Source: Candidatus Polarisedimenticolaceae bacterium
Lineage (GTDB): Bacteria; Acidobacteriota; Polarisedimenticolia; Polarisedimenticolales; DASRJG01
Length of the DNA: 64,000 nt
Assembly (NCBI GenBank): GCA_036275915.1
Contig: DASUCV010000004.1
Location: 327,238-391,237, forward strand
Reading direction: 5' to 3'
The position numbers were made by a program, and so were the translations under genes. Positions 1-64,000 of this stretch are shown one piece after another. Position 1 is the stretch's first letter. Each line of letters begins with the position of its first letter. The notes beneath the pieces were generated by a model. The model did not search any database. It was not told the DNA's origin and saw nothing but the letters and a program-made list of their open reading frames with translations.

Positions 1-2
1 AA

Positions 3-848
3 GCGATCCTCGTCAGCGTCACGACCGCCGCCCGGGCGCGCTCCGCACCGTCGCTCGTGATCACCTTCGATCCGCATCCGCTCGCCGTCGTCTCCCCCGG
101 ACGCCGGCCCAAGCTCCTGCAGACGCGCCGGCAGAAGCTCGAGACCCTCGAGAGCTGCGGCGTCGACGGCGTGCTCCTGCTCCCGTTCGACAGGGAGCTC
201 GCCGCGCTCGACGGAGAGGCGTTCTTCGGGGCGTACCTGTCCGAGCGCCTGCGCTTCGCCGCGATCCACGTCGGCCGCAACTTCCGCTTCGGACGGGCGC
301 GCGGAGGGGACCTCCACGTGCTCGAGACGATCGGCCGCGAACGCGGCTTCACCGTCGTCGGCGTGCCCCACGTCGAGATCGAGGGCGAGGTCGTGTCGTC
401 GTCGGCGATCCGCGCCGCGGTCGAGGCGGGAGAGGTCGAGCGCGCGCGCGCCATGCTCGGGCGGCCGTACCCCGTCACCGGTATCGTCGTCCGCGGTGAC
501 GGACGCGGGCGCCTGCTCGAGTTCCCGACCGCGAATCTCGCCGTCGACAACGAGCTGATCCCCCGCCGAGGCGTCTACGTCACGGAGACCTCGGCGTTCG
601 CGACGCGGTTCCCGTCGATCACGAACGTCGGTGTCCGGCCCACCTTCGGCGGCAGCACGCTCACGGTGGAGTCCCATCTCCTCGACGTCGACGAGGATCT
701 CTACGACGAGCGGCTCGAGGTGCGCTTCCTCGCGCGGCTCCGCGACGAGAAGAAATTCGCCGGCGTCGCCGAGCTCGCCGATCAGATCGCCCGCGACCGC
801 GCCGCCGCGCTCTCGTTCTTCTCCGGCCTCTCCCTCGCCCGGCGGTGA
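3..848 (+). CDS. ribF: Bifunctional riboflavin kinase/FAD synthetase, 5' end missing
   Basis: Phosphorylates riboflavin to FMN and adenylates FMN to FAD. The reading frame is open from base 3 to the stop, so the N-terminus, including the nucleotide-binding GNFDGVH segment, lies left of the window. The visible part begins just before the ITFDPHP motif, then carries the SSSAIR motif of the adenylyltransferase half and the flavokinase half with GRGRLLEFPTANL. The stop codon overlaps the GTG start of tmk by three bases (GTGA). An internal GTG at 57 is not the true start, because conserved sequence continues upstream of it in frame. Confidence 0.93.
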   Translation, partial: AILVSVTTAARARSAPSLVITFDPHPLAVVSPGRRPKLLQTRRQKLETLESCGVDGVLLLPFDRELAALDGEAFFGAYLSERLRFAAIHVGRNFRFGRARGGDLHVLETIGRERGFTVVGVPHVEIEGEVVSSSAIRAAVEAGEVERARAMLGRPYPVTGIVVRGDGRGRLLEFPTANLAVDNELIPRRGVYVTETSAFATRFPSITNVGVRPTFGGSTLTVESHLLDVDEDLYDERLEVRFLARLRDEKKFAGVAELADQIARDRAAALSFFSGLSLARR

Positions 849-1648
849 ACCGGGTGCCGCCGCACGACGGAATCTTCGACTTCGACGCCGACGACGAGCG
901 GACAGGCTCGGCGGGCGCCGGCGCCGAGCCGGCGTTCACGCCCGCGACGCAAGCGGACCCGCGTGCCATCGCATCGGCCGGGCGGCGAGGGTTCTTCGTC
1001 ACGTTCGAAGGCATCGAGGGCTCGGGGAAATCCACGCAGATCGAGCGTCTGGCCGAGCGCCTCCGCGCGGCGGGCGAGCCGGTCGTCGTCACGCGGGAGC
1101 CGGGCGGCTCGCCGCTCGGCCGGCGGCTGCGCACGCTCCTGCTTGCCGAGGGGACGGGCACGATCGACGCGCTCGCGGAGCTCCTGCTCTACGTGGCCGA
1201 CCGGGCCCAGCACCTGCGCGAGGTCGTCGAGCCGGCGCTCGCCCAGGGCACGCACGTCCTCTGCGACCGGTTCGCCGACGCGACGCTCGCGTACCAGGGG
1301 TTCGCGCGCGGCATCGACCTCGATCTGATCCGGTTGCTCCACCGCACGCCGCCGCTCGATCGCAAGCCCGACCGCACCGTCCTCCTCGATCTCGATCCGG
1401 ACATCGGCCTCGCCCGCGCGCGGAAGAGGAACGATGATCTCGGCGTCGGAGGCAGCGAGGGACGGTTCGAGAACGAGGCGCTCGCCTTCCACGAGCGCGT
1501 GCGCAACGGCTATCTCTGCCTCGCGGAGGCCGAGCCGTTCCGCTTCCGGATCGTCGCGGCCGAGGGAGCCGCCGATCGAGTGGAAGCGCGCATCGCCGAC
1601 CTGCTCTCCGACCTGTTCCCCGGCCTCGACGAGGAAGAGCCCTCGTGA
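845..1648 (+). CDS. tmk: Thymidylate kinase with N-terminal extension
   Basis: Converts dTMP to dTDP with ATP in the cytoplasm. The P-loop FEGIEGSGKST is at residues 54-64, followed by TREPGGSPLG and CDRFADATLAYQG, the three usual thymidylate kinase motifs. The protein has 267 residues against about 210 for the family; the extra length is an acidic, probably disordered stretch of about 47 residues before the P-loop. The GTG start overlaps the ribF stop, and no later ATG, GTG or TTG lies close to the P-loop in frame, so the extension may be real or the start may be misplaced. The stop overlaps holB. Confidence 0.92.
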   Translation: MNRVPPHDGIFDFDADDERTGSAGAGAEPAFTPATQADPRAIASAGRRGFFVTFEGIEGSGKSTQIERLAERLRAAGEPVVVTREPGGSPLGRRLRTLLLAEGTGTIDALAELLLYVADRAQHLREVVEPALAQGTHVLCDRFADATLAYQGFARGIDLDLIRLLHRTPPLDRKPDRTVLLDLDPDIGLARARKRNDDLGVGGSEGRFENEALAFHERVRNGYLCLAEAEPFRFRIVAAEGAADRVEARIADLLSDLFPGLDEEEPS

Positions 1649-2712
1649 TCTTCCCGGAGATCCTCGGCGCCGCGTCCCCGCGCGAGGTGCTCGCGCGCAT
1701 GCTCCTGTCCGGCCGCGTCCCCCACGCCCTCCTCTTCCACGGCCCCGAGGGTGTCGGCAAACGGACGGTGGCCGAGCGGTTCGCGGTCTCGCTCCTGTGC
1801 GAGTCGCCGGGCGAAGACGGCGCCGCCTGCGGACGCTGCGCCGCTTGCCGGAAGGCCGGGCACGGGAACCACCCGGACCTCCTCGTCACGACGCGCCTCC
1901 CCAAGGCGGCCGCCAAGGAGGCCGCGGCCGACGGCGACGACGAGCCCGAGACCGGCGAGGGGGGCGACCTTCGCGCCTGGATCGTCGTCGAGCAGATCCG
2001 CGCCCTCACCGAGCACGCCGCGTACGCGCCCCGCGAGGCGCGGTCGCGTGTCTTCCTCGTCGATCCGGCCGATCGCATGAACCCGGCCGCGCAGAACGCG
2101 CTCTTGAAGACGCTCGAAGAGCCTCCCGGACGCGCGGTGATCATCCTCGTCGCGTCCCGTCCGCACGTGCTCTTCCCCACCGTGCGCTCGCGTTGCTTTC
2201 AGCTCGGCTTCCCGGCGATGGCACCCGCGGCGCTTGCCTCGGCGCTCGCCGCCCGCGGCATGCCGCCGGTCGAAGCAGGTGCGCGCGCGGCGCTCGCCGA
2301 GGGCCGGCCGGGACGCGCGCTGACCCTGGACCTCACGGCGGCGGCGGAGCGGCGCGATGCGGTCCTCGCCATGCTCGAGTCGCTCACCGCCTCCCGCGAT
2401 GGGCTCGCCGGCATGCCTTCCTTCGTCGACGGGCTCGTCGGCGAGGAGGAAGCGACGATGCTCGAGGGGCTCGAGCTCGTGGAGGCGCTCCTGCGCGACG
2501 CGGCACGTCTGGCGTCCGGGTCGAGATCGGTGCTCCACACCGACGTGGCCTCGCGTCTCGCGCGCCTCGGCGGCACGCTGGGTTTCGCGCGTGCGGCCGA
2601 GCTGTCGACGCTCGCCGATCGCTTGCGCTCCGATCTGCGGTTCAACGTGAACAAGACCCTGCTCGCGGAGACGCTGCTCGCCGCCGTCGCGGGAGGCCCG
2701 GTCCCCGCCTAG
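1645..2712 (+). CDS. holB: DNA polymerase III delta' subunit
   Basis: Clamp-loader subunit of the replicative polymerase. The AAA+ P-loop GPEGVGKR is at residues 33-40, followed by a four-cysteine zinc module (CESPGEDGAACGRCAAC), NHPDLLV, and LLKTLEEPPGRAVIILVAS around the sensor region. An acidic Ala/Glu-rich insertion sits between the zinc module and the IVVEQIRAL segment. The GTG start overlaps tmk by four bases, continuing the ribF-tmk-holB chain. The stop lies in the same CTAG as the stop of the opposing gene, leaving no space for a terminator. Confidence 0.93.
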   Translation: MIFPEILGAASPREVLARMLLSGRVPHALLFHGPEGVGKRTVAERFAVSLLCESPGEDGAACGRCAACRKAGHGNHPDLLVTTRLPKAAAKEAAADGDDEPETGEGGDLRAWIVVEQIRALTEHAAYAPREARSRVFLVDPADRMNPAAQNALLKTLEEPPGRAVIILVASRPHVLFPTVRSRCFQLGFPAMAPAALASALAARGMPPVEAGARAALAEGRPGRALTLDLTAAAERRDAVLAMLESLTASRDGLAGMPSFVDGLVGEEEATMLEGLELVEALLRDAARLASGSRSVLHTDVASRLARLGGTLGFARAAELSTLADRLRSDLRFNVNKTLLAETLLAAVAGGPVPA

Positions 2713-4037
2713 CGCGTCAGCCAAGCGACGGCCTCGACGTGCGCCGTCTGCGGAAAGAGATCGAACGGGGTCACCCGCAGGAGCCTGTAGCCCGCGCGCG
2801 CGAGGCCGAGGACGTCGCGCGCGAGCGTCGCGGGATCGCACGACACCAGCGCGATCCGGCCCGGTGCGAGCCGCGCGATCCCCTGCGCGACGCCGCGGCC
2901 GAAGCCCGTGCGCGGAGGATCGGCGACGAGGAGATCGGCCGCCGGCGCCGTCTCGAGGAATTCACCCGCATCGCCGCGCACGAATCGGGCGCTCGCAACG
3001 CCGGCCCTCTCGGCCGCATCTCGACCGCACTGCACCGCGGCCGCATCCGCTTCGACGATCGTCACGTGCGCGCCTCGCCGGGCGAGCGCAAGCCCGAACC
3101 CGCCGACGCCCCCGTAGAGCTCGACGACCGAGGCGACTCCCGCCGACGCATCGAGCAGATGACGTCCGAGCAGATCGGCGGCGCGCGGATGCACCTGGAG
3201 GAAGGTGCCGGCGGGAACCCGGAAGGACGTCCCGAGGATCGTCTCCTCGATCCACGGCCGGCCGGCGAGCGTGATCGTCGATGCCCCGCCGCGGCGCCCG
3301 GGCGCCGCCTTGAGGGCGACGACGCCGGTCAATCCCCGCTCGCGAGCCATGGCGTCCCGGGCGAACGCCGAGAGCGTCGCCGCGGGCGAGGCGCCTCCGA
3401 AGAATGCGATGAGCCGATCCGCACCCGACGTCGACGCGCGGAACGCCACGCGCTCCGGCGGCGCTGCCCTCCGATCGTCGAGGAAGAATGCCCGGACGAG
3501 ATCGACGAGCGGACCGAGGCGCGGATCGGCGATGGCGCAGGCGGGCACGTCGACGACACTCGCATCGCCGGCGGAGTGGTAGCCGAAGACCCGCCGATCG
3601 GATGCATCCCGGCCGAACACCATCTCGATCTTGCCTCGGTAGCCGAGCCATGGGCGCGGCGCCTCGATCGGATCCACCGGGGGGTCTTCGATCTTCGCGA
3701 TCCGCTCGAGCGCGTCGACCACGAAACGCCGCTTGGCCTCCCGCTGATCGTCCTCGCCGACCGGCATGAGCGGGCATCCGCCGCAGCTCTCCTGCACGGG
3801 GCACGGGGTCGCACGCCGGGCCGGCGAGGGCAAGGAGATCGACCGGGCGATCGCCTCGACGAATCGGCCGCGGTCCCGCCGGATCTCGGCCTGGACCGTG
3901 TCGCCCGGAACGGCGCCCGCGACGAGCACGACGCGCCCCTCGTGACGAGCGATCACCCGGCCCCCGGCCGCCCATCGGTCGGGAACGACCTCGATGACCC
4001 CCAGGTTTTGGGCCTCTGACTCCGTAGGACGCGACAT
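2709..4037 (-). CDS. RumA/TrmA-family RNA (uracil-5-)-methyltransferase
   Basis: S-adenosylmethionine-dependent methylation of a uridine in rRNA (RlmCD/RumA type) or less likely tRNA. An N-terminal TRAM-like beta-barrel is followed by an iron-sulfur motif (CPVQESCGGCPL), a Rossmann domain with VVELYGGVGGFGLALA, a DPPRTGFG substrate loop, the catalytic cysteine in VSCDPATLARD and the C-terminal HVEAVAW glutamate. I chose the ATG at 4037 over a GTG seven codons upstream because it begins just before the TRAM sequence; neither has a strong ribosome binding site. The gene converges on holB and follows a 500-base non-coding gap that may hold its leader. Confidence 0.88.
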   Translation of the reverse strand: MSRPTESEAQNLGVIEVVPDRWAAGGRVIARHEGRVVLVAGAVPGDTVQAEIRRDRGRFVEAIARSISLPSPARRATPCPVQESCGGCPLMPVGEDDQREAKRRFVVDALERIAKIEDPPVDPIEAPRPWLGYRGKIEMVFGRDASDRRVFGYHSAGDASVVDVPACAIADPRLGPLVDLVRAFFLDDRRAAPPERVAFRASTSGADRLIAFFGGASPAATLSAFARDAMARERGLTGVVALKAAPGRRGGASTITLAGRPWIEETILGTSFRVPAGTFLQVHPRAADLLGRHLLDASAGVASVVELYGGVGGFGLALARRGAHVTIVEADAAAVQCGRDAAERAGVASARFVRGDAGEFLETAPAADLLVADPPRTGFGRGVAQGIARLAPGRIALVSCDPATLARDVLGLARAGYRLLRVTPFDLFPQTAHVEAVAWLTR

Positions 4038-4051
4038 CTGGTATTTTCTTG

Positions 4052-4080
4052 TTGACACGTCCGGTGTGTGCGGTTAAGGT
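4052..4080 (+). promoter_or_regulatory. Sigma-70-type promoter reading into the intergenic region
   Basis: TTGACA at 4052-4057 is separated by 17 bases from TAAGGT at 4075-4080. The -35 box is perfect and the spacing ideal. Transcription would start near 4087 and run through the inverted repeat at 4129-4310, away from the methyltransferase and antisense towards the aroC 3' end. No protein gene lies in that direction. Confidence 0.5.
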
Positions 4081-4128
4081 CGGGGCGCGTTCGGCACGGC
4101 TGTCTTGGATGGAGTGGCAATGAAGGCG

Positions 4129-4310
4129 TCTTCGGACGTTGCTCGCTCTCCCCGGCGGAGGGTCATCCCAAATCGACTCGACCCGCCAATATCCATCTTC
4201 CGGTCCCGCGATCCTCGGGCCCGGGAGGTCGGCCAATGTGTACCCACCCCTGGTATCTCGACCCGTGCCTGGGAATCCCGATACCGGGGAGAGCGAGCAA
4301 CGCCCGAGGA
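4129..4310. ncRNA. Candidate structured RNA of about 182 nt, strand undecided
   Basis: A perfect 19-base inverted repeat (4137-4155 and 4284-4302; arm CGTTGCTCGCTCTCCCCGG) extends outward past one A-C mismatch by seven more pairs (4129-4135 with 4304-4310). It encloses 128 bases with an internal hairpin (4247-4257 with 4280-4289) whose right arm overlaps the first six bases of the long right arm, so the two folds exclude each other. Plus-strand transcription has the promoter at 4052-4080; minus-strand transcription has a TAGAAT box at 4316-4311 immediately before the stem but a poor -35. Size and long terminal stem resemble 6S RNA in outline, but I could not match its conserved bases. Confidence 0.5.
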
Positions 4311-4538
4311 ATTCTACACCGCCTGATCTCTGATTCCGTCCAACCGTCTTTCCGCAGAATCAGTCCTCTAAAAGTCAGAATGCGTCCACATCGGGTGCTT
4401 TACGCCCCCAGGGGTCAAGCGTACATCTTTCGGCGGTCCCTGGGTTTCGGGGGAGGCCAGTGGACCTCTTGGGGGCCGCGGGGCGCTGGGCGAACCGGGG
4501 GGTAATCGCAGGCGCTTCCGCGGCTCCGTCTTTCCGGA

Positions 4539-5714
4539 TCAGTAGGCGCGAAGCCGGGCCTCGTAGGCGTCGAGATTGGCTCGCAGCTCCGCCACCGAAT
4601 CCCCTCCCAGCTTCTCCAGCAGCGCATCGGCGAGGACGATGGCGAGCATCGCTTCACCCACGACGCCCGCCGCGACGATCGGAATGGTGTCCGTGCGCTC
4701 GACGTCGGCGACGAACGCTTCCTTCGTGACGAGATCGGCCGAGGGGAGCGCGCGCGGGATCGTGGCGAGCGGCTTGAGCCAAGCGGTGAGCCGGACCGGC
4801 TCCCCGTTCGTGATCCCCCCTTCGATGCCGCCCGCGCGGTTCGTCCCGCGGGCAAAGCGCCGTCCCACGGCGTCGTAGGCGATCGCGTCGTGCGCGGCCC
4901 GCCCGCCGCCGGCGGCGACCTCGATTCCTCCGCCGATCGAGACCGCCTTCACGGCCTGGATCGACAACACGGCACCGCCGAGGCGGGCGTCGAGGCGCCG
5001 GTCCCAGTGCACGTGGCTGCCGAGCCCCGGCGGCACCCCGCGCGCGATGATCTCGAACGATCCGCCGACCGAATCGCCCGCGCGCCGGGCGTCGTCGACC
5101 GCCCGGATCATCGCCTCGATCGTCGCAGTGCGCGGCGATCGCATCGGCAGGTCGTCGGCGAGCGCGAACACGGCGTCGAGATCGTCGCCCTCGTCCGGTG
5201 CCGCGACAGCGGCGCCGACGGCGAGCGTCCGGCTCGTGACGTGAATGCGCGCCGTGTCGAGCAGGGCCTTCGCGAGCGCACCCGCGGCGACACGGGCCGC
5301 TGTCTCGCGCGCGCTCGCTCGCTCGAGGATGTCGCGCGCGTCGTACGTTCCGTATTTCAAGGCCCCGGCGAGATCCGCGTGGCCGGGACGCGGCCGCGTG
5401 ATCGCACGCGCGGCGCCGCCTTCGGGTGGCGCGCCTTCGGTCGCCATGACCTCGGACCAGTTCGCGTGGTCACGATTGCGAATGAGGAGACTCACCGGCG
5501 ACCCGAGCGTGCGCCCGTGCCGGACGCCGCCCAAGAGCTCGACCGTGTCCGACTCGATCGCCATGCGTCCACCGCGTCCGTAGCCGCCCATGCGGCGCCT
5601 GAGCTCGCGATCGATCGCCGCGCGCGCGACGGGCACGCCCGAAGGGAGTCCTTCGACGATCGTGGTGAGCGCGGGGCCATGCGACTCGCCGGCGGTGAGG
5701 AAGCGGAACGGCAT
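4539..5714 (-). CDS. aroC: Chorismate synthase
   Basis: Last step of the shikimate pathway: 5-enolpyruvylshikimate-3-phosphate to chorismate, using reduced FMN. The N-terminus FRFLTAGESHGPAL, the RPRPGHADLAG segment, the ERASARETAARVA segment and TNRAGGIEGGITNGEP are characteristic. I place the start at the ATG at 5714, giving the standard MPFRFLTAGESHGP N-terminus; a GTG six codons upstream would add residues no homologue needs. The gene is divergent from nnrDE with under 50 bases between starts. Confidence 0.94.
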   Translation of the reverse strand: MPFRFLTAGESHGPALTTIVEGLPSGVPVARAAIDRELRRRMGGYGRGGRMAIESDTVELLGGVRHGRTLGSPVSLLIRNRDHANWSEVMATEGAPPEGGAARAITRPRPGHADLAGALKYGTYDARDILERASARETAARVAAGALAKALLDTARIHVTSRTLAVGAAVAAPDEGDDLDAVFALADDLPMRSPRTATIEAMIRAVDDARRAGDSVGGSFEIIARGVPPGLGSHVHWDRRLDARLGGAVLSIQAVKAVSIGGGIEVAAGGGRAAHDAIAYDAVGRRFARGTNRAGGIEGGITNGEPVRLTAWLKPLATIPRALPSADLVTKEAFVADVERTDTIPIVAAGVVGEAMLAIVLADALLEKLGGDSVAELRANLDAYEARLRAY

Positions 5715-5761
5715 GGCGTGCGACGTTACCACGCCCGCCGCGCGCTGATATCGTGAGGCCG

Positions 5762-7342
5762 ATGGAGATCTTGACCGGATCGCAGATGCGCCGGGTCGAC
5801 GCCCGGGCGATCGAAGAGCGCGGCATCCCCTCGATCGAGCTCATGGAAGCGGCGGGCGGAGGGGTCGCCCGCGCCATGCTCGAGGAGATCCCGGGACTGA
5901 GAGAGCGGCGGGTGGTCGTGCTCTGCGGAAGGGGAAACAACGGCGGCGACGGGCTCGTGGCCGCGCGGCACCTCGCAGCGGCGGGCGTCCCCGTCGAGAT
6001 CGTCCTCCTGGCGACCGCCGACGCGTTGAAGGGCGACGCCGCCGAGAACGCCCGCCGAGCGCGCGCCGCGGGCCTCGCCGTGCGTGAGATTCCCGACGAG
6101 GCGGCATGGAAGGGGGCGGCGCTCGACGCGGGCCCGGCGGACGTCGTCGTCGACGCCATCTTGGGAACCGGCGTGACGGGAGGGGCGCGGGGCCTCGCGG
6201 CCGTCGTCATCGAAGCGTCCGGCGCGTGGCCCGCGACCTTCGTGTCGATCGACCTGCCGTCGGGCGCCGACGCCGACTCCGGAGAACTCCCCGGCCCCGT
6301 GCTGCGCGCCCATCGCACCTACACGCTCTGCCGTCCCAAGCTCTGCGTCGTCCTCGAGCCGGTCGCGAGCCACGCGGGACCGTTCCGCGTGATCGACATC
6401 GGGATTCCCGGCGACGCGATCGGCGCGGAGAGATCCGATCTCTCGTGGATCGACGCGGAAGCGGCCGCAGCGCTTCTCCCTCCCCGCCCACGGGGCGCTC
6501 ACAAGGGGACGATGGGGCATCTCCTCGTAGCCGCCGGGTCCCGTGGAAAGTCCGGAGCCGCGTCGCTCGTCGCCGAGGCGGCCTTGCGCTCGGGGGTGGG
6601 ACTCGTCACCGCCGCGGTGCCGCGCGGCGTCCAGGACGTCGTCGCCGCCTCGCGAGCCGAGGTGATGACCGAGGGCCTCGCGGAAACGCGCGCGGGAACC
6701 CTCGCCGCGCCGGCGGCGGCCGTTCTCCTCCGCCTGTCGTCGAGCTGCTCCGCCCTCGCCCTCGGGCCGGGGCTCGGCCTCGCGAGCGCGGCCGGAGCGG
6801 TCGTCCGCACCGTTCTGGCGCGGCGCGCGCTACCCATGGTTCTCGACGCCGACGGCCTCAATGCGATCGCCGGGCGGCGCTCCCCGGCGCCGAAGCACGC
6901 GCTCGTCGTCACCCCGCACCCCGGTGAGGCGGCGCGTCTCCTGCGGACGACCGCGGCCGCGATCCAGAGCGATCGTCTCGGCTCGGCGCGACGGCTCGCC
7001 GCCCTGACGGGCGGGATCGCCGTCCTCAAGGGGCGCCGCTCGATCGTCGCGAGACCGGAGGGTGGCGCGGCGTTCATCGCGAGCGGCAACCCGGGCATGG
7101 CGACCGGAGGGAGCGGGGATGCCCTGACGGGGGTCATCGGAGCTCTCCTGGCCCGTCGCATGGAGCCGTTCGACGCGGCGGTCCTCGGGACGTACGTTCA
7201 TGGCGCGGCAGGCGATTTCGCCGCCGCGCGGCTCGGCGAGGAAGGAATGCTCGCCGGCGACATCATCGCCTCCCTTCCGGAGGCCTGGCGTGCGCTGGCG
7301 GCGGTGCGGGACGAGGGGCGGCGGTGGACACGAGGGGTGTGA
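5762..7342 (+). CDS. nnrDE: Bifunctional NAD(P)H-hydrate epimerase/dehydratase
   Basis: Repairs hydrated NAD(P)H: the N-terminal YjeF_N domain epimerises the hydrate and the C-terminal ribokinase-like domain dehydrates it with ADP. GNNGGDGLVAARHL marks the epimerase half; LALGPGLG, VVTPHPGEAARL and GMATGGSGDALTGVIGALLAR mark the dehydratase. The length of about 526 residues fits the fused form. The ATG at 5762 matches the usual N-terminus; a GTG at 5753 is an alternative. The 3' end overlaps tsaE by 19 bases, a common pairing. Confidence 0.93.
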   Translation: MEILTGSQMRRVDARAIEERGIPSIELMEAAGGGVARAMLEEIPGLRERRVVVLCGRGNNGGDGLVAARHLAAAGVPVEIVLLATADALKGDAAENARRARAAGLAVREIPDEAAWKGAALDAGPADVVVDAILGTGVTGGARGLAAVVIEASGAWPATFVSIDLPSGADADSGELPGPVLRAHRTYTLCRPKLCVVLEPVASHAGPFRVIDIGIPGDAIGAERSDLSWIDAEAAAALLPPRPRGAHKGTMGHLLVAAGSRGKSGAASLVAEAALRSGVGLVTAAVPRGVQDVVAASRAEVMTEGLAETRAGTLAAPAAAVLLRLSSSCSALALGPGLGLASAAGAVVRTVLARRALPMVLDADGLNAIAGRRSPAPKHALVVTPHPGEAARLLRTTAAAIQSDRLGSARRLAALTGGIAVLKGRRSIVARPEGGAAFIASGNPGMATGGSGDALTGVIGALLARRMEPFDAAVLGTYVHGAAGDFAAARLGEEGMLAGDIIASLPEAWRALAAVRDEGRRWTRGV

Positions 7343-7851
7343 GGAGCAAGCCGAAGGCGGGGCCGCAAGGCGCGGCCTCCTCGGCGCCGGGCTCGCGAAC
7401 GGTCTTCTCGCTCAGCGAGGAGGAGACGCTCGATCTGGGGCGAGGGGTCGGCCGCTCCCTCAAGGGCGGCGAGCTGCTGCTCCTCGAAGGCGACCTCGGC
7501 TACGGCAAGACCGTCTTCGCGCGCGGCGTCGCGACCGCGCTCGGCATCCCGCCGGAAGAGGTCACGTCGCCGTCGTACACGCTCGTCCACGAGTACAAGG
7601 GCGGGCGCGTGCCCGTCTTCCACCTCGACCTCTACCGCCTCGACGAGAACGACGAGCAGGCGGGCGGTTTCGGCGTCGAGGAGATCCTCGCCGCGGGCGG
7701 GGTCGTGCTCGTCGAGTGGGGCGAGAAGCTGCCGCCGTTCTTGAAGCGCGGGGCGACGACGATCCGCTTCCATGACGTCGGCGAGGGCTCGCGACGGATC
7801 GAGATCGTCGCCGAGCCGAAGACCGTGCCGCGCCCGCGCGGGGACGCCTGA
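7324..7851 (+). CDS. tsaE: tRNA threonylcarbamoyladenosine biosynthesis ATPase
   Basis: ATPase partner of TsaB/TsaD in making t6A37 on ANN-decoding tRNAs. The Walker A motif is GDLGYGKT, followed by VTSPSYTLVHEYKG and FHLDLYRL, all diagnostic of TsaE. The GTG start overlaps nnrDE by 19 bases. The N-terminus has about 25 extra Lys/Pro/Ala-rich residues. The stop is seven bases from the converging guaB stop. TsaB and TsaD are not in the window. Confidence 0.92.
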   Translation: MDTRGVRSKPKAGPQGAASSAPGSRTVFSLSEEETLDLGRGVGRSLKGGELLLLEGDLGYGKTVFARGVATALGIPPEEVTSPSYTLVHEYKGGRVPVFHLDLYRLDENDEQAGGFGVEEILAAGGVVLVEWGEKLPPFLKRGATTIRFHDVGEGSRRIEIVAEPKTVPRPRGDA

Positions 7852-7858
7852 TCGCGCG

Positions 7859-9370
<1,512 letters not shown>

Positions 9371-9387
9371 CTAGCAGGCGCGCAAAA

Positions 9388-10362
9388 TCAGCCGCGCTTG
9401 GTGCCGCACCCCGCGCAGAACTTCGCGCCCTCGGCGAACGCAGCACCGCAGTTCGGACAGAACTTCGCGGTCGCCGCGGCGGTCGCGACGCCGCCCTGCG
9501 ACGCCCCCGACGGAGACCCCGCGAGCGCGTCCTTCATCATGCCGGCCATCGTGAGTCCCAATCCCGCGCCGACCCCGAGGCCGACGCCGCTCGCGGCGGC
9601 TCCGCCCTCACCCGAAGGGTTCTTCGCCGCGTCGCCGAGCGCCTGCGCCGCCTTGAAGCGCATGTACGCCGCCTGGTCGCCGACCGCGGCCATGCCGGTG
9701 CGCTCGTCGATGACACGCTGAACCTCGTCCGGAGGCGTGATCGCGCCGACGAAGAAGTCGGTCATCTCGAGGCCGTACTTGGCGAAGTCTCCCGCGACAC
9801 GTCCCTTGAGCCCCTCTCCCAGCTCGTCGTAGTGCTGCGGCAGGTCGAAGATCGTCTTGAGCGTGGTACCCAAGACGTCGTTCAAGCGCGCGACGATGAC
9901 GTCGCGAAGGTAACCCTCGACCGCGTCGGTCGTGTAACGGCCCTGGCTTCCCACGATCTGGTTGACGAAGAGCTGCGGATCGGTCACGCGGATCGCGAAA
10001 GCACCGTTGGCGCGCAGACGGACCATCGCGAGCTCGGAGTCCCGGAAGACGACCGGCTCACGCGTCCCCCACTTCATGCCGGTGAACACCTTCTTCGCGA
10101 CGAAGTAGACGTCGGCACGGAACGGCGACGTGCCGCCGAAGGGAATCGAAAGCAGCCGCGTCAGGAGCGGGACGTTCGCGGTCGTGAGCGTGTGACGTCC
10201 GGCGGAGAACGTGTCGAGCGCCTTACCGTCGCGGAAGAAGACCGCCCACTGGTTCTCCGAGACCACGAGCTGCGCGCCGAGCTTGAGCTCGCCGCCGGCG
10301 GCGAACCGCCACACGATCTCGCTTCCCGAATCGTCCTTCCACTCGATGACTTCGATGGCCAT
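9388..10362 (-). CDS. SPFH/band-7 protein with C-terminal zinc ribbon
   Basis: An SPFH core over about residues 20-230 resembles the YdjI or 'virion core protein-like' group, which lacks the transmembrane anchor of flotillins. A Gly/Ala-rich linker (about residues 255-285) leads to a zinc ribbon with two paired cysteines (FCPNCGAAF and FCAGCGTK). SPFH proteins scaffold membrane microdomains or stress complexes; the substrate here is unknown. The gene begins nine bases after the preceding 161-residue protein and is probably co-transcribed with it. Confidence 0.8.
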   Translation of the reverse strand: MAIEVIEWKDDSGSEIVWRFAAGGELKLGAQLVVSENQWAVFFRDGKALDTFSAGRHTLTTANVPLLTRLLSIPFGGTSPFRADVYFVAKKVFTGMKWGTREPVVFRDSELAMVRLRANGAFAIRVTDPQLFVNQIVGSQGRYTTDAVEGYLRDVIVARLNDVLGTTLKTIFDLPQHYDELGEGLKGRVAGDFAKYGLEMTDFFVGAITPPDEVQRVIDERTGMAAVGDQAAYMRFKAAQALGDAAKNPSGEGGAAASGVGLGVGAGLGLTMAGMMKDALAGSPSGASQGGVATAAATAKFCPNCGAAFAEGAKFCAGCGTKRG

Positions 10363-10371
10363 GGGTCCTCC

Positions 10372-10857
10372 CTACGTGGTCGGCTTCTCTAAGACCTCGC
10401 GCCGCCTCACGATCCGCTCGTCCAGGGCGGCGGCCGCGTCCGCGAGCGCCGCGAGGCCGGCGGTGTCGGCGGCTCGCAGCTTGTCGGACAGCGCGACGAC
10501 GTCGTCGACGAGTGCGGCGTCGTACGCGTAGATCTGGTCGAGCTCAGCTTCCTTGATCTTGAGCTGGTCGAAGACGCCGCTGTAGCCGTAGTCGGCGTAG
10601 CGCAGCGACGACACCGACTTCTGGAGCGCCCGGTCGAGGCGGCCGATCGCGTCGAGCGCCGCGAGCTCGCCCGCGTCCATCGCCTTGTTGCGCAGCGTCT
10701 GGAGCGCCGCGCGCCCGCCGTCGAGCCGGCCCGCCAGGAAATCGCGCAGGCGGCGGTCGGTCTCGCGCCGCGCCTCGCGCTCGCGGTAGCCGGCGATGCC
10801 CGGGATGTGGCTCGCGATGCGCTCGAGGAAGTTTTTCTCGGAAACCGGCATCGTCAT
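10372..10857 (-). CDS. Alpha-helical protein of unknown function paired with SPFH gene
   Basis: I do not recognise the family. The 161 residues are charged and predicted mostly helical, with no signal peptide or membrane segment. The stretch rich in ERIASHIPGIAGYREREARR near the N-terminus recalls small partner proteins encoded beside YdjI-like SPFH genes. The ATG at 10857 is preferred because GAGGTG lies eight bases upstream; an upstream in-frame start would read into the inverted repeat. The tight spacing to the SPFH gene suggests a joint role. Confidence 0.7.
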   Translation of the reverse strand: MTMPVSEKNFLERIASHIPGIAGYREREARRETDRRLRDFLAGRLDGGRAALQTLRNKAMDAGELAALDAIGRLDRALQKSVSSLRYADYGYSGVFDQLKIKEAELDQIYAYDAALVDDVVALSDKLRAADTAGLAALADAAAALDERIVRRREVLEKPTT

Positions 10858-10868
10858 GGCGTCACCTC

Positions 10869-10936
10869 GACTGGGAACTGTCAACTGTGAACTGTTAACC
10901 CAGTTGGGTCGACAGTCAACAGTTCACAGTCAAGAG

Positions 10937-10940
<4 letters not shown>
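10869..10940. repeat. Intergenic inverted repeat built from AACTGT/ACAGTT words
   Basis: The 13-base arms ACTGTGAACTGTT (10884-10896) and AACAGTTCACAGT (10918-10930) are perfect inverted copies, 21 bases apart. The left half repeats AACTGT three times and the right half repeats ACAGT. The element fills the space between secA's stop and the upstream region of the 161-residue gene. Related sequence occurs at 31531-31569. Confidence 0.75.
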
Positions 10941-13672
<2,732 letters not shown>

Positions 13673-13686
13673 GCGTTTCTACTCTA

Positions 13687-14241
13687 TCAGACCGAGGATT
13701 CGGGGACGGTGCCGTCCGGCGCGTCGACGCGCGGGTGAAGCGGCGTGAAGAGAAAGGCGGCGGCGAGCCGCAGGAACGTCCGATCGAAGGCGCTCGCGAG
13801 CCCGCCGAGACCGACCTTGCGACCGAGGACGCCTGCGGCCGCCCAGAAGAGATCGTGCCGTGCCACGCATCGTGCGTAGAGGGAGGGAAGCGCTCCTTCG
13901 AGCGAGCGCCAGACCCCGTCGCGCCGGACCGCGACGACGCGCGCGCGGACCGCGCCGGCGGGAACCGCCGGATCGAGCTCGTTCCTTCCGTCGCCGCGCG
14001 TGCGAAGGCAGGGACGTCCCGAAGGATCGCGCGCGGCGCCGAGGTAACGGTGGACGACGAGGTAATCCTGCTGGACGAAGACGATGACGTCGCCGGGACG
14101 GGGCGCGTCGTGAGGCGCTCCCGCGGCGACCAGGTCGCCGCCCGAGAAGTGGGGGGTCATGCTCGAGTCGTGGCCCGCGATAGGAAGGATCGCGCGGCCG
14201 CGCGCGTCGAGGACGAGGGTCAACGCCTGATCGCTCAGCAC
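13687..14241 (-). CDS. S26/S24-type signal peptidase homologue without membrane anchor
   Basis: The fold motifs of signal peptidase I are visible: serine 27 in GHDSSMTPHFSGGD, VVHRYLG with histidine 64 where bacterial enzymes have lysine, and TRGDGRNELD with aspartates 84 and 90. The Ser-His-Asp set resembles ER/archaeal-type (S26B) enzymes. The usual N-terminal transmembrane segment is absent; the only hydrophobic stretch is near the C-terminus (LRLAAAFLFTPL). The start is GTG at 14241. It lies just downstream of a terminator, upstream of secA. It could process an exported protein or be an S24-like self-cleaving regulator. Confidence 0.7.
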   Translation of the reverse strand: MLSDQALTLVLDARGRAILPIAGHDSSMTPHFSGGDLVAAGAPHDAPRPGDVIVFVQQDYLVVHRYLGAARDPSGRPCLRTRGDGRNELDPAVPAGAVRARVVAVRRDGVWRSLEGALPSLYARCVARHDLFWAAAGVLGRKVGLGGLASAFDRTFLRLAAAFLFTPLHPRVDAPDGTVPESSV

Positions 14242-14539
14242 GAAGCGTCAGATCGCATGCGGCCGGTCGTTTGTCGAGGGGATCGCCGGAAAAAAACTTG
14301 ACCTCCCCTGGGCCAGCGGGGGGGGCGTTTCCGTCAGGCCCAGGAGAGGTCGAACACTGACCAGGAGGAGGTCATGTGGCACTCGGACCTTAGAGCAACC
14401 CCGATGCCAGGAGCCTCGACGGGCCTCTCGGATCGATTTTCGGCGCTTTTGTGCGGGACCCGCGCCGGAGGGCGACAGAAGATGACCTCCCGCAGACGCC
14501 AGGCTGACGCGCCGTGACGCCTCCGGCGCCGCTTTGGCG
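14242..14539 (-). other. Structured 3' region between acyl-CoA dehydrogenase and signal peptidase genes
   Basis: No gene is visible in these 298 bases. Reading the minus strand, a 10-base inverted repeat (14520-14529 with 14462-14471) follows the dehydrogenase stop, then a hairpin in the 14355-14380 segment (TGACC with GGTCA around an AGGAGGA loop), then the terminator at 14290-14351. The order suggests a folded 3' untranslated region or a processed small RNA. Confidence 0.5.
14290..14351 (-). terminator. Rho-independent terminator of the acyl-CoA dehydrogenase transcript
   Basis: On the minus strand the arms GACCTCTCCTGGGCC (14351-14337) and GGCCCAGGGGAGGTC (14314-14300) pair at 14 of 15 positions around a 22-base loop and are followed by AAG and seven Ts (14296-14290). 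This is the clearest intrinsic terminator in the window. Confidence 0.85.
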
Positions 14540-15706
14540 TCATTCGGCCGCGCTGGCGGCCTCCCGGAGAATCGCCCGGGCGATGACGAGCCGCTGGATC
14601 TGGTTGGTGCCTTCGTAGATCTGGGTGATCTTCGCGTCCCGCATGTACTTCTCGATCGGGTAGTCCTTGCAATAGCCGTAGCCGCCGAAGAGCTGGACGG
14701 CATTCGTCGTCACCATCATGGCGACGTCGGTCGCGAACAGCTTGCACATGGCGGAGAGCTTGGAGACGTTCTTTGCCCGCACGTCGGCCGCCCGCGCCGC
14801 CGTGTAGACCAGATGGCGCGCCGCCTCGATCTGGGTCGCCATGTCCGCGAGCATCCACTGGATCCCCTGGAACGAGTTGATCGACTGGCCGAACTGCTTG
14901 CGCTTGCCGGTGTACTCGACCGCCAGATCGAGCGCGCCCTGCGCGAGTCCGAGCGCTTGCGCCGCGACGCCCGGCCGGGCGAGATCGAGGGTCATCATCG
15001 CGTGCTTGAACCCCTGCCCCTCGGCGCCGCCCAGGAGCTGGTTCTTTCCGACGCGGCACCCTTCGAGGTGGATCTCGACGACCGGCACGCACCTTATCCC
15101 CATCTTGTCCTCGTGCTTGCCGACGCGATACCCCGGCGTGCCGGCTTCCACGACGAACGCCGAAATCCCGCGCGCTCCGCGCCCCGGCTGCGTCACCGCG
15201 AAGATCGTGTTGTAGGAGGCGACGGCGCCTCCCGTGTTCCACTTCTTGACGCCGTCGATGACGTAGTCCTCGCCGTCCTTCTCCGCCTTCGTCGTCATCG
15301 AGCCGGCGTCCGAGCCCGCGTCGCGCTCCGAGAGGCCGAAGGAGATGAGCTTCTCCCCCGCCGCGATACCGGGCAGCCAGCGCGCCTTCTGCTCGTCGGT
15401 GCCGCCGAGGATGACGGGGAACGAGCCGAGCGCATTCACGGCATAGGCGACGCCCATGCCGCCGCACGCCCGCGCGAACTGCTCGACGACGAGGCAGAGG
15501 TCCATCGCCCCACCGCCGGCACCACCGTACTCCTTGGGGATCCAGACTCCCGAGAGGCCGGCTTCCTTGATGGCCTTTTGCGCCGACCACGGATAGGTTT
15601 GCTCGACGTCGTGCTGCGCCGCGATCGGACGGATGTGCTTCTCGGCGACCTCGCGCGCACGCTCCGCGAACTCGACGTTCTGCTTGGTCAGCAGTTCTTT
15701 GACCAT
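14540..15706 (-). CDS. Acyl-CoA dehydrogenase
   Basis: FAD-dependent desaturation of an acyl-CoA thioester, passing electrons to electron-transfer flavoprotein. The 388-residue protein shows the full family pattern: FGLSERDAGSDAGS near the FAD/substrate site, the KKWNTGG beta-domain strand, RKQFGQSI, QLFGGYGY and the catalytic glutamate in TQIYEGTNQIQR. The glutamate position is typical of short-chain and medium-chain enzymes; the chain-length preference cannot be read from this. It is a single-gene unit ending in a strong terminator, divergent from the PP2C gene. Confidence 0.93.
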   Translation of the reverse strand: MVKELLTKQNVEFAERAREVAEKHIRPIAAQHDVEQTYPWSAQKAIKEAGLSGVWIPKEYGGAGGGAMDLCLVVEQFARACGGMGVAYAVNALGSFPVILGGTDEQKARWLPGIAAGEKLISFGLSERDAGSDAGSMTTKAEKDGEDYVIDGVKKWNTGGAVASYNTIFAVTQPGRGARGISAFVVEAGTPGYRVGKHEDKMGIRCVPVVEIHLEGCRVGKNQLLGGAEGQGFKHAMMTLDLARPGVAAQALGLAQGALDLAVEYTGKRKQFGQSINSFQGIQWMLADMATQIEAARHLVYTAARAADVRAKNVSKLSAMCKLFATDVAMMVTTNAVQLFGGYGYCKDYPIEKYMRDAKITQIYEGTNQIQRLVIARAILREAASAAE

Positions 15707-15781
15707 GAATTCCCCCTGAGCGAAGGGCGCACTCTAGCATGCGACTTTCATTTGCTACGATGCGCCCCCCGCGGGACCGTG

Positions 15782-16999
15782 ATGGACTACAAGAACCTCT
15801 TCCGAAAGCTCGAGCGCAACCTCCGCACGATCGAGCGGAGCCAGGACCTCGTCGCGACGCTGTCGGAGATCCTCCGGCGTCTCGTCGACGACTTCCAGGA
15901 CGACCTCGGCCTGGTCGGCGGGCGCATCTACGACAAGAAGGGGTCGGGCTACGTCTTGAAGCGCGAGTACCCGGCGCCCAAGTCGCCGCGCGAGATCACG
16001 ATCCCGGCCACCTATCCGCCCATCAAGGAGCTGATCGCCCAGGGTTACGTCTACGCGCGCCTGGGCGACGCCGGCGTCGACCAGAAGATCGAGTCGACCC
16101 TCGGCGTGAAGCGCTTCGCCGCGATCGGGATCGGCGACACCGGCCGGCAGATCGTCGCGTTCACGATCCGGGAGAACGCCGATCCGGCGCAGATCGGCCA
16201 CACGCTGAACACGATCCGCCACGCGATCAACCTCAAGCTCCGGAGCGAGCGCTTCGCCGACCGCATGGCGGAGGCGCGCGCGATCCAGCTCTCGCTCTTG
16301 CCCGCGACCGCTCCCTCGTTCGCCGACTACGACATCTGGGGCGCCTCGGTCCCCGCGGAGGACGTCGGCGGAGACCTCTACGACTTCATCCGCGTGTCGC
16401 AGCGCAGCCTCGGGATCGCCGTCGCCGATGCCTCGGGCCACGGACTTCCCGCGGCGCTCCAGGCGAGGGACGCGATCATCGGTCTCCGCATGGGGCTCGA
16501 GGAGAACCTCCGGATCTCGGCGACGCTCGAGAAGCTGAACCGCGTCGTGAACCACTCCGCGCTCGCCTCGAAGTTCATCTCGCTCTTCTACGGCGAGCTC
16601 GAATCCGGCGGGACGCTCGTCTACTGCAACGCCGGCCACAACCCGCCGCTGCTCTACGACGGCGCGAGCTTCCGCGAGCTCGCCCGCGGCGGGATGATCC
16701 TGGGCCCCAACCCCACGTCGCAGTACGAGCGCGGCTATGAGACGCTGGCGCCGGGCTCGATCCTCGTCGCCTACACCGACGGCATCGTGGAAGCGAACAA
16801 TGCGAAGGACGAGGCGTTCGGCGTCGACCGGCTCAAAGCGCTGGTCTCCGATGGGGGCTGGTCCAGCGCGCGAGAATTGGTCGATGCGGTCTTCGAAGCG
16901 GTCGGTGAGCACGTGGGCGGCGAGACGCGGGACGACGATCAGACGGTCGTCGCGGTGATCCGAAAGACGAAGGCGCCGAAAGCCCGCGTCAAGAGCTAG
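15782..16999 (+). CDS. PP2C (SpoIIE/RsbU) phosphatase with N-terminal sensor region
   Basis: Likely dephosphorylates a STAS-type anti-anti-sigma protein. Residues 1-160 form a GAF-like sensory region with no clear ligand motif. The phosphatase domain follows a linker (RMAEARAIQLSLLP) and has the metal-binding aspartates in GGDLYDF, ADASGHG, YTDGIVEA and DDDQTVV. The ATG at 15782 gives 405 residues; the frame is open much further upstream but is antisense to the dehydrogenase there. Its 3' end shares a CTAG with the opposing stop. A natural target is the STAS protein at 31.6 kb, by inference only. Confidence 0.87.
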   Translation: MDYKNLFRKLERNLRTIERSQDLVATLSEILRRLVDDFQDDLGLVGGRIYDKKGSGYVLKREYPAPKSPREITIPATYPPIKELIAQGYVYARLGDAGVDQKIESTLGVKRFAAIGIGDTGRQIVAFTIRENADPAQIGHTLNTIRHAINLKLRSERFADRMAEARAIQLSLLPATAPSFADYDIWGASVPAEDVGGDLYDFIRVSQRSLGIAVADASGHGLPAALQARDAIIGLRMGLEENLRISATLEKLNRVVNHSALASKFISLFYGELESGGTLVYCNAGHNPPLLYDGASFRELARGGMILGPNPTSQYERGYETLAPGSILVAYTDGIVEANNAKDEAFGVDRLKALVSDGGWSSARELVDAVFEAVGEHVGGETRDDDQTVVAVIRKTKAPKARVKS

Positions 17000-17724
17000 C
17001 GCTCGATCACCAGGAACACGGCCCCCACGAGCGCGATGAGCAGCCCGCTCGCCGTCTCCATGTGACGCGCGATCTCGGGGACATGGAGACGCCGCGTCGC
17101 GACCACGCCGGCGACGGACAGGCCGACCATGAGCGCGATCGTCGTGAAGCAGTACGCCGCGGTGACGAGCGCGACGGCCGCGCGTCCTCGGTCGGCGGTG
17201 GCGACCATGATCGGTAGGATCAGGATGCACGGGTTCAGGCCGACGATGAGGGCGAGGGCGCCGGCGCTCATGCCGGCTTCGCTCCGGATCCAGCGGTCGT
17301 CGGCGTGGTAGTGCAGGTGCTCACCTCCCCGCGGCCCCTCGTGCCCGTCGCACGAGTGCCCCTCGTCGTGCGTGTGGAGCAAGGCCCCGCCGGGATGGAA
17401 GTGTCCACCCTTGCGCCATGCCCAGAAGGCGTAGAGCAGGCCGAAGCCCAGGAGCATCCAGCCACTCGCACGGGTGAGGCGCGCACCGATCGCGCCTGCC
17501 GCCGCTTCGCCGACGCCGAGCGCGACGAGGCCGAGGACGACGGAAAGGCCGGTGTGAATGACCGCCGACGTCGCCGAGACGAGCGCCGTCGTGCGTGCCG
17601 ACCAGTGACGTGCCCGGCCCACGAGCACGAACGGCAGCCAGTGATCGGGGATCAGGGTGTGGAACGCGGCGGTCCCGGCCGCCGTGGCGATGAGAACCGA
17701 CGGTATCGCTTCCGGGGCGGTCAG
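16996..17724 (-). CDS. NicO/UreH-like metal permease with histidine-rich loop
   Basis: A polytopic membrane protein of 242 residues. HTLIPDHWLPF in the first helix resembles the HX4DH metal signature of nickel/cobalt permeases, and GLNPCILILP the second. Between helices lies a cytoplasmic or periplasmic loop holding about ten histidines (HFHPGG to HYHADD). Nickel, cobalt or another divalent metal is the likely substrate; direction of transport is unclear. No ATG, GTG or TTG precedes the first helix; a CTG at 17724 overlaps the rny stop (CTGA) and has AGGAGG seven bases upstream, so I take CTG as the start. Confidence 0.75.
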   Translation of the reverse strand: MTAPEAIPSVLIATAAGTAAFHTLIPDHWLPFVLVGRARHWSARTTALVSATSAVIHTGLSVVLGLVALGVGEAAAGAIGARLTRASGWMLLGFGLLYAFWAWRKGGHFHPGGALLHTHDEGHSCDGHEGPRGGEHLHYHADDRWIRSEAGMSAGALALIVGLNPCILILPIMVATADRGRAAVALVTAAYCFTTIALMVGLSVAGVVATRRLHVPEIARHMETASGLLIALVGAVFLVIER

Positions 17725-19286
17725 CGCGCGACCTCCTGCGCCCTCATCTCGCGGATGACCGTGACCTTGATCTTTCCCGGATAGTCCATCTCGGACTCGA
17801 TCCGGCGCGCGAGGTCGTGCGCCAGGAGATCGATCCGCGCGTCGTCGACGAGCTCGGTGTTGGCGATGACCCGGATCTCGCGGCCGGCTTGCAGGGCGTA
17901 GGACTGCTCGACACCGTCCATCGAGTTCGCGAGCCCCTCGAGCTGCTCGATGCGCCGGATGTACTCGGCGACGCTCTTCCGGCGCGCCCCCGGGCGCGCC
18001 CCGGAGAGCGCGTCCGCGGTCGCGACGAGGACGGTGATCGGCGTCGTGACCTCGATGTCCTCGTGGTGCGCGGCGATCGCGTTGACGACCTCCCATTGCT
18101 CGTTGCACCGCGTGGCGACCTCGGCACCGATCTCGGGATGCGTTCCCTCGCGCTCGTAATCGACCGCCTTGCCGATGTCGTGGAAGAGGCCGGCGCGGCG
18201 CGCCACCGTCTCGTTCAGCCCCAGCTCGGCGGCCATCATGCCGGTGAGGTAGCCGACCTCCTTGGAATGGAGGAGCACGTTCTGTCCGTAGGAGGTGCGG
18301 AAGAGGAGGCGACCCAGGAGCTTGACCATCTCGGGCTGGACGCCCTTGACCCCCATCTCCTTGAGCGTCTGCTCCCCCGCCTGTTTCATCTCCTCGTCGA
18401 GGCGCTTCGCGTTCCGGCGCGTCAGCTCTTCGATACGGCGCGGGTGGACGTTCCCGTCCTTGAGGAGCATCTGGAGGACGCGGCGCGCGATCTCGCGCTT
18501 CACGGGGTTGAACCCGGAGAGCTGCACCGACTCGCCCGCTTCGTCGAGGATGAGCTGGATGCCCGTGGCCGCCTCGAACGCTTTGATGTTCTTCCCCTCG
18601 TGCCCGATGATCCGGCCGCGCATCTGGCCGCCTTGCGGCAGGTCGAAGTGGGTGACGCTGCGCTCCGCCGAGAGGTCGGACGCCATGCGCTCCATCGCGA
18701 GCGCGACGATCTTCTTGGCTTCGGCTTCGGCACCGCGCTGCGCTTCGTCCTTGATCTCCTTGACGAGCCCCGCCGCCTCGAAGCGGACCTCGGCCTTCAA
18801 GTTCTGGAGGAGCTGCTGGCGGGCTTCGTCCCGCGTCATCCCCGACGCCCGCTCGAGCCGGGCATTCTCCTCGTGGACGAGATGCTCGAGCGTCTCCTGG
18901 CCGCGCCTCAGCTCCGCCTCGCGTGTCGCCAAGTCCTGCTCGGCCCCGCGAATCGTCTCGTGCTGGCGCGCGACCTCCGCCTCCATCTCGGAGACGCTGC
19001 CGTGGAGCTGCTTGAGCTCGCGCTCGCGCTTGTCGAGCTGCCCCTTCCGCGAGCGCAGATCGCCTTCGGCCTTCGATTTGTCGCGGAGCATCTGCTCGCG
19101 CGCCTCCATGACCTGCTGCCGCTTGACGTTCTCGGCCTCGCGGAGCGCGCCCCTCTGGATCTCGTCGCCCTTGAGGCGCGCCGCCTCCAGGCTGGATGCG
19201 CCGAGCCGGTTGTTGAGGAACCAGCCCAGAGCACCGCCGATCAGGGCGCCCGCGATCGAGAGGACGAACCAGGCCGCCCCGTTCAT
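17721..19286 (-). CDS. rny: Ribonuclease Y
   Basis: Membrane-anchored endoribonuclease that starts mRNA decay. Order of parts: an N-terminal transmembrane helix (residues 5-22), a long Arg/Glu-rich coiled coil to about residue 200, a KH domain with GRIIGHEGKNIKAFE, and an HD domain with AGLFHDIGKAVD and IAAHHEDI. The 521-residue length is normal. The ATG overlaps the MBL-hydrolase stop (ATGA), and the 3' end overlaps the permease start, so bipA, MBL, rny and permease appear to be one operon. Confidence 0.95.
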   Translation of the reverse strand: MNGAAWFVLSIAGALIGGALGWFLNNRLGASSLEAARLKGDEIQRGALREAENVKRQQVMEAREQMLRDKSKAEGDLRSRKGQLDKRERELKQLHGSVSEMEAEVARQHETIRGAEQDLATREAELRRGQETLEHLVHEENARLERASGMTRDEARQQLLQNLKAEVRFEAAGLVKEIKDEAQRGAEAEAKKIVALAMERMASDLSAERSVTHFDLPQGGQMRGRIIGHEGKNIKAFEAATGIQLILDEAGESVQLSGFNPVKREIARRVLQMLLKDGNVHPRRIEELTRRNAKRLDEEMKQAGEQTLKEMGVKGVQPEMVKLLGRLLFRTSYGQNVLLHSKEVGYLTGMMAAELGLNETVARRAGLFHDIGKAVDYEREGTHPEIGAEVATRCNEQWEVVNAIAAHHEDIEVTTPITVLVATADALSGARPGARRKSVAEYIRRIEQLEGLANSMDGVEQSYALQAGREIRVIANTELVDDARIDLLAHDLARRIESEMDYPGKIKVTVIREMRAQEVAR

Positions 19287-19927
19287 CGCGCGATCCCGAT
19301 GGCGGCGTCGCCGACGAACGGGTTCGTGCGCCGCTCGAGGCCGATCGTCGTCTCCTCCTCGTGGCCTGGGTAGCAGTGAGTCTCGTCGGGAAGCCGGAAC
19401 AGCTTGCCTCGAATGGAAGCGACGAGCGTGTCCCAGTCGCCGCCGGGGAGGTCGGTGCGCCCGACCGATCCACGGAAGAGCGTGTCTCCCACGATCATCT
19501 GCCCGCCGTGGCGGAGGCAGACGCCCCCGGGCGTGTGCCCCGGCGTATGGAGGACGTCGAACGCGAGGCCGTCGAAGACGAGTGGCTCGCCCTCTTCGAG
19601 GAAGAGATCGGGGGCCGGCGAGTCCGGCACGTCGAGGCCGTACAGCTCGCCCTGCGCCTTCGTCATCTCGAGGAGCGGGAGATCGTCCCGGTGGATCGCG
19701 AGCGGCGCCCCGGTCGCCTCCTTGAAGAACGCGTTGCAGGCGACGTGGTCGAGATGCCCGTGCGTGTTCACGAGGAGCGTGCAGCGGAGGCCCCGCTCCG
19801 TGAGCACGCTCAGGACCGGCTCGCTCTCGAGCCCCGGATCGACGACCATCGCCTCACGGCCCGAGGACCCGACGACGACGTAGGTGTTCTCCGCGAACGG
19901 CCCGTAGGTGAAGCGGAGAATCTGCAC
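19283..19927 (-). CDS. Metallo-beta-lactamase-fold hydrolase, glyoxalase II-like
   Basis: A 214-residue thioesterase-like hydrolase. The metal site is complete: THGHLDHV, HTPGHTPGG, GDTLFRGSVGR and the C-terminal CYPGHEEET. This matches YcbL-type hydrolases, which cleave S-lactoylglutathione or similar thioesters. The start is GTG at 19927, three bases after the bipA stop. Substrate is not determined by the sequence. Confidence 0.85.
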   Translation of the reverse strand: MQILRFTYGPFAENTYVVVGSSGREAMVVDPGLESEPVLSVLTERGLRCTLLVNTHGHLDHVACNAFFKEATGAPLAIHRDDLPLLEMTKAQGELYGLDVPDSPAPDLFLEEGEPLVFDGLAFDVLHTPGHTPGGVCLRHGGQMIVGDTLFRGSVGRTDLPGGDWDTLVASIRGKLFRLPDETHCYPGHEEETTIGLERRTNPFVGDAAIGIAR

Positions 19928-19930
19928 GGC

Positions 19931-21745
<1,815 letters not shown>

Positions 21746-21776
21746 CGGCGCCGCATGGTAGCATGCGCGGCTCCCC

Positions 21777-22595
21777 ATGAGCGGCAAGCACGACGACGAC
21801 GAGACGCTGGTCGAGGAGATCTACGACGCCCTCGACGCCGGCGAGCCTCAGCGCGCGCTCGCCGCCGCACGGATGGCGCTCCACGAGGCACCCGACGACC
21901 CCGTGCTCCGGTACCTCGCCGGCATCGCGCTCCTCGAGATGGAGCACCTCCAGGACGCGGACCGCGAGCTGACGCGAGCGCTCGACCTCGACCCGGACGA
22001 TCCGGAGTTCAGGACCGCCCGCGCGCAGGCGCGCTTCGCGCTGTGCCGCTTCGATGAGGCAAAGACCGATGCCGCCCGCGCGCTCGAGGCGGATGCGTCG
22101 ATCGCCGACGCGCGCGTCGTCCTCGGGCTCGTCGCCGAGCGCGAAGGCCGGCTCGATGTCGCCGACGCGGCGTTCGCCGAGGCGGCCGCAGCCGACCCCG
22201 AGCGCTTCGTCCGCCCCGTGAGGCTGTCGCGCGCCGCATTCGACGGGATCGTCCTCCGCGCCGGTGCGATGCTCCCCGAGGAGTTCCGGGAGCGTCTGGC
22301 GGAGGTCGCGGTGCTCGTCGACGATCTTCCCGCCACCGAGGTCCTGCTCGGCGAAGGCGAGCCGCTCGACCCCGAGCTGCTCGGCCTCTTCGTCGGGACG
22401 GCGCTCCCGGAGCGCTCCTTCGCATCGTCGGGCCTCGAGTCGCCCCCGCGCATCTTCCTCTTCCAGCGCAACCTCGAGCGCTTCGCCGCGGACGAGGGCG
22501 AGCTGAGACGAGAGATCGCGCGCACGCTCCACCACGAGCTCGCGCACTACCTGGGCTTCGCAGAAGAGGAGATGGCCGAGCTCGACCTCGACTAG
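21777..22595 (+). CDS. TPR protein with C-terminal MMP-like zincin domain
   Basis: Residues 1-140 form about four tetratricopeptide repeats. The C-terminal part (about 165-272) resembles the short 'Zn-dependent protease with MMP-like domain' family and ends in [21 protein letters not shown] in two pieces: the HExxH motif HELAH with a downstream glutamate. No signal peptide, so it is probably cytoplasmic. Whether it cleaves anything is unknown; the TPR part may choose a partner. It is divergent from bipA and shares its stop CTAG with moaE. Confidence 0.72.
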
Positions 22596-23008
22596 CGGGA
22601 TCCGTCGCCCTCGATCCAGACCACCCCGCCCTCGAAGTGCTCGCGCTTCCAGATCGGTACCGTCGCCTTGAGCGTGTCGATGACGAACCGGCACGCATCG
22701 ATCGCGGCGGCGCGATGAGGTGACGCGACCGCCACCGCGACCGAGACCTCGCCGATCTCGAGCCTCCCGAGCCGGTGGGCGACCTCGATCGAAGTGACCG
22801 GGAAGCGGGCGCGCGCGTCGGCGACGATCTTCGCCATCTCCTGCTGGGCCATCTCGGGATAGGCCTCGTACTCGAGGAACAGGACGCGGCGCCCGGCGTT
22901 CGTGTCGCGCACGGTGCCCAGGAAGAGCGCGATCGCGCCGTCGCCGTCGCCTCGAATCGCGGCGGTCATCGCGGCGACGTCGATCGGACCGTCCTGCAGG
23001 TGGACCAC
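22592..23008 (-). CDS. moaE: Molybdopterin synthase catalytic subunit
   Basis: Transfers sulfur from MoaD thiocarboxylate to cyclic pyranopterin monophosphate, giving molybdopterin. FLGTVRDTNAGRRV, LEYEAYPEMA, HRLGRLEIGE and the active-site lysine segment PIWKREHFEGG are typical. Start GTG at 23008 lies one base after the moaD stop and gives a normal 138-residue protein; the frame is open further upstream only as an overlap of moaD. Other molybdenum cofactor genes are not in the window. Confidence 0.93.
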   Translation of the reverse strand: MVHLQDGPIDVAAMTAAIRGDGDGAIALFLGTVRDTNAGRRVLFLEYEAYPEMAQQEMAKIVADARARFPVTSIEVAHRLGRLEIGEVSVAVAVASPHRAAAIDACRFVIDTLKATVPIWKREHFEGGVVWIEGDGSR

Positions 23009-23009
23009 G

Positions 23010-23255
23010 TCAGCCTCCGCTGACCGGCGGGAGGAAGGCGACCTCGCGCACGCCCTGAAGCGGCCGGTCCCACGCCGCGTAGGCACGATCGCACGCGACC
23101 AGAGGCCGCACCGTCACGTCGCGCAGGCGCGGATGGAGCGCGGTGAGACGATGCCACAGGGCCTCCACGTCGTCCGTCGGCTGGATCTCGAGCGTCTCCT
23201 CGCGGGATCCCGTCCGGTCGCGGAGCGACGCGAACCAGAGGACGCGGACCGTCAA
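23010..23255 (-). CDS. moaD: Molybdopterin synthase sulfur carrier subunit
   Basis: A ubiquitin-fold protein of 81 residues ending in the diagnostic Gly-Gly (FLPPVSGG), the tail that is adenylated and thiocarboxylated. VRVLWFASLRDRTGS is the usual MoaD N-terminus. Start is TTG at 23255, sharing TTGA with the nrnA-like gene's stop. It is directly followed by moaE, forming the two-subunit synthase. Confidence 0.9.
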   Translation of the reverse strand: MTVRVLWFASLRDRTGSREETLEIQPTDDVEALWHRLTALHPRLRDVTVRPLVACDRAYAAWDRPLQGVREVAFLPPVSGG

Positions 23256-24253
23256 AGCGCGGCCGCGGCGAGCGACGCCGCCCGCGCCGTCAGCGTCTTC
23301 ACGACGTCGTCGAAGCGGCCGGGCAACACGATCCCCGACGCGTTCCGGTGGCCGCCGCCGCCGAACTCCGCGGCGAGCTGTTGCACGTCGATCGCGCCCT
23401 TGGACCGCAAGGACACCTTGACCTTCCCCTCGGGCAGCTCGCGGAAGAGGATCGCCAAGCGGACGCCGTCGACCGCGAGGACCGGCGTCGTCACCTCGGA
23501 GGTGTCGACGCCCGCGGCACCGCACGCCTCGACCATCGCGAGGGTGACGGCGACGCTCCCGACGCGCCCGTCGTCCGAGAGCGAGAGTCCGGCGAGCGCC
23601 CGGCCGAGGAGGCGCGTGTACGCGGGAGAGTTGCGCTCGAAGACCTCTCGGTAGCACCGGGTCGGATCGGCGCCCAGCTCGAGCAGATCGGCCGCCACGC
23701 GCAGGGCGCGCGGCGACGTCGAGTTGAAGCGGAAGAAGCCGGTGTCGGTCGCGAGCCCGGAGTAGAGCGCGTCCGCCGCCGCGCGATCGGGGGTGTACTC
23801 GCGGGCGCGGAGCAGCTCGTAGACGAGGAGCGCGGTGGCAGCCGCGGTCGTATCGATGACGTTCTCCGCCCACGGCGTCTCGCGCGACGGGTGATGGTCG
23901 ATGCAGAACGTCTTCGCGACGCGCGCGAGCGCCGGCGCCTCCATCCGGCCCAGGCGATCCGGCGCCGAGTTGTCGACGAGGACGATCGCGTCGGCAGCGT
24001 CGAGGAAACCGTCGTGCCGCGCGGGGTCGTAGGCCTCCCCCGCCGGTCCGTCGAACTCGAGGAACGCGAGCTCCTTCGGGGTGGCGTCCTGGTTGATCAG
24101 GCGGACCTCGCGGCCGATGGACTGAAGGTACCGGCCGAGGCCGACCTGCGAGCCGATCGCGTCACCGTCCGGGTTCAAGTGCGTCACGAGGACGAACACT
24201 CGCGCGCGCTCGACGAGGTCCGCGAACGCCCGGTGTTCCGTAGGGCTGATCAT
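23252..24253 (-). CDS. DHH/DHHA1 phosphoesterase, NrnA-like
   Basis: Probable nanoRNA 3'-5' exonuclease and/or pAp phosphatase. DHH domain motifs are THLNPDGDAIGS, VDNSAPDRLG and CIDHHPSRE; the DHHA1 domain ends with FGGGGHRNASG. The 333-residue length fits NrnA. The ATG at 24253 overlaps the carbonic anhydrase-like stop (ATGA). NrnA enzymes finish the RNA decay that RNase Y begins, and rny is 4 kb away, but they are not in one operon. Confidence 0.88.
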   Translation of the reverse strand: MISPTEHRAFADLVERARVFVLVTHLNPDGDAIGSQVGLGRYLQSIGREVRLINQDATPKELAFLEFDGPAGEAYDPARHDGFLDAADAIVLVDNSAPDRLGRMEAPALARVAKTFCIDHHPSRETPWAENVIDTTAAATALLVYELLRAREYTPDRAAADALYSGLATDTGFFRFNSTSPRALRVAADLLELGADPTRCYREVFERNSPAYTRLLGRALAGLSLSDDGRVGSVAVTLAMVEACGAAGVDTSEVTTPVLAVDGVRLAILFRELPEGKVKVSLRSKGAIDVQQLAAEFGGGGHRNASGIVLPGRFDDVVKTLTARAASLAAAAL

Positions 24254-24741
24254 CCGCCCTCCCGGGCCCGTGCGGCGAGACGCAGATAGCTCTCTACGCC
24301 CTCGCGGAAGCGTGCGCGCAGCGCGTCGTCGACCTTGCCCCTGAGGACCGCGGGAACGCCGGCGGCCACCGCACCCGGCGGGACCGTGAAGCCTTCCCGC
24401 ACGACCGCTCCCGCCGCGACGAGCGCTCCGGCGCCGATGCGGCTCCCGGAGAGGAGGACGGCGCCCATGCCGACGACCGCTTCGTCGTCGATCGTGCATC
24501 CGTGCACGACCGCGCGATGGCCGATCGTGACGCGGCGGCCGATCGTGACCGGGCATCTGTGATCGACGTGGACGACCGTTAGATCCTGGACGTTCGTCTC
24601 GTCGCCGATCGCGATCGGCTCGAGATCGCCTCTGAGGACGCACCCGTACCAGATCGAAGCGAAGTCTCCGAGCGCCACGCTGCCGGTCAGCGTGGCGTTC
24701 GGGGCGACCCAGGCCCCGCTGCCGATGGATGGGCGCGACAA
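24250..24741 (-). CDS. Gamma-carbonic anhydrase-like left-handed beta-helix protein
   Basis: A hexapeptide-repeat protein of 163 residues. LRGDLEPIAIGDETNVQD and histidines in VVHVDHRCP and IGHRAVVHGC match the metal ligands of the gamma-carbonic anhydrase/YrdA family. Activity as a carbonic anhydrase is not assured, since many YrdA proteins are inactive. It heads the run carbonic anhydrase-nrnA-moaD-moaE, all joined by overlaps of one to four bases. Confidence 0.85.
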   Translation of the reverse strand: MSRPSIGSGAWVAPNATLTGSVALGDFASIWYGCVLRGDLEPIAIGDETNVQDLTVVHVDHRCPVTIGRRVTIGHRAVVHGCTIDDEAVVGMGAVLLSGSRIGAGALVAAGAVVREGFTVPPGAVAAGVPAVLRGKVDDALRARFREGVESYLRLAARAREGG

Positions 24742-24805
24742 GCTGGCGGTCTCCGACGGGCGGCGCTTGAAGAGCCGGTGAGACTAAGCCCCGTCCCCCG
24801 GCCTG

Positions 24806-25372
24806 TCAAGAAGCCGGCGCGCGGTCGAGGAGCGCTTGAAGGATGAGCGCCTGGTAGTGCGCATCGTAGTCGGCGCGGTGCAGCAGTGCGGCGTCCTGCG
24901 GCGGCAAGGCGAGCACGCGCTCGAGGTTTTCCTTGGAGGTGTCGTTCCAGCCGATCCCGAGCCGGCCCATGGCGAGGCTCTTCGTGTCGAGGCCCTTGTA
25001 GCCGAACGGGTTGTCCTGGCCGAAGTGCGCGTAGTAGTACGCGATGTACGTCCAGTCGAAGACCGCGTTGTGGCCGACGAAGCACGGCCGGTCGGCGCTT
25101 CCCGCGTTCTCCTCCTTGACGAACGCGGTGAGGCGGCGGAGCGCCTGCTCGGGGGGGAGCCCTTCGCGCGCGAGCCGCGCCGCGTCCAGGCCGCAGACCG
25201 CCATCGCGCCGGGATCGAAGCCCGCGAAGATCGGCTGGAGCTCGACGTAGAACGAGCGCCCCAGCACGTGGCGGCCGTCCGACGGGCGTACGACGGTGAC
25301 GCCGATCGACAGGAGGTTGTACAGCGGCGGGACCGGGCCCGAGGCTTCGCAGTCGAGACAGAAGTAGGTCAT
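24806..25372 (-). CDS. DnaQ-like 3'-5' exonuclease
   Basis: A DEDDh exonuclease domain of 188 residues. The acidic set is visible in FCLDCEAS (Exo I), FVGHNAVFDW (Exo II) and HRADYDAHYQA (Exo III). No extra domain is attached, as in stand-alone RNase T/oligoribonuclease-like nucleases. The ATG at 25372 is chosen because the longer frame adds 13 unrelated residues across the divergent promoter. RNA or DNA substrate cannot be told. Confidence 0.8.
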   Translation of the reverse strand: MTYFCLDCEASGPVPPLYNLLSIGVTVVRPSDGRHVLGRSFYVELQPIFAGFDPGAMAVCGLDAARLAREGLPPEQALRRLTAFVKEENAGSADRPCFVGHNAVFDWTYIAYYYAHFGQDNPFGYKGLDTKSLAMGRLGIGWNDTSKENLERVLALPPQDAALLHRADYDAHYQALILQALLDRAPAS

Positions 25373-25409
25373 GCCGGAATTGTATGATGCGCGCTCGCGG
25401 AGATTCCCC

Positions 25410-26615
25410 ATGACGCGCGTGCGGACCGGGCTGGAGGCGTTCCTCGACCCTGCGGGAGATACCGCGGGCCTCGCCCGCGGGGCCGCCTTGGGAGTCGTCG
25501 CCCACCCCGCGTCGATCGACGCCGGCGGCCGTCATCTCGTCGACCGCCTCGCGCGGGACGGCCGCTTCCGGATCGTCCGCCTCTTCGGTCCGGAGCACGG
25601 CATCCGCGGCGAAGCGCAGGACATGGAAGCGGTGCAGGAGCCCGTCGACCGCACGACCGGGCTGCCGGTCGTCAGCTTGTACGGACGCGATGAGGCGTCG
25701 CTGCGTCCGCGCGCCGAGCACCTGCGCGGGCTCGATGCGATCGTGTACGACCTGCAGGACATCGGGACGCGCTTCTACACCTTCGTCGTCACCCTCTCGT
25801 ACGTCATGGAGGCCGCGCGCGAGGCGGGGATCCCGGTCGTCGTGCTCGACCGGCCGAATCCGATCGGCGGCGTCGAGATCGAAGGACCGATCCTCGAGCC
25901 CGCGTTCGCCTCGTTCGTCGGACGGTTCCCGATTCCCGTGCGTCACGGCATGACGACCGGCGAGCTGGCGCTCATGATGCGCGATTCTTTCGGCGTGGGG
26001 GGCGACCTCCGCGTCGTGCGCCTGTCCGGTTGGAGCCGGCGACTTCGTTTCGACGCGACGGGCCTCCCTTGGGTCCTGCCGTCCCCGAACATGCCGACGC
26101 CGGACACCGCGCTCGTCTATCCGGGCGGCTGTCTCGTCGAGGGGACGAACCTCTCCGAGGGTCGCGGAACGACGCGACCGTTCGAGCTCGTCGGCGCTCC
26201 GTGGCTCGAGCCTGCGGCGGCTGCGGAGGCCCTGGGCCAAGCGGCCGACCAGGAAGGACTCGACGGCGTTCTCTTCCGCGCCGCCACCTTCCGTCCGATG
26301 TTCGGCAAGCACGCGGCGCGGAGCTGCGGCGGGGTGCAGGTCCACGTGACCGACCCGGAGCGGGTCCGCCCGTTCGCGGTCTACCTCGTGCTCCTCCGCG
26401 AGATGAGGCGCCTCGCCGACGGGCCGTTCGACTGGAGACGGGAAGCGTACGAGTTCGTCACCGACCGCCTCGCGATCGACCTCCTGCTCGGCCGGGCCGA
26501 CCTGAGGCCGATGATCGAGGCCGGCGCGCCGCTCTCCGAGATGACGGCGGCGTGGCGTGACGGCCTCGCGAGGTTCGACGCGGAGCGGCGCCGGTTCCTG
26601 CTCTACCCCGAATAG
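25410..26615 (+). CDS. NamZ-type exo-beta-N-acetylmuramidase (DUF1343)
   Basis: 401-residue member of the DUF1343 family, whose Bacillus founder removes terminal N-acetylmuramic acid from peptidoglycan fragments. Conserved segments include FGPEHGIRGEAQD, YDLQDIGTRFYT, DRPNPIGG, NMPTPDTALVYPG and EGTNLSEGRGTTRPFE. No signal peptide is apparent, so action in the cytoplasm on imported fragments is possible. Start is the ATG at 25410. Its 3' end overlaps the glycosyltransferase stop by 13 bases. Confidence 0.85.
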   Translation: MTRVRTGLEAFLDPAGDTAGLARGAALGVVAHPASIDAGGRHLVDRLARDGRFRIVRLFGPEHGIRGEAQDMEAVQEPVDRTTGLPVVSLYGRDEASLRPRAEHLRGLDAIVYDLQDIGTRFYTFVVTLSYVMEAAREAGIPVVVLDRPNPIGGVEIEGPILEPAFASFVGRFPIPVRHGMTTGELALMMRDSFGVGGDLRVVRLSGWSRRLRFDATGLPWVLPSPNMPTPDTALVYPGGCLVEGTNLSEGRGTTRPFELVGAPWLEPAAAAEALGQAADQEGLDGVLFRAATFRPMFGKHAARSCGGVQVHVTDPERVRPFAVYLVLLREMRRLADGPFDWRREAYEFVTDRLAIDLLLGRADLRPMIEAGAPLSEMTAAWRDGLARFDAERRRFLLYPE

Positions 26616-27430
26616 GGCGCGCCGGGGTCAGGGTCCTCCGAGGTCTTCGGCACGCGCCGCTCGAACTCCGGGTCCTTCGGGCGTCGCCGGTCCCAGAGCT
26701 TCGCCCCCTTGAGAAAGACGTAGTGCGCGTGGTTGACGGCGACGATCAGGCCGCGCATCCCGTCGAGCATCCCCGCTTTGATGAGATAGCTCTTCACGAA
26801 AGCCGCGACCGGTCCGAAGAGCGTGCGACCCAGCCGGAACCGCTCGCCCGCCTCGAACGCCGTGCGCGACGCGAGCGCGCTGTAGTCGTTCAAGCGCGCG
26901 ACCTGCGCGTCGACGTCGCGGTGGGTGAGATGGAGGAGCGGGCTCGCGAGACGGCCCACGGTCGCCCCGGGATCGAGGCGGACCGATTCGTGAACGTGGC
27001 CGCCTCCGAACCGTGCGACCTCCTTGCGATAGAGGCGAACCTGGCGGTCGGGAGACCACGCGTGGGGAACGAAGCCGCCCGAGAACGCGGAGAGCCGGCG
27101 GAACGCGTACGCGGCGTGCGCGGGCGCGCTCAGCACCGCGCGGATCTCCGCTTCGGCCTCGCTCTCGAGCCACTCGTCGGCGTCGAGGCTGAGCACCCAC
27201 TCGTGGCGCGCTAGGGAGGCCGCGTGGTTCTTCTGCGCGGCGTAGCCCGGCCACGGATGAACCACGAACCGCGCTCCCAGAGCGACGGCGATCGCACCCG
27301 TGCGATCGGTCGACCCGGAATCGACGACGACGACGTCCTCGGCCCAGGCGACGCTCGTAAGGCAGCGCGCGAGGTTGCGCTCCTCGTCCCGCGTGACGAT
27401 CGTGACGGAGAGTGCGAGCGGAGGGGCCAG
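26603..27430 (-). CDS. Family 2 glycosyltransferase, KdtX/WaaE-like
   Basis: Inverting GT-A glycosyltransferase, probably acting on lipopolysaccharide core or another surface glycan. SVTIVTRDEERNLARCL opens the fold, VVVVDSGSTDRT binds the nucleotide, WVLSLDADEWL holds the DxD-like metal site and AYAFRRLSAF follows, as in WaaE. The conserved N-terminus reaches the end of sppA and the only start available is a CTG at 27430, one base after the sppA TAA; the first GTG (27265) would delete the nucleotide-binding strand. Length from CTG is 275 residues, normal for the family. Confidence 0.8.
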   Translation of the reverse strand: MAPPLALSVTIVTRDEERNLARCLTSVAWAEDVVVVDSGSTDRTGAIAVALGARFVVHPWPGYAAQKNHAASLARHEWVLSLDADEWLESEAEAEIRAVLSAPAHAAYAFRRLSAFSGGFVPHAWSPDRQVRLYRKEVARFGGGHVHESVRLDPGATVGRLASPLLHLTHRDVDAQVARLNDYSALASRTAFEAGERFRLGRTLFGPVAAFVKSYLIKAGMLDGMRGLIVAVNHAHYVFLKGAKLWDRRRPKDPEFERRVPKTSEDPDPGAPYSG

Positions 27431-27431
27431 C

Positions 27432-29204
27432 TTACGGCTCGGAAACGACCGGCGGCATCGAGAGGACTCCCGGGGGCCGCGCGTCGAGGCCCGCCTGCCG
27501 CAGGACGGCGAGCGCAGGCCGCAGCTCGCGCGCGATCTCGACGGCGAGCTTGAGCGCCGTCTCGTTCTCGCTGTTGTCCGGGGTCTCGCGCGAGAACATC
27601 TCGAAGAAGGATTTCTTCTTCGGGAAGAGGACGACGTTCACGTCCTGGTCCGCCGGGATCTTCGCGGCTTCCTTCGCCAGGCCGAGAGCGACGTCGAATC
27701 CGCCGAGCGCATCGACGAGACCGAGCCCCTTCGCATCCTGTCCGGTCCAGATCCGGCCCTTCGCGATCTCGAGCACCTTCGCCTTGGGAAGGTTGCGACC
27801 CTTCGCGACCTTGCTCGTGAAGTCGACGTAGACGCGGTCGAGCCACTGCTGGAACTTGTCCCATTCCTGCGGCGTGTAATCGGACGTGCCGGTGAACATG
27901 GTGCCGTTCGCAGACGTGTGGACCTCGTCCCACGTGATGCCGAGCCGGTCCCAGAAGCCGGTCGTCAGCATCTTCCCTCCGAGGACGCCGATCGACGCGG
28001 TGATCGTTCCGGGCTGCGCGACGATCTTGTCGGCGCCCATGGCGACGAAGTAGCCGCCCGATCCGGCGAGGTTGCCCATCGTGACGATGACCGGCTTGCC
28101 CGCCTCGCGGCAGAGCTGCGTCTCGCGCCAGATCGTGTCCGAGGCGACGTAGGAGCCGCCCGGGCTGTCGACGCGGAAGACGATCGCCTTGACGTCGTCG
28201 TCCTCGCGGGCCGCACGGAGGGCGGCCGACACGGTGTCCGAGCCCATGGCGCTTCCGGAGATCGGGCTGAAGCCGCCGCCCCCGCGCTGCACGGCTCCGA
28301 CCCCGTAGACGAGCGCGATCTTGGCACCCTTTGCATGAGGCCGGCCGGCCCGCTCGAGGTACTTGTCGAGGTAGAGGAGCTTCGCCGCGTCTCCCGCCTG
28401 TTTCTTGACCGTGGCGTAGACCTCGTCCCGGTACTGGAGTCCGTCGACGAGCTTCGCGTCGACCGCCTGCTGTCCGAGATAAGGGCCGGCGTCGAACGTG
28501 GCGCGCACCTTGTCCGGCGAGAGCTTCCGCCCCTCCGCGATTCCGCTCACGATCTGACCGAACTGGGAATCCATGAGGACCTTCATCGCCTCGCGATGAG
28601 GGTCGGTGAACTTCTTCTCCGTGTACATGTTCATCGCGTTCTTGTACTCGTAGCGATGATCCATGCGCGGGACGACGTCGAGCTTGTCGAGCATCCCCCG
28701 GATGAACGGCGATTCGTACATGAGGCCGGTCAAGCCTACGTCGCCCGAAGGCTGCAGGTAGATCGTGTCGAACGCGCTCGCGAGGTAGTAGGCGCCGTTT
28801 CCCGCGCCGAATTCTCCGAACGTCTCGCTCCACGCCACCGCGGGCTTTCCCGCCTTGCGGAAGCGGAGCACGGCGTCACGGATCTCCTGGATCTGCGCGA
28901 GGCCCATCGGCGCCGCGCCGACCCGCGCCACGAGACCCACGACGCGATCGTCCTTCGCGGCGCGATCGAGCGCATCGACGACGTCGCGGGTGGTCGGCTG
29001 CTCGCCGCCGAACGCCTTCGAGATGGGCTCTTCGGCGACGTACTCCTCGATCGTCTGCTCGAAATCCGCCTCGAGCAGGATCTTGCCCGGCACGCTGACG
29101 CCGCCGAAACCGCCGAAGAAGGACAGCATGACGACCGCGCAGAGCCCGAGGAAGCCCAGGGCCGCGATGATCGCGAGAAGGCCGACGAGTCGCTTGTTGT
29201 TCAT
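27432..29204 (-). CDS. sppA: Signal peptide peptidase SppA, long form
   Basis: Inner-membrane serine protease that degrades leftover signal peptides. One N-terminal membrane helix (residues 7-33) is followed by two tandem ClpP-like domains, as in the 67-kDa E. coli form. The lysine of the Ser-Lys dyad is in RYEYKNAMNMYTEKKFT and the serine in GNLAGSGGYFVAMGAD. The 590-residue length is typical. It lies just upstream of the glycosyltransferase. Confidence 0.92.
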   Translation of the reverse strand: MNNKRLVGLLAIIAALGFLGLCAVVMLSFFGGFGGVSVPGKILLEADFEQTIEEYVAEEPISKAFGGEQPTTRDVVDALDRAAKDDRVVGLVARVGAAPMGLAQIQEIRDAVLRFRKAGKPAVAWSETFGEFGAGNGAYYLASAFDTIYLQPSGDVGLTGLMYESPFIRGMLDKLDVVPRMDHRYEYKNAMNMYTEKKFTDPHREAMKVLMDSQFGQIVSGIAEGRKLSPDKVRATFDAGPYLGQQAVDAKLVDGLQYRDEVYATVKKQAGDAAKLLYLDKYLERAGRPHAKGAKIALVYGVGAVQRGGGGFSPISGSAMGSDTVSAALRAAREDDDVKAIVFRVDSPGGSYVASDTIWRETQLCREAGKPVIVTMGNLAGSGGYFVAMGADKIVAQPGTITASIGVLGGKMLTTGFWDRLGITWDEVHTSANGTMFTGTSDYTPQEWDKFQQWLDRVYVDFTSKVAKGRNLPKAKVLEIAKGRIWTGQDAKGLGLVDALGGFDVALGLAKEAAKIPADQDVNVVLFPKKKSFFEMFSRETPDNSENETALKLAVEIARELRPALAVLRQAGLDARPPGVLSMPPVVSEP

Positions 29205-29308
29205 GCGATCCTTTTCCGCGATCTCACGTCCGCGGCATCTCCGAGTACGCGGCGGGACCTCGAAAGTTCTCGGGGGAGAACGGCGCCGCCTCGCCTGGCG
29301 TCAAAGGA

Positions 29309-29384
29309 TGGTGGAGCTGAGGGGGATCGAACCCCTGACCTCATGACTGCCAGTCATGCGCTCTCCCAGCTGAGCTACAGCCCC
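29309..29384 (-). tRNA. tRNA-Ala (GGC)
   Basis: The 76-base cloverleaf is complete with an encoded CCA end. The acceptor stem GGGGCTG/CAGCTCC includes the G3-U70 wobble that identifies alanine tRNA. The anticodon loop CTGGCAG carries GGC. Confidence 0.96.
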
Positions 29385-29444
29385 GACGCCAAGGGCGGCA
29401 TTCTGTCACCACGCTCCTCGGGGCGTCAAGAAACGCGCATGCGC

Positions 29445-29474
29445 TTGACGATCTTCCGCGCGCGCCTTTAGTCT
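29445..29474 (+). promoter_or_regulatory. Probable promoter of the tRNA-Sec gene
   Basis: TTGACG (29445-29450) and TAGTCT (29469-29474) are 18 bases apart and lie 40 bases before the tRNA. The match is moderate, but it is the only such pair between the divergent tRNA genes. Confidence 0.45.
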
Positions 29475-29513
29475 ACCCGGCCGCACGTGGGCGACGGCTC
29501 GCGTGTTTTTCAC

Positions 29514-29610
29514 GGAAGCGGATGGGGCCCGGTGGCCCTCCCGGTCTTCAAAACCGCGTGTCGGGCGGTTCTCCGTCCGGGGTGGGTTCGACTCCCACGC
29601 GCTTCCGCCA
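29514..29610 (+). tRNA. selC: tRNA-Sec (UCA), selenocysteine tRNA
   Basis: Carries serine that SelA converts to selenocysteine, delivered by SelB to UGA codons. The 97-base molecule has GGAAGCG/CGCTTCC in the acceptor stem, a six-pair D stem (GGGGCC with GGCCCT) closing a four-base loop, anticodon loop CTTCAAA with TCA, a long variable arm (CGGGCGG TTCT CCGTCCG) and a five-pair T stem, ending GCCA. These are the hallmarks of bacterial tRNA-Sec. The eighth acceptor pair appears to be G-G. The next gene starts ten bases downstream without a terminator. Confidence 0.95.
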
Positions 29611-29619
29611 GAGGCGACG

Positions 29620-30540
29620 TTGGCGCTGGGCTTGGCCATCCACGGCGGCGCGTGGAACATCCCGGACGACGGCGTCCTTGTTCATCGCGAGGGGCTGCGC
29701 GCACCGCTCCTGTCCGGGTGGGAGGCGCTCAGGCGCGGCCGCTCGGCGATCGATGTCGTGGAGATGGTGATTCGCCTTCTCGAGGACGACCCCACCTTCA
29801 ACGCCGGGCGCGGCTCGCACTTGAACCGCGCAGGCGAGCTGGAGATGGACGCCTCGATCATGGACGGCACCGATCTCACCGCCGGTGCCGTCGCCGCCAT
29901 CAAGAACGCGCGCCACCCGATCTCGGTCGCGCGTGCGGTCAAGGAGAAGTCGCCGCACGTCCTGCTCGTCGGCACGGGCGCGACGCGCTTCGCGCGCGCC
30001 TCGGGCGCCGAGATGGCGCCGACCGCGGCGCTCCTCGTCGGCCGCGAACTCGCGCGCTGGAGGCGCATCCGGGCCGGCGAGACCGGCCTCGTCTCGAAGG
30101 AGTTCCATCCGCGCGCGCGGCCGCACGGCACCGTCGGCGCCGTCGCGTGTGATCGCAAGGGCCGGATCGCGGCGGGCACGTCGACCGGCGGCACGCAGGA
30201 CAAGGCGCCCGGACGCGTGGGCGACTCCCCGATCATCGGCGCCGGAACCTACGCCGACGATCGCCTCGGCGGCGCCTCCTGCACCGGCTGGGGAGAAGCG
30301 ATCCTCCGCACCGCGCTCGCGCACAACGCCGTGCTCGCGCTCGACGGCGCCACCGCGCCCGGCACGGCCGGCCGGCGCGCGCTCCGCGGCCTGGCGCGGG
30401 TCGGCGGCTTCGGCGGGGTGATCCTCGTCGACCGGCGGGGCCGTGTGGGAGCGGTCTTCAACACACCGCGGATGGCGCGCGGGCTCGCGGACGAGCGAGG
30501 GCTCGCGATTCTCGTCGAGCCGCGCGAGCGGCGCCGTTGA
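29620..30540 (+). CDS. Isoaspartyl peptidase/L-asparaginase, Ntn-hydrolase type
   Basis: Type III asparaginase-like enzyme that clears beta-aspartyl peptides. The alpha part has AIHGGAWNIPD and NAGRGSHLNRAGELEMDASIM in two pieces; the catalytic threonine, exposed by autocleavage, is in RPHGTVGAVACD; GTSTGGTQDKAPGRVGDSP follows. At 306 residues it is normal. The start is TTG at 29620, eight bases after a GAGG, immediately behind tRNA-Sec and likely in its transcript. The stop overlaps the CPBP protease start (TTGA). Confidence 0.88.
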   Translation: MALGLAIHGGAWNIPDDGVLVHREGLRAPLLSGWEALRRGRSAIDVVEMVIRLLEDDPTFNAGRGSHLNRAGELEMDASIMDGTDLTAGAVAAIKNARHPISVARAVKEKSPHVLLVGTGATRFARASGAEMAPTAALLVGRELARWRRIRAGETGLVSKEFHPRARPHGTVGAVACDRKGRIAAGTSTGGTQDKAPGRVGDSPIIGAGTYADDRLGGASCTGWGEAILRTALAHNAVLALDGATAPGTAGRRALRGLARVGGFGGVILVDRRGRVGAVFNTPRMARGLADERGLAILVEPRERRR

Positions 30541-31553
30541 GGGTACCCCGCTGGCTCGCGTGGCTGCTCATCGCGATCGCGATGTTCACCGCGGGGCTCC
30601 TCCGCCAGTCGCACGATCTCACGCCGACGTCGCCGTTCCTCGCACCCGCTGTCGGCAGCCTCCTGTTCGCGTGCGTCGTCTTCCTGGTCCTGGTCGCCCT
30701 GCGCGAGCGCCAGATCGGCCCCGCCCCGGGGCCCGGCGTGCGGCTCGGCAGCCTCACGCCGCTCATGCTCATGCTCCTCGTCGAGAAATGGTTCTCGTCG
30801 AACTTCTACCAGCCCGCCTTCGTCTTCCTCGCCCCGGACACACTCACCGCGGAGGCGGCCGACGCATGGTTCCGGCTCATCTGCGGTGTTGGGCTCATCC
30901 TCGTCGTCGTCGCACTCGCGGCGTTCTCGCGACCGGCGCGGGCGTTCGTGACGTCACGCCTCGGGGGATGGAAGCTCGTCACCGGAACGACCGCGGCGGC
31001 GGCGGCGGTCCTCGCCGCGGGCGTCGCGCTCGCCGCCGTCGCGCGCGCGGCCGGGTCGAGCGTTGGCATCGTCCCGCCGGACACGTACGGACCCTGGAAC
31101 GTCGTCGTCCTCGGGCAGTCCGCGATCGCCCTCGGGGAGGAGACCTACTATCGCGGCCTGCTGCTCGGCGAGCTCCTGCGCCTCGGCCCGAGGCTCGGTC
31201 TCGCCTCACCGTCGCTTCGGCGCTGGGTCGCGCTCGGCATGACCTCGCTCATGTTCGGGATGGAGCACCTCGGCCCGGCCTCGAGCTTCGCGGACGGTCT
31301 TCGCCAGGTCGTTTTCGCGATCGCGCTCGGCAGCCTGCTCGGACTCCTCACGCTCGTCACGCGGAACCTGTGGTTCTCCGCGTCGATGCACGCGTGGATC
31401 AACTTCCTGCTCCTCGGCGCGGCGCCGGGACTCGCCTACGGCGCCGGACGAGCGCAGCTCCCGCCCGGTGCGACGGTGAGCCTCGCGCTCATCGGAGCGT
31501 TCGTCGCCGCGTTCGTGCTGCAAAGAAGACGACAGTCGACAGTTAACAGTTGA
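30537..31553 (+). CDS. CPBP-family intramembrane metalloprotease
   Basis: Polytopic membrane protein of 338 residues related to CAAX prenyl endopeptidases. The family motifs are present: GEETYYRG (EExxxR), FGMEHLG (FxxxH) and SASMHAWIN (HxxxN). Around eight hydrophobic helices are visible. The start is TTG at 30537, overlapping the upstream stop. The last codons are made of the AACAGT repeat at 31531-31569, so its C-terminal QSTVNS tail comes from repeat DNA. Confidence 0.85.
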   Translation: MRVPRWLAWLLIAIAMFTAGLLRQSHDLTPTSPFLAPAVGSLLFACVVFLVLVALRERQIGPAPGPGVRLGSLTPLMLMLLVEKWFSSNFYQPAFVFLAPDTLTAEAADAWFRLICGVGLILVVVALAAFSRPARAFVTSRLGGWKLVTGTTAAAAAVLAAGVALAAVARAAGSSVGIVPPDTYGPWNVVVLGQSAIALGEETYYRGLLLGELLRLGPRLGLASPSLRRWVALGMTSLMFGMEHLGPASSFADGLRQVVFAIALGSLLGLLTLVTRNLWFSASMHAWINFLLLGAAPGLAYGAGRAQLPPGATVSLALIGAFVAAFVLQRRRQSTVNS

Positions 31554-31569
31554 CAGTAGGTAGTTGACG
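31531..31569. repeat. AACAGT-type intergenic repeat between convergent genes
   Basis: Words ACAGT, ACAGTT, ACAGTT and ACAGT occur in a row over 31532-31556, then TAGTTGAC. It resembles the repeat at 10869-10940 and covers the stop of the protease gene. No terminator T-run is present. Confidence 0.6.
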
Positions 31570-31571
31570 GC

Positions 31572-31904
31572 TCATGCGCGCATCGCGGCCTGGACGTCGT
31601 CGTAGATCTCGAAGATCTGGTCGAGGCGGATGATCTCGAGGACGCTCCGCACTCCGGGCCGGAGCCCGCAGAAGCGCGCGCGGCCGCCCTTGAGCCGTGA
31701 GTTCTTGAACAGCGCGACGAGCACGCCGACACCCGCCGAGTCGATGAACTCGATGTCGGAGAGGTCGACGGCGACGTCGGTGGCGTCGGCGAGAAGCGTG
31801 AGCGCTTGCGCCTTGACCGCCGCGGCGTTGACGTGATCGATCGCGTCGCAGCCCGAGAGGACGAGGCGCGCGAATCGCCCCTCCTGCTTCACGGCGAGGT
31901 TCAT
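31572..31904 (-). CDS. STAS-domain anti-sigma factor antagonist
   Basis: A 110-residue SpoIIAA/RsbV-like protein. The phosphorylatable serine is expected in IEFIDSAGVGVLVALF. In partner switching, the unphosphorylated form binds an RsbW-type kinase and frees its target. It is the last gene of the operon that also encodes an RsbW kinase and an RsbU phosphatase, so all three switching parts are present. The ATG overlaps the upstream stop (ATGA). Confidence 0.9.
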   Translation of the reverse strand: MNLAVKQEGRFARLVLSGCDAIDHVNAAAVKAQALTLLADATDVAVDLSDIEFIDSAGVGVLVALFKNSRLKGGRARFCGLRPGVRSVLEIIRLDQIFEIYDDVQAAMRA

Positions 31905-32860
31905 GACCGGGCCCCTCCCGAAAGCGCCTTGCCGCTCATGTCGAGGAGGTCGTCGAGCGCCTCCTGGCGGCCCTCCTTGACGACCTGCGCCAGCTCGCGG
32001 ATGAGATCCGCGATCCTGAGCGACGACTCCTCGATGACCGAAGCCGCCTTGGCGACGCCGGGGTCGGTCCCCTTCTTGACCTGCAGCATCTGCGCGCGAC
32101 CCAGGAGCGCCGTGAGCGGATTGTTGATCTTGTGGCTCAGGACCGACAGCGTCTTCAGGACCTCGGCGAGCTTCTCGAGGCGAACGCGCTCCTCGACGGC
32201 GTGGTTGCGCTGCGTGACGTCCGTGACGAGGATGACCTCGCTTCCGGGGTCCTTCGACATCGCGCGGCGCGCGACGAGGAGCGTCCGGCGGCCGGTCGCG
32301 ATCGGGAGGTCGATCTCCGCCTCACCTTCCTTCGGCACGCCGGACGCGATGAGGCGCGTGAGCGCCGGATCGTCGTCCTCCCCGACGAGGCCGCGCGCGG
32401 CGGCGTTCGCGCGGAGGAACGTCCCGTCGGAACCTCGCAGCATGACGCCCGCCGACAGCGCGGCGAGGACGCCGTCTAGGCGCGCGCGGGCGCGCTCCGC
32501 CTCCTCCAGGGCGGTGGTGAGCCGGCCGTTGGCTTCCTCGAGCATGGCGGCGCGCCGCTTGAGCTCGCTCGCGGCGACCGCCTTCTCGCGAAGCGCGGTC
32601 GCCTGCGTCGCGAACATGACGAGCGCCCGGAGCTTCTGCTGGCTCTCGGGAGGGGCCGACGCCTGGCGGGCATCGAGCGCATCCGCGGGAAGCTCCGACA
32701 GACGCTTCTCGTACTCCTCGAGGACGCGATCGAGCAGCTCGTCGACGTCGTGGCTGCGCTCGATGAGATCGATCCCGATCTCGTGGATGCGACAGAGCTC
32801 CGCGAGATCCGGGAGGACCGGCTCCCCCTCCAAACCGACGTGCATGCGCTTCTCCGACAT
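31901..32860 (-). CDS. PAS/HisKA protein lacking a kinase ATPase domain
   Basis: 319 residues: a helical N-terminal part (1-80), coiled coil (about 85-145), a PAS domain (about 148-225) and a HisKA-type dimerisation helix with the H-box SVLSHKINNPLTALLG. The protein ends about 60 residues after the H-box, with no N, G1 or G2 box, so it cannot bind ATP itself. It could be a phosphoacceptor for the neighbouring GTPase-kinase fusion or a dominant regulator. ATG at 32860 has AGGGG five bases upstream; a GTG six bases earlier is an alternative. Confidence 0.75.
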   Translation of the reverse strand: MSEKRMHVGLEGEPVLPDLAELCRIHEIGIDLIERSHDVDELLDRVLEEYEKRLSELPADALDARQASAPPESQQKLRALVMFATQATALREKAVAASELKRRAAMLEEANGRLTTALEEAERARARLDGVLAALSAGVMLRGSDGTFLRANAAARGLVGEDDDPALTRLIASGVPKEGEAEIDLPIATGRRTLLVARRAMSKDPGSEVILVTDVTQRNHAVEERVRLEKLAEVLKTLSVLSHKINNPLTALLGRAQMLQVKKGTDPGVAKAASVIEESSLRIADLIRELAQVVKEGRQEALDDLLDMSGKALSGGARS

Positions 32861-32881
32861 GGCCACCCCTTGAGTTGAAGT

Positions 32882-33313
32882 TCAGGTTCGAGCGGCGACG
32901 GACGAGCGTCGCTTGACGAGAACCACCCGTCCGCCTCGTCCCACGCCCTCGAACGACACGTCGTCGACCAGGCGTCCGATGAGAAAGAGTCCGTAGCCGC
33001 CCTCGCGCGGCATCAGGAGATCCGCGGGCGGAAGGCGCGACGCGTCGAACGGCACGCCGTCGTGGACGACCGAGACGACGATCCGCTCGGCGTCCTCCGC
33101 GAGCCGGACGTCGATGCGGCCGTCGCGCCGCCCCGCATAAGCGTGACGGTGGACGTTCGCGAGGACCTCGCTCAGCGCCACCGCCAGCTCGTGCGCGAGC
33201 GCGGGAGCGAGACCCGCATCCATCGCCCACCGGCCGACGAACCGGCGCGTCTCCCGGAGACGCGCGGGGTCGCTCGCCAGCGTGAGCACGTGAACGGCAC
33301 CGGCGTCACGCAC
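32882..33313 (-). CDS. RsbW-type anti-sigma/serine kinase (HATPase_c_2)
   Basis: A 143-residue GHKL ATPase of the anti-sigma regulatory kind. The N-box is ALSEVLANVHRHAY, followed by VVHDGVPFD (G1) and EGGYGLFLIGRLVD (G2). Expected to phosphorylate the STAS antagonist two genes downstream and to bind a sigma factor or effector. The GTG at 33313 has GGAGG about eight bases before it; an ATG at 33334 would overlap the preceding gene by 29 bases. Confidence 0.88.
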   Translation of the reverse strand: MRDAGAVHVLTLASDPARLRETRRFVGRWAMDAGLAPALAHELAVALSEVLANVHRHAYAGRRDGRIDVRLAEDAERIVVSVVHDGVPFDASRLPPADLLMPREGGYGLFLIGRLVDDVSFEGVGRGGRVVLVKRRSSVAART

Positions 33314-35390
33314 CGGCCGCCCTCCGCCCTTCATCCGAGCGCGCGGGCTCGGCCGGAAGGGAAAGCCGAAACTCGCTGCCTCCCCCGGCGCGCGGAATGT
33401 GGATCACCGTGCCGCCGTGGCGCCGCGCGATGCCGCGCGCTTCGTAGAGTCCGAGGCCAACGCCGCCGGGCTTCGCGGTGAGCGGATCGCCCCCTTGCTC
33501 GAACGCGACGAAGATGCGCTCGGCCTCGGCGTCGAGGATCCCCGGCCCCCGGTCGAGGACCGAGATCGCGACGCCGCGCTCGGCCGCGCCGGACCGCGCG
33601 AGCATGCACGGCCCGACCTTGAGTTCGATCGGTCCTTGCGAAGGGCCGAACTTGATCGCGTTGTCGATGAGATTGGCGACGGCGCGCGCGATGAGGCGGC
33701 GGTCGGCGGAGATCGATCCGATCGAGGGGTCGAGGACGACGGCGACGCGTCCCTCGGCGCAGGCGATCCGAAGCGCCTCTGCGCAGAGCTCGGCCGGCGG
33801 CACCGGAGCCGCCGCCACCGCGGCGCCCGTCTCGAGCCCGGCGACGCGGAGCAGGCCGTCGAGCAGGTCCTTGAGGGTCGAGGCGGCGTGGAGGACCGCG
33901 TCCGCCATCTCGCGGCGCTGCTCCGGCCTGCCGTCGTAGTCGCGCAGGAAGCTCGCCGCGCCGATGACGGCGGTGAGCGGCGAGCGCATCTCGTGCGACA
34001 CGTTCGAGAGGAACCGGTCCTTCATCGCGTCGACGGAGCGCAGCTCGTCGTAGGCCTTGCGCAGCTCCGCCGTGCGCTCGCGCACCGCCTGCTCGAGCAG
34101 GTCGTGGTGGCGCCGCAGCTCCGCGTGCGTGCGTACCTTGTCCAAGCCGACGCCGAGATGCGCGGCGAGGGTTGCCAGGAAGCGAACGTCCTCGGGATGG
34201 ACGGTCCGTTCGGGAGCCGGCATCGCGACGAGGAGGCCGGTCCTCGGCGACGCCTCGACCGGGACCACGGCGATCGCCAAAAGTCCAGGAGCGGCCTGCG
34301 CGGCGGCCGGGCATTCGGCCGGAAGATTCTCGGCGACGGCGCTCGCGGCCGACGATGCCATCCTTGCGACGAGCGCCGCCCCCGCCGGGCTCGACACGAG
34401 GTCATCGAGCGGCCTCCCGACGTTCGCCTGGATGCGCGCCGTGCCCGAAGCGACGACGACGAGCGCCGCCGCGGCCGCATCGAGTGTGTCCATCGCCGCG
34501 GTGAGCGCCGCGTCGACGACGACGTTGCGATCGAAGCTCGCGCCGGTGCTCCGCACGACGTCGGAGACGGCTCGGAGGGCGTCGGCTTCACGCGCGAGCC
34601 GGCTCGCGCGGCCGTGCTCGTCGGCGAGCTGGCCGCCGAGCGCGAGGCCGGCCTCGAGCGCGTTCTCGAGCAGATCCGCCCCCTCGAGCACGACCGGCGC
34701 CGCCGCGGTGGGAGCGGGTCGCGGCAGGCGGGCCATGAGCGGCGCGAAGGCGCGGTCGATCTGCATCCCGAGATCTCCCGCGTCGAGCGTCCGGCGCGTC
34801 GCCGGCTCCGCCAGCGCGACGATCCGCTCGATCATGGCGCGGCATGCCGGGACGAACGTCTCGAGGACGCCCGGCCCCTGGACCGCCGTCGCCGTGCGGA
34901 CGTCGTTCGGGTCGACGCCGAACCATCCGGCCATCGCGGTGGGTGCCGCGGCACCCGCAAGATCGCGCTTGTTGAGCTGGACGAGGACCGGGGTCGTCTG
35001 GCGGTCGAGTCCGTTCGCCCGCATGTTGCGGCGAAGGTCGTCCCATGCGGCGCGGTTCTCCCGCTCACGGGACGGATTGGAGTCGGCGACGAAGACCACC
35101 GCGTCCGCGCCGGCGAGAACGAGCCTGCGGGTCGTGTCGTAGCGAACCTGGCCAGGGACGGTGTAGAGCTTCACGGCGACCCGGTAGCCGAGGACGCTCC
35201 CGAGCTCGAACGGGAGCAGGTCGAAGAACAGCGTGCGGTCGTCCGCCGTCTCGACCGAGACCAGCCGCTCCTTCCCGTCGGGGTCGGTCAGCCCGTGGAG
35301 CACGCGGAGGTTCGTCGTCTTGCCGCCGAGCGCGGGCCCGTAATAGACGAGCTTCGCGTAGAGCGTCCTCTCGGCGCGGTTCCACTGGGC
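33306..35390 (-). CDS. MglA-like GTPase fused to GAF and histidine kinase domains
   Basis: A 694-residue fusion. Residues 1-190 match the bacterial MglA family: AKLVYYGPALGGKTTNL (P-loop 18-25), TVPGQVRYDTTR (switch II region) and LNKRDL (G4). Residues about 270-420 form a GAF domain, then coiled coil, HisKA with SHEMRSPLTAVIG (His about 466), N-box NLIDNAIKFG, G1 DRGPGI and G2 GGVGLGLYEAR. GTP state could thus set kinase output. The GTG at 35390 gives an N-terminus like MglA and avoids overlapping the receiver gene. It is likely the kinase for the adjacent receiver. Confidence 0.87.
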   Translation of the reverse strand, partial: AQWNRAERTLYAKLVYYGPALGGKTTNLRVLHGLTDPDGKERLVSVETADDRTLFFDLLPFELGSVLGYRVAVKLYTVPGQVRYDTTRRLVLAGADAVVFVADSNPSRERENRAAWDDLRRNMRANGLDRQTTPVLVQLNKRDLAGAAAPTAMAGWFGVDPNDVRTATAVQGPGVLETFVPACRAMIERIVALAEPATRRTLDAGDLGMQIDRAFAPLMARLPRPAPTAAAPVVLEGADLLENALEAGLALGGQLADEHGRASRLAREADALRAVSDVVRSTGASFDRNVVVDAALTAAMDTLDAAAAALVVVASGTARIQANVGRPLDDLVSSPAGAALVARMASSAASAVAENLPAECPAAAQAAPGLLAIAVVPVEASPRTGLLVAMPAPERTVHPEDVRFLATLAAHLGVGLDKVRTHAELRRHHDLLEQAVRERTAELRKAYDELRSVDAMKDRFLSNVSHEMRSPLTAVIGAASFLRDYDGRPEQRREMADAVLHAASTLKDLLDGLLRVAGLETGAAVAAAPVPPAELCAEALRIACAEGRVAVVLDPSIGSISADRRLIARAVANLIDNAIKFGPSQGPIELKVGPCMLARSGAAERGVAISVLDRGPGILDAEAERIFVAFEQGGDPLTAKPGGVGLGLYEARGIARRHGGTVIHIPRAGGGSEFRLSLPAEPARSDEGRRAAGA

Positions 35391-35398
35391 CACGGGCG

Positions 35399-35776
35399 CT
35401 ACCGTCCGCCGAGAAGGAGCCTGACGCACCGCTTGAACTCGTGCGGCGAGTAGGGCTTCGTCACGAATTCGGACGCCCCGAGGGCGAGCGCCTTCTGCCG
35501 GTCGTGCTCCTGCCCGCGGGCGGACAGGAGGACGATCGGAATGGAGGCGAACCGCGGGTCGCCCTTCAGCTCGCTGCAGAGGGTCAACCCGTCCTTCCCC
35601 GGCATCATGACGTCGAGGACGATCAGGTCGGGAGCCTCGGCCTCGATCGCACGCATCCCCTCGTCGGCATCCGCGGCGGTCGACGGCTCGTACCCCTCCT
35701 CCTTGAGGATGAACTCGAGCGGACGGCGGATGAAAGCGTCGTCGTCGACGATCAGGATCCGCTTGCGGCCGCTCAT
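35399..35776 (-). CDS. Single-domain response regulator
   Basis: A stand-alone receiver of 125 residues. Acidic pocket IVDDDAF, phosphorylated aspartate in VLDVMMPGKDG, threonine/serine position in IVLLSARG and lysine in VTKPYSPHEF are all present. No output domain, so it acts by binding a partner, perhaps the RsbU phosphatase encoded just upstream (ATGA overlap). The cognate kinase is probably the fusion protein that follows. Confidence 0.92.
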   Translation of the reverse strand: MSGRKRILIVDDDAFIRRPLEFILKEEGYEPSTAADADEGMRAIEAEAPDLIVLDVMMPGKDGLTLCSELKGDPRFASIPIVLLSARGQEHDRQKALALGASEFVTKPYSPHEFKRCVRLLLGGR

Positions 35777-37050
35777 GGGGCCTCCTCGATCGCGGTGCCC
35801 CGGATGACGACGAGCGTCACGTCGTCGCGTGGGGGCAGGCTACCGGTATGCGCGGCGAGCGCGTCGAGCACGGCGCCGCGGATCTCTGCGGCGGTTCGAC
35901 CCGGCCGGCGCGCGGCCGTCACGAGCCGATCGACGCCGAAGAACGTGCCGGCCGCGTCGCGCGCCTCGACGACACCGTCGGTGTAAAGGAGGAGGAGGTC
36001 GTCCGGCGCGAAACGCGTATCGGCGTCCCTCCACCGCGCGCCCGCGACGATGCCGAGCGCGGGGCCGCACGGCTTCAACGTCTCGATCTCGCCCGTCGCC
36101 CGCAACACGAGCGGCGGATGGTGGCCGGCGTTCGACCACACGAACCGCCGTCCGTCCGGTAGGAACCGTGCGAAGACGAACGTCGCGAACATGTCGGCGG
36201 CGGAGAAGTCGGTCGCGAGGACCTCGTTGACGCGACGGAGGACGTCGGCGGGAGACAGGAGGTCGCGCGCCTCGGAATGCAGCGCACCCCGCGCCGTCGC
36301 CATGTAGAGCGCCGCGCCCACGCCGTGACCCGAGACGTCGGCGATTGCGAGGCCGAGGCTGCCGTCGGCCATCGCGACGTAGCCGTAGTAATCACCGCCG
36401 ACGATCTCTGCGGGCCGGAAGCCGCCGGAGATCTCGAGGCCGGCGAACAGCGGGTCCTCCCGCGGCAAGAGACCTCGGTGGACCTGGCGCGCGATCTCGT
36501 CTTCCCTTCGGCGAGCCTCGACGAGGCGGGCGTTCTCGACGAGACGCTCGTTCCGGATGAACGCCGCAGCCACGGCCGCGATCGCGCCGAGCAGCTTGAC
36601 CTCGCCGGTGAGATACCGGCGCCCCTCGGGCCGGCCGCGGAGGACGAGGACACCGAGAGCGCCTCCGGACGCATCGGGGAGAGGAACGGCCGCCCAGGCC
36701 GACCCGGCGTCGCCGTCTCCGGCGACCGGCCTGCCCTCCGCGAGCACGTCGGCGACGGAAGGCCCGGGTTCGGCGCCGGCGGGACCGCTCGACGCGGCGA
36801 GCGCGGCACCCCCCGTGGTCCGGAACCAGATCTCCGCCGACCGCGCGCCGAGGACCGCTGCCGCATCGTCGACGACGAGCTGCGCGATCGAGCGCTCGCC
36901 CAGCACCGTACCGATGCGTTCGCTCAAACGGTAGACGCAGGTCGCTTCTTCGTACCGGTCGAGGACCTCACGGCAGAGGCTCGCGATCTCGTGCTCTTGC
37001 CGGGCAAGACGCGCCGCCAGGGCGGATTCGGACAGGCTCGCCGGCAGCAC
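35773..37050 (-). CDS. GAF-containing SpoIIE/RsbU protein phosphatase
   Basis: 425 residues: a coiled-coil N-terminus, a GAF domain (about residues 45-180) and a PP2C-type phosphatase with GGDYYGYV, IADVSGHGVGAALY, NAGHHPPLVL, YTDGVVEARD and RDDVTLVVI. It should dephosphorylate a STAS protein such as the last gene of this operon and thereby switch RsbW. It is the first gene of the six-gene operon and is divergent from an ECF sigma gene across a regulatory region with two dyads. Confidence 0.9.
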   Translation of the reverse strand: MLPASLSESALAARLARQEHEIASLCREVLDRYEEATCVYRLSERIGTVLGERSIAQLVVDDAAAVLGARSAEIWFRTTGGAALAASSGPAGAEPGPSVADVLAEGRPVAGDGDAGSAWAAVPLPDASGGALGVLVLRGRPEGRRYLTGEVKLLGAIAAVAAAFIRNERLVENARLVEARRREDEIARQVHRGLLPREDPLFAGLEISGGFRPAEIVGGDYYGYVAMADGSLGLAIADVSGHGVGAALYMATARGALHSEARDLLSPADVLRRVNEVLATDFSAADMFATFVFARFLPDGRRFVWSNAGHHPPLVLRATGEIETLKPCGPALGIVAGARWRDADTRFAPDDLLLLYTDGVVEARDAAGTFFGVDRLVTAARRPGRTAAEIRGAVLDALAAHTGSLPPRDDVTLVVIRGTAIEEAP

Positions 37051-37073
37051 GGAATCGATCTCCTCGCCCGGCG

Positions 37074-37197
37074 TTCGTGGCCGGCACGAAGCAGCAATAT
37101 ATGTATCGATTTTTGAATATCAATGCGACAAAACACACATATGTATGGTTTACCCAAGGATCAGGGTGCGGATTCGTCCGAACGGTCCCCTCGGACG
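37074..37197. promoter_or_regulatory. Divergent control region with two dyads and a direct repeat
   Basis: An AT-rich island in GC-rich DNA. TTCGTG (37074-37079) and CACGAA (37085-37090) form a dyad 24 bases before the RsbU start. ATATGTAT occurs at 37099-37106 and again at 37139-37146, 40 bases apart. CGTCCGA (37175-37181) and TCGGACG (37191-37197) form a second dyad 33 bases before the sigma-factor start. These look like operators or a leader hairpin; no exact promoter can be assigned. Confidence 0.45.
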
Positions 37198-37229
37198 TCT
37201 CATCATTGATGGCCGAACGGAGGGAAGCG

Positions 37230-37811
37230 GTGTCCGTCCAGACCGACGAGGAGCTGCTCGTGGCGCTCCGCACGGGCCATGCCGATTCGCTGGGCGTGCT
37301 CGTCGCTCGCTGGGAGGCTCCGCTCTTCCGTTTCGTCTCGCGGATGGTCGACCGTCCGGAGGATGCGCGCGACGTCTGCCAGGAGACGTTCATGCGGATC
37401 CTGGACAAGGCCGACGCGTTCCGCGACGGCGCGCGCTTCTCGACGTGGATGTACCAGATCGCGCTCAACCTCTGCCGCGATCAGGCCCGGCGCAAACGGC
37501 GATGGGGGCACCTCGTCGTCGCCTCGTCGGAGCCGGCCGACGCGCCGGCGCACGAGTTCGTCGCAAAGGACTCGGCGGCGACGAGCCCTGTCGCCGCGCT
37601 CGAGGAGAGCGAGCGGCAGGGCGCGGTCCGGCGGGCGCTCGCGCGTCTTCCGCACGACCAGCGTGAGGTGCTGCTCTTGAAGGAGTACGAAGGATTGAAG
37701 TTCCGTGAGATCGCGGGCGTGCTCGGCATTCCCGAGAGCACGGTGAAATCGCGGATGTATGCCGCGCTGGACTCGATGCGCTCGTCCTTGACGAGCCTCG
37801 GGATCCACTAG
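37230..37811 (+). CDS. ECF-family RNA polymerase sigma factor
   Basis: 193 residues with sigma region 2 (RFVSRMVDRPEDARDVCQETFMRIL in two pieces) and region 4 (LPHDQREVLLLKEYEGL, then IPESTVKSRMYAALDSM). Start GTG at 37230 is preferred because GGAGG lies six bases before it; the ATG at 37209 has no such site. The zinc anti-sigma gene follows nine bases after the stop, the usual ECF pairing. Confidence 0.92.
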   Translation: MSVQTDEELLVALRTGHADSLGVLVARWEAPLFRFVSRMVDRPEDARDVCQETFMRILDKADAFRDGARFSTWMYQIALNLCRDQARRKRRWGHLVVASSEPADAPAHEFVAKDSAATSPVAALEESERQGAVRRALARLPHDQREVLLLKEYEGLKFREIAGVLGIPESTVKSRMYAALDSMRSSLTSLGIH

Positions 37812-37820
37812 GAGTCGATC

Positions 37821-38453
37821 ATGGAATGCGCCAGCTTTCACGATCATCTGATCGGACGCCTCTACGGAGAGCTCGCGGCCGAAGACGACGCCGCGCTCGA
37901 CGGGCATCTCGCCGGATGCGCCTCGTGCCGCACCACGCTCGAGGAGTTCGCGCGGGTCCGGTCGATCCTCGCCGAGGACGAGCCGGCGGTGCCGCGGATC
38001 CCCCGCGTCCTCGTCTTGAGACCCCGCGCCCGCTGGCGGACCGCGGCCCTGGCGGCCTCGATCGCCGGCGCCGCGCTCCTGACCGGGACCGGGATCGGCG
38101 CCGGCTACGCGATCGGCTCGCGCCGGAACGCGCCGGCACCCGTTGCGATGACGACGCCGGCAGCCTTGGACGACGCCACCCAGCAATTCGTCCGTGACGA
38201 GGTCGCGCGCCGCCTCGCCGCGGCGTCCGCGGCAAAACCTGTCGAGAAGCCGGCCGGGCTCAGCGCCGCCGACGTCCAGTCCCAGCTCGCCAAGTTCGAG
38301 CGCAAGGTCAACGACGCCCGCGCCGCCGATCTCGACTACATGCTGGGACAGCTCGAAGCTTCGGAGCTCCGGACGGGCTCGCGCATCGGCAAGACCAACG
38401 AGGCGATCAAGAACGTCGCGCTCGCGAGCAATCCGTATATGGGAAGTCAGTAG
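37821..38453 (+). CDS. Membrane-anchored zinc anti-sigma factor
   Basis: 210 residues. The cytoplasmic N-terminus has the HX3CX2C zinc motif (His29, Cys33, Cys36 in GHLAGCASC) that clamps ECF sigma factors, followed by one membrane helix (about 73-97) and a periplasmic helical tail of about 105 residues. It is the second gene of the sigma/anti-sigma unit, so signalling probably works by regulated proteolysis or conformational release. Confidence 0.88.
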   Translation: MECASFHDHLIGRLYGELAAEDDAALDGHLAGCASCRTTLEEFARVRSILAEDEPAVPRIPRVLVLRPRARWRTAALAASIAGAALLTGTGIGAGYAIGSRRNAPAPVAMTTPAALDDATQQFVRDEVARRLAAASAAKPVEKPAGLSAADVQSQLAKFERKVNDARAADLDYMLGQLEASELRTGSRIGKTNEAIKNVALASNPYMGSQ

Positions 38454-38490
38454 TTGGTAGCGAGTAGTGCGTCGTAACTACCGACCATCG
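38447..38490. repeat. TAGTTGGTAG-type repeat between convergent genes
   Basis: GTAGTTGGTAG near 38450-38460 is partly inverted in TAACTACC near 38475-38482, with AGTAGTG between. It covers the stop of the anti-sigma gene and the C-terminal codons of the PDZ protein. Word content recalls the other two intergenic repeats, but the match is loose. Confidence 0.45.
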
Positions 38491-40367
38491 ACGATCGACT
38501 TTCCGAGGTCCGCGAGCCGGTCGGCGGCCGCTGCGGCGAGACGAAGATCTCCGGCGGCTTCTGCCTCGCGACGTGCCTTCTCCAGAAGCGCTTCCGCCTC
38601 GCCCTTCGGCGCGACGGCGCCGAGCGCGTAGTCGGCGCGCGCGACGAGCGCCGCCGGGACGTCGGGCAGCACCCGCACCTTGCGCCAGGCTTCGGCTGCG
38701 GCCCGCTCGTGGCCGGCGTCCGAGAGCATGGCGGCGAGCTGGCTCAGCGCGATTCCGGCGCCTGGGCCGCCCGCCGCGCCGTCGGCCGCCGCCCACGCGG
38801 CGCGGATGACACGTCCGTCGTCGCGACCGCCGTCGGGCGGCTGCGGCGTGTCGACGACCGGCACGTCGACGGTCCTCGAGCCCTCGGGACCGGCAAGCAC
38901 CATTGCGACGGATGGTCCTCTGAGCGCCACGCGCGCCTCCGACGCACGACTCACGGCGTGCCCCGCGATCGACGCGACCCGATCCCCCGCCCGGGCCCCG
39001 ATCCGCTCCGCGGGTCCTCCCGGGAGCACGCGCGCGACGAGGACGCCGTCGGGGCCGTCGACGAGGTCCGCCCCGATCGACGCGACCGTCCACCGTGGAT
39101 GCACCGGCGAAGGAGGGCCTCCCGGATCTTCGACGACCGCGAGCGCGGGCGAATAAAGAAAGATGCGATCCTCTCCGGCCACGCCGCCTCGAGGCACGAC
39201 GGCGACCGCGAGGTCGGTTCCGGGAGGCAGCGTGAGCCCCTTCCAGCCGTCCGCCGTCGCGAGGTCCGTAGCCGGGCGGTCGACGCGGCCGATGAGACTC
39301 CACGACGACGCGGCCTGCGCCCATGCTCGGGGCCACTCGGCCCCGACGAGTGCGCAGCTCGGGCGCGGCGAGAGATCGACGGTCATGTCCGCCTCGCCGG
39401 CGTCGACGACCCCCGACCAAACGACGCGGCCGCCCGCGACGATCTCGAGCCGCCGCTCGCCCGGGCACATGGTGAAGGTCTCCGCCGGAAGCGTCGCGAC
39501 CGTCTCCCCGTCGACCCTGAGATCTCCGGGATAGCGCGCGCCGGCGACGGCGACGCGCGCGCGCGCCGGGCGCATCGTCACCACCTTCATCCGTTCTGGC
39601 GACCTATCGGCCAGGTCGATCCGAACCATCGCTTCGATGCTCTCCGCCGCGAAGCACGGCTTCTCGAGACGGATCTCGTGCGTGCCGACGCCGACACCGT
39701 CGACGAGGAGCTCGGCGGCACCGTCCGCCGAAGCGCGAGCGGTCTTGCCGGCGCCGACGCCGTCGACGGTGACCGCGACCTCCGGAATGTCGGTGAGGAC
39801 GACGATCGCACGCGCATTCGGCACGAGATCGATCTTCGTTTTCGCCTCCTGGCCGGCGACGACGTGCACCGTCGCGTCCGCCGGATCGAAGCCTTTCTTC
39901 TCCACGTGCACGACCCGGTCGCCCGCGGCCGCCTTGACGATCCCCGCCGCGTCGCGGGTCACGGGACGCCCGTCGACGGTCAGCACCCCGTCTTGCGGAT
40001 CGAGCGAGACCGCGATCGTCCCGATCGTCGAGGAGGCCACGCGCGCGAACCGCTCCATCCCGCGCTTGCCCACGAGCTCCGGCTTCGGTGCGTAATCGGC
40101 GCGCAGCGCCAGGATCGCGCGGAAGTCGCGCTCGGCGGCATCGAGCTCGCCCGCGGCGACATGCGCCTGCGCCTTGAGATCGATGGCACCGACACGCGTG
40201 TCGTCGTCGATTCCCGGCGTCGCGAGAAGCGCATCCGCCGCCGCGACCGCTCCCTCGAGGTCGAGAGCGACGACCTTCGCGCGGATCGCGTCGAGCGGCT
40301 CGGTCTGCGCCACCGCAGCGCCCGCCACGGCGAGCGCGACCGCGCACAGGAAGGCTCCGAGCCTCAC
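38478..40367 (-). CDS. Secreted PEGA/PDZ/TPR-containing protein
   Basis: 629 residues. A signal peptide (MRLGAFLCAVALAVAGAAVA) precedes helical repeats (about 20-100), two or more PEGA-like beta repeats (about 110-300), a PDZ domain (GVLVARVLPGGPAERIGARAGD) and a C-terminal helical-repeat tail. Start GTG at 40367 overlaps the upstream stop (GTGA). The two genes before it encode a propeller protein and a PEGA Ser/Thr kinase; the set probably senses or scaffolds something in the periplasm. Function is not known. Confidence 0.7.
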   Translation of the reverse strand: MRLGAFLCAVALAVAGAAVAQTEPLDAIRAKVVALDLEGAVAAADALLATPGIDDDTRVGAIDLKAQAHVAAGELDAAERDFRAILALRADYAPKPELVGKRGMERFARVASSTIGTIAVSLDPQDGVLTVDGRPVTRDAAGIVKAAAGDRVVHVEKKGFDPADATVHVVAGQEAKTKIDLVPNARAIVVLTDIPEVAVTVDGVGAGKTARASADGAAELLVDGVGVGTHEIRLEKPCFAAESIEAMVRIDLADRSPERMKVVTMRPARARVAVAGARYPGDLRVDGETVATLPAETFTMCPGERRLEIVAGGRVVWSGVVDAGEADMTVDLSPRPSCALVGAEWPRAWAQAASSWSLIGRVDRPATDLATADGWKGLTLPPGTDLAVAVVPRGGVAGEDRIFLYSPALAVVEDPGGPPSPVHPRWTVASIGADLVDGPDGVLVARVLPGGPAERIGARAGDRVASIAGHAVSRASEARVALRGPSVAMVLAGPEGSRTVDVPVVDTPQPPDGGRDDGRVIRAAWAAADGAAGGPGAGIALSQLAAMLSDAGHERAAAEAWRKVRVLPDVPAALVARADYALGAVAPKGEAEALLEKARREAEAAGDLRLAAAAADRLADLGKSIVDGR

Positions 40368-41845
40368 GGCGTCACCACCACGCCGCCGGTCGACCCGTCG
40401 AGGATGCGGAGCGATCCGTCCTCCGTCGCGGCGATCGCGAGCGGGCGCTCGATGCCCGTGCCGGCGAGGGGCAGCGTCTCGCGCACGTCGCCTCCGGGCG
40501 AGAGGCGGGTCACGCTCTCCGACTTCGAGTCGAGCACCGACACGCGACCGGCCGCGTCGACGGCGAGGCTCACCGGCTTGCGAAAGGTCGGGCCGAACGG
40601 CGTCTCCGCTCCCGCCGCGGTGATCTTCACGAGCCGTCCCGTCTTCGCCTCGGCGGCGACGATCGCTCCGGTCGCCGCTGCGAGCGCCGTGACGTCGGAC
40701 CCACGGCTCTCGCGAACGAGCACGGGCGCCGCAGCCCCGGGTGCGAGCGCACCGATGCGGTCTCCCTTCCGGTCGGCGAGCCAGACGGTCCCCGCCGCGT
40801 CGACCGCGAGCGCACGGGACCCGGCGTAGGCCCCGAGCTTCGCGATCGCGGTCCACGAGGCGCCGTCGAAGCGGAGGAGCGCATCGCCAGCGACCGCGTA
40901 GATCCGGCCGGGAGCGTCGCTCGCCATCGCGCTCACCTCGTCACGGGAGAACGGCGGACGTCCGCCGCCGCGGGAATCGAAGATCTGGAGGGCGGCGTTC
41001 TTGCGGTCGAAGACGGCGAGGACGCCGCCGTCGCCCGACGCGAGCAGGGCGGCACCGCGCGTCGTCGGAACGGTGGGGAGCGGCCGCGGTCCCTGCGACC
41101 ACGCGCGACGCGGGTCGCGGGCGACGGCCAGCTCGCGCACGGCGAGCGCCCGAAGTGGCTCCGCCTGCAGCCTCGCCGGGGCCTGCGCCTCGATAGCCTC
41201 TTGGAGCTGCACCGCGGCATCGGCGTACCGCTCGAGCCGCAGTTCCTCGCGCGCGAACCCGACCTGCGCCCGCGCGGCGGCCTCGGTCCCCGGCGCTTCG
41301 ACGACGACGCGCGCATACGCGCCCGCGGCTCGCTCCGTGGCCCCTTCCATCTCCGACAGGGCGCCGAGGGCGTAACGCGCTCGCGCCCGCCACGGATCGC
41401 CGGACGGTGACGTGGCGACGGTGATGAGCGCGGCGCGCGCGTCGTCGATCCGGCGCGAGGAAGCGGGGGCGAGCTTCAAGAGACCGAGGAGATAGCGACC
41501 CTCGAGGGCACGATCGCCGTCGGCGTGCTCGGCGAGCAGCCGCTCGAGCGGTGCCACCGCCTTCGGGACGCGCGCCGGATCGAGTACGGCCGCGTCCTCC
41601 GGCCAGTCGGGGGCACCCGCCAAACGCGCGAGCCCGAGGAGCGCGTCGTCCGCCAGCGGGCCTGCCGGAGCGAGATCGACGACCTTCTCGAACGCCGCCG
41701 CCGCGTCGGGCGAGCGGTCGGCTGCCAAGCGCTGCGCGAGACGATAGGCGGCCTCGGCCGCCGCCGGATCGGACGCGGGTGCCGCAACGCTCCACGCAGG
41801 AGCCGATGCGACGAGAAGGACGACGATGGCGACGTCGCGTTTCAA
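40364..41845 (-). CDS. Exported TPR plus beta-propeller (NHL-like) protein
   Basis: 493 residues. Signal peptide of about 22 residues, tetratricopeptide-like repeats to about residue 250, then six repeating segments of the type ALAVDAAGTVWLADRKGDR, LAVDAAGRVSVLDSKSE and LAIAATEDGSLRILDGS, as in NHL or SMP-30 propellers. Overlaps the kinase stop (ATGA) and the next gene's start. Possibly the extracytoplasmic partner of the kinase. Confidence 0.7.
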   Translation of the reverse strand: MKRDVAIVVLLVASAPAWSVAAPASDPAAAEAAYRLAQRLAADRSPDAAAAFEKVVDLAPAGPLADDALLGLARLAGAPDWPEDAAVLDPARVPKAVAPLERLLAEHADGDRALEGRYLLGLLKLAPASSRRIDDARAALITVATSPSGDPWRARARYALGALSEMEGATERAAGAYARVVVEAPGTEAAARAQVGFAREELRLERYADAAVQLQEAIEAQAPARLQAEPLRALAVRELAVARDPRRAWSQGPRPLPTVPTTRGAALLASGDGGVLAVFDRKNAALQIFDSRGGGRPPFSRDEVSAMASDAPGRIYAVAGDALLRFDGASWTAIAKLGAYAGSRALAVDAAGTVWLADRKGDRIGALAPGAAAPVLVRESRGSDVTALAAATGAIVAAEAKTGRLVKITAAGAETPFGPTFRKPVSLAVDAAGRVSVLDSKSESVTRLSPGGDVRETLPLAGTGIERPLAIAATEDGSLRILDGSTGGVVVTP

Positions 41846-43740
41846 CGCGCCGGCCGTCCGAAGGAGATCCTCACCGGCGGGTTGTCGCCCGCGCGAACGC
41901 TCACCGATTCCTCGTGCGGCTCGCCTCCCTCGGGCGGTGCGACGCGCACGTCGTAGCGGCCCGGAGCGACGTCCCGGCGCAGCGGCGCTTCACCGATCGC
42001 TCTCCAGGCGGCGCCGCTGCGTCGAAGCTCGACGCGGCAGTTCGGTGGAAACGTCTGGACGACGAGCCGCGCCATCGCCGGCACGGCGAGCGGCGCTTCG
42101 ACCGTGCCCCCTTCCGGAACGTCGACGTCCGCGGCGACGTCGAGGAAACGCTCGTCGTCGACCGCCCGGACCGCGTGCCGGCCTGCCGGGATCTCCATCG
42201 GCGCGTTTCCGGCGCGCGTCGGCTGACCGTCAACCGTGACGTGAAGCCGGGCGACCGCCGCCGGGATCGAGAGCCGCCCCATCGGTAGAGGCTCGAGCCT
42301 CATCGCCGCCGCGGCGTTGCGCGCCTCGAGAGGCGTCGCCTGCGCGCGGATCGTCGCCTCCGCGGAGCGGAAGTTCACGGCACCCGCCTCGATCGTGTTC
42401 TCGCGGCAGAGGTCGAGGGTGACGGTGATCGGAGCGTTGCCCGCTTCTCGTCCGTTGACGCGCACGCGCGCCCCGGGCGCTCCCGGATCGACCGTGATCT
42501 CCGCCTGGAGCGGATCGGCGGCGAGCACGATCTCCCTCCCCGCGTCCGCGGCTTCCAGCCGGTGCTTCACCTCGCGGCAGCCCAGCGTCGCCGTGAGCAG
42601 GCCGAAGGGGCCGCCCGCAGGAAAGCTCAGGCCGGACTGATCGACCGGCTTCCCGTCGAAGAGGACCGTTCCCCCCGGAGGCTCCGTCCGCACGGTCGCG
42701 TGCGATGCCGGAACGACGGGAGCGCGGCGACCGGGAAGCCCGAGGACGAGGAGGCCGACGCCCGCGATCACCACGGCCGCTCCCACCATGTACGGCCAGC
42801 GCCGGGGGGCCTTCTGGCTCGCGCGCTCGGTCACGGCGGCCGCGTCGCCGCTCGATGCGGGCCGATGCGCGAGCGGCGCCTCGTCGGCAGCGGCTCCCGC
42901 GCGCCGGAGCGCGGCGACGAAGGCGGCCCCGTCCTGGAACCGCGCGTCGGGAGCCTTGGAGAGGGCTCGCGCGAGGAATGCGGCGAGCGGCGGCGGCACG
43001 CGCTCCAGGTGCAGGTCGGCCGCACGCGGCGGCTCGTGGACGATGCGGTAGAGAACGGAGGAGACGGAATCGCCGGAGAACGGCTTCTCCCCCGTGAGGA
43101 GCTCGTAGAGCACGACGGCCAGCGAGAAGAGGTCCGACCGGCCGTCGAGCGTCTCCCCGCGAATCTGCTCGGGGGACATGTAGTTCGGAGTTCCGAGGAG
43201 CGCACCGTCGTGGGTCATCGACGACGCCGGTCCCTTCGCGAGCCCGAAGTCCATGACCTTGATGCCGGAGTCGCCGACCCGCATGAGGTTGCCGGGCTTG
43301 ACGTCACGATGGACGATGCCGTTCTTGTGGGCGAACGCGAGGGCCTCGGCGGCCCCGGCCACGAGCGCGACGACGGTCGGCACCGGCAGCAACGCGTCCG
43401 GCCGGCAGAACGCGTCGAGCGTGCGGCCCTGCACGTACTCCATGGCGAGATAAGGAACTCCCTCCGCTTCGCCGACGTCGAAGACGGTGACGATGCCGGG
43501 GTGGAGGAGCTTCCCGGCGGCGCGAGCCTCCCTGAGGAAGCGCTCGCGCGCGGCGTCGCGCTCGGCCGCCGGGAGCGCGGCGAAGATCTGGATCGTCTTG
43601 ATCGCGACGCGGCGGTCGATCGTCGGGTCGTAGGCGAGGAAGACGCGCCCCATCGCCCCGCGACCGAGCTCTTTGTCGATGCGGTAACGTCCGAGAGTAT
43701 CCACCTGCATCGGCGAGGGCACCTTCGCTTGGGGTTCCAC
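41842..43740 (-). CDS. Hanks-type Ser/Thr kinase with PEGA extracellular domain
   Basis: 632 residues: kinase domain with GRGAMG (26-31), Lys48, HRDVKPGN (144-151), DFG (164-166) and GTPNYMSPEQI; juxtamembrane region; one membrane helix near 313-335; then a periplasmic part of several PEGA repeats (VRVNGREAGNAPITVTL, LHVTVDGQPTRAGNAPMEIP). All catalytic residues are intact. It is the first gene of a three-gene operon whose other products are also exported and repeat-rich. Confidence 0.9.
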   Translation of the reverse strand: MEPQAKVPSPMQVDTLGRYRIDKELGRGAMGRVFLAYDPTIDRRVAIKTIQIFAALPAAERDAARERFLREARAAGKLLHPGIVTVFDVGEAEGVPYLAMEYVQGRTLDAFCRPDALLPVPTVVALVAGAAEALAFAHKNGIVHRDVKPGNLMRVGDSGIKVMDFGLAKGPASSMTHDGALLGTPNYMSPEQIRGETLDGRSDLFSLAVVLYELLTGEKPFSGDSVSSVLYRIVHEPPRAADLHLERVPPPLAAFLARALSKAPDARFQDGAAFVAALRRAGAAADEAPLAHRPASSGDAAAVTERASQKAPRRWPYMVGAAVVIAGVGLLVLGLPGRRAPVVPASHATVRTEPPGGTVLFDGKPVDQSGLSFPAGGPFGLLTATLGCREVKHRLEAADAGREIVLAADPLQAEITVDPGAPGARVRVNGREAGNAPITVTLDLCRENTIEAGAVNFRSAEATIRAQATPLEARNAAAAMRLEPLPMGRLSIPAAVARLHVTVDGQPTRAGNAPMEIPAGRHAVRAVDDERFLDVAADVDVPEGGTVEAPLAVPAMARLVVQTFPPNCRVELRRSGAAWRAIGEAPLRRDVAPGRYDVRVAPPEGGEPHEESVSVRAGDNPPVRISFGRPAR

Positions 43741-43775
43741 CTCGACCTTACGTTAGGTCGCGCCGAACCACCAAG

Positions 43776-44861
43776 TCAATGACGGCACAGGAAAGGCACG
43801 AGTTCCCGCAGTGGATCGACGGCGACCGTCGGATCGCCGCCCCGGGGCATCCGGCCCAGCGCCTCGGGGAGCGCGCACCGCGGGACTCCGGCTCTGGACT
43901 TCTTGTCGCGGCGCATCGCCGCCGCGAGCGCCCGCCGCGAGAGTCCGGCCGGCGCCCTCGTCGGGAGCGCGAAGGCGCCGAGGAGCGCCTCGATCCGGTC
44001 GGCATGCGCGCGAGGGAGCCCGGTCTTCCTCTCGGCCAAGCGTGCCTCCGCCAGGAGGCCGATCGCGACCGCCTCTCCGTGCGGGATCGCGTACGCCGAC
44101 GCCGCCTCCAGGGCATGAGCCGCCGTGTGGCCGAAGTTGAGGATCGCGCGGCGTCCGTGGTCGCGCTCGTCCTCGGCGACGATGGCGGCCTTCGTGCGCA
44201 GGCATCGCGACACGACGTGCGCGATCGCTCCGGGCTCGCGTCGCAGCACACGCGCCGCGTTCGCCTCGAGGTAGCGGAAGAGTGCGACGTCGAGCGCCGC
44301 GGCCGCCTTCACCGCCTCGGCGAGCCCGGCGCGGTAAGTGCGCGCCGGCAGCGTCTCGAGCACCGCGACGTCCGCCCATAGGGCGAGCGGCGGATGGAAG
44401 GCGCCCACGAGGTTCTTGCCGGACGGAAGGTCGACACCGGTCTTGCCGCCGAGCGCGGCGTCGAGCATCGCGAGCGATGTCGTCGGCACCTGGACGACCG
44501 GCACGCCCCGGTGCCAGGTCGCGGCGAGGAAACCGGCGAGATCCCCGGTGACCCCGCCGCCGACCGCGACGACGACCGTGTCGCGTCCGACCTCGGCCGC
44601 CGCGAGCCGGTCCTCGAGGCGCGCCTTCGTCTCGCGCGTCTTTGAGCGCTCCCCCGCCGGGAACTTGAGCAGGAGCGTGTTTGCGCCGCGGCGAGCGAGC
44701 GAGCGCGCGAAACTCAGTCCGTAGAGGCGGGCCACGCGCGCGTCCGAGACGATGACGATCAGGCTCCCGCGGTGATCGCGTGCGATCGTGCGGGACGCGG
44801 CCTCGAGGATGCCCCGTCCGACGACGACGCGCGTGGCCCCGGAGCGGAACGCGTCGATCAG
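43776..44861 (-). CDS. aroB: 3-dehydroquinate synthase
   Basis: Second step of the shikimate pathway; NAD+- and metal-dependent. Motifs VAVGGGVTGDLAGFLAATWHRG, QVPTTSLAMLDAALGGKTGV, GLAEAVKAA, DERDHGRRAILNFGHTAAHALE and IPHGEAVAIGL are intact. The N-terminal strand VVVGRGILEAAS and VIVSDARVARLYG lies upstream of the first GTG (44735), so the gene must begin earlier: the only candidate is CTG at 44861 sharing CTGA with the atpF stop. That gives 361 residues, the family norm. Confidence 0.88.
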   Translation of the reverse strand: MIDAFRSGATRVVVGRGILEAASRTIARDHRGSLIVIVSDARVARLYGLSFARSLARRGANTLLLKFPAGERSKTRETKARLEDRLAAAEVGRDTVVVAVGGGVTGDLAGFLAATWHRGVPVVQVPTTSLAMLDAALGGKTGVDLPSGKNLVGAFHPPLALWADVAVLETLPARTYRAGLAEAVKAAAALDVALFRYLEANAARVLRREPGAIAHVVSRCLRTKAAIVAEDERDHGRRAILNFGHTAAHALEAASAYAIPHGEAVAIGLLAEARLAERKTGLPRAHADRIEALLGAFALPTRAPAGLSRRALAAAMRRDKKSRAGVPRCALPEALGRMPRGGDPTVAVDPLRELVPFLCRH

Positions 44862-45469
44862 TGGGGCCGCTCGGACCCGCTCGCGCCGAGGCGCTCGAGA
44901 TCGGCGAGATAGTCCTCGACGAGGCGCCGCTGGGTCGCATCGTCAAGGTTCGAGCCGATGAGCTTCCCGGCGACTTGGATGGCGAGATCGGCCGCGACGC
45001 TCTTCAGCTCGCCGCGGGCCTGGCGCAGGCCGGCCTCGATCTGGGTCTGCGCTTGCTGGACGAGCTGGTCTTTCTGTTTGCGCGCCTCGTCCAGGATCTC
45101 GCCCTTCAGGCGCTCCGCGTCCTTGCGCCCGGCCTCGACCGCCTCGGCGCGCTCGCGGCGCGCCTGGTCGATGAGCGCACGGTGCTCGACGAGGAGGCGC
45201 TCGGCCTCTTCGCGGTCGCCGCGCGCGCGGTCGAGATCGCCCTTGATCCCGGCCTCGCGGGCGTTCATCGCGTCCATGATCGGCTTCCACGCGAACTTCC
45301 CGAGGAGGACGAGCAGGATCACGAACGTGACGAGCGTCCAGAACATCAGCCCGATCTCGGGCGTGATCAGCGCGGACGCTCCCGCGGCGGCATGCTCGCC
45401 TTCCTCGGCCGCAACCGGCAGCGCCGTCGCGGCGAGGAGAATCGGCAGGGTCAGCAGCCTTGCGGACAT
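44858..45469 (-). CDS. atpF: ATP synthase F0 subunit b
   Basis: Peripheral stalk subunit. An N-terminal signal-like helix (residues 4-21) with a possible cleavage site after VAA precedes a second helix (about 36-57), then a long charged coiled coil. 203 residues is longer than the usual 156-170 because of the N-terminal extension, seen in several Acidobacteriota and deltaproteobacterial types (recall, not checked). Only one b-type gene is present. Confidence 0.9.
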   Translation of the reverse strand: MSARLLTLPILLAATALPVAAEEGEHAAAGASALITPEIGLMFWTLVTFVILLVLLGKFAWKPIMDAMNAREAGIKGDLDRARGDREEAERLLVEHRALIDQARRERAEAVEAGRKDAERLKGEILDEARKQKDQLVQQAQTQIEAGLRQARGELKSVAADLAIQVAGKLIGSNLDDATQRRLVEDYLADLERLGASGSERPH

Positions 45470-45483
45470 CGACAGGCTCCCGG

Positions 45484-45711
45484 CTACTTGCCGGCGAGGA
45501 GGAAGCAGATGACCAGCGCGAAGAGCGCGGCGCCCTCGATGAGGCCCGCCGCGATCAGCATCGCGGTCTGGATCGTGCCCGCCGATTGCGGCTGGCGCGC
45601 GATACCGTCCATCGCGGAGCCGGCCAGCCGGCCGATTCCCATGCCGGCGCCGATCAGCGCGAGACCCGCCCCCAAACCAGCTCCCAAGAACGCAAGACCC
45701 TTCGGATCCAT
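45484..45711 (-). CDS. atpE: ATP synthase F0 subunit c
   Basis: Rotor-ring proteolipid of 75 residues: two membrane helices around the polar loop RQPQSAG, glycine-rich first helix and the ion-binding glutamate in GLIEGAALFALV. The residue pattern after the glutamate (GAA) suggests protons rather than sodium as coupling ion; this is an inference. Confidence 0.95.
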   Translation of the reverse strand: MDPKGLAFLGAGLGAGLALIGAGMGIGRLAGSAMDGIARQPQSAGTIQTAMLIAAGLIEGAALFALVICFLLAGK

Positions 45712-45739
45712 GAAACTCCTCCTCGTCCGTGTCTCCGGC

Positions 45740-46573
45740 TCAGTGCGCCGGATGGACCGACATGCCGATGAACGTCGCCACGAGCGTCGTGAAGATGAAG
45801 GCCTGGATGAAGCAGACCAGTAGCTCCAGCACGAAGATGAACAGGGTGAACGGAACGGAGACCGTCGCCGCCCAGCCGGACTGCAGGATGAAGATGAGCG
45901 AGATGAGCCCGATGATGACGACGTGTCCCGCAATCATGTTCGCGAAGAGACGGATGCACAGCGCAAACGGCTTCGTGAACAGGCTCAGGATCTCGACCGG
46001 GATCATGATCGGGTAGAGCCAGATCGGGAGTCCGCCGGGCACGATGTTCTTGAGGTGATGGAGCACGCCGAACTTGATCATGCCGGCGACCTGGATCACG
46101 ACGAAGGCGACGATGGCGAGCATCGCCGTGACTCCGACGTTGCTGGTCGGCGTCGACATGCCCGGGATCAAGCCGAGGAGATTGCAGGTCCATATGAAGA
46201 AGAAGCAGGTCAACAGATACCCGACGTAACGGTCGGCGTCGTGGCCGATCGCCTTCCGCACGATCTCGTCGCGAATGTACTTGATGAGGAGTTCGAATGC
46301 GTTCCGCCACCCGGTGGGAACGGGATCCGAGACGCCGCGCGCGGCGATGGTCGCCAGCGCGAAGAGAACGCCCCCCGCGATCCACAACATCACGACGTGC
46401 TTCGTGATCGACAAATCGACGCCGGCGATGTGGATCGGCGGCAGATGGATCTCGCGGCTCGTGAACGGGATCTCGATCGAGCGGCTGTCGGTGATGTGGT
46501 GCATGATCAGGTCGGAGACGTTGAATCCCGCCTCCTTCGCACCCGCTGCCGCCTGCGTGACCGGCTCGCTCAT
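45740..46573 (-). CDS. atpB: ATP synthase F0 subunit a
   Basis: Stator half-channel subunit, 277 residues with five or six helices. The essential arginine is in CIRLFANMIAGHVV, and the last helices ELLVCFIQAFIFTTLVATFIG are characteristic. The ATG overlaps the stop of the preceding small membrane protein (ATGA). Confidence 0.95.
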   Translation of the reverse strand: MSEPVTQAAAGAKEAGFNVSDLIMHHITDSRSIEIPFTSREIHLPPIHIAGVDLSITKHVVMLWIAGGVLFALATIAARGVSDPVPTGWRNAFELLIKYIRDEIVRKAIGHDADRYVGYLLTCFFFIWTCNLLGLIPGMSTPTSNVGVTAMLAIVAFVVIQVAGMIKFGVLHHLKNIVPGGLPIWLYPIMIPVEILSLFTKPFALCIRLFANMIAGHVVIIGLISLIFILQSGWAATVSVPFTLFIFVLELLVCFIQAFIFTTLVATFIGMSVHPAH

Positions 46574-46944
46574 CGCGCGTCGCCACGAACCATGAGCGCC
46601 TTCCGCATGAACCAGTAGGTCTCGAAGAGGAACAGCGGGACGAATCCCGCCGCGAGGCCCGTCAGCAGCGCGAGATCGGCGGCGCCTCCCGCGCGCGCCG
46701 CGAACGCCGCGGCGACCGCGGCGAGCACGAGACGCGCGATGAATCCGGTTCCCAGCCCCACGGCGAAGCGCGCGCCGGGATGCCCGTGCGTGCGGACGAG
46801 CCAGATCGCCGCGATGAGGCCCGGGACGGCCATCGCGAGGAATCCCGCATAGGCCCAAGCGCCCGCGCGGGCGATCGCGAGCGCGCCCACCGCCGATGCG
46901 GCGAGGGCTCCCACGACGAATCCCGCCGTCCGCCTGTCCGTCAC
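46570..46944 (-). CDS. Small membrane protein, probable ATP synthase protein I
   Basis: 124 residues with four hydrophobic helices, placed between atpZ and atpB with four-base overlaps on both sides. By position and topology it is an AtpI/UncI-like assembly factor for the c-ring. Sequence motifs are weak in this family. Start GTG at 46944. Confidence 0.7.
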   Translation of the reverse strand: MTDRRTAGFVVGALAASAVGALAIARAGAWAYAGFLAMAVPGLIAAIWLVRTHGHPGARFAVGLGTGFIARLVLAAVAAAFAARAGGAADLALLTGLAAGFVPLFLFETYWFMRKALMVRGDAR

Positions 46945-47168
46945 GCCGATCCCCCCGGCCCCGGTCCCTTCGGCGGGACGACCCGCCGGTACAGATTCAA
47001 CATGCCCGCCGCGGCGCCGAGTAGCGCGCCGGTGAGGACGAGCCAAGGCGTCGTCCCGAATCGACGGTCCAGCCACTGGCCGCCGAAGAGGCCGACCATG
47101 AGCGGCACCACGAGCTCGAACCCGAGCCCGGCAAACTCAAGGGGCGAAGGTCCTTCGGGTCGCCGCAA
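46941..47168 (-). CDS. atpZ: AtpZ-like F0F1 assembly protein
   Basis: 75 residues with two membrane helices. FELVVPLMVGLFGGQWLDRRFGTTPW in two parts is the typical AtpZ signature, including the GxWLD turn. Start TTG at 47168. First of the F0 genes, 33 bases after nuoM. Confidence 0.82.
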   Translation of the reverse strand: MRRPEGPSPLEFAGLGFELVVPLMVGLFGGQWLDRRFGTTPWLVLTGALLGAAAGMLNLYRRVVPPKGPGPGGSA

Positions 47169-47201
47169 AGGCGCTTACTCTAGCAGGTCGGTCAACCCGC
47201 A

Positions 47202-48767
47202 TCACGGCGATGTGCGCGCGAGTCCGGCCTGGGCCTCCGGGTACTCGTAGGTCTTTTCGACCTGCCGGACGAGACGCGTCACCGGCTCGTCCAGGATCTT
47301 GAAAAACGGCTCCGGACGGATCCCGATCCAGAACGCGAGGACGACGAGCGGCAGGAGGTACGCGAGCTCGCGCGCCCCGAGGTCTTTCAAGCCACGGTTC
47401 TCGTCGCGATCGATCTTCCCGAACATCGTCCGCTGGTAGAGCCAGAGCATGTACGTCGCCCCGAGCACGAGACCGGTCGCCGAGAGCACCGCCCACACCT
47501 TCGATTCGAGCCGGAAGGCGCCGAGGAGGATCGTCCACTCGCCGGTGAACCCGTTGCCGGGGATGAGCGGCATCCCGATCGAGGAGAGGGTCATGATCAT
47601 GAAGATCACGGCGAACCACGGCATAACCGATGCGAGCCCGCCGTAGTCGCTGAGCAGCCGCGTGTGACGGCGCTCGTAGACGATACCGACGAGGAGGAAC
47701 AACGCTCCGGTGGACAGACCGTGGTTGATCATCTGCAGGACGCCGCCTGTGAGCCCTTGGTAGTTCAAGGCGAAGACGCCGACCATGCAGAACCCGAGGT
47801 GGCTCACCGACGAGTAGGCGACGAGCTTCTTCCAATCTTTCTGGACGAGGGCCACGGCGGCCCCGTAGATCACGCCGATCACGCACAGCGCCAGGGCGAA
47901 CGGCGCGAACCGGCGCGTCGCGTCGGGAAGGATCGGCAGGCTGAACCGGAGGAACCCGTAGGTCCCCATCTTGAGCAGCACGCCCGCGAGGATGACCGAG
48001 CCCGCGGTCGGGGCCTCGACGTGCGCGTCGGGGAGCCACGTGTGGAACGGGAACATCGGAACTTTGATCGCGAAGCCGAGAAAGAACGCGAGCCACACCC
48101 AGGTCTGGAGGCCGATCCAATCCGGCCATGCGCCCATCGCCTGGAGGAGACGTACGTCGAACGTCGAGATACCGGTGAGATCCGCGTGATGAACGTACAG
48201 CGCGAGGATCCCGACCAGCATGAGGACGGAGCCGAGGAACGTATAGAGGAAGAACTTGACCGAGGCGTAGATGCGCCGGGGCCCGCCCCAGATCCCGATG
48301 AGGAAGTACATCGGGATCAGCATGACCTCCCAGAAGACGTAGAACAGGAACATGTCGAGGCTGATGAAGACGCCGAGCATCCCGGTCTGCAAGAAGAGGA
48401 GGCACGCGTAGTACGCACCTTCGCGCTTGTGGACGGCGGTCCAGGAGGAGAGGACCGCGAGGAATCCCAGGATCGTCGTGAGCAGGACGAGCAGCATCGA
48501 GATGCCGTCGACGCCGACGAGGTAGTGGACGCCGAACGCCCCGATCCATGGGCGGTCGAAGACGAACCGGAACCCGTACGCGTCGGCCGGCGCCGCGCCC
48601 CAGCCGAACCAGAGCGGCAAGCTGACGACGAGATCGGCGGCGGCGACGACCGTCGCGACCCGTGCGATCAAGGCCGGACGATCCTTCGGCAAGAGAAGGC
48701 AGAGGATCGCGCCGGCCAGCGGCAGATAGGTGACGACGTTGAGGAGGTGGGGCCCGAACGGGTTCAT
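47202..48767 (-). CDS. nuoM: NADH-quinone oxidoreductase subunit M
   Basis: Antiporter-like proton-pumping subunit of complex I, 521 residues with about 14 helices. The buried lysine/glutamate pattern is intact: FYVFWEVMLIPMYFLIG, KVPMFPFHTWLPDAHVEAPT, KDWKKLVAYSSVSHLGF and MINHGLSTGALFL. No other nuo gene lies beside it: upstream is a lytic transglycosylase, downstream the F0 genes. It could be a spare copy, part of a split nuo set, or an antiporter in its own right. Confidence 0.9.
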   Translation of the reverse strand: MNPFGPHLLNVVTYLPLAGAILCLLLPKDRPALIARVATVVAAADLVVSLPLWFGWGAAPADAYGFRFVFDRPWIGAFGVHYLVGVDGISMLLVLLTTILGFLAVLSSWTAVHKREGAYYACLLFLQTGMLGVFISLDMFLFYVFWEVMLIPMYFLIGIWGGPRRIYASVKFFLYTFLGSVLMLVGILALYVHHADLTGISTFDVRLLQAMGAWPDWIGLQTWVWLAFFLGFAIKVPMFPFHTWLPDAHVEAPTAGSVILAGVLLKMGTYGFLRFSLPILPDATRRFAPFALALCVIGVIYGAAVALVQKDWKKLVAYSSVSHLGFCMVGVFALNYQGLTGGVLQMINHGLSTGALFLLVGIVYERRHTRLLSDYGGLASVMPWFAVIFMIMTLSSIGMPLIPGNGFTGEWTILLGAFRLESKVWAVLSATGLVLGATYMLWLYQRTMFGKIDRDENRGLKDLGARELAYLLPLVVLAFWIGIRPEPFFKILDEPVTRLVRQVEKTYEYPEAQAGLARTSP

Positions 48768-48833
48768 CCCGAAGACCTCGCGAAGCGCGAGAACCTATCA
48801 CAGCGGGCGATGAAAGGGAAAGGTCGCTCGGGA

Positions 48834-49466
48834 CTACGCGGAGACTTTGGCGTGGAGCGTCATGAGCACGTCCCACACGCGATCAGGATAGGCGAGCGGG
48901 ATGCGACTGTTCACGTCGCGCCGCGCCTCGACGAGCGCCGGTCCCGAGCTGTACGCCGCAAGCGCCGCGTCGACGTCGCCGAACCTGGCGGTCAGCCTGC
49001 TCAGGTACGCGCAACCGAGCATGACGTTCGTCTCGGGATCGAACAGCTGCTCGTCCCCCCGCCAGGAGAGGCCGAGGTCCTCGGCGAGCTCGCGCGCCGT
49101 GTCGCCTCGGAGCTGCATGAGCCCCATGGCGCCCTGATCGGAGATGGCGGTCGCCTCGAAGCGGCTTTCGACCTGGATCACCGCCAGCACGAGCAAGGGA
49201 TCGACCTTGAAGCGCGTCGCGTACCGCTGGACGATCGGAACGATCTTCTCGGTCTGCTGGGTCGAGACGCCGGGAAACGTGTCTCGGGACGAGGCGAGGA
49301 CGAGGCGGGCCCAGTCGGCCGGCAGCCCCGCCTCTGCCCCCTCGGTCGAGGGAGCCGCTTTCACCGGCGCGGGAAGGTCGGGTGCCCCGGGACGCGCGAA
49401 CAGTCCCTGGACGACGATCCAGCACACGACCGTCAGCACCGATGCCGTCCGGATGACCCACCGCAT
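48834..49466 (-). CDS. SLT-type lytic transglycosylase
   Basis: 210 residues: an N-terminal export helix (3-22), then a soluble lytic transglycosylase domain. The catalytic glutamate is in VIQVESRFEATAISDQGAMGLMQL in two parts, followed by NVMLGCAYLSRL and ALAAYSSGP. Cleaves peptidoglycan glycan strands in the periplasm. Isolated gene. Confidence 0.9.
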   Translation of the reverse strand: MRWVIRTASVLTVVCWIVVQGLFARPGAPDLPAPVKAAPSTEGAEAGLPADWARLVLASSRDTFPGVSTQQTEKIVPIVQRYATRFKVDPLLVLAVIQVESRFEATAISDQGAMGLMQLRGDTARELAEDLGLSWRGDEQLFDPETNVMLGCAYLSRLTARFGDVDAALAAYSSGPALVEARRDVNSRIPLAYPDRVWDVLMTLHAKVSA

Positions 49467-49532
49467 GCCGGGAGGGTACGGACCGACCGGAGCCGACGCA
49501 ACCCCTAACGAGGCCGAATTCTTATAAACTTG

Positions 49533-50891
49533 CTATTTCTTGGGGGCCGAGGACCGAGCCGGCGGTCCTTTTTTCTTTTGCGCTTCGCCGCGAAGGACGG
49601 CATCGATCGCCGGCGCGGCCACCGTCAGCGTGACGTCGATGTCCTTGGTGTCGATTCTGTACTGGCGATCGGGGCGAGCGAGGATCCGAACGCCTGGGCC
49701 GGCGTCGTGGACCTCCTCCCCGGGGAACCGTCCCATCAACGACCGCTCCAAGGCGTATTCGAAATCTTTGGCCTCGTCCGCGGAAATCCAGCGGGTCGAC
49801 CAAATTGTGAGCCCGTCGCTTCCATCGGGGGCCTCGAAGCGCCAGAGCGCGTCGCCCGCCCAGCCGTCGCCCGCCATCAGGCCGAGGTTGTCCTTCCCGG
49901 TGAGAAGAGAGACGAGGACGACGATCCCCTCCTCTCCGAGGGTGTCCTGATCGGCCACCGTCCAGGGTAGCGCCGGCGGCAGGACCGGCTGCGGCAAGGA
50001 GGCCGCGGGAGCGGGCGGGCGGTCGAGGTGCATGACGTCGCGCGTCGTCCGGCGCGTCTTCCGCTCGGCGAGGAGCCGCCGGAACTCGCCGCTCTTCGCG
50101 AGGGCGGCCGCCTGCGCGAAACCGTCCAGATAGATGAAGTCGATGAAAGCGCCGACCGCTGGTCCGCCCGGGTGTTGGGCGGACGCCACGAGGCGCCCCC
50201 CGAGAGCGTCCTCCGGCCGGAGCTTCCCGCCGACGACCTCGGCCTCGAGACCGACGCCGCCGAAGAGAAGGATGAGCGACGCCACGTTCGCCGTGCCCTC
50301 GGAGAGCGCGGCCCTCGCGACGAGCGCATCGGTCGTGCGCGGTGGCGAGGCGTCGTCGGTCAAGAGATGAGCGGCATAGTGTCCGGCCACCGGCTCATCC
50401 GGGGCGACGCCGGTCGCGAGCAGGAGCGACGCTTCTGCGTCTTCGTTGGGATCGCCGCGCCCGCTGCCCGGCGTGAGGCGGTTCGGGTCGACGAGAAGCC
50501 GTGTGCCCACGGCATCGAGCGTCATGCCGGGAAGGTCGAGAGCGAGACTGAGCGCCAGGTCCGCAGGCTCGTCGATCCCGCCGAGACCGAGATCCTTCCA
50601 GGCGCGACCGCGGGCGGCGGCGACCGTGGAAGGACACAGCGTCTCGGCACGCGCTTTCGCGGCGGCGGCGCGGACACCCTCGTCGGCGCGCACGGCGACG
50701 AGATCCGCTTTGGCCTGCCGCCCGACGATCGTCGCGATGCGATCGCCGACCGAGCGGACCGTGCGAAGGAGCTCGACGTCCGCACCCTTCACCGGCTCGG
50801 GAGTCGGCGCCGCATCCTGCCCGAGCGCCGCACGACCGCCACCGACGACGAGCGCGATCGCGCACGCGAGGGCGCTCGGACGGACGATCAT
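49533..50891 (-). CDS. Secreted protein of unknown function
   Basis: 452 residues with a signal peptide (LACAIALVVGGGRAALGQ). I do not recognise a domain. The sequence is Ala/Gly/Asp-rich, with a C-terminal beta-rich part (RILARPDRQYRIDTKDIDVTLTV) and a basic tail of Lys/Pro. ATG at 50891 overlaps the DUF192 stop (ATGA). It is third in a run lipoprotein-DUF192-this gene, all exported. Confidence 0.65.
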   Translation of the reverse strand: MIVRPSALACAIALVVGGGRAALGQDAAPTPEPVKGADVELLRTVRSVGDRIATIVGRQAKADLVAVRADEGVRAAAAKARAETLCPSTVAAARGRAWKDLGLGGIDEPADLALSLALDLPGMTLDAVGTRLLVDPNRLTPGSGRGDPNEDAEASLLLATGVAPDEPVAGHYAAHLLTDDASPPRTTDALVARAALSEGTANVASLILLFGGVGLEAEVVGGKLRPEDALGGRLVASAQHPGGPAVGAFIDFIYLDGFAQAAALAKSGEFRRLLAERKTRRTTRDVMHLDRPPAPAASLPQPVLPPALPWTVADQDTLGEEGIVVLVSLLTGKDNLGLMAGDGWAGDALWRFEAPDGSDGLTIWSTRWISADEAKDFEYALERSLMGRFPGEEVHDAGPGVRILARPDRQYRIDTKDIDVTLTVAAPAIDAVLRGEAQKKKGPPARSSAPKK

Positions 50892-51343
50892 GGGAGAGGC
50901 GGCTCGGAGATCACGACGATCGATCCACCGGCGCGCAAGCCTTCCGACTCGGCGGTCCCGGCGGCGAACTCGAGAACGTAGCGCGCGGGCGACGGAGGCG
51001 CGACCGACGGACATTCGCCTGTCGCCGGGCACGGCGCTTGCCGCGCGGCGACCCAGACGATGCGAAGGCGCGCGTCGAGCCACACCATGTCCAGGGAGGT
51101 CTTGCAGTCTTTCATCCAGAACGCATGGGGCGCGTCGGCGTCGAAGATGAAGAGCATGCCGTCCCGCGCGCCGACGTGCTCGCGCCCCATGTAGCCGCGG
51201 GCCCGCGACGCATCGTCGGCGGCGACCTCAAGGGCGAACTCGTGGCCGGACGGGAGGACGGCCACCGCCCAGCGAGGGGCCGTTGCCGAGGCCGCCGTCG
51301 TGGCAGCGAGAACGAGCGAAAGCCAGGGAAAGGTGCCGGTCAT
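50888..51343 (-). CDS. DUF192 family exported protein
   Basis: 151 residues with a signal peptide (about 1-22). RARGYMGREHV, GMLFIFDADAPHAFWMKD (in two parts), SLDMVWLDARLRIVWV and the C-terminal YVLEFAAGTAE are the DUF192 pattern. Function of the family is unknown. Overlaps neighbours by four bases on each side. Confidence 0.88.
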   Translation of the reverse strand: MTGTFPWLSLVLAATTAASATAPRWAVAVLPSGHEFALEVAADDASRARGYMGREHVGARDGMLFIFDADAPHAFWMKDCKTSLDMVWLDARLRIVWVAARQAPCPATGECPSVAPPSPARYVLEFAAGTAESEGLRAGGSIVVISEPPLP

Positions 51344-51906
51344 GGCGCGCCCGCCACGAACCGGCCGTCGACGACCGTGATGTCCTCCGCCTCGCCGGCA
51401 CCGCCTACGGCACCGTCGGCGCCGAGGCAGACGAGGCGGTAGCCGCGCGACGTGACCTCGTAGGTCAAGCCGTGGCCCCACGGATCCTTCGGAATTTCCG
51501 GCAGCGATCCGGGGACGAGATCCTCGAGACGCGACGGCCAGTGCTGAGACCGCGCGTGGAACGACTCGATCGCGCGCGCGACGCGGATCATCGTGTCGCG
51601 CGCCTGGCGCGCCGGGTACGACTCCACCGCGTGTGCGAGACCGCGGTAGAGGACGATCTGATCACGCGCCTTCGCGGCAATCTCCGCGTCCGGATACTCG
51701 TCGATGATCTTCTGCATGAGCACGATCGCGCCGTCGGTGTCGGACTTCTCGATGCGCTCCTGCGCCTGTCGCCACAGGCGGTCCGCGCGACGCTCGCGAC
51801 CGCCGCACGCGATCGCTCCCGACGCGACGAGCACGACGACGAGGAGACGCGCGACGCGAGAGCGAAGCACGCGACGCGTGTTGACTTCGCCGTGACCCCG
51901 TTTCAT
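51340..51906 (-). CDS. Lipoprotein with GspG-like C-terminal domain
   Basis: 188 residues. N-terminal hydrophobic stretch ends in a lipobox-like ASGAIAC. Residues 30-90 are helical repeat-like (DTDGAIVLMQKIIDEYPDAEIA). The C-terminal part IPKDPWGHGLTYEV and LGADGAVGGAGEAEDI closely resembles the calcium-binding end of major type II pseudopilins, though the prepilin N-terminus is missing. A pseudopilin core has apparently been joined to a lipoprotein. Confidence 0.72.
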   Translation of the reverse strand: MKRGHGEVNTRRVLRSRVARLLVVVLVASGAIACGGRERRADRLWRQAQERIEKSDTDGAIVLMQKIIDEYPDAEIAAKARDQIVLYRGLAHAVESYPARQARDTMIRVARAIESFHARSQHWPSRLEDLVPGSLPEIPKDPWGHGLTYEVTSRGYRLVCLGADGAVGGAGEAEDITVVDGRFVAGAP

Positions 51907-52000
51907 AATCCGCGCGCCTTCGAGCACGGTGTTTCCTTCTGACGAGATCGTTTCGCGTCCGGGCGTCGCATGCGGCGTCCGGCCGGTGGGCTCACTGTAG

Positions 52001-53326
52001 ATGACGCTTCGGCCCAGGGCAACCGAAGTCCCGGAGCTCGTGCGGAGGCTCGGAAGCCGTCGACCCAAGCAAGTCGATCGCGCACGCGCGCGTCTCTCGA
52101 TCATCGGATCGCATTCCGTCGCGGCGCTCGTGCAAGCGCTCGAGGGCGACAACAATCGCGTGCGCTCGCATGCGATGCCGCTTCTCGCGCTCATCCAGGA
52201 TCCGCGAGGCCGCGGCCCGCTCGTCGCGATGCTGCTCGACCGCGATGCGCGCATGCGCGAGATCGCGTCTCGATCCCTCGCGCGCTTCCCTTCTCCCGAC
52301 GCGGTCGCCGCGCTCGAGCGCTTGCTCAAGCGGGAGAAGTCGAAGGAGGTCCGCCTCGCCGCCGTGCACGGTCTGCTCGAGCTGGTCGAGTCGGGCCAAG
52401 ACGGCGCGGTCAGGCGGCTTCTCGAGGTGCTCCTGGACGTCCGGGAAGAGGTCCGCGTCCGCACCGCGGCCTGCGCGCTCCTCCCCCTCCTCAAGCCTGC
52501 GGCGCGCCGCGGGCTCCTTCGCCGCCTCCGCGCCGATGCGGTCGAGGAGATCGCCCGCCGCGCCGCGGAGATCGCCGAGGAAGACGAGACCATCGCTCCG
52601 CGTGAGCGGACCAAGATCGACGGCATCGCGAAGGATCTCGCGTCGGGCGACTATGCCGTGTGGAACGATGCGCTTCACCGCGTCGCCGGAGCGGGTGCCG
52701 CCGCTTCCGAGTCGATCATCGCGGAGATGCGCAAACGCTCGAATGACCCCGAGTACTGCACGCGCGCGGGCATGGCGCTCAAGACCCTTGGTTCGCGCCG
52801 CGTGCGCGGCCTCGCCGAGGCGCTCGACGTCGTCGACGAGCCCCTCCCTCTCCAGGTCCTGGTCGAGGTCGCCGGCGCGATCGGCGAGAAGCCTCTCATC
52901 TACCGGTTGAAGAGCGTCATCGAGCGTGTCGCTCCGGCGGACGGCGGTTCGACGCGCTTCGATCCGATGCAGCGGGTCCGCGCGAAGGCCCACTTCGAGC
53001 TGGCGCGCATCGGCAGCCGGGTCGCGATCGCCGACCTTCAATCGATCCTCGCCGACGGCGAGCGGCGGTTGCCGCTCGAGGCGCTCTCGGCGGTCGAGCT
53101 GATCGGGAAACGCGACGAGATCCCGCTTCTCCTCAAGGGCTATCAACGTGAGGACCCGTTCCTGCGCGGAAAGCTCGCGTGCGTCGTGCGCACGATCATG
53201 AAGCGCGAGCGGATCCGCAGGAACAGCGTGGCGCTCCGCGCGCTCCCGGCCGACCTCAGGCGCGTGCTCGACGGCATCTTGAGCCGCAAGCCGCGCAAGT
53301 CCGCACGGCGCCGGCCGGGCCGGTAG
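52001..53326 (+). CDS. HEAT-repeat protein
   Basis: 441 residues of repeating helical pairs (LVAMLLDRDARMREIASRSL, VRLAAVHGLLELV), no signal peptide or membrane segment, basic C-terminus (KPRKSARRRPGR). Such proteins are cytoplasmic scaffolds; the partner is unknown. It precedes pgk by nine bases and is probably co-transcribed with it. Confidence 0.78.
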   Translation: MTLRPRATEVPELVRRLGSRRPKQVDRARARLSIIGSHSVAALVQALEGDNNRVRSHAMPLLALIQDPRGRGPLVAMLLDRDARMREIASRSLARFPSPDAVAALERLLKREKSKEVRLAAVHGLLELVESGQDGAVRRLLEVLLDVREEVRVRTAACALLPLLKPAARRGLLRRLRADAVEEIARRAAEIAEEDETIAPRERTKIDGIAKDLASGDYAVWNDALHRVAGAGAAASESIIAEMRKRSNDPEYCTRAGMALKTLGSRRVRGLAEALDVVDEPLPLQVLVEVAGAIGEKPLIYRLKSVIERVAPADGGSTRFDPMQRVRAKAHFELARIGSRVAIADLQSILADGERRLPLEALSAVELIGKRDEIPLLLKGYQREDPFLRGKLACVVRTIMKRERIRRNSVALRALPADLRRVLDGILSRKPRKSARRRPGR

Positions 53327-53335
53327 CCCTTCGCG

Positions 53336-54522
<1,187 letters not shown>

Positions 54523-54526
<4 letters not shown>

Positions 54527-55263
54527 CGCCTGTGGGGCGGCGGCGCCTCGTCGTCGGCAATTGGAAGATGAACCTCGGCGAGCGCGACGCGCGCGCGCTG
54601 GTCACCGCCGTCGCCGCCGCGTTTCCGTTCGAGCGCGCCGACGGCGCCGTGGCACCCGCGTTCCCGTGCCTGAGGGCCGCGCTCGACGCCGCCCGCGGAT
54701 CCGCGCTCGCCGTCGCGGCGCAGAACGTCCATCCGGACGACCGCGGTGCCTACACCGGCGAGGTGTCGGCGCCGATGCTCGCCGAGATGGGGATCCGCTT
54801 CGTCATCGTCGGCCACTCCGAGCGCCGGATCCTCTTCGGCGAGGACGACGCGACGATCGCGCGCAAGCTGGTGGCGGCCCGGAGCCACGGCCTCGTGCCG
54901 ATCCTCTGCATCGGCGAGTCCGAAGGCGAGCACGACCGCGGAGAGACCCACGACGTCGTCGTGAGGCAGCTCCGCGCGGCGGTCGGAACCGATCCCGAGG
55001 TCGTGATCGCCTACGAGCCGGTATGGGCGATCGGAACCGGGCGCACGCCTGCGCCGTCGGACGTCGCCGCGGCACACGGCGCGATTCGCGAGGAGCTGAT
55101 GCGCCGCCTCGGTCCGCCCGCGTCCGCGGTCCGGATCCTCTACGGCGGGTCGGTCAACGCGGCGAACGCGGCGGGACTTCTGGCAGCGGAAAACGTCGAC
55201 GGGGCGCTCGTCGGCGGCGCGTCGCTGGACGCCGTCACCTTCGTGGCGATCGCTTCGGCTTGA
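54523..55263 (+). CDS. tpiA: Triosephosphate isomerase
   Basis: Interconverts dihydroxyacetone phosphate and glyceraldehyde 3-phosphate. GNWKMNL with the catalytic lysine, GHSERR with histidine, AYEPVWAIGTGRTP with glutamate and the flexible loop, and YGGSVNAANA for phosphate binding. 246 residues from GTG at 54523. Follows pgk as in many genomes; secG comes next. Confidence 0.96.
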
Positions 55264-55323
55264 GCGGATCGCCCCGGCGTGCTAGGCTCCCGCGGTTTTA
55301 GCGGCTGAATTCGAGGAATCGCC

Positions 55324-55698
55324 ATGATCCAGATCTTGCTCACCATCGTTCACGTCGGCGTCGCCTTCGTCCTGATCCTCGTCGTCCTTCTTCAGACGGG
55401 GAAGCGGGCCGACCTGGCGGGCGCCTTCGGTGGCGGCGGCAGTCAGACGGCGTTCGGCGCGCGCGGCGCGGCGACGCTGCTCTCGCGCGTCACGGCGTGG
55501 TCGGCCGGCATCTTCATGGTGACCTCGCTCCTCCTCTCACTGATGGCCTCGTCGAGCGGAGGAGGTGGCGGCTCCGTCCTGGATACGGTGCCTGCGCCCG
55601 CTCCGCCGGCCTCGACGGCACCGGCGACGCCGACGCCCGCGCCGGGAACTCCGCCGGCACCGCAACAGCCGGCTCCGGCGCCCGCGCCTTCGAAGTAA
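55324..55698 (+). CDS. secG: SecG subunit of protein translocase
   Basis: 124 residues with two membrane helices (about 3-21 and 52-72) and the conserved loop LLQTGKRADLAGAFGGGGSQTAFG in two parts. The Pro/Ala-rich C-terminal tail is longer than usual. pgk-tpiA-secG is a common bacterial order. GAGG lies nine bases before the ATG. Confidence 0.93.
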   Translation: MIQILLTIVHVGVAFVLILVVLLQTGKRADLAGAFGGGGSQTAFGARGAATLLSRVTAWSAGIFMVTSLLLSLMASSSGGGGGSVLDTVPAPAPPASTAPATPTPAPGTPPAPQQPAPAPAPSK

Positions 55699-55737
55699 CG
55701 CCGTCGATCGTTTGCTATGATCGGCGTTCGATCCTCA

Positions 55738-55824
55738 GCCGAAGTGGTGGAACTGGCAGACACACCATCTTGAGGGGGTGGCGCTCGCAAGAGCGTGAGG
55801 GTTCGAATCCCTCCTTCGGCACCA
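55738..55824 (+). tRNA. tRNA-Leu (GAG)
   Basis: The 87-base class II tRNA has acceptor stem GCCGAAG/CTTCGGC, an anticodon loop CTTGAGG with GAG, a long variable arm (GTGGCGCTCGCAAGAGCGT) and encoded ACCA. It follows secG by 39 bases. Confidence 0.96.
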
Positions 55825-55837
55825 GCCCGGATCGCGC

Positions 55838-56323
55838 TCACCAGTCCTTGTACATCGTCCCATCGAGCGCCTTGAGATCCGAGAGGCTGTAGACGTCGTA
55901 GAGGTTCTGCCCACCCCACGACGTCCCGTCCCAGTCGTCTTGATACGACCGCTTCCCCCACTCGGTCTCGCCGGTGAACGGGTCGGTCGGGATCTTGAAG
56001 AGGAAGCGCACCTTGTGCGTCTGCCCGCTCTGCGGGTCGCCGACGTCGACGCCGTCGACGAGCTCCTGAAGATCCTCCGGGTAGCCGCGCTGTTCGACGT
56101 CCTTCTGCTGGATGCGACCTTGATTGACGAGGTTGTTGTACTGGTCGATCGCCTCGCGCATCATCTGAAGCTCGAGGCGCAGCTCCTCCTCGCGACGCCG
56201 CTTCTCGTCCCACCGCTTGAGCGGGATCGCGATCGACATGAGGACCATGAGCACGCCCGCCGCGGCGATCAGCTCGACCGCCGTAAGTCCCCGCCGGTTC
56301 CCGAATCGGGCTCGCATGCGCAT
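55838..56323 (-). CDS. Type II secretion/type IV pilus pseudopilin
   Basis: 161 residues. Prepilin peptidase site after RRG, then LTAVELIAAAGVLMVLMSIA with glutamate at +5 and a hydrophobic stem; afterwards IPTDPFTGETEWGKRS and a C-terminal strand as in GspG-like pilins. Stands alone, without other secretion genes, between tRNA-Leu and the penicillin-binding protein. Confidence 0.85.
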   Translation of the reverse strand: MRMRARFGNRRGLTAVELIAAAGVLMVLMSIAIPLKRWDEKRRREEELRLELQMMREAIDQYNNLVNQGRIQQKDVEQRGYPEDLQELVDGVDVGDPQSGQTHKVRFLFKIPTDPFTGETEWGKRSYQDDWDGTSWGGQNLYDVYSLSDLKALDGTMYKDW

Positions 56324-56352
56324 TCAAGGTACGGGCGGAGCGCCGGGCGTGT

Positions 56353-58713
56353 CTAGGTCCTCGGCCGGTCGCGGTGGAAGATGCGGTTCCACCAGCGCTT
56401 GAAGACGCCCTCGTGGAGGGTGCACGGCGGGGGCTCGGTGCCGGCGGCGAAGACCTCGGCGACGCGTGAGGGACACGAGCCTGTCGCGGCCCCGCCGCTC
56501 TCCGGATCCACCTCGACGCGCACGATGCCGGGCGGCTCGGGGAACGTCGAGCCCTCCCAGCGGTGGCGGATGTGCATCATGAGATCCACCCAGATGGGAA
56601 GCGCCCCCGCCGCACCGGTGAGACCGGTCTTCGCGTTGTCGTCGTAGCCGACCCAGACGAGCGCCAAGACCTCCGGGGTGAATCCGACGAACCACGCGTC
56701 GCGCGTGTCGTCCGTCGTCCCCGTCTTCCCGGCGGCGTCGCCGCGGAATCCGAGCGCCGACGACGACGCCGCGGTGCCGCGCGTGAGCACCCCCCTCAGG
56801 ATGTCGTCGACGAGGAACGCGGCAGCGGGCCGGACCACCTTCTCGATCTCGGGTGCGTGCATTTCCAGCGTGCGTCCGTCGCGCGCGACGACCTCGCGGA
56901 TGATGCGCGGGCTCGTCCGCTGCCCCAACGTCGCGAGCGTCCCGTACGCGGTGGCCACCTCGAGGGGCGTGACCTCCTGCGCCCCGAGCGCCAGGGAGGG
57001 CAGCGGCTGGAAGTTCTCGTCGAGCCCGCACCGGCGCGCGGCCTCGATGATCCGGGGTAGGCCCACCGCCTGCGCGGCCTTGGCCGTCGGCACGTTGCGC
57101 GAATCTTCGAGCGCAGCGCGCACCGGGATGTCGCCGCGGAACTCGCCGTCGTAATTCGCGGGGCTCCAGACCTTGCCGCCGCTCGTGATCTCGAACGGGC
57201 TGTCGTCGAGCACGGACGCAGGCGTCAACCCCCCCGCGGCACCGTCCATCGCCGCTTCGAACGCGGCGAGGTAGACGAAAGGCTTGAAGCACGAGCCGGG
57301 CTGACGGCGCGCCTGGACCGCGCGGTTGAACTGGCTGTCCTGGTAATTGCGGCCCCCGACGAGCGCGAGGATGGCGCCGCTCCTGGGGTCGGTGACGACG
57401 ACGCAGCCCTGGAGCGTGCGGAGCTTCTTCTGGCGGCGCACGAGCGGCGCGTCGGTCTCGAGGCGCTCGAGCCCCTTCGAGAGGGACGCCTCCGCACGTG
57501 CTTGCGCCACGGTGTCGATCGTCGTGTAGATCGCGAGCCCTTCCTCGGAGAGCGCCTGAGCGCTGTACATCTCGCCGAGCTGCGCGCGGACGAAGTCGAC
57601 GACGTACGGGGCGCGTGCGTATCCCGCTCCGCCGCTCGCCACCCGGAGAGGCTCCGCTTTCGCCTTCTCGACCGAGGCCTTGTCCGCCGTGCCGTCCTCG
57701 AGCATCGCGTCGAGCACGAGGTTCCGTCGCGCCACGGCACGGTCCGCGTGGGAGAACGGGTTGTAGCCGCCGGGATTGCGGATCATCCCGGCCAGAGTCG
57801 CCGACTCGGCGAGCGAGAGGTCCTGGACGTTTCGCCCGAAGAAATAGTTCGCGGCCGCCTGCATGCCGCAGATCGCGACCGAGCCCCTCTGGCCGAGGTA
57901 GACCTCGTTCAGGTAGACCTCGAGGATCCGGTCCTTCGGGTAACGGAGGTCGAGCATGACCGCCATGAGCGCCTCGCGCACCTTCCTCCAGAGGGTGCGT
58001 TCCTGGTTCAAGTAGAGGTTCTTGACCGTCTGCTGCGTGATCGTGCTCCCGCCTTGCACGATTCCGCCGCGGCGCATGTTCGCGAAGCCCGCCCGCAAGA
58101 TGGCGAGCGGGTCGATGCCCGCGTGATGGAAGAAGCGCGAGTCCTCCGCGGCGAGTACGGCGGAGACGAGGCTCTTCGGGACCTGGGAGAGCGAGACGAC
58201 CTGCCTCTCCTCCTGCTGTTTGCCGAAGAGGAGTGACAGCAGCTCGGGCTCGAGATCGATCGCGTCGACGCGCCTCCCGCCGTCCCCGGTGATCGAGGTG
58301 ACCGTGCCGCCGTCGACCGCGATCGTCCCTCGGATCGCCTTCGTCGGCCGGTCGCCGCCGGCGAACGCCCGGACGTAGACGTCGAGCGTGCGGCCGTGCA
58401 CTCGGTATTGCCCGGGCCTCGCCGGAAGTGAATCGACCTTTTCGTAGCCGGTGCGCTGCAACCGCGCGGCGAGCGTGTCGCCGTCGATCGTCATGCCGGT
58501 CACGACGTGCAGACCTGCGGAATAGACCCGCGCCGGGAGCGTCCACACTCGCCCTTCGAACGTGGCGGTGATCTGAGCGTAGACGACGACGAGGACGATC
58601 GCGACGACGACAGCGAGAGGGACCCCGAGGCCGAGGAGCCAGCGGGCACGCCGCCCTCGGCGGCCCGATCGCCGCGGGGCGGTCTTCTTCTGGGCGGACG
58701 CCTCCTTCGCCAT
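56353..58713 (-). CDS. Class A penicillin-binding protein, PBP1b-like
   Basis: 786 residues: cytoplasmic basic tail, one membrane helix (about 27-48), a UB2H-like region, the transglycosylase domain (AEDSRFFHHAGIDPLAI with catalytic glutamate, GGSTITQQTVKNL, LNEVYLGQRG) and the transpeptidase domain with QPGSCFKPF (SxxK), SRNVP (SxN) and AGKTGTTDD (KTG). All catalytic residues are present. Makes and crosslinks peptidoglycan at the outer face of the inner membrane. Confidence 0.95.
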   Translation of the reverse strand: MAKEASAQKKTAPRRSGRRGRRARWLLGLGVPLAVVVAIVLVVVYAQITATFEGRVWTLPARVYSAGLHVVTGMTIDGDTLAARLQRTGYEKVDSLPARPGQYRVHGRTLDVYVRAFAGGDRPTKAIRGTIAVDGGTVTSITGDGGRRVDAIDLEPELLSLLFGKQQEERQVVSLSQVPKSLVSAVLAAEDSRFFHHAGIDPLAILRAGFANMRRGGIVQGGSTITQQTVKNLYLNQERTLWRKVREALMAVMLDLRYPKDRILEVYLNEVYLGQRGSVAICGMQAAANYFFGRNVQDLSLAESATLAGMIRNPGGYNPFSHADRAVARRNLVLDAMLEDGTADKASVEKAKAEPLRVASGGAGYARAPYVVDFVRAQLGEMYSAQALSEEGLAIYTTIDTVAQARAEASLSKGLERLETDAPLVRRQKKLRTLQGCVVVTDPRSGAILALVGGRNYQDSQFNRAVQARRQPGSCFKPFVYLAAFEAAMDGAAGGLTPASVLDDSPFEITSGGKVWSPANYDGEFRGDIPVRAALEDSRNVPTAKAAQAVGLPRIIEAARRCGLDENFQPLPSLALGAQEVTPLEVATAYGTLATLGQRTSPRIIREVVARDGRTLEMHAPEIEKVVRPAAAFLVDDILRGVLTRGTAASSSALGFRGDAAGKTGTTDDTRDAWFVGFTPEVLALVWVGYDDNAKTGLTGAAGALPIWVDLMMHIRHRWEGSTFPEPPGIVRVEVDPESGGAATGSCPSRVAEVFAAGTEPPPCTLHEGVFKRWWNRIFHRDRPRT

Positions 58714-58756
58714 CGCGACCTAGGCTACCCGCGAGCGCGGCCGATGGGCCCCGGGC

Positions 58757-59050
58757 TCAGCCCTTCAACGTTTCCTTGAGGGGCTTACCGGCCTTGAACG
58801 CCGGAGCGCGGGTCGCGGGGATGTCCAGGGTCTCGCCTGTGTGGGGGTTCCGCCCCGCCCGCGCCTTGCGGCCGCGGGCCTCGAACGTCCCGAAGCCGCT
58901 GATCGCGACCTTGTCGCCTCCGACCAGCGCGGCGGCGATGAGGCCGATCGCCGGATCCGGGTCGAAGATCGCATCCATCGCCGCCCGCGCGTCGCGCGCG
59001 GACAGTCCCGTTCTCTCGGCCAGCTTGTCTGTGAGTTCGGCTTTGTTCAA
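58757..59050 (-). CDS. hup: HU-family DNA-binding protein
   Basis: 97 residues: MNKAELTDKLAERTGLS at the N-terminus, the VAISGFGTFEARGRKAR strand and the DNA-wrapping arm GRNPHTGETLDIPAT. Nucleoid protein acting as a dimer. About seven residues longer than typical HU, within the helix-2 to strand region (DPDPAIG). Confidence 0.95.
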   Translation of the reverse strand: MNKAELTDKLAERTGLSARDARAAMDAIFDPDPAIGLIAAALVGGDKVAISGFGTFEARGRKARAGRNPHTGETLDIPATRAPAFKAGKPLKETLKG

Positions 59051-59069
59051 GTCGCTCTCCTTGCCGCTC

Positions 59070-59468
59070 TCATGTCGCCCAGCGCAATTCCTTCAACGAC
59101 GTGCGGATGATGAAGATCCTGATGTTGTTGTCCCGATCGTCCGAGGGTACGAAGAAGAACCCCGGGCACGACGGGTCGTCCTCGGTCACCACCCCCCAGA
59201 TCGTCTCTCCGTCCACAAAAGTGAGGACGGCTTTGCGGCCTTCGCTCGCTCGCGCCGGGTCGAAGTCGCGCCGGGCGACGAACTCACGATTCCCCACGTA
59301 GTCCTTGACCCAAAAAAGCGCTTTCATCCCGTCGAGGGAAACCCGGAGCGGGACGCCGCCTCCTTCGGCCGGAAGCAGATGAAACGTAGGCTGCTTGGCC
59401 CTGAAATCGTGGGTCACGCCCTTGTGAATCGCGCCGTCCCGCATGTGGACGACGATTTTCTGCTCCAT
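59070..59468 (-). CDS. Conserved protein of unknown function
   Basis: 132 residues, beta-rich, no signal or membrane segment. The opening EQKIVVHMRDGAIHKGVTHDF and the WGVVTEDDPSCPGFFFVPSD segment look like a PilZ-like or small SH3-like barrel domain common in Acidobacteriota and Myxococcota, but I cannot name the family. It lies 19 bases upstream of hup. Confidence 0.72.
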   Translation of the reverse strand: MEQKIVVHMRDGAIHKGVTHDFRAKQPTFHLLPAEGGGVPLRVSLDGMKALFWVKDYVGNREFVARRDFDPARASEGRKAVLTFVDGETIWGVVTEDDPSCPGFFFVPSDDRDNNIRIFIIRTSLKELRWAT

Positions 59469-59539
59469 GGCGGCCTCCGGGAAGACGCAAGAACCGTCCC
59501 GCCGACGCCGAATCCTACCAGCACCCCATGGGGATACGC

Positions 59540-59567
59540 AAAAAAAGGGCGGTTACCGCGCGCCCTT
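59540..59567 (-). terminator. Rho-independent terminator, likely for queE-queC
   Basis: On the minus strand AAGGGCG (59567-59561) pairs with CGCCCTT (59551-59545) around a nine-base loop, followed by a run of Ts at 59546-59540. It lies 480 bases beyond the queC stop, inside the 5' region of the opposing gene. Confidence 0.65.
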
Positions 59568-59593
59568 CTTGCCCGGGGTCCGGTCCGGTCCCT

Positions 59594-60088
59594 ATGTTTC
59601 CGCCGGAGGCCGATGACGTGACCGAGACGGAGCTCAGAGACGGGACCGCGATCGAGGCCGGGAAGTACCCGGCCTGGCGCCGCCGCCGCTATGTCGTCGA
59701 CGCTCGCTCGCAGCTTCGCGCCGGGATCCTCGTCGGCTCGTTGACCTTGGGCCTCCTGGTCCTCTTGAATCTCTCGGTTTTCACGGGACGTGACTCCGGC
59801 GCCACGTCGTGGGCGCTCCTCATCACCGGATCGGTCGTCTTTTTCACTGGAATCGTGGCGATCGGGATTCTCGAGTCCCACCGTACCGCCGGCGCGGCGT
59901 TCGCGATCCGGCGCACGATCGACGCCGTCCGCGACGGCCAGCGAGGGGCGCGGGTCCGCCTCCGGAGAGGTGACCACCTCCAGGAGCTGGCCGACGCCGT
60001 AAACGCCCTGGCCGTGGCGCTCGACGAGGAGCGCCGCGGGCGGAACGATCAGAGAGAGTCGGCGGGGTCCGAGAGTCCCGCCTCGTAG
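59594..60088 (+). CDS. Two-helix membrane protein with HAMP-like segment
   Basis: 164 residues from ATG 59594. Two membrane helices (about 43-63 and 72-95) are followed by a cytoplasmic stretch IRRTIDAVRDGQRGARVRLRRGDHLQEL (in pieces) that resembles a HAMP linker but ends without an output domain. No start between 59528 and 59594 looks better. Its last 40 bases overlap the queC 3' end on the opposite strand. Confidence 0.7.
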   Translation: MFPPEADDVTETELRDGTAIEAGKYPAWRRRRYVVDARSQLRAGILVGSLTLGLLVLLNLSVFTGRDSGATSWALLITGSVVFFTGIVAIGILESHRTAGAAFAIRRTIDAVRDGQRGARVRLRRGDHLQELADAVNALAVALDEERRGRNDQRESAGSESPAS

Positions 60089-60732
60089 AATCCCCGCGCC
60101 CGCAGCGCGCAGGCGTCGCAGCTCCGGCAGGGACGACCGTCGGGCCCGGGGTCGTAGCAGGAGATCGTGAGGTCGAGCGGCACGTTCCAAGCGGCAGCAC
60201 GCCGAACGATCTCCGCCTTGCTCGCCTCCAAGAGCGGCGCGTGGATGCGGACCGGCGCACCCGAGACTCCGGCTTTGGTCCCGACGGCCGCCATCGCCTC
60301 GAACGCCCGGAGGAACGCCGGCCGGCAGTCGGGGTATCCGCTGTAGTCGACGGCGTTCACGCCGAGGACGAGGTCGCGCGCCTCGAGGACCTCGGCCCAG
60401 GCGAGAGCGAGGCTCAGGAAGACCGTGTTCCTTGCGGGAACGTAGGTGGACGGAATTCCGGTCGCGATCGCCTCGGCGGAGCGGCCCTTCGGCACGTCGA
60501 CGCTCCGGTCCGTGAGCGCGCTTCCCGAGAGGAACGAGAGATCGAGAGGCACAACGCGATGCGACGCCGCCCCGAGCCGGCGCGCGATCTGGGCCGCGCG
60601 CTCGACCTCGATCGCGTGGCGTTGTCCGTAGGCGACGGTGAGGGCATGCACTTCGAAGGGCTGCGCGACCGCCCACGCCAGGCACGTCGCGGAGTCGAGC
60701 CCTCCCGAGAGGAGGACGACGGCGCGCTCCAT
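60049..60732 (-). CDS. queC: 7-cyano-7-deazaguanine synthase
   Basis: ATP-dependent conversion of 7-carboxy-7-deazaguanine to preQ0 for queuosine (or DNA deazapurines). PP-loop LLSGGLDSATC, VALTVAYGQRHA-type segment, YVPARNTVFLSLALA, NAVDYSGYPDCRP and the four-cysteine zinc site ending CRSCDAC. 227 residues. ATG at 60732 overlaps the queE stop. Confidence 0.95.
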   Translation of the reverse strand: MERAVVLLSGGLDSATCLAWAVAQPFEVHALTVAYGQRHAIEVERAAQIARRLGAASHRVVPLDLSFLSGSALTDRSVDVPKGRSAEAIATGIPSTYVPARNTVFLSLALAWAEVLEARDLVLGVNAVDYSGYPDCRPAFLRAFEAMAAVGTKAGVSGAPVRIHAPLLEASKAEIVRRAAAWNVPLDLTISCYDPGPDGRPCRSCDACALRARGFYEAGLSDPADSL

Positions 60733-61370
60733 CAGACGCCGCGTTCGACGCCGGGCCAGAGGAGCTTGTGCATCTGGAGCTGGACCCTCACGGGAAGGCG
60801 ATCCGCGAGAACCCAGCCGGCGAGGTCCGCGGGGTCGAGGCCGGGGTGGACGGGAGAGAAGAGAACCGGCGCCTTCGCGTGAAGCCCGCGCGCACGCACC
60901 TCGGCCGCGGCCCACGCGTAGTCGCCTCGGTCCGCGATGACGAACTTCAGCTCGTCGCCCGGCCGGAGCACGTCGAGGTTCTCCCACCGGTTCTTCTCAC
61001 TCTCTCCGCTCCCTGGGCATTTCACGTCGACGATCCGTCGCACCTCGGGGGGAACGTCGTCGATCGGCAGGCTGCCGCCAGTCTCGAGAAGCACCTCGAG
61101 CCTCGCGGCGACGAGCGCACGCATGAGATCGATCGACTCCGGCTGCAGGAGCGGCTCGCCTCCGGTGATCTCGACGAGCGGGCATCGATAAGAGACGACG
61201 CGGTCGACGACGTCCCCGACGCTCATCGAGACCCCTTCGTGGAACGCGTACGCCGTGTCGCACCAAACGCAGCGGAGATTGCACCCCGTGAGCCGGACGA
61301 AGACGCAGGGGCGCCCCGCGTGAGTCGATTCGCCTTGAATCGAGTGGAAGATCTCGTTCACCCGCAGCAT
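60732..61370 (-). CDS. queE: 7-carboxy-7-deazaguanine synthase
   Basis: Radical SAM enzyme making the 7-deazaguanine core. Cluster motif CNLRCVWCDTAY (CX3CX2C), preceded by IFHSIQGESTHAGRP, then VEITGGEPLLQPE and VDVKCPGSGES. 212 residues. Forms an operon with queC; queD and queF are not in the window. Confidence 0.95.
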   Translation of the reverse strand: MLRVNEIFHSIQGESTHAGRPCVFVRLTGCNLRCVWCDTAYAFHEGVSMSVGDVVDRVVSYRCPLVEITGGEPLLQPESIDLMRALVAARLEVLLETGGSLPIDDVPPEVRRIVDVKCPGSGESEKNRWENLDVLRPGDELKFVIADRGDYAWAAAEVRARGLHAKAPVLFSPVHPGLDPADLAGWVLADRLPVRVQLQMHKLLWPGVERGV

Positions 61371-61476
61371 CCCCGCATTCTAGCGGGCCGAGCCCACGAC
61401 TTGCCTCGGGAGCATCGGGAACCCACATTGCCCTGGGACCGCTCGGGCCGTCTGGAGGGGGTCCCGGAGGGCGCCC

Positions 61477-62802
61477 GTGCCGTTGGCCGACATTCTCTTC
61501 GGAACCATCCGGATGCCCTGGCTCGTCGTCGCGGCGGGGCTCGGAACCGGCCTCGGGACCTACCTCTCCCGGAAGGGCCGTCCGCGGCTGCTCGCCGACA
61601 TCGAGCGTCTGGAGGGCGACGTCGCCCGCGCGGAAGCGCAGTCCCGCGAGCAGGCGCGCGTCGTCACGAAGCTCCGCAACGAGCAGCGCGCGCTCGCCGA
61701 CCTCTCGCGTCTCTTGCCGAACATCGTGCGCGATCTCAACCGCTCCGACCTCGACGAGCGCCACATCCCGCGCCTGATCCTCCAGCTCGTCGACGCGATC
61801 TTCGAGCCGCAGCAGACGCTTCTCTACCTCGCCCGGTCGTCCAGCGGCGACAACGAGCGTGGCCAGGTGCTCCAGCTCGTGGAGCGTCTCGGCGCGGCCG
61901 ACGTTCCTCCCTCGGTCGTCCGCGTTCGCGTCGGCGAAGGGAAGATCGGCTGGGTCGCGGAGTCGAAGGTCGAGATGAGCTCGGACGACTGGCTCAACAT
62001 GACGCGCACGGAAGGCCGGACGATCGAGGACAACCACCCTTCGCTGAAGCTCGACCTCATCGGACCGCTCGTCCACCACGACGACGGCAAGGACCGCCTG
62101 CTGGGCGTCCTCTGCGTCGGCGGCTCGTCGTCGCGGCAGCGCGACGAGAAGCTCATGCTCCAGATGGTGACGAACCTCGCCTCGATCGCCTACACGAACT
62201 CGCGGAACATGCGTCAGATGAGCGACCTCGCGAACCACGACGGGCTGACGAGCCTCCTCAACAAGCGCTATTTCATGACCCAGCGTCTCGGGCTGCTCAT
62301 CAACGCGGCGGAGCGCGACGCGGGCGCGCTCGCGGTCTTCATCTTCGACATCGACCACTTCAAGAAGTACAACGACACGCATGGCCACCTCGCCGGCGAC
62401 GAGATCCTCAAGGCCGTCGCCCAGGTCGTGCGCGAGAACCTGCGGCCCGGCGACGTCGCGTGCCGTTACGGCGGCGAAGAGTTCATCGTCGCGATGCCGG
62501 GCGCCAAGGCGCCCGACGGCTGCGCGGCGGCGGAGCGCATCCGTGCCGCCATCGAGGGCACCCGCTTCCCGAAGTCGGAGACGCAGCCGCTCGGCCGCAT
62601 CACGATCAGCGGAGGCGTGGCGCAATTCCCCCAAGACGGCACGAGCGGCACCGATCTCATCCTTCACGCCGACCAAGCGCTCTATCAGGCGAAGGCCGCC
62701 GGGCGAAACCGCGTCGTCCAGTACCGAGGTGTCGACATCGGCGGCGACGGCAACGACGAGCCGGTCTGGGTACAGCAAACCGATCGCCCGAGCGATCGCT
62801 AA
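61477..62802 (+). CDS. Diguanylate cyclase with GAF-like sensor
   Basis: 441 residues: N-terminal membrane helix (about 13-30), coiled coil, GAF-like domain (about 75-245) and a GGDEF domain with FDIDHFKKYNDTHGHLAGDE, the active-site RYGGEEFIV and GRNRVVQY. No inhibitory RxxD motif is obvious. Start GTG at 61477 after GGAGG-like sequence. It is followed four bases later by the EAL gene, pairing synthesis and breakdown of c-di-GMP. Confidence 0.92.
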   Translation: MPLADILFGTIRMPWLVVAAGLGTGLGTYLSRKGRPRLLADIERLEGDVARAEAQSREQARVVTKLRNEQRALADLSRLLPNIVRDLNRSDLDERHIPRLILQLVDAIFEPQQTLLYLARSSSGDNERGQVLQLVERLGAADVPPSVVRVRVGEGKIGWVAESKVEMSSDDWLNMTRTEGRTIEDNHPSLKLDLIGPLVHHDDGKDRLLGVLCVGGSSSRQRDEKLMLQMVTNLASIAYTNSRNMRQMSDLANHDGLTSLLNKRYFMTQRLGLLINAAERDAGALAVFIFDIDHFKKYNDTHGHLAGDEILKAVAQVVRENLRPGDVACRYGGEEFIVAMPGAKAPDGCAAAERIRAAIEGTRFPKSETQPLGRITISGGVAQFPQDGTSGTDLILHADQALYQAKAAGRNRVVQYRGVDIGGDGNDEPVWVQQTDRPSDR

Positions 62803-62806
62803 CGCC

Positions 62807-64000
62807 ATGGCGAGTCCCCGTGACGGAGCGGCGCCGTCGCTGCCCCCGGAGCTTCCGCGTCTCGACGACCTGCTGGCATCTGCCGCGCCGCGTCTCGCCG
62901 CGGATCACGAATTCGGACTTCTCTCGGTGACCGTGCTCCAGAGGCGGCACCTGTCGCACGGGGCCGACTGGCACGCCTACGACGCGCTCATCCGCGAGAT
63001 CGGCGCATTCCTCCGCAGCTATCGGACCGAGCGCATGCGCCGCGACGACCGGCTCTTCGAGCCCAGCATGAACGGCAACGCCTTCGCGGTCATGCTCGAG
63101 CCTCCGCGCAAGGGACGCGCGCTCGATCCCGGCGATCTCGCCCGCGTGCGGGCCCGGCTCGCGCGCGGCCTGAAGGTCCACCTCGCAAGACAGCTCCCGC
63201 GTGAGGTGGGCGACGCGTTCGGCTGGTACGTCGGCGCTGCGGTCATCGCCCCGGAGGCGGAGATCCCGTTCGAGCGGATCGTCCACCGGGCGCTCGAAGA
63301 GTCGTTCGCGGACGCGCTCAGAGAGAAGGAGCGCGAAGGCCGCCGTCACGCGGTGCAGCTCGCGCGTGTGCTCCACCTCGGCCTCGTCCACTCCGTCTAT
63401 CAGCCGGTCGTCGACATCGTCGACCAGCGGGTCATCGGATTCGAGGCTCTCACGCGCGTCGGCAGCGGTCGCTTCGAGAACGTCGAGCTCCTGTTCAAGG
63501 CGGCGGAAGCGAACGACGCCCTCTGGGCTCTCGAGCGTCTTTGCCGGCGTAAAGCCCTCGAGGACCTTCCGACCCTCGGGCCGGGTCAGCTCCTCTTCTT
63601 GAACGTCGAGCCCGACTCGATCCACGATCCTCACCTCGGCGGGCCGCAGTTCCTGGACGGCCTGGCGGCGGTCGGGCTCTCGGCGACCCAGGTCGTCCTC
63701 GAGCTGACCGAGCATTCCGCCGTGCGCGACTTCGTCGCCTTCCGGCGAACGCTCGAGCGCTTCCGCTCGCTCGGCTTCCGTCTCGCGATGGACGACGTCG
63801 GATCCGGCTACGCCGGGCTGCAGTCGATCGCGGAGATCGGTCCGGACTTCATCAAGGCCGACATGCACCTGGTCCGAGGCCTGCACGAGAGCCCGATCAA
63901 GCGCCAGCTCATCGACACGATCCGCCGGTTCTCCGACAGCACGGGGATCACCTTCGTCGCCGAGGGCGTCGAATCGCGCGACGAGCTCGAGGCGCTCGTC
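62807..64000 (+). CDS. Degenerate GGDEF-EAL protein, 3' end missing
   Basis: The frame is open to the window edge (398 residues visible). About residues 25-185 resemble GGDEF but with the signature replaced by NGNAFAVML, so no cyclase activity is expected. The EAL domain begins near 190 and carries GFEALTRV, LELTEHSAV, MDDVGSGYAGL, FIKADM and VAEGVES, the catalytic metal set, so phosphodiesterase activity is likely. ATG at 62807 follows the diguanylate cyclase stop by four bases. Confidence 0.88.
   Translation, partial: MASPRDGAAPSLPPELPRLDDLLASAAPRLAADHEFGLLSVTVLQRRHLSHGADWHAYDALIREIGAFLRSYRTERMRRDDRLFEPSMNGNAFAVMLEPPRKGRALDPGDLARVRARLARGLKVHLARQLPREVGDAFGWYVGAAVIAPEAEIPFERIVHRALEESFADALREKEREGRRHAVQLARVLHLGLVHSVYQPVVDIVDQRVIGFEALTRVGSGRFENVELLFKAAEANDALWALERLCRRKALEDLPTLGPGQLLFLNVEPDSIHDPHLGGPQFLDGLAAVGLSATQVVLELTEHSAVRDFVAFRRTLERFRSLGFRLAMDDVGSGYAGLQSIAEIGPDFIKADMHLVRGLHESPIKRQLIDTIRRFSDSTGITFVAEGVESRDELEALV

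Follow-up and report, generated by a model that had tools for sequence, protein, structure and literature searches.

The window, by which we mean the whole 64,000-nucleotide stretch of DNA analyzed here, contains a 498-base gap between the rRNA methyltransferase gene rlmD and the chorismate synthase gene aroC, and within this gap lies one conspicuous inverted repeat (Table 1). Its 19-nt arms (4137-4155/4284-4302) are perfectly complementary, enclose 128 nt and form part of a duplex of 27 positions (4129-4155/4284-4310) with 25 Watson-Crick pairs, one U.G pair (4131/4308) and one A.C mismatch (4136/4303). Among perfect inverted repeats of 14 nt or longer whose arms are at most 300 nt apart, this one is unique in the 64 kb window, and none of 2000 dinucleotide-Markov versions of the gap exceeded an inverted repeat of 15 nt. 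An earlier note on this stretch had judged the repeat and its longer stem to be far beyond chance, and these results bear that out. Compared with shuffles the element folds with a z of approximately -6, plus and minus strands alike. The rlmD gene is oriented divergently from the putative promoter of the element, and adjoins the element in nine of the ten genomes in which we found it; in the tenth the contig ends.

Table 1. Features of the rlmD-aroC region (positions refer to the window unless a locus is named)
Feature	Position	Strand	Basis
rlmD, RlmD/RumA-family 23S rRNA (uracil-C5) methyltransferase gene	2709..4040	-	NCBIfam TIGR00479 rumA, 226 bits over cut-off; Pfam tRNA_U5-meth_tr and TRAM
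-35 box TTGACA of the putative RNA's promoter	4052..4057	+	Same sequence in 10/10 genomes
-10 box TAAGGT (family TANGGT)	4075..4080	+	TANGGT in 10/10; spacer 17 here, 18 in all others
P1 closing stem, 5' arm	4132..4155	+	24 model pairs
P2 hairpin, GGGTC 4160-4164 / GACCC 4180-4184; loop is the counterpart of the family loop RCCCGACCTCGA	4160..4184	+	Sequence, folds; covariation in relatives
P4 variable-sequence hairpin (CCATCTTCCGGTCCCG / CGGGCCCGGGAGGTCGG)	4193..4232	+	Alignment, folds
Conserved C-rich junction segment; GACCCGTGCC at 4260-4269 invariant in 10/10	4242..4273	+	Alignments
P1 closing stem, 3' arm	4284..4307	+	Same 24-pair model
-10-like TAGAAT box abutting P1	4311..4316	-	TAnnnT in 7/10 genomes
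Direct repeats AATCAGTCC / AATGCGTCC, 21 bp apart, 5' of second promoter	4358..4387	+	(A/G)ATCnGTCC arrangement also in G001, G003, G005, G007, G009
Second putative promoter, TTTACG-17-TACATC	4399..4427	+	TTTACN-17-TA-box in G000, G001, G003, G005, G007, G009
Short variant of the second candidate structured RNA, with conserved GAACCGGGGGGT loop	4428..4535	+	Longer terminator-bearing form in five relatives
Second RNA loci (candidate), window and relatives	4358-4535; L047:1161-1354, L011:1709-1880, L013:1688-1893, L014:991-1188, L023:532-726	+ (window)	
aroC, chorismate synthase	4539..5732	-	NCBIfam and Pfam; adjoins the locus in 7/10 genomes

When the gap was compared with related genomes by BLAST, homologues were confined to members of the order Ca. 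Polarisedimenticolales (class Ca. Polarisedimenticolia, phylum Acidobacteriota), from which the window itself comes. A covariance model of the element built from nine homologues (R1) found one strong copy (138-188 bits) in every one of the order's ten sampled genomes, which span three families, and recovered the copy of G003 that had been left out of model building. Outside the order, R1 gave no match in 31 other genomes of the class Ca. Polarisedimenticolia and no credible match among approximately 385 others in a 396-genome sample of the phylum, and none of 20 loci examined upstream of the methyltransferase in other orders carried the element; the reach of these negatives is set by Infernal's stricter filters and the choice of conserved pattern, and very divergent relatives could escape. 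A match in G044 from the phylum sample (27.7 bits) lay within a 643-aa reading frame and was treated as chance, and a weak second match in G002 (contig C79) was rejected. When 84,980 species genomes were scanned for a pattern, the matches included 'Candidatus Polarisedimenticola svalbardensis', 'Acidobacteria bacterium Mor1' and four further bacterial genomes; an archaeal pattern match (L065) scored only 4.6 bits and was rejected. The viral contigs searched held no match.

Pairing was assessed in an alignment of the ten homologues (A4). The closing stem P1 (24 pairs) and the hairpin P2 (5 pairs) together form standard pairs in 91.5% of the cells, as against at most 52% when the partner is slid by one to three columns. 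Ten of these pairs are changed on both sides, and the covariation score of 0.198 (versus 0.107 ± 0.015) was reached by 0 of 500 shuffles, although such shuffle counts are, by the tool's own warning, not to be read as probabilities. For P1 alone 95.8% of the cells are paired and seven pairs are changed on both sides; 14 of its 24 pairs never vary, so that constraint acts on the sequence of P1 and not on its pairing alone. The alignment of the gap across relatives and the covariation test that the earlier note had called for thus revealed conserved paired positions with compensatory changes in both P1 and P2.

Inside P1 the order of parts is CGGA, P2 with its loop RCCCGACCTCGA, P3, a CCYRCCT linker, P4 and the segment CCYACCGYTGGAGTCTYGACCCGTGCC. 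P3 is found in eight of the ten genomes and is missing from the window's own family within the order. The sequences of P3 and P4 are unrelated between genera while the hairpins themselves persist, and the linkers are conserved. Fixed single-stranded motifs are GACCCGUGCC, CCYACC and, in most cases, ACCUCGA, and the conserved single-stranded motifs are C-rich (the P2 loop, CCYRCCT and CCYACCG..GACCCGUGCC). GACCCGTGCC occurs in every genome and CCYACC in nine of ten, G001 having the variant CCACCC, whereas ACCTC in the P2 loop occurs in eight and is lacking from the window and G002. The length of the element varies freely among homologues, including steps that are not multiples of three, and so does its interior sequence.

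An inner hairpin mutually exclusive with the long stem had also been proposed. In the window this hairpin (4248-4257/4280-4289) does overlap P1 as described, but its conservation across the ten genomes is only partial: 66% of the cells pair, two of its ten pairs are changed on both sides, its covariation score was reached by 2 of 500 shuffles, and it is essentially absent from G006 and G008. A conserved, family-wide switch is not supported by these data; in some species the inner hairpin may form as a short-lived intermediate while the RNA is being transcribed.

Both promoter-like signals noted earlier, a near-consensus promoter on the plus strand and a -10-like box abutting the stem on the minus strand, were confirmed at the sequence level. 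The plus-strand arrangement TTGACA-17/18-TANGGT is present in all ten genomes, where the CTCTC of P1 follows it after 65-105 nt. Its boxes are kept although the spacers have diverged, as has the leader that separates the promoter from P1; at the 20 methyltransferase loci examined in other orders, where the element is also missing, no TTGACA-TANGGT lies upstream of the gene. The minus-strand TAnnnT box lies 2-6 nt outside P1, is extended -10-like and occurs in seven genomes, which is more than expected from the background of TAnnnT in the flank (approximately 0-13% per 15-nt window). These seven coincide exactly with the set of genomes in which aroC is the neighbor. In G002, G004 and G005, which have another neighbor instead of aroC, the minus-strand box is gone and the element and its plus-strand promoter remain. 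We found no -35 box for the minus-strand signal.

Chiefly because TTGACA-17/18-TANGGT is kept in ten of ten genomes, we regard the plus strand as probably the transcribed one. Read on this strand, G.U outnumbers A.C by 14:5 in the inner hairpins and by 9:7 in P1, an asymmetry that by itself falls short of significance (p 0.06, uncorrected for relatedness) and becomes weaker when P2 is counted. On the plus strand, four of the seven four-base hairpin loops read UUCG or GCAA; on the minus strand none is GNRA or UNCG. The conserved loops are C-rich on the plus strand and purine-rich on the minus strand; purine-rich loops are frequent in tertiary-structured RNAs. No consistent plus-strand terminator follows P1 in the homologues, and the terminator scan was uninformative on strand, as approximately one third of plus-strand shuffles also gave a match. 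In the seven genomes with the TAnnnT box, a minus-strand transcript starting at P1 is possible.

Several known identities were considered and rejected. The Rfam search suggested in the earlier note (6S, Acido-1, Acido-Lenti-1 and others) gave no match for the window and eight homologous loci, either at the gathering threshold or at E up to 10. For 6S RNA (RF00013) in particular, cmscan of 3900-4600 returned nothing up to E 10, and a canonical 6S RNA is encoded elsewhere in every member of the order, in the window's genome at G000:C18:160985-161166 (L054; 90.6 bits). The likeness to 6S RNA that had been pointed out holds for length and for the long terminal stem, but not for identity. As a separate observation on these 6S loci, a simple search for TTG-type promoters was negative immediately upstream of seven of the eight loci examined, and the 6S RNAs of the order may be processed from longer transcripts. 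A divergent SRP RNA or RNase P RNA was rejected since both are present elsewhere in all eight genomes tested. Acido-1 (RF01686) and Acido-Lenti-1 (RF01687) matched neither the element nor its homologues; like the element, both were predicted in Acidobacteriota as non-coding RNAs and have no known function (PMC2864571), but they are Rfam families to which the element does not belong. The absence of an encoded protein, also part of the earlier reading, agrees with a 145-aa plus-strand ORF without protein family match (NCBIfam, Pfam) and with the variation of the homologues in length and interior sequence. An origin as a mobile repeat (REP/MITE) or from phage was rejected on account of one full copy per genome and no viral matches, and the degenerate mobile repeat considered earlier is refuted by the single copy, the fixed synteny and the lack of scattered copies.

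Judged from comparative sequence data, the element is an undescribed structured RNA family specific to the order Ca. Polarisedimenticolales and no chance hairpin. The suggestion of a lineage-specific regulatory RNA is supported insofar as the paired positions are conserved, the promoter is present in ten of ten genomes, Rfam holds no match and the family occurs in one order only. With moderate confidence we favor the reading that the element is an independently transcribed, order-specific structured RNA, most likely acting in trans through its C-rich loops. For its transcription, strand, processing and mode of action we infer the following. A sigma-70-type promoter belonging to the RNA would drive its transcription on the plus strand, with a start at about 4087, and the long, largely sequence-fixed P1 would enclose a junction bearing the small P2 plus one or two further hairpins that vary (P3, P4). 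P1 would trim and protect the ends of the RNA through RNase III-type processing. Processing at P1, for example by RNase III, is suggested because no consistent terminator follows, and because the stem is sequence-fixed and the 5' leader unconserved the mature RNA may be cut out at P1. The exposed C-rich motifs would act in trans, either by base pairing to mRNAs, at G-rich sequences or ribosome-binding sites, or by binding a protein.

There is precedent for such a mode of action. In Xanthomonas, the repression by sX13 of mRNAs that carry G-rich motifs requires its C-rich loops and can do without Hfq (PMC3771888). The element is similar to sX13 and to RNAIII of S. aureus in being highly structured with C-rich loops on stable stems (PMC3771888, PMC2837412), in the proposed pairing to G-rich or ribosome-binding sites and in having no obvious Hfq-type tail, and it shares with C-rich-loop sRNAs an own promoter (ten of ten genomes) and conserved C-rich motifs that are predicted to be accessible. 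However, sX13 is an open three-hairpin RNA whereas everything in the element is enclosed by a 24-pair, largely sequence-fixed stem, and no sequence homology links the element to such sRNAs (no Rfam match).

C-rich pairing in particular is a tentative proposal as the mode of action. ACCTC is part of the anti-Shine-Dalgarno sequence, but since the window's genome and G002 lack this motif, a reading by anti-Shine-Dalgarno-like pairing is moderate at best. When the complement of GACCCGTGCC was searched (as GGCACGGGTCNAG), the only occurrence common to all genomes was the element itself. A 22-nt perfect match to window 4259-4280 is present at G000:C4:688170-688191 (L004:1501-1522), where the complement of the RNA's most conserved segment lies approximately 37 nt before the ATG of a DUF4388 gene. 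This site is not conserved in nine orthologues (kept in 0/9 relatives) and was rejected as a conserved mRNA target. Because complements are not conserved beyond the element, a protein-binding RNA is about as plausible as an antisense RNA. Along these lines the element could, though we consider this rather doubtful, belong to a new, housekeeping-like class of structured RNAs, kept throughout the order without known exception, with the sequence-fixed duplex as a protein-binding platform instead of an antisense carrier and with the tandem locus of two RNAs beside rlmD perhaps linked to control of the ribosome or of translation.

The main competitor places the function on the other strand. The element would then be a cis-acting 5' leader of rlmD, transcribed from the -10 box beside P1, with the ribosome-binding site after the fold and control by a ligand, a protein or autoregulation. 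The constant position upstream of rlmD, as expected for a riboswitch or autoregulatory leader of an RNA-modification gene, is in line with this, as are a TAnnnT box that is rare in the surrounding flank, the purine-rich loops and a minus-strand fold as stable as that of the plus strand. However, three genomes without the box keep the element, and a perfect promoter of opposite direction lies between element and rlmD in all ten, where it overlaps the rlmD start, transcribes away from rlmD and is followed by no plus-strand gene in the window. Moreover, the UUCG and GCAA loops and the G.U excess favor the plus strand, and the fixed neighborhood is explained by the location of the plus-strand promoter at the rlmD start. 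The earlier idea of a leader of the rRNA methyltransferase gene is thus right about the neighbor, but the promoter pointing away makes it a weaker alternative, which we consider unlikely. A combination of the two strands, in which the plus-strand structured RNA would, with aroC next door, meet a minus-strand rlmD mRNA with a fully antisense leader and cause mutual silencing or interference, would account for the joint presence of both promoter signatures in seven genomes. Yet both members of a functional antisense pair should be under constraint, while the minus-strand box has been lost in G002, G004 and G005 and has no detectable -35 partner, and we regard such convergent overlap as improbable.

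Two further explanations appear far less probable still. 6S RNA is a rod with a large central bubble that mimics an open promoter, binds RNA polymerase holoenzyme and templates pRNA. The element resembles 6S RNA and Ms1 in its length (approximately 180 nt), single copy, intergenic location and long closing stem; on the other hand its interior is multi-branched, with a junction of P2 and variable hairpins in place of the central bubble, no covariance model matched it at E 10, and the canonical 6S RNA is found elsewhere in all members of the order. A 6S-like or Ms1-like RNA that binds RNA polymerase is therefore hardly credible. A DNA-level element without RNA function, i.e. a palindromic protein-binding site or a cruciform near a divergent promoter, could explain why the 14 invariant pairs of P1 show sequence conservation beyond pairing. 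It is very improbable given the compensatory changes in P1 and P2, the inner hairpins that are replaced and yet re-formed, the retained loop motifs and the dedicated promoter.

The element gives a poorly studied order a well-defined RNA family that is absent from Rfam and present in every sampled member. Its retention in all ten of these genomes, drawn from three families, points to a real fitness role. To our knowledge few non-coding RNAs have been described in Acidobacteriota, and the closed genome of Acidobacteria bacterium Mor1 among the carriers makes this family open to direct testing.

The interval between the element and aroC contains a second conserved plus-strand arrangement, with (A/G)ATCnGTCC repeats 21 or 22 bp apart, a promoter of the form TTTACN-17-TAnnTT and a transcript predicted to be structured. 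In G003, G004, G005, G007 and G009 this second RNA contains CCGGGGGG and GTNGCCCACCTCCC..GGGAG followed by an intrinsic terminator, its conserved features being the CCGGGGGG loop and the GCCCACCTCCC hairpin. A model of it (R2) gave strong matches in these five relatives, and no other match exceeded 34 bits; a shorter variant, missed by R2, is present in the window and in G001, and G006 and G008 lack the second RNA. Comparison with Rfam gave no identification. We consider this second locus a candidate plus-strand structured RNA gene, and with it the region would constitute a small RNA island.

Two minor observations concern the surroundings. In G004 and G002 (L011, L012) the protein encoded after the RNA locus begins with MEILTGEQMRRVD, like that of the window's ORF 5753-7342, and this shared start suggests that aroC was lost or moved from between the RNA locus and that ORF. 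Elsewhere in the window, a tRNA-Sec (72.4 bits; 29514-29606, plus strand) lies near another tRNA on the opposite strand (29312-29384, minus strand), and because of this tRNA-Sec the window's genome probably uses selenocysteine.
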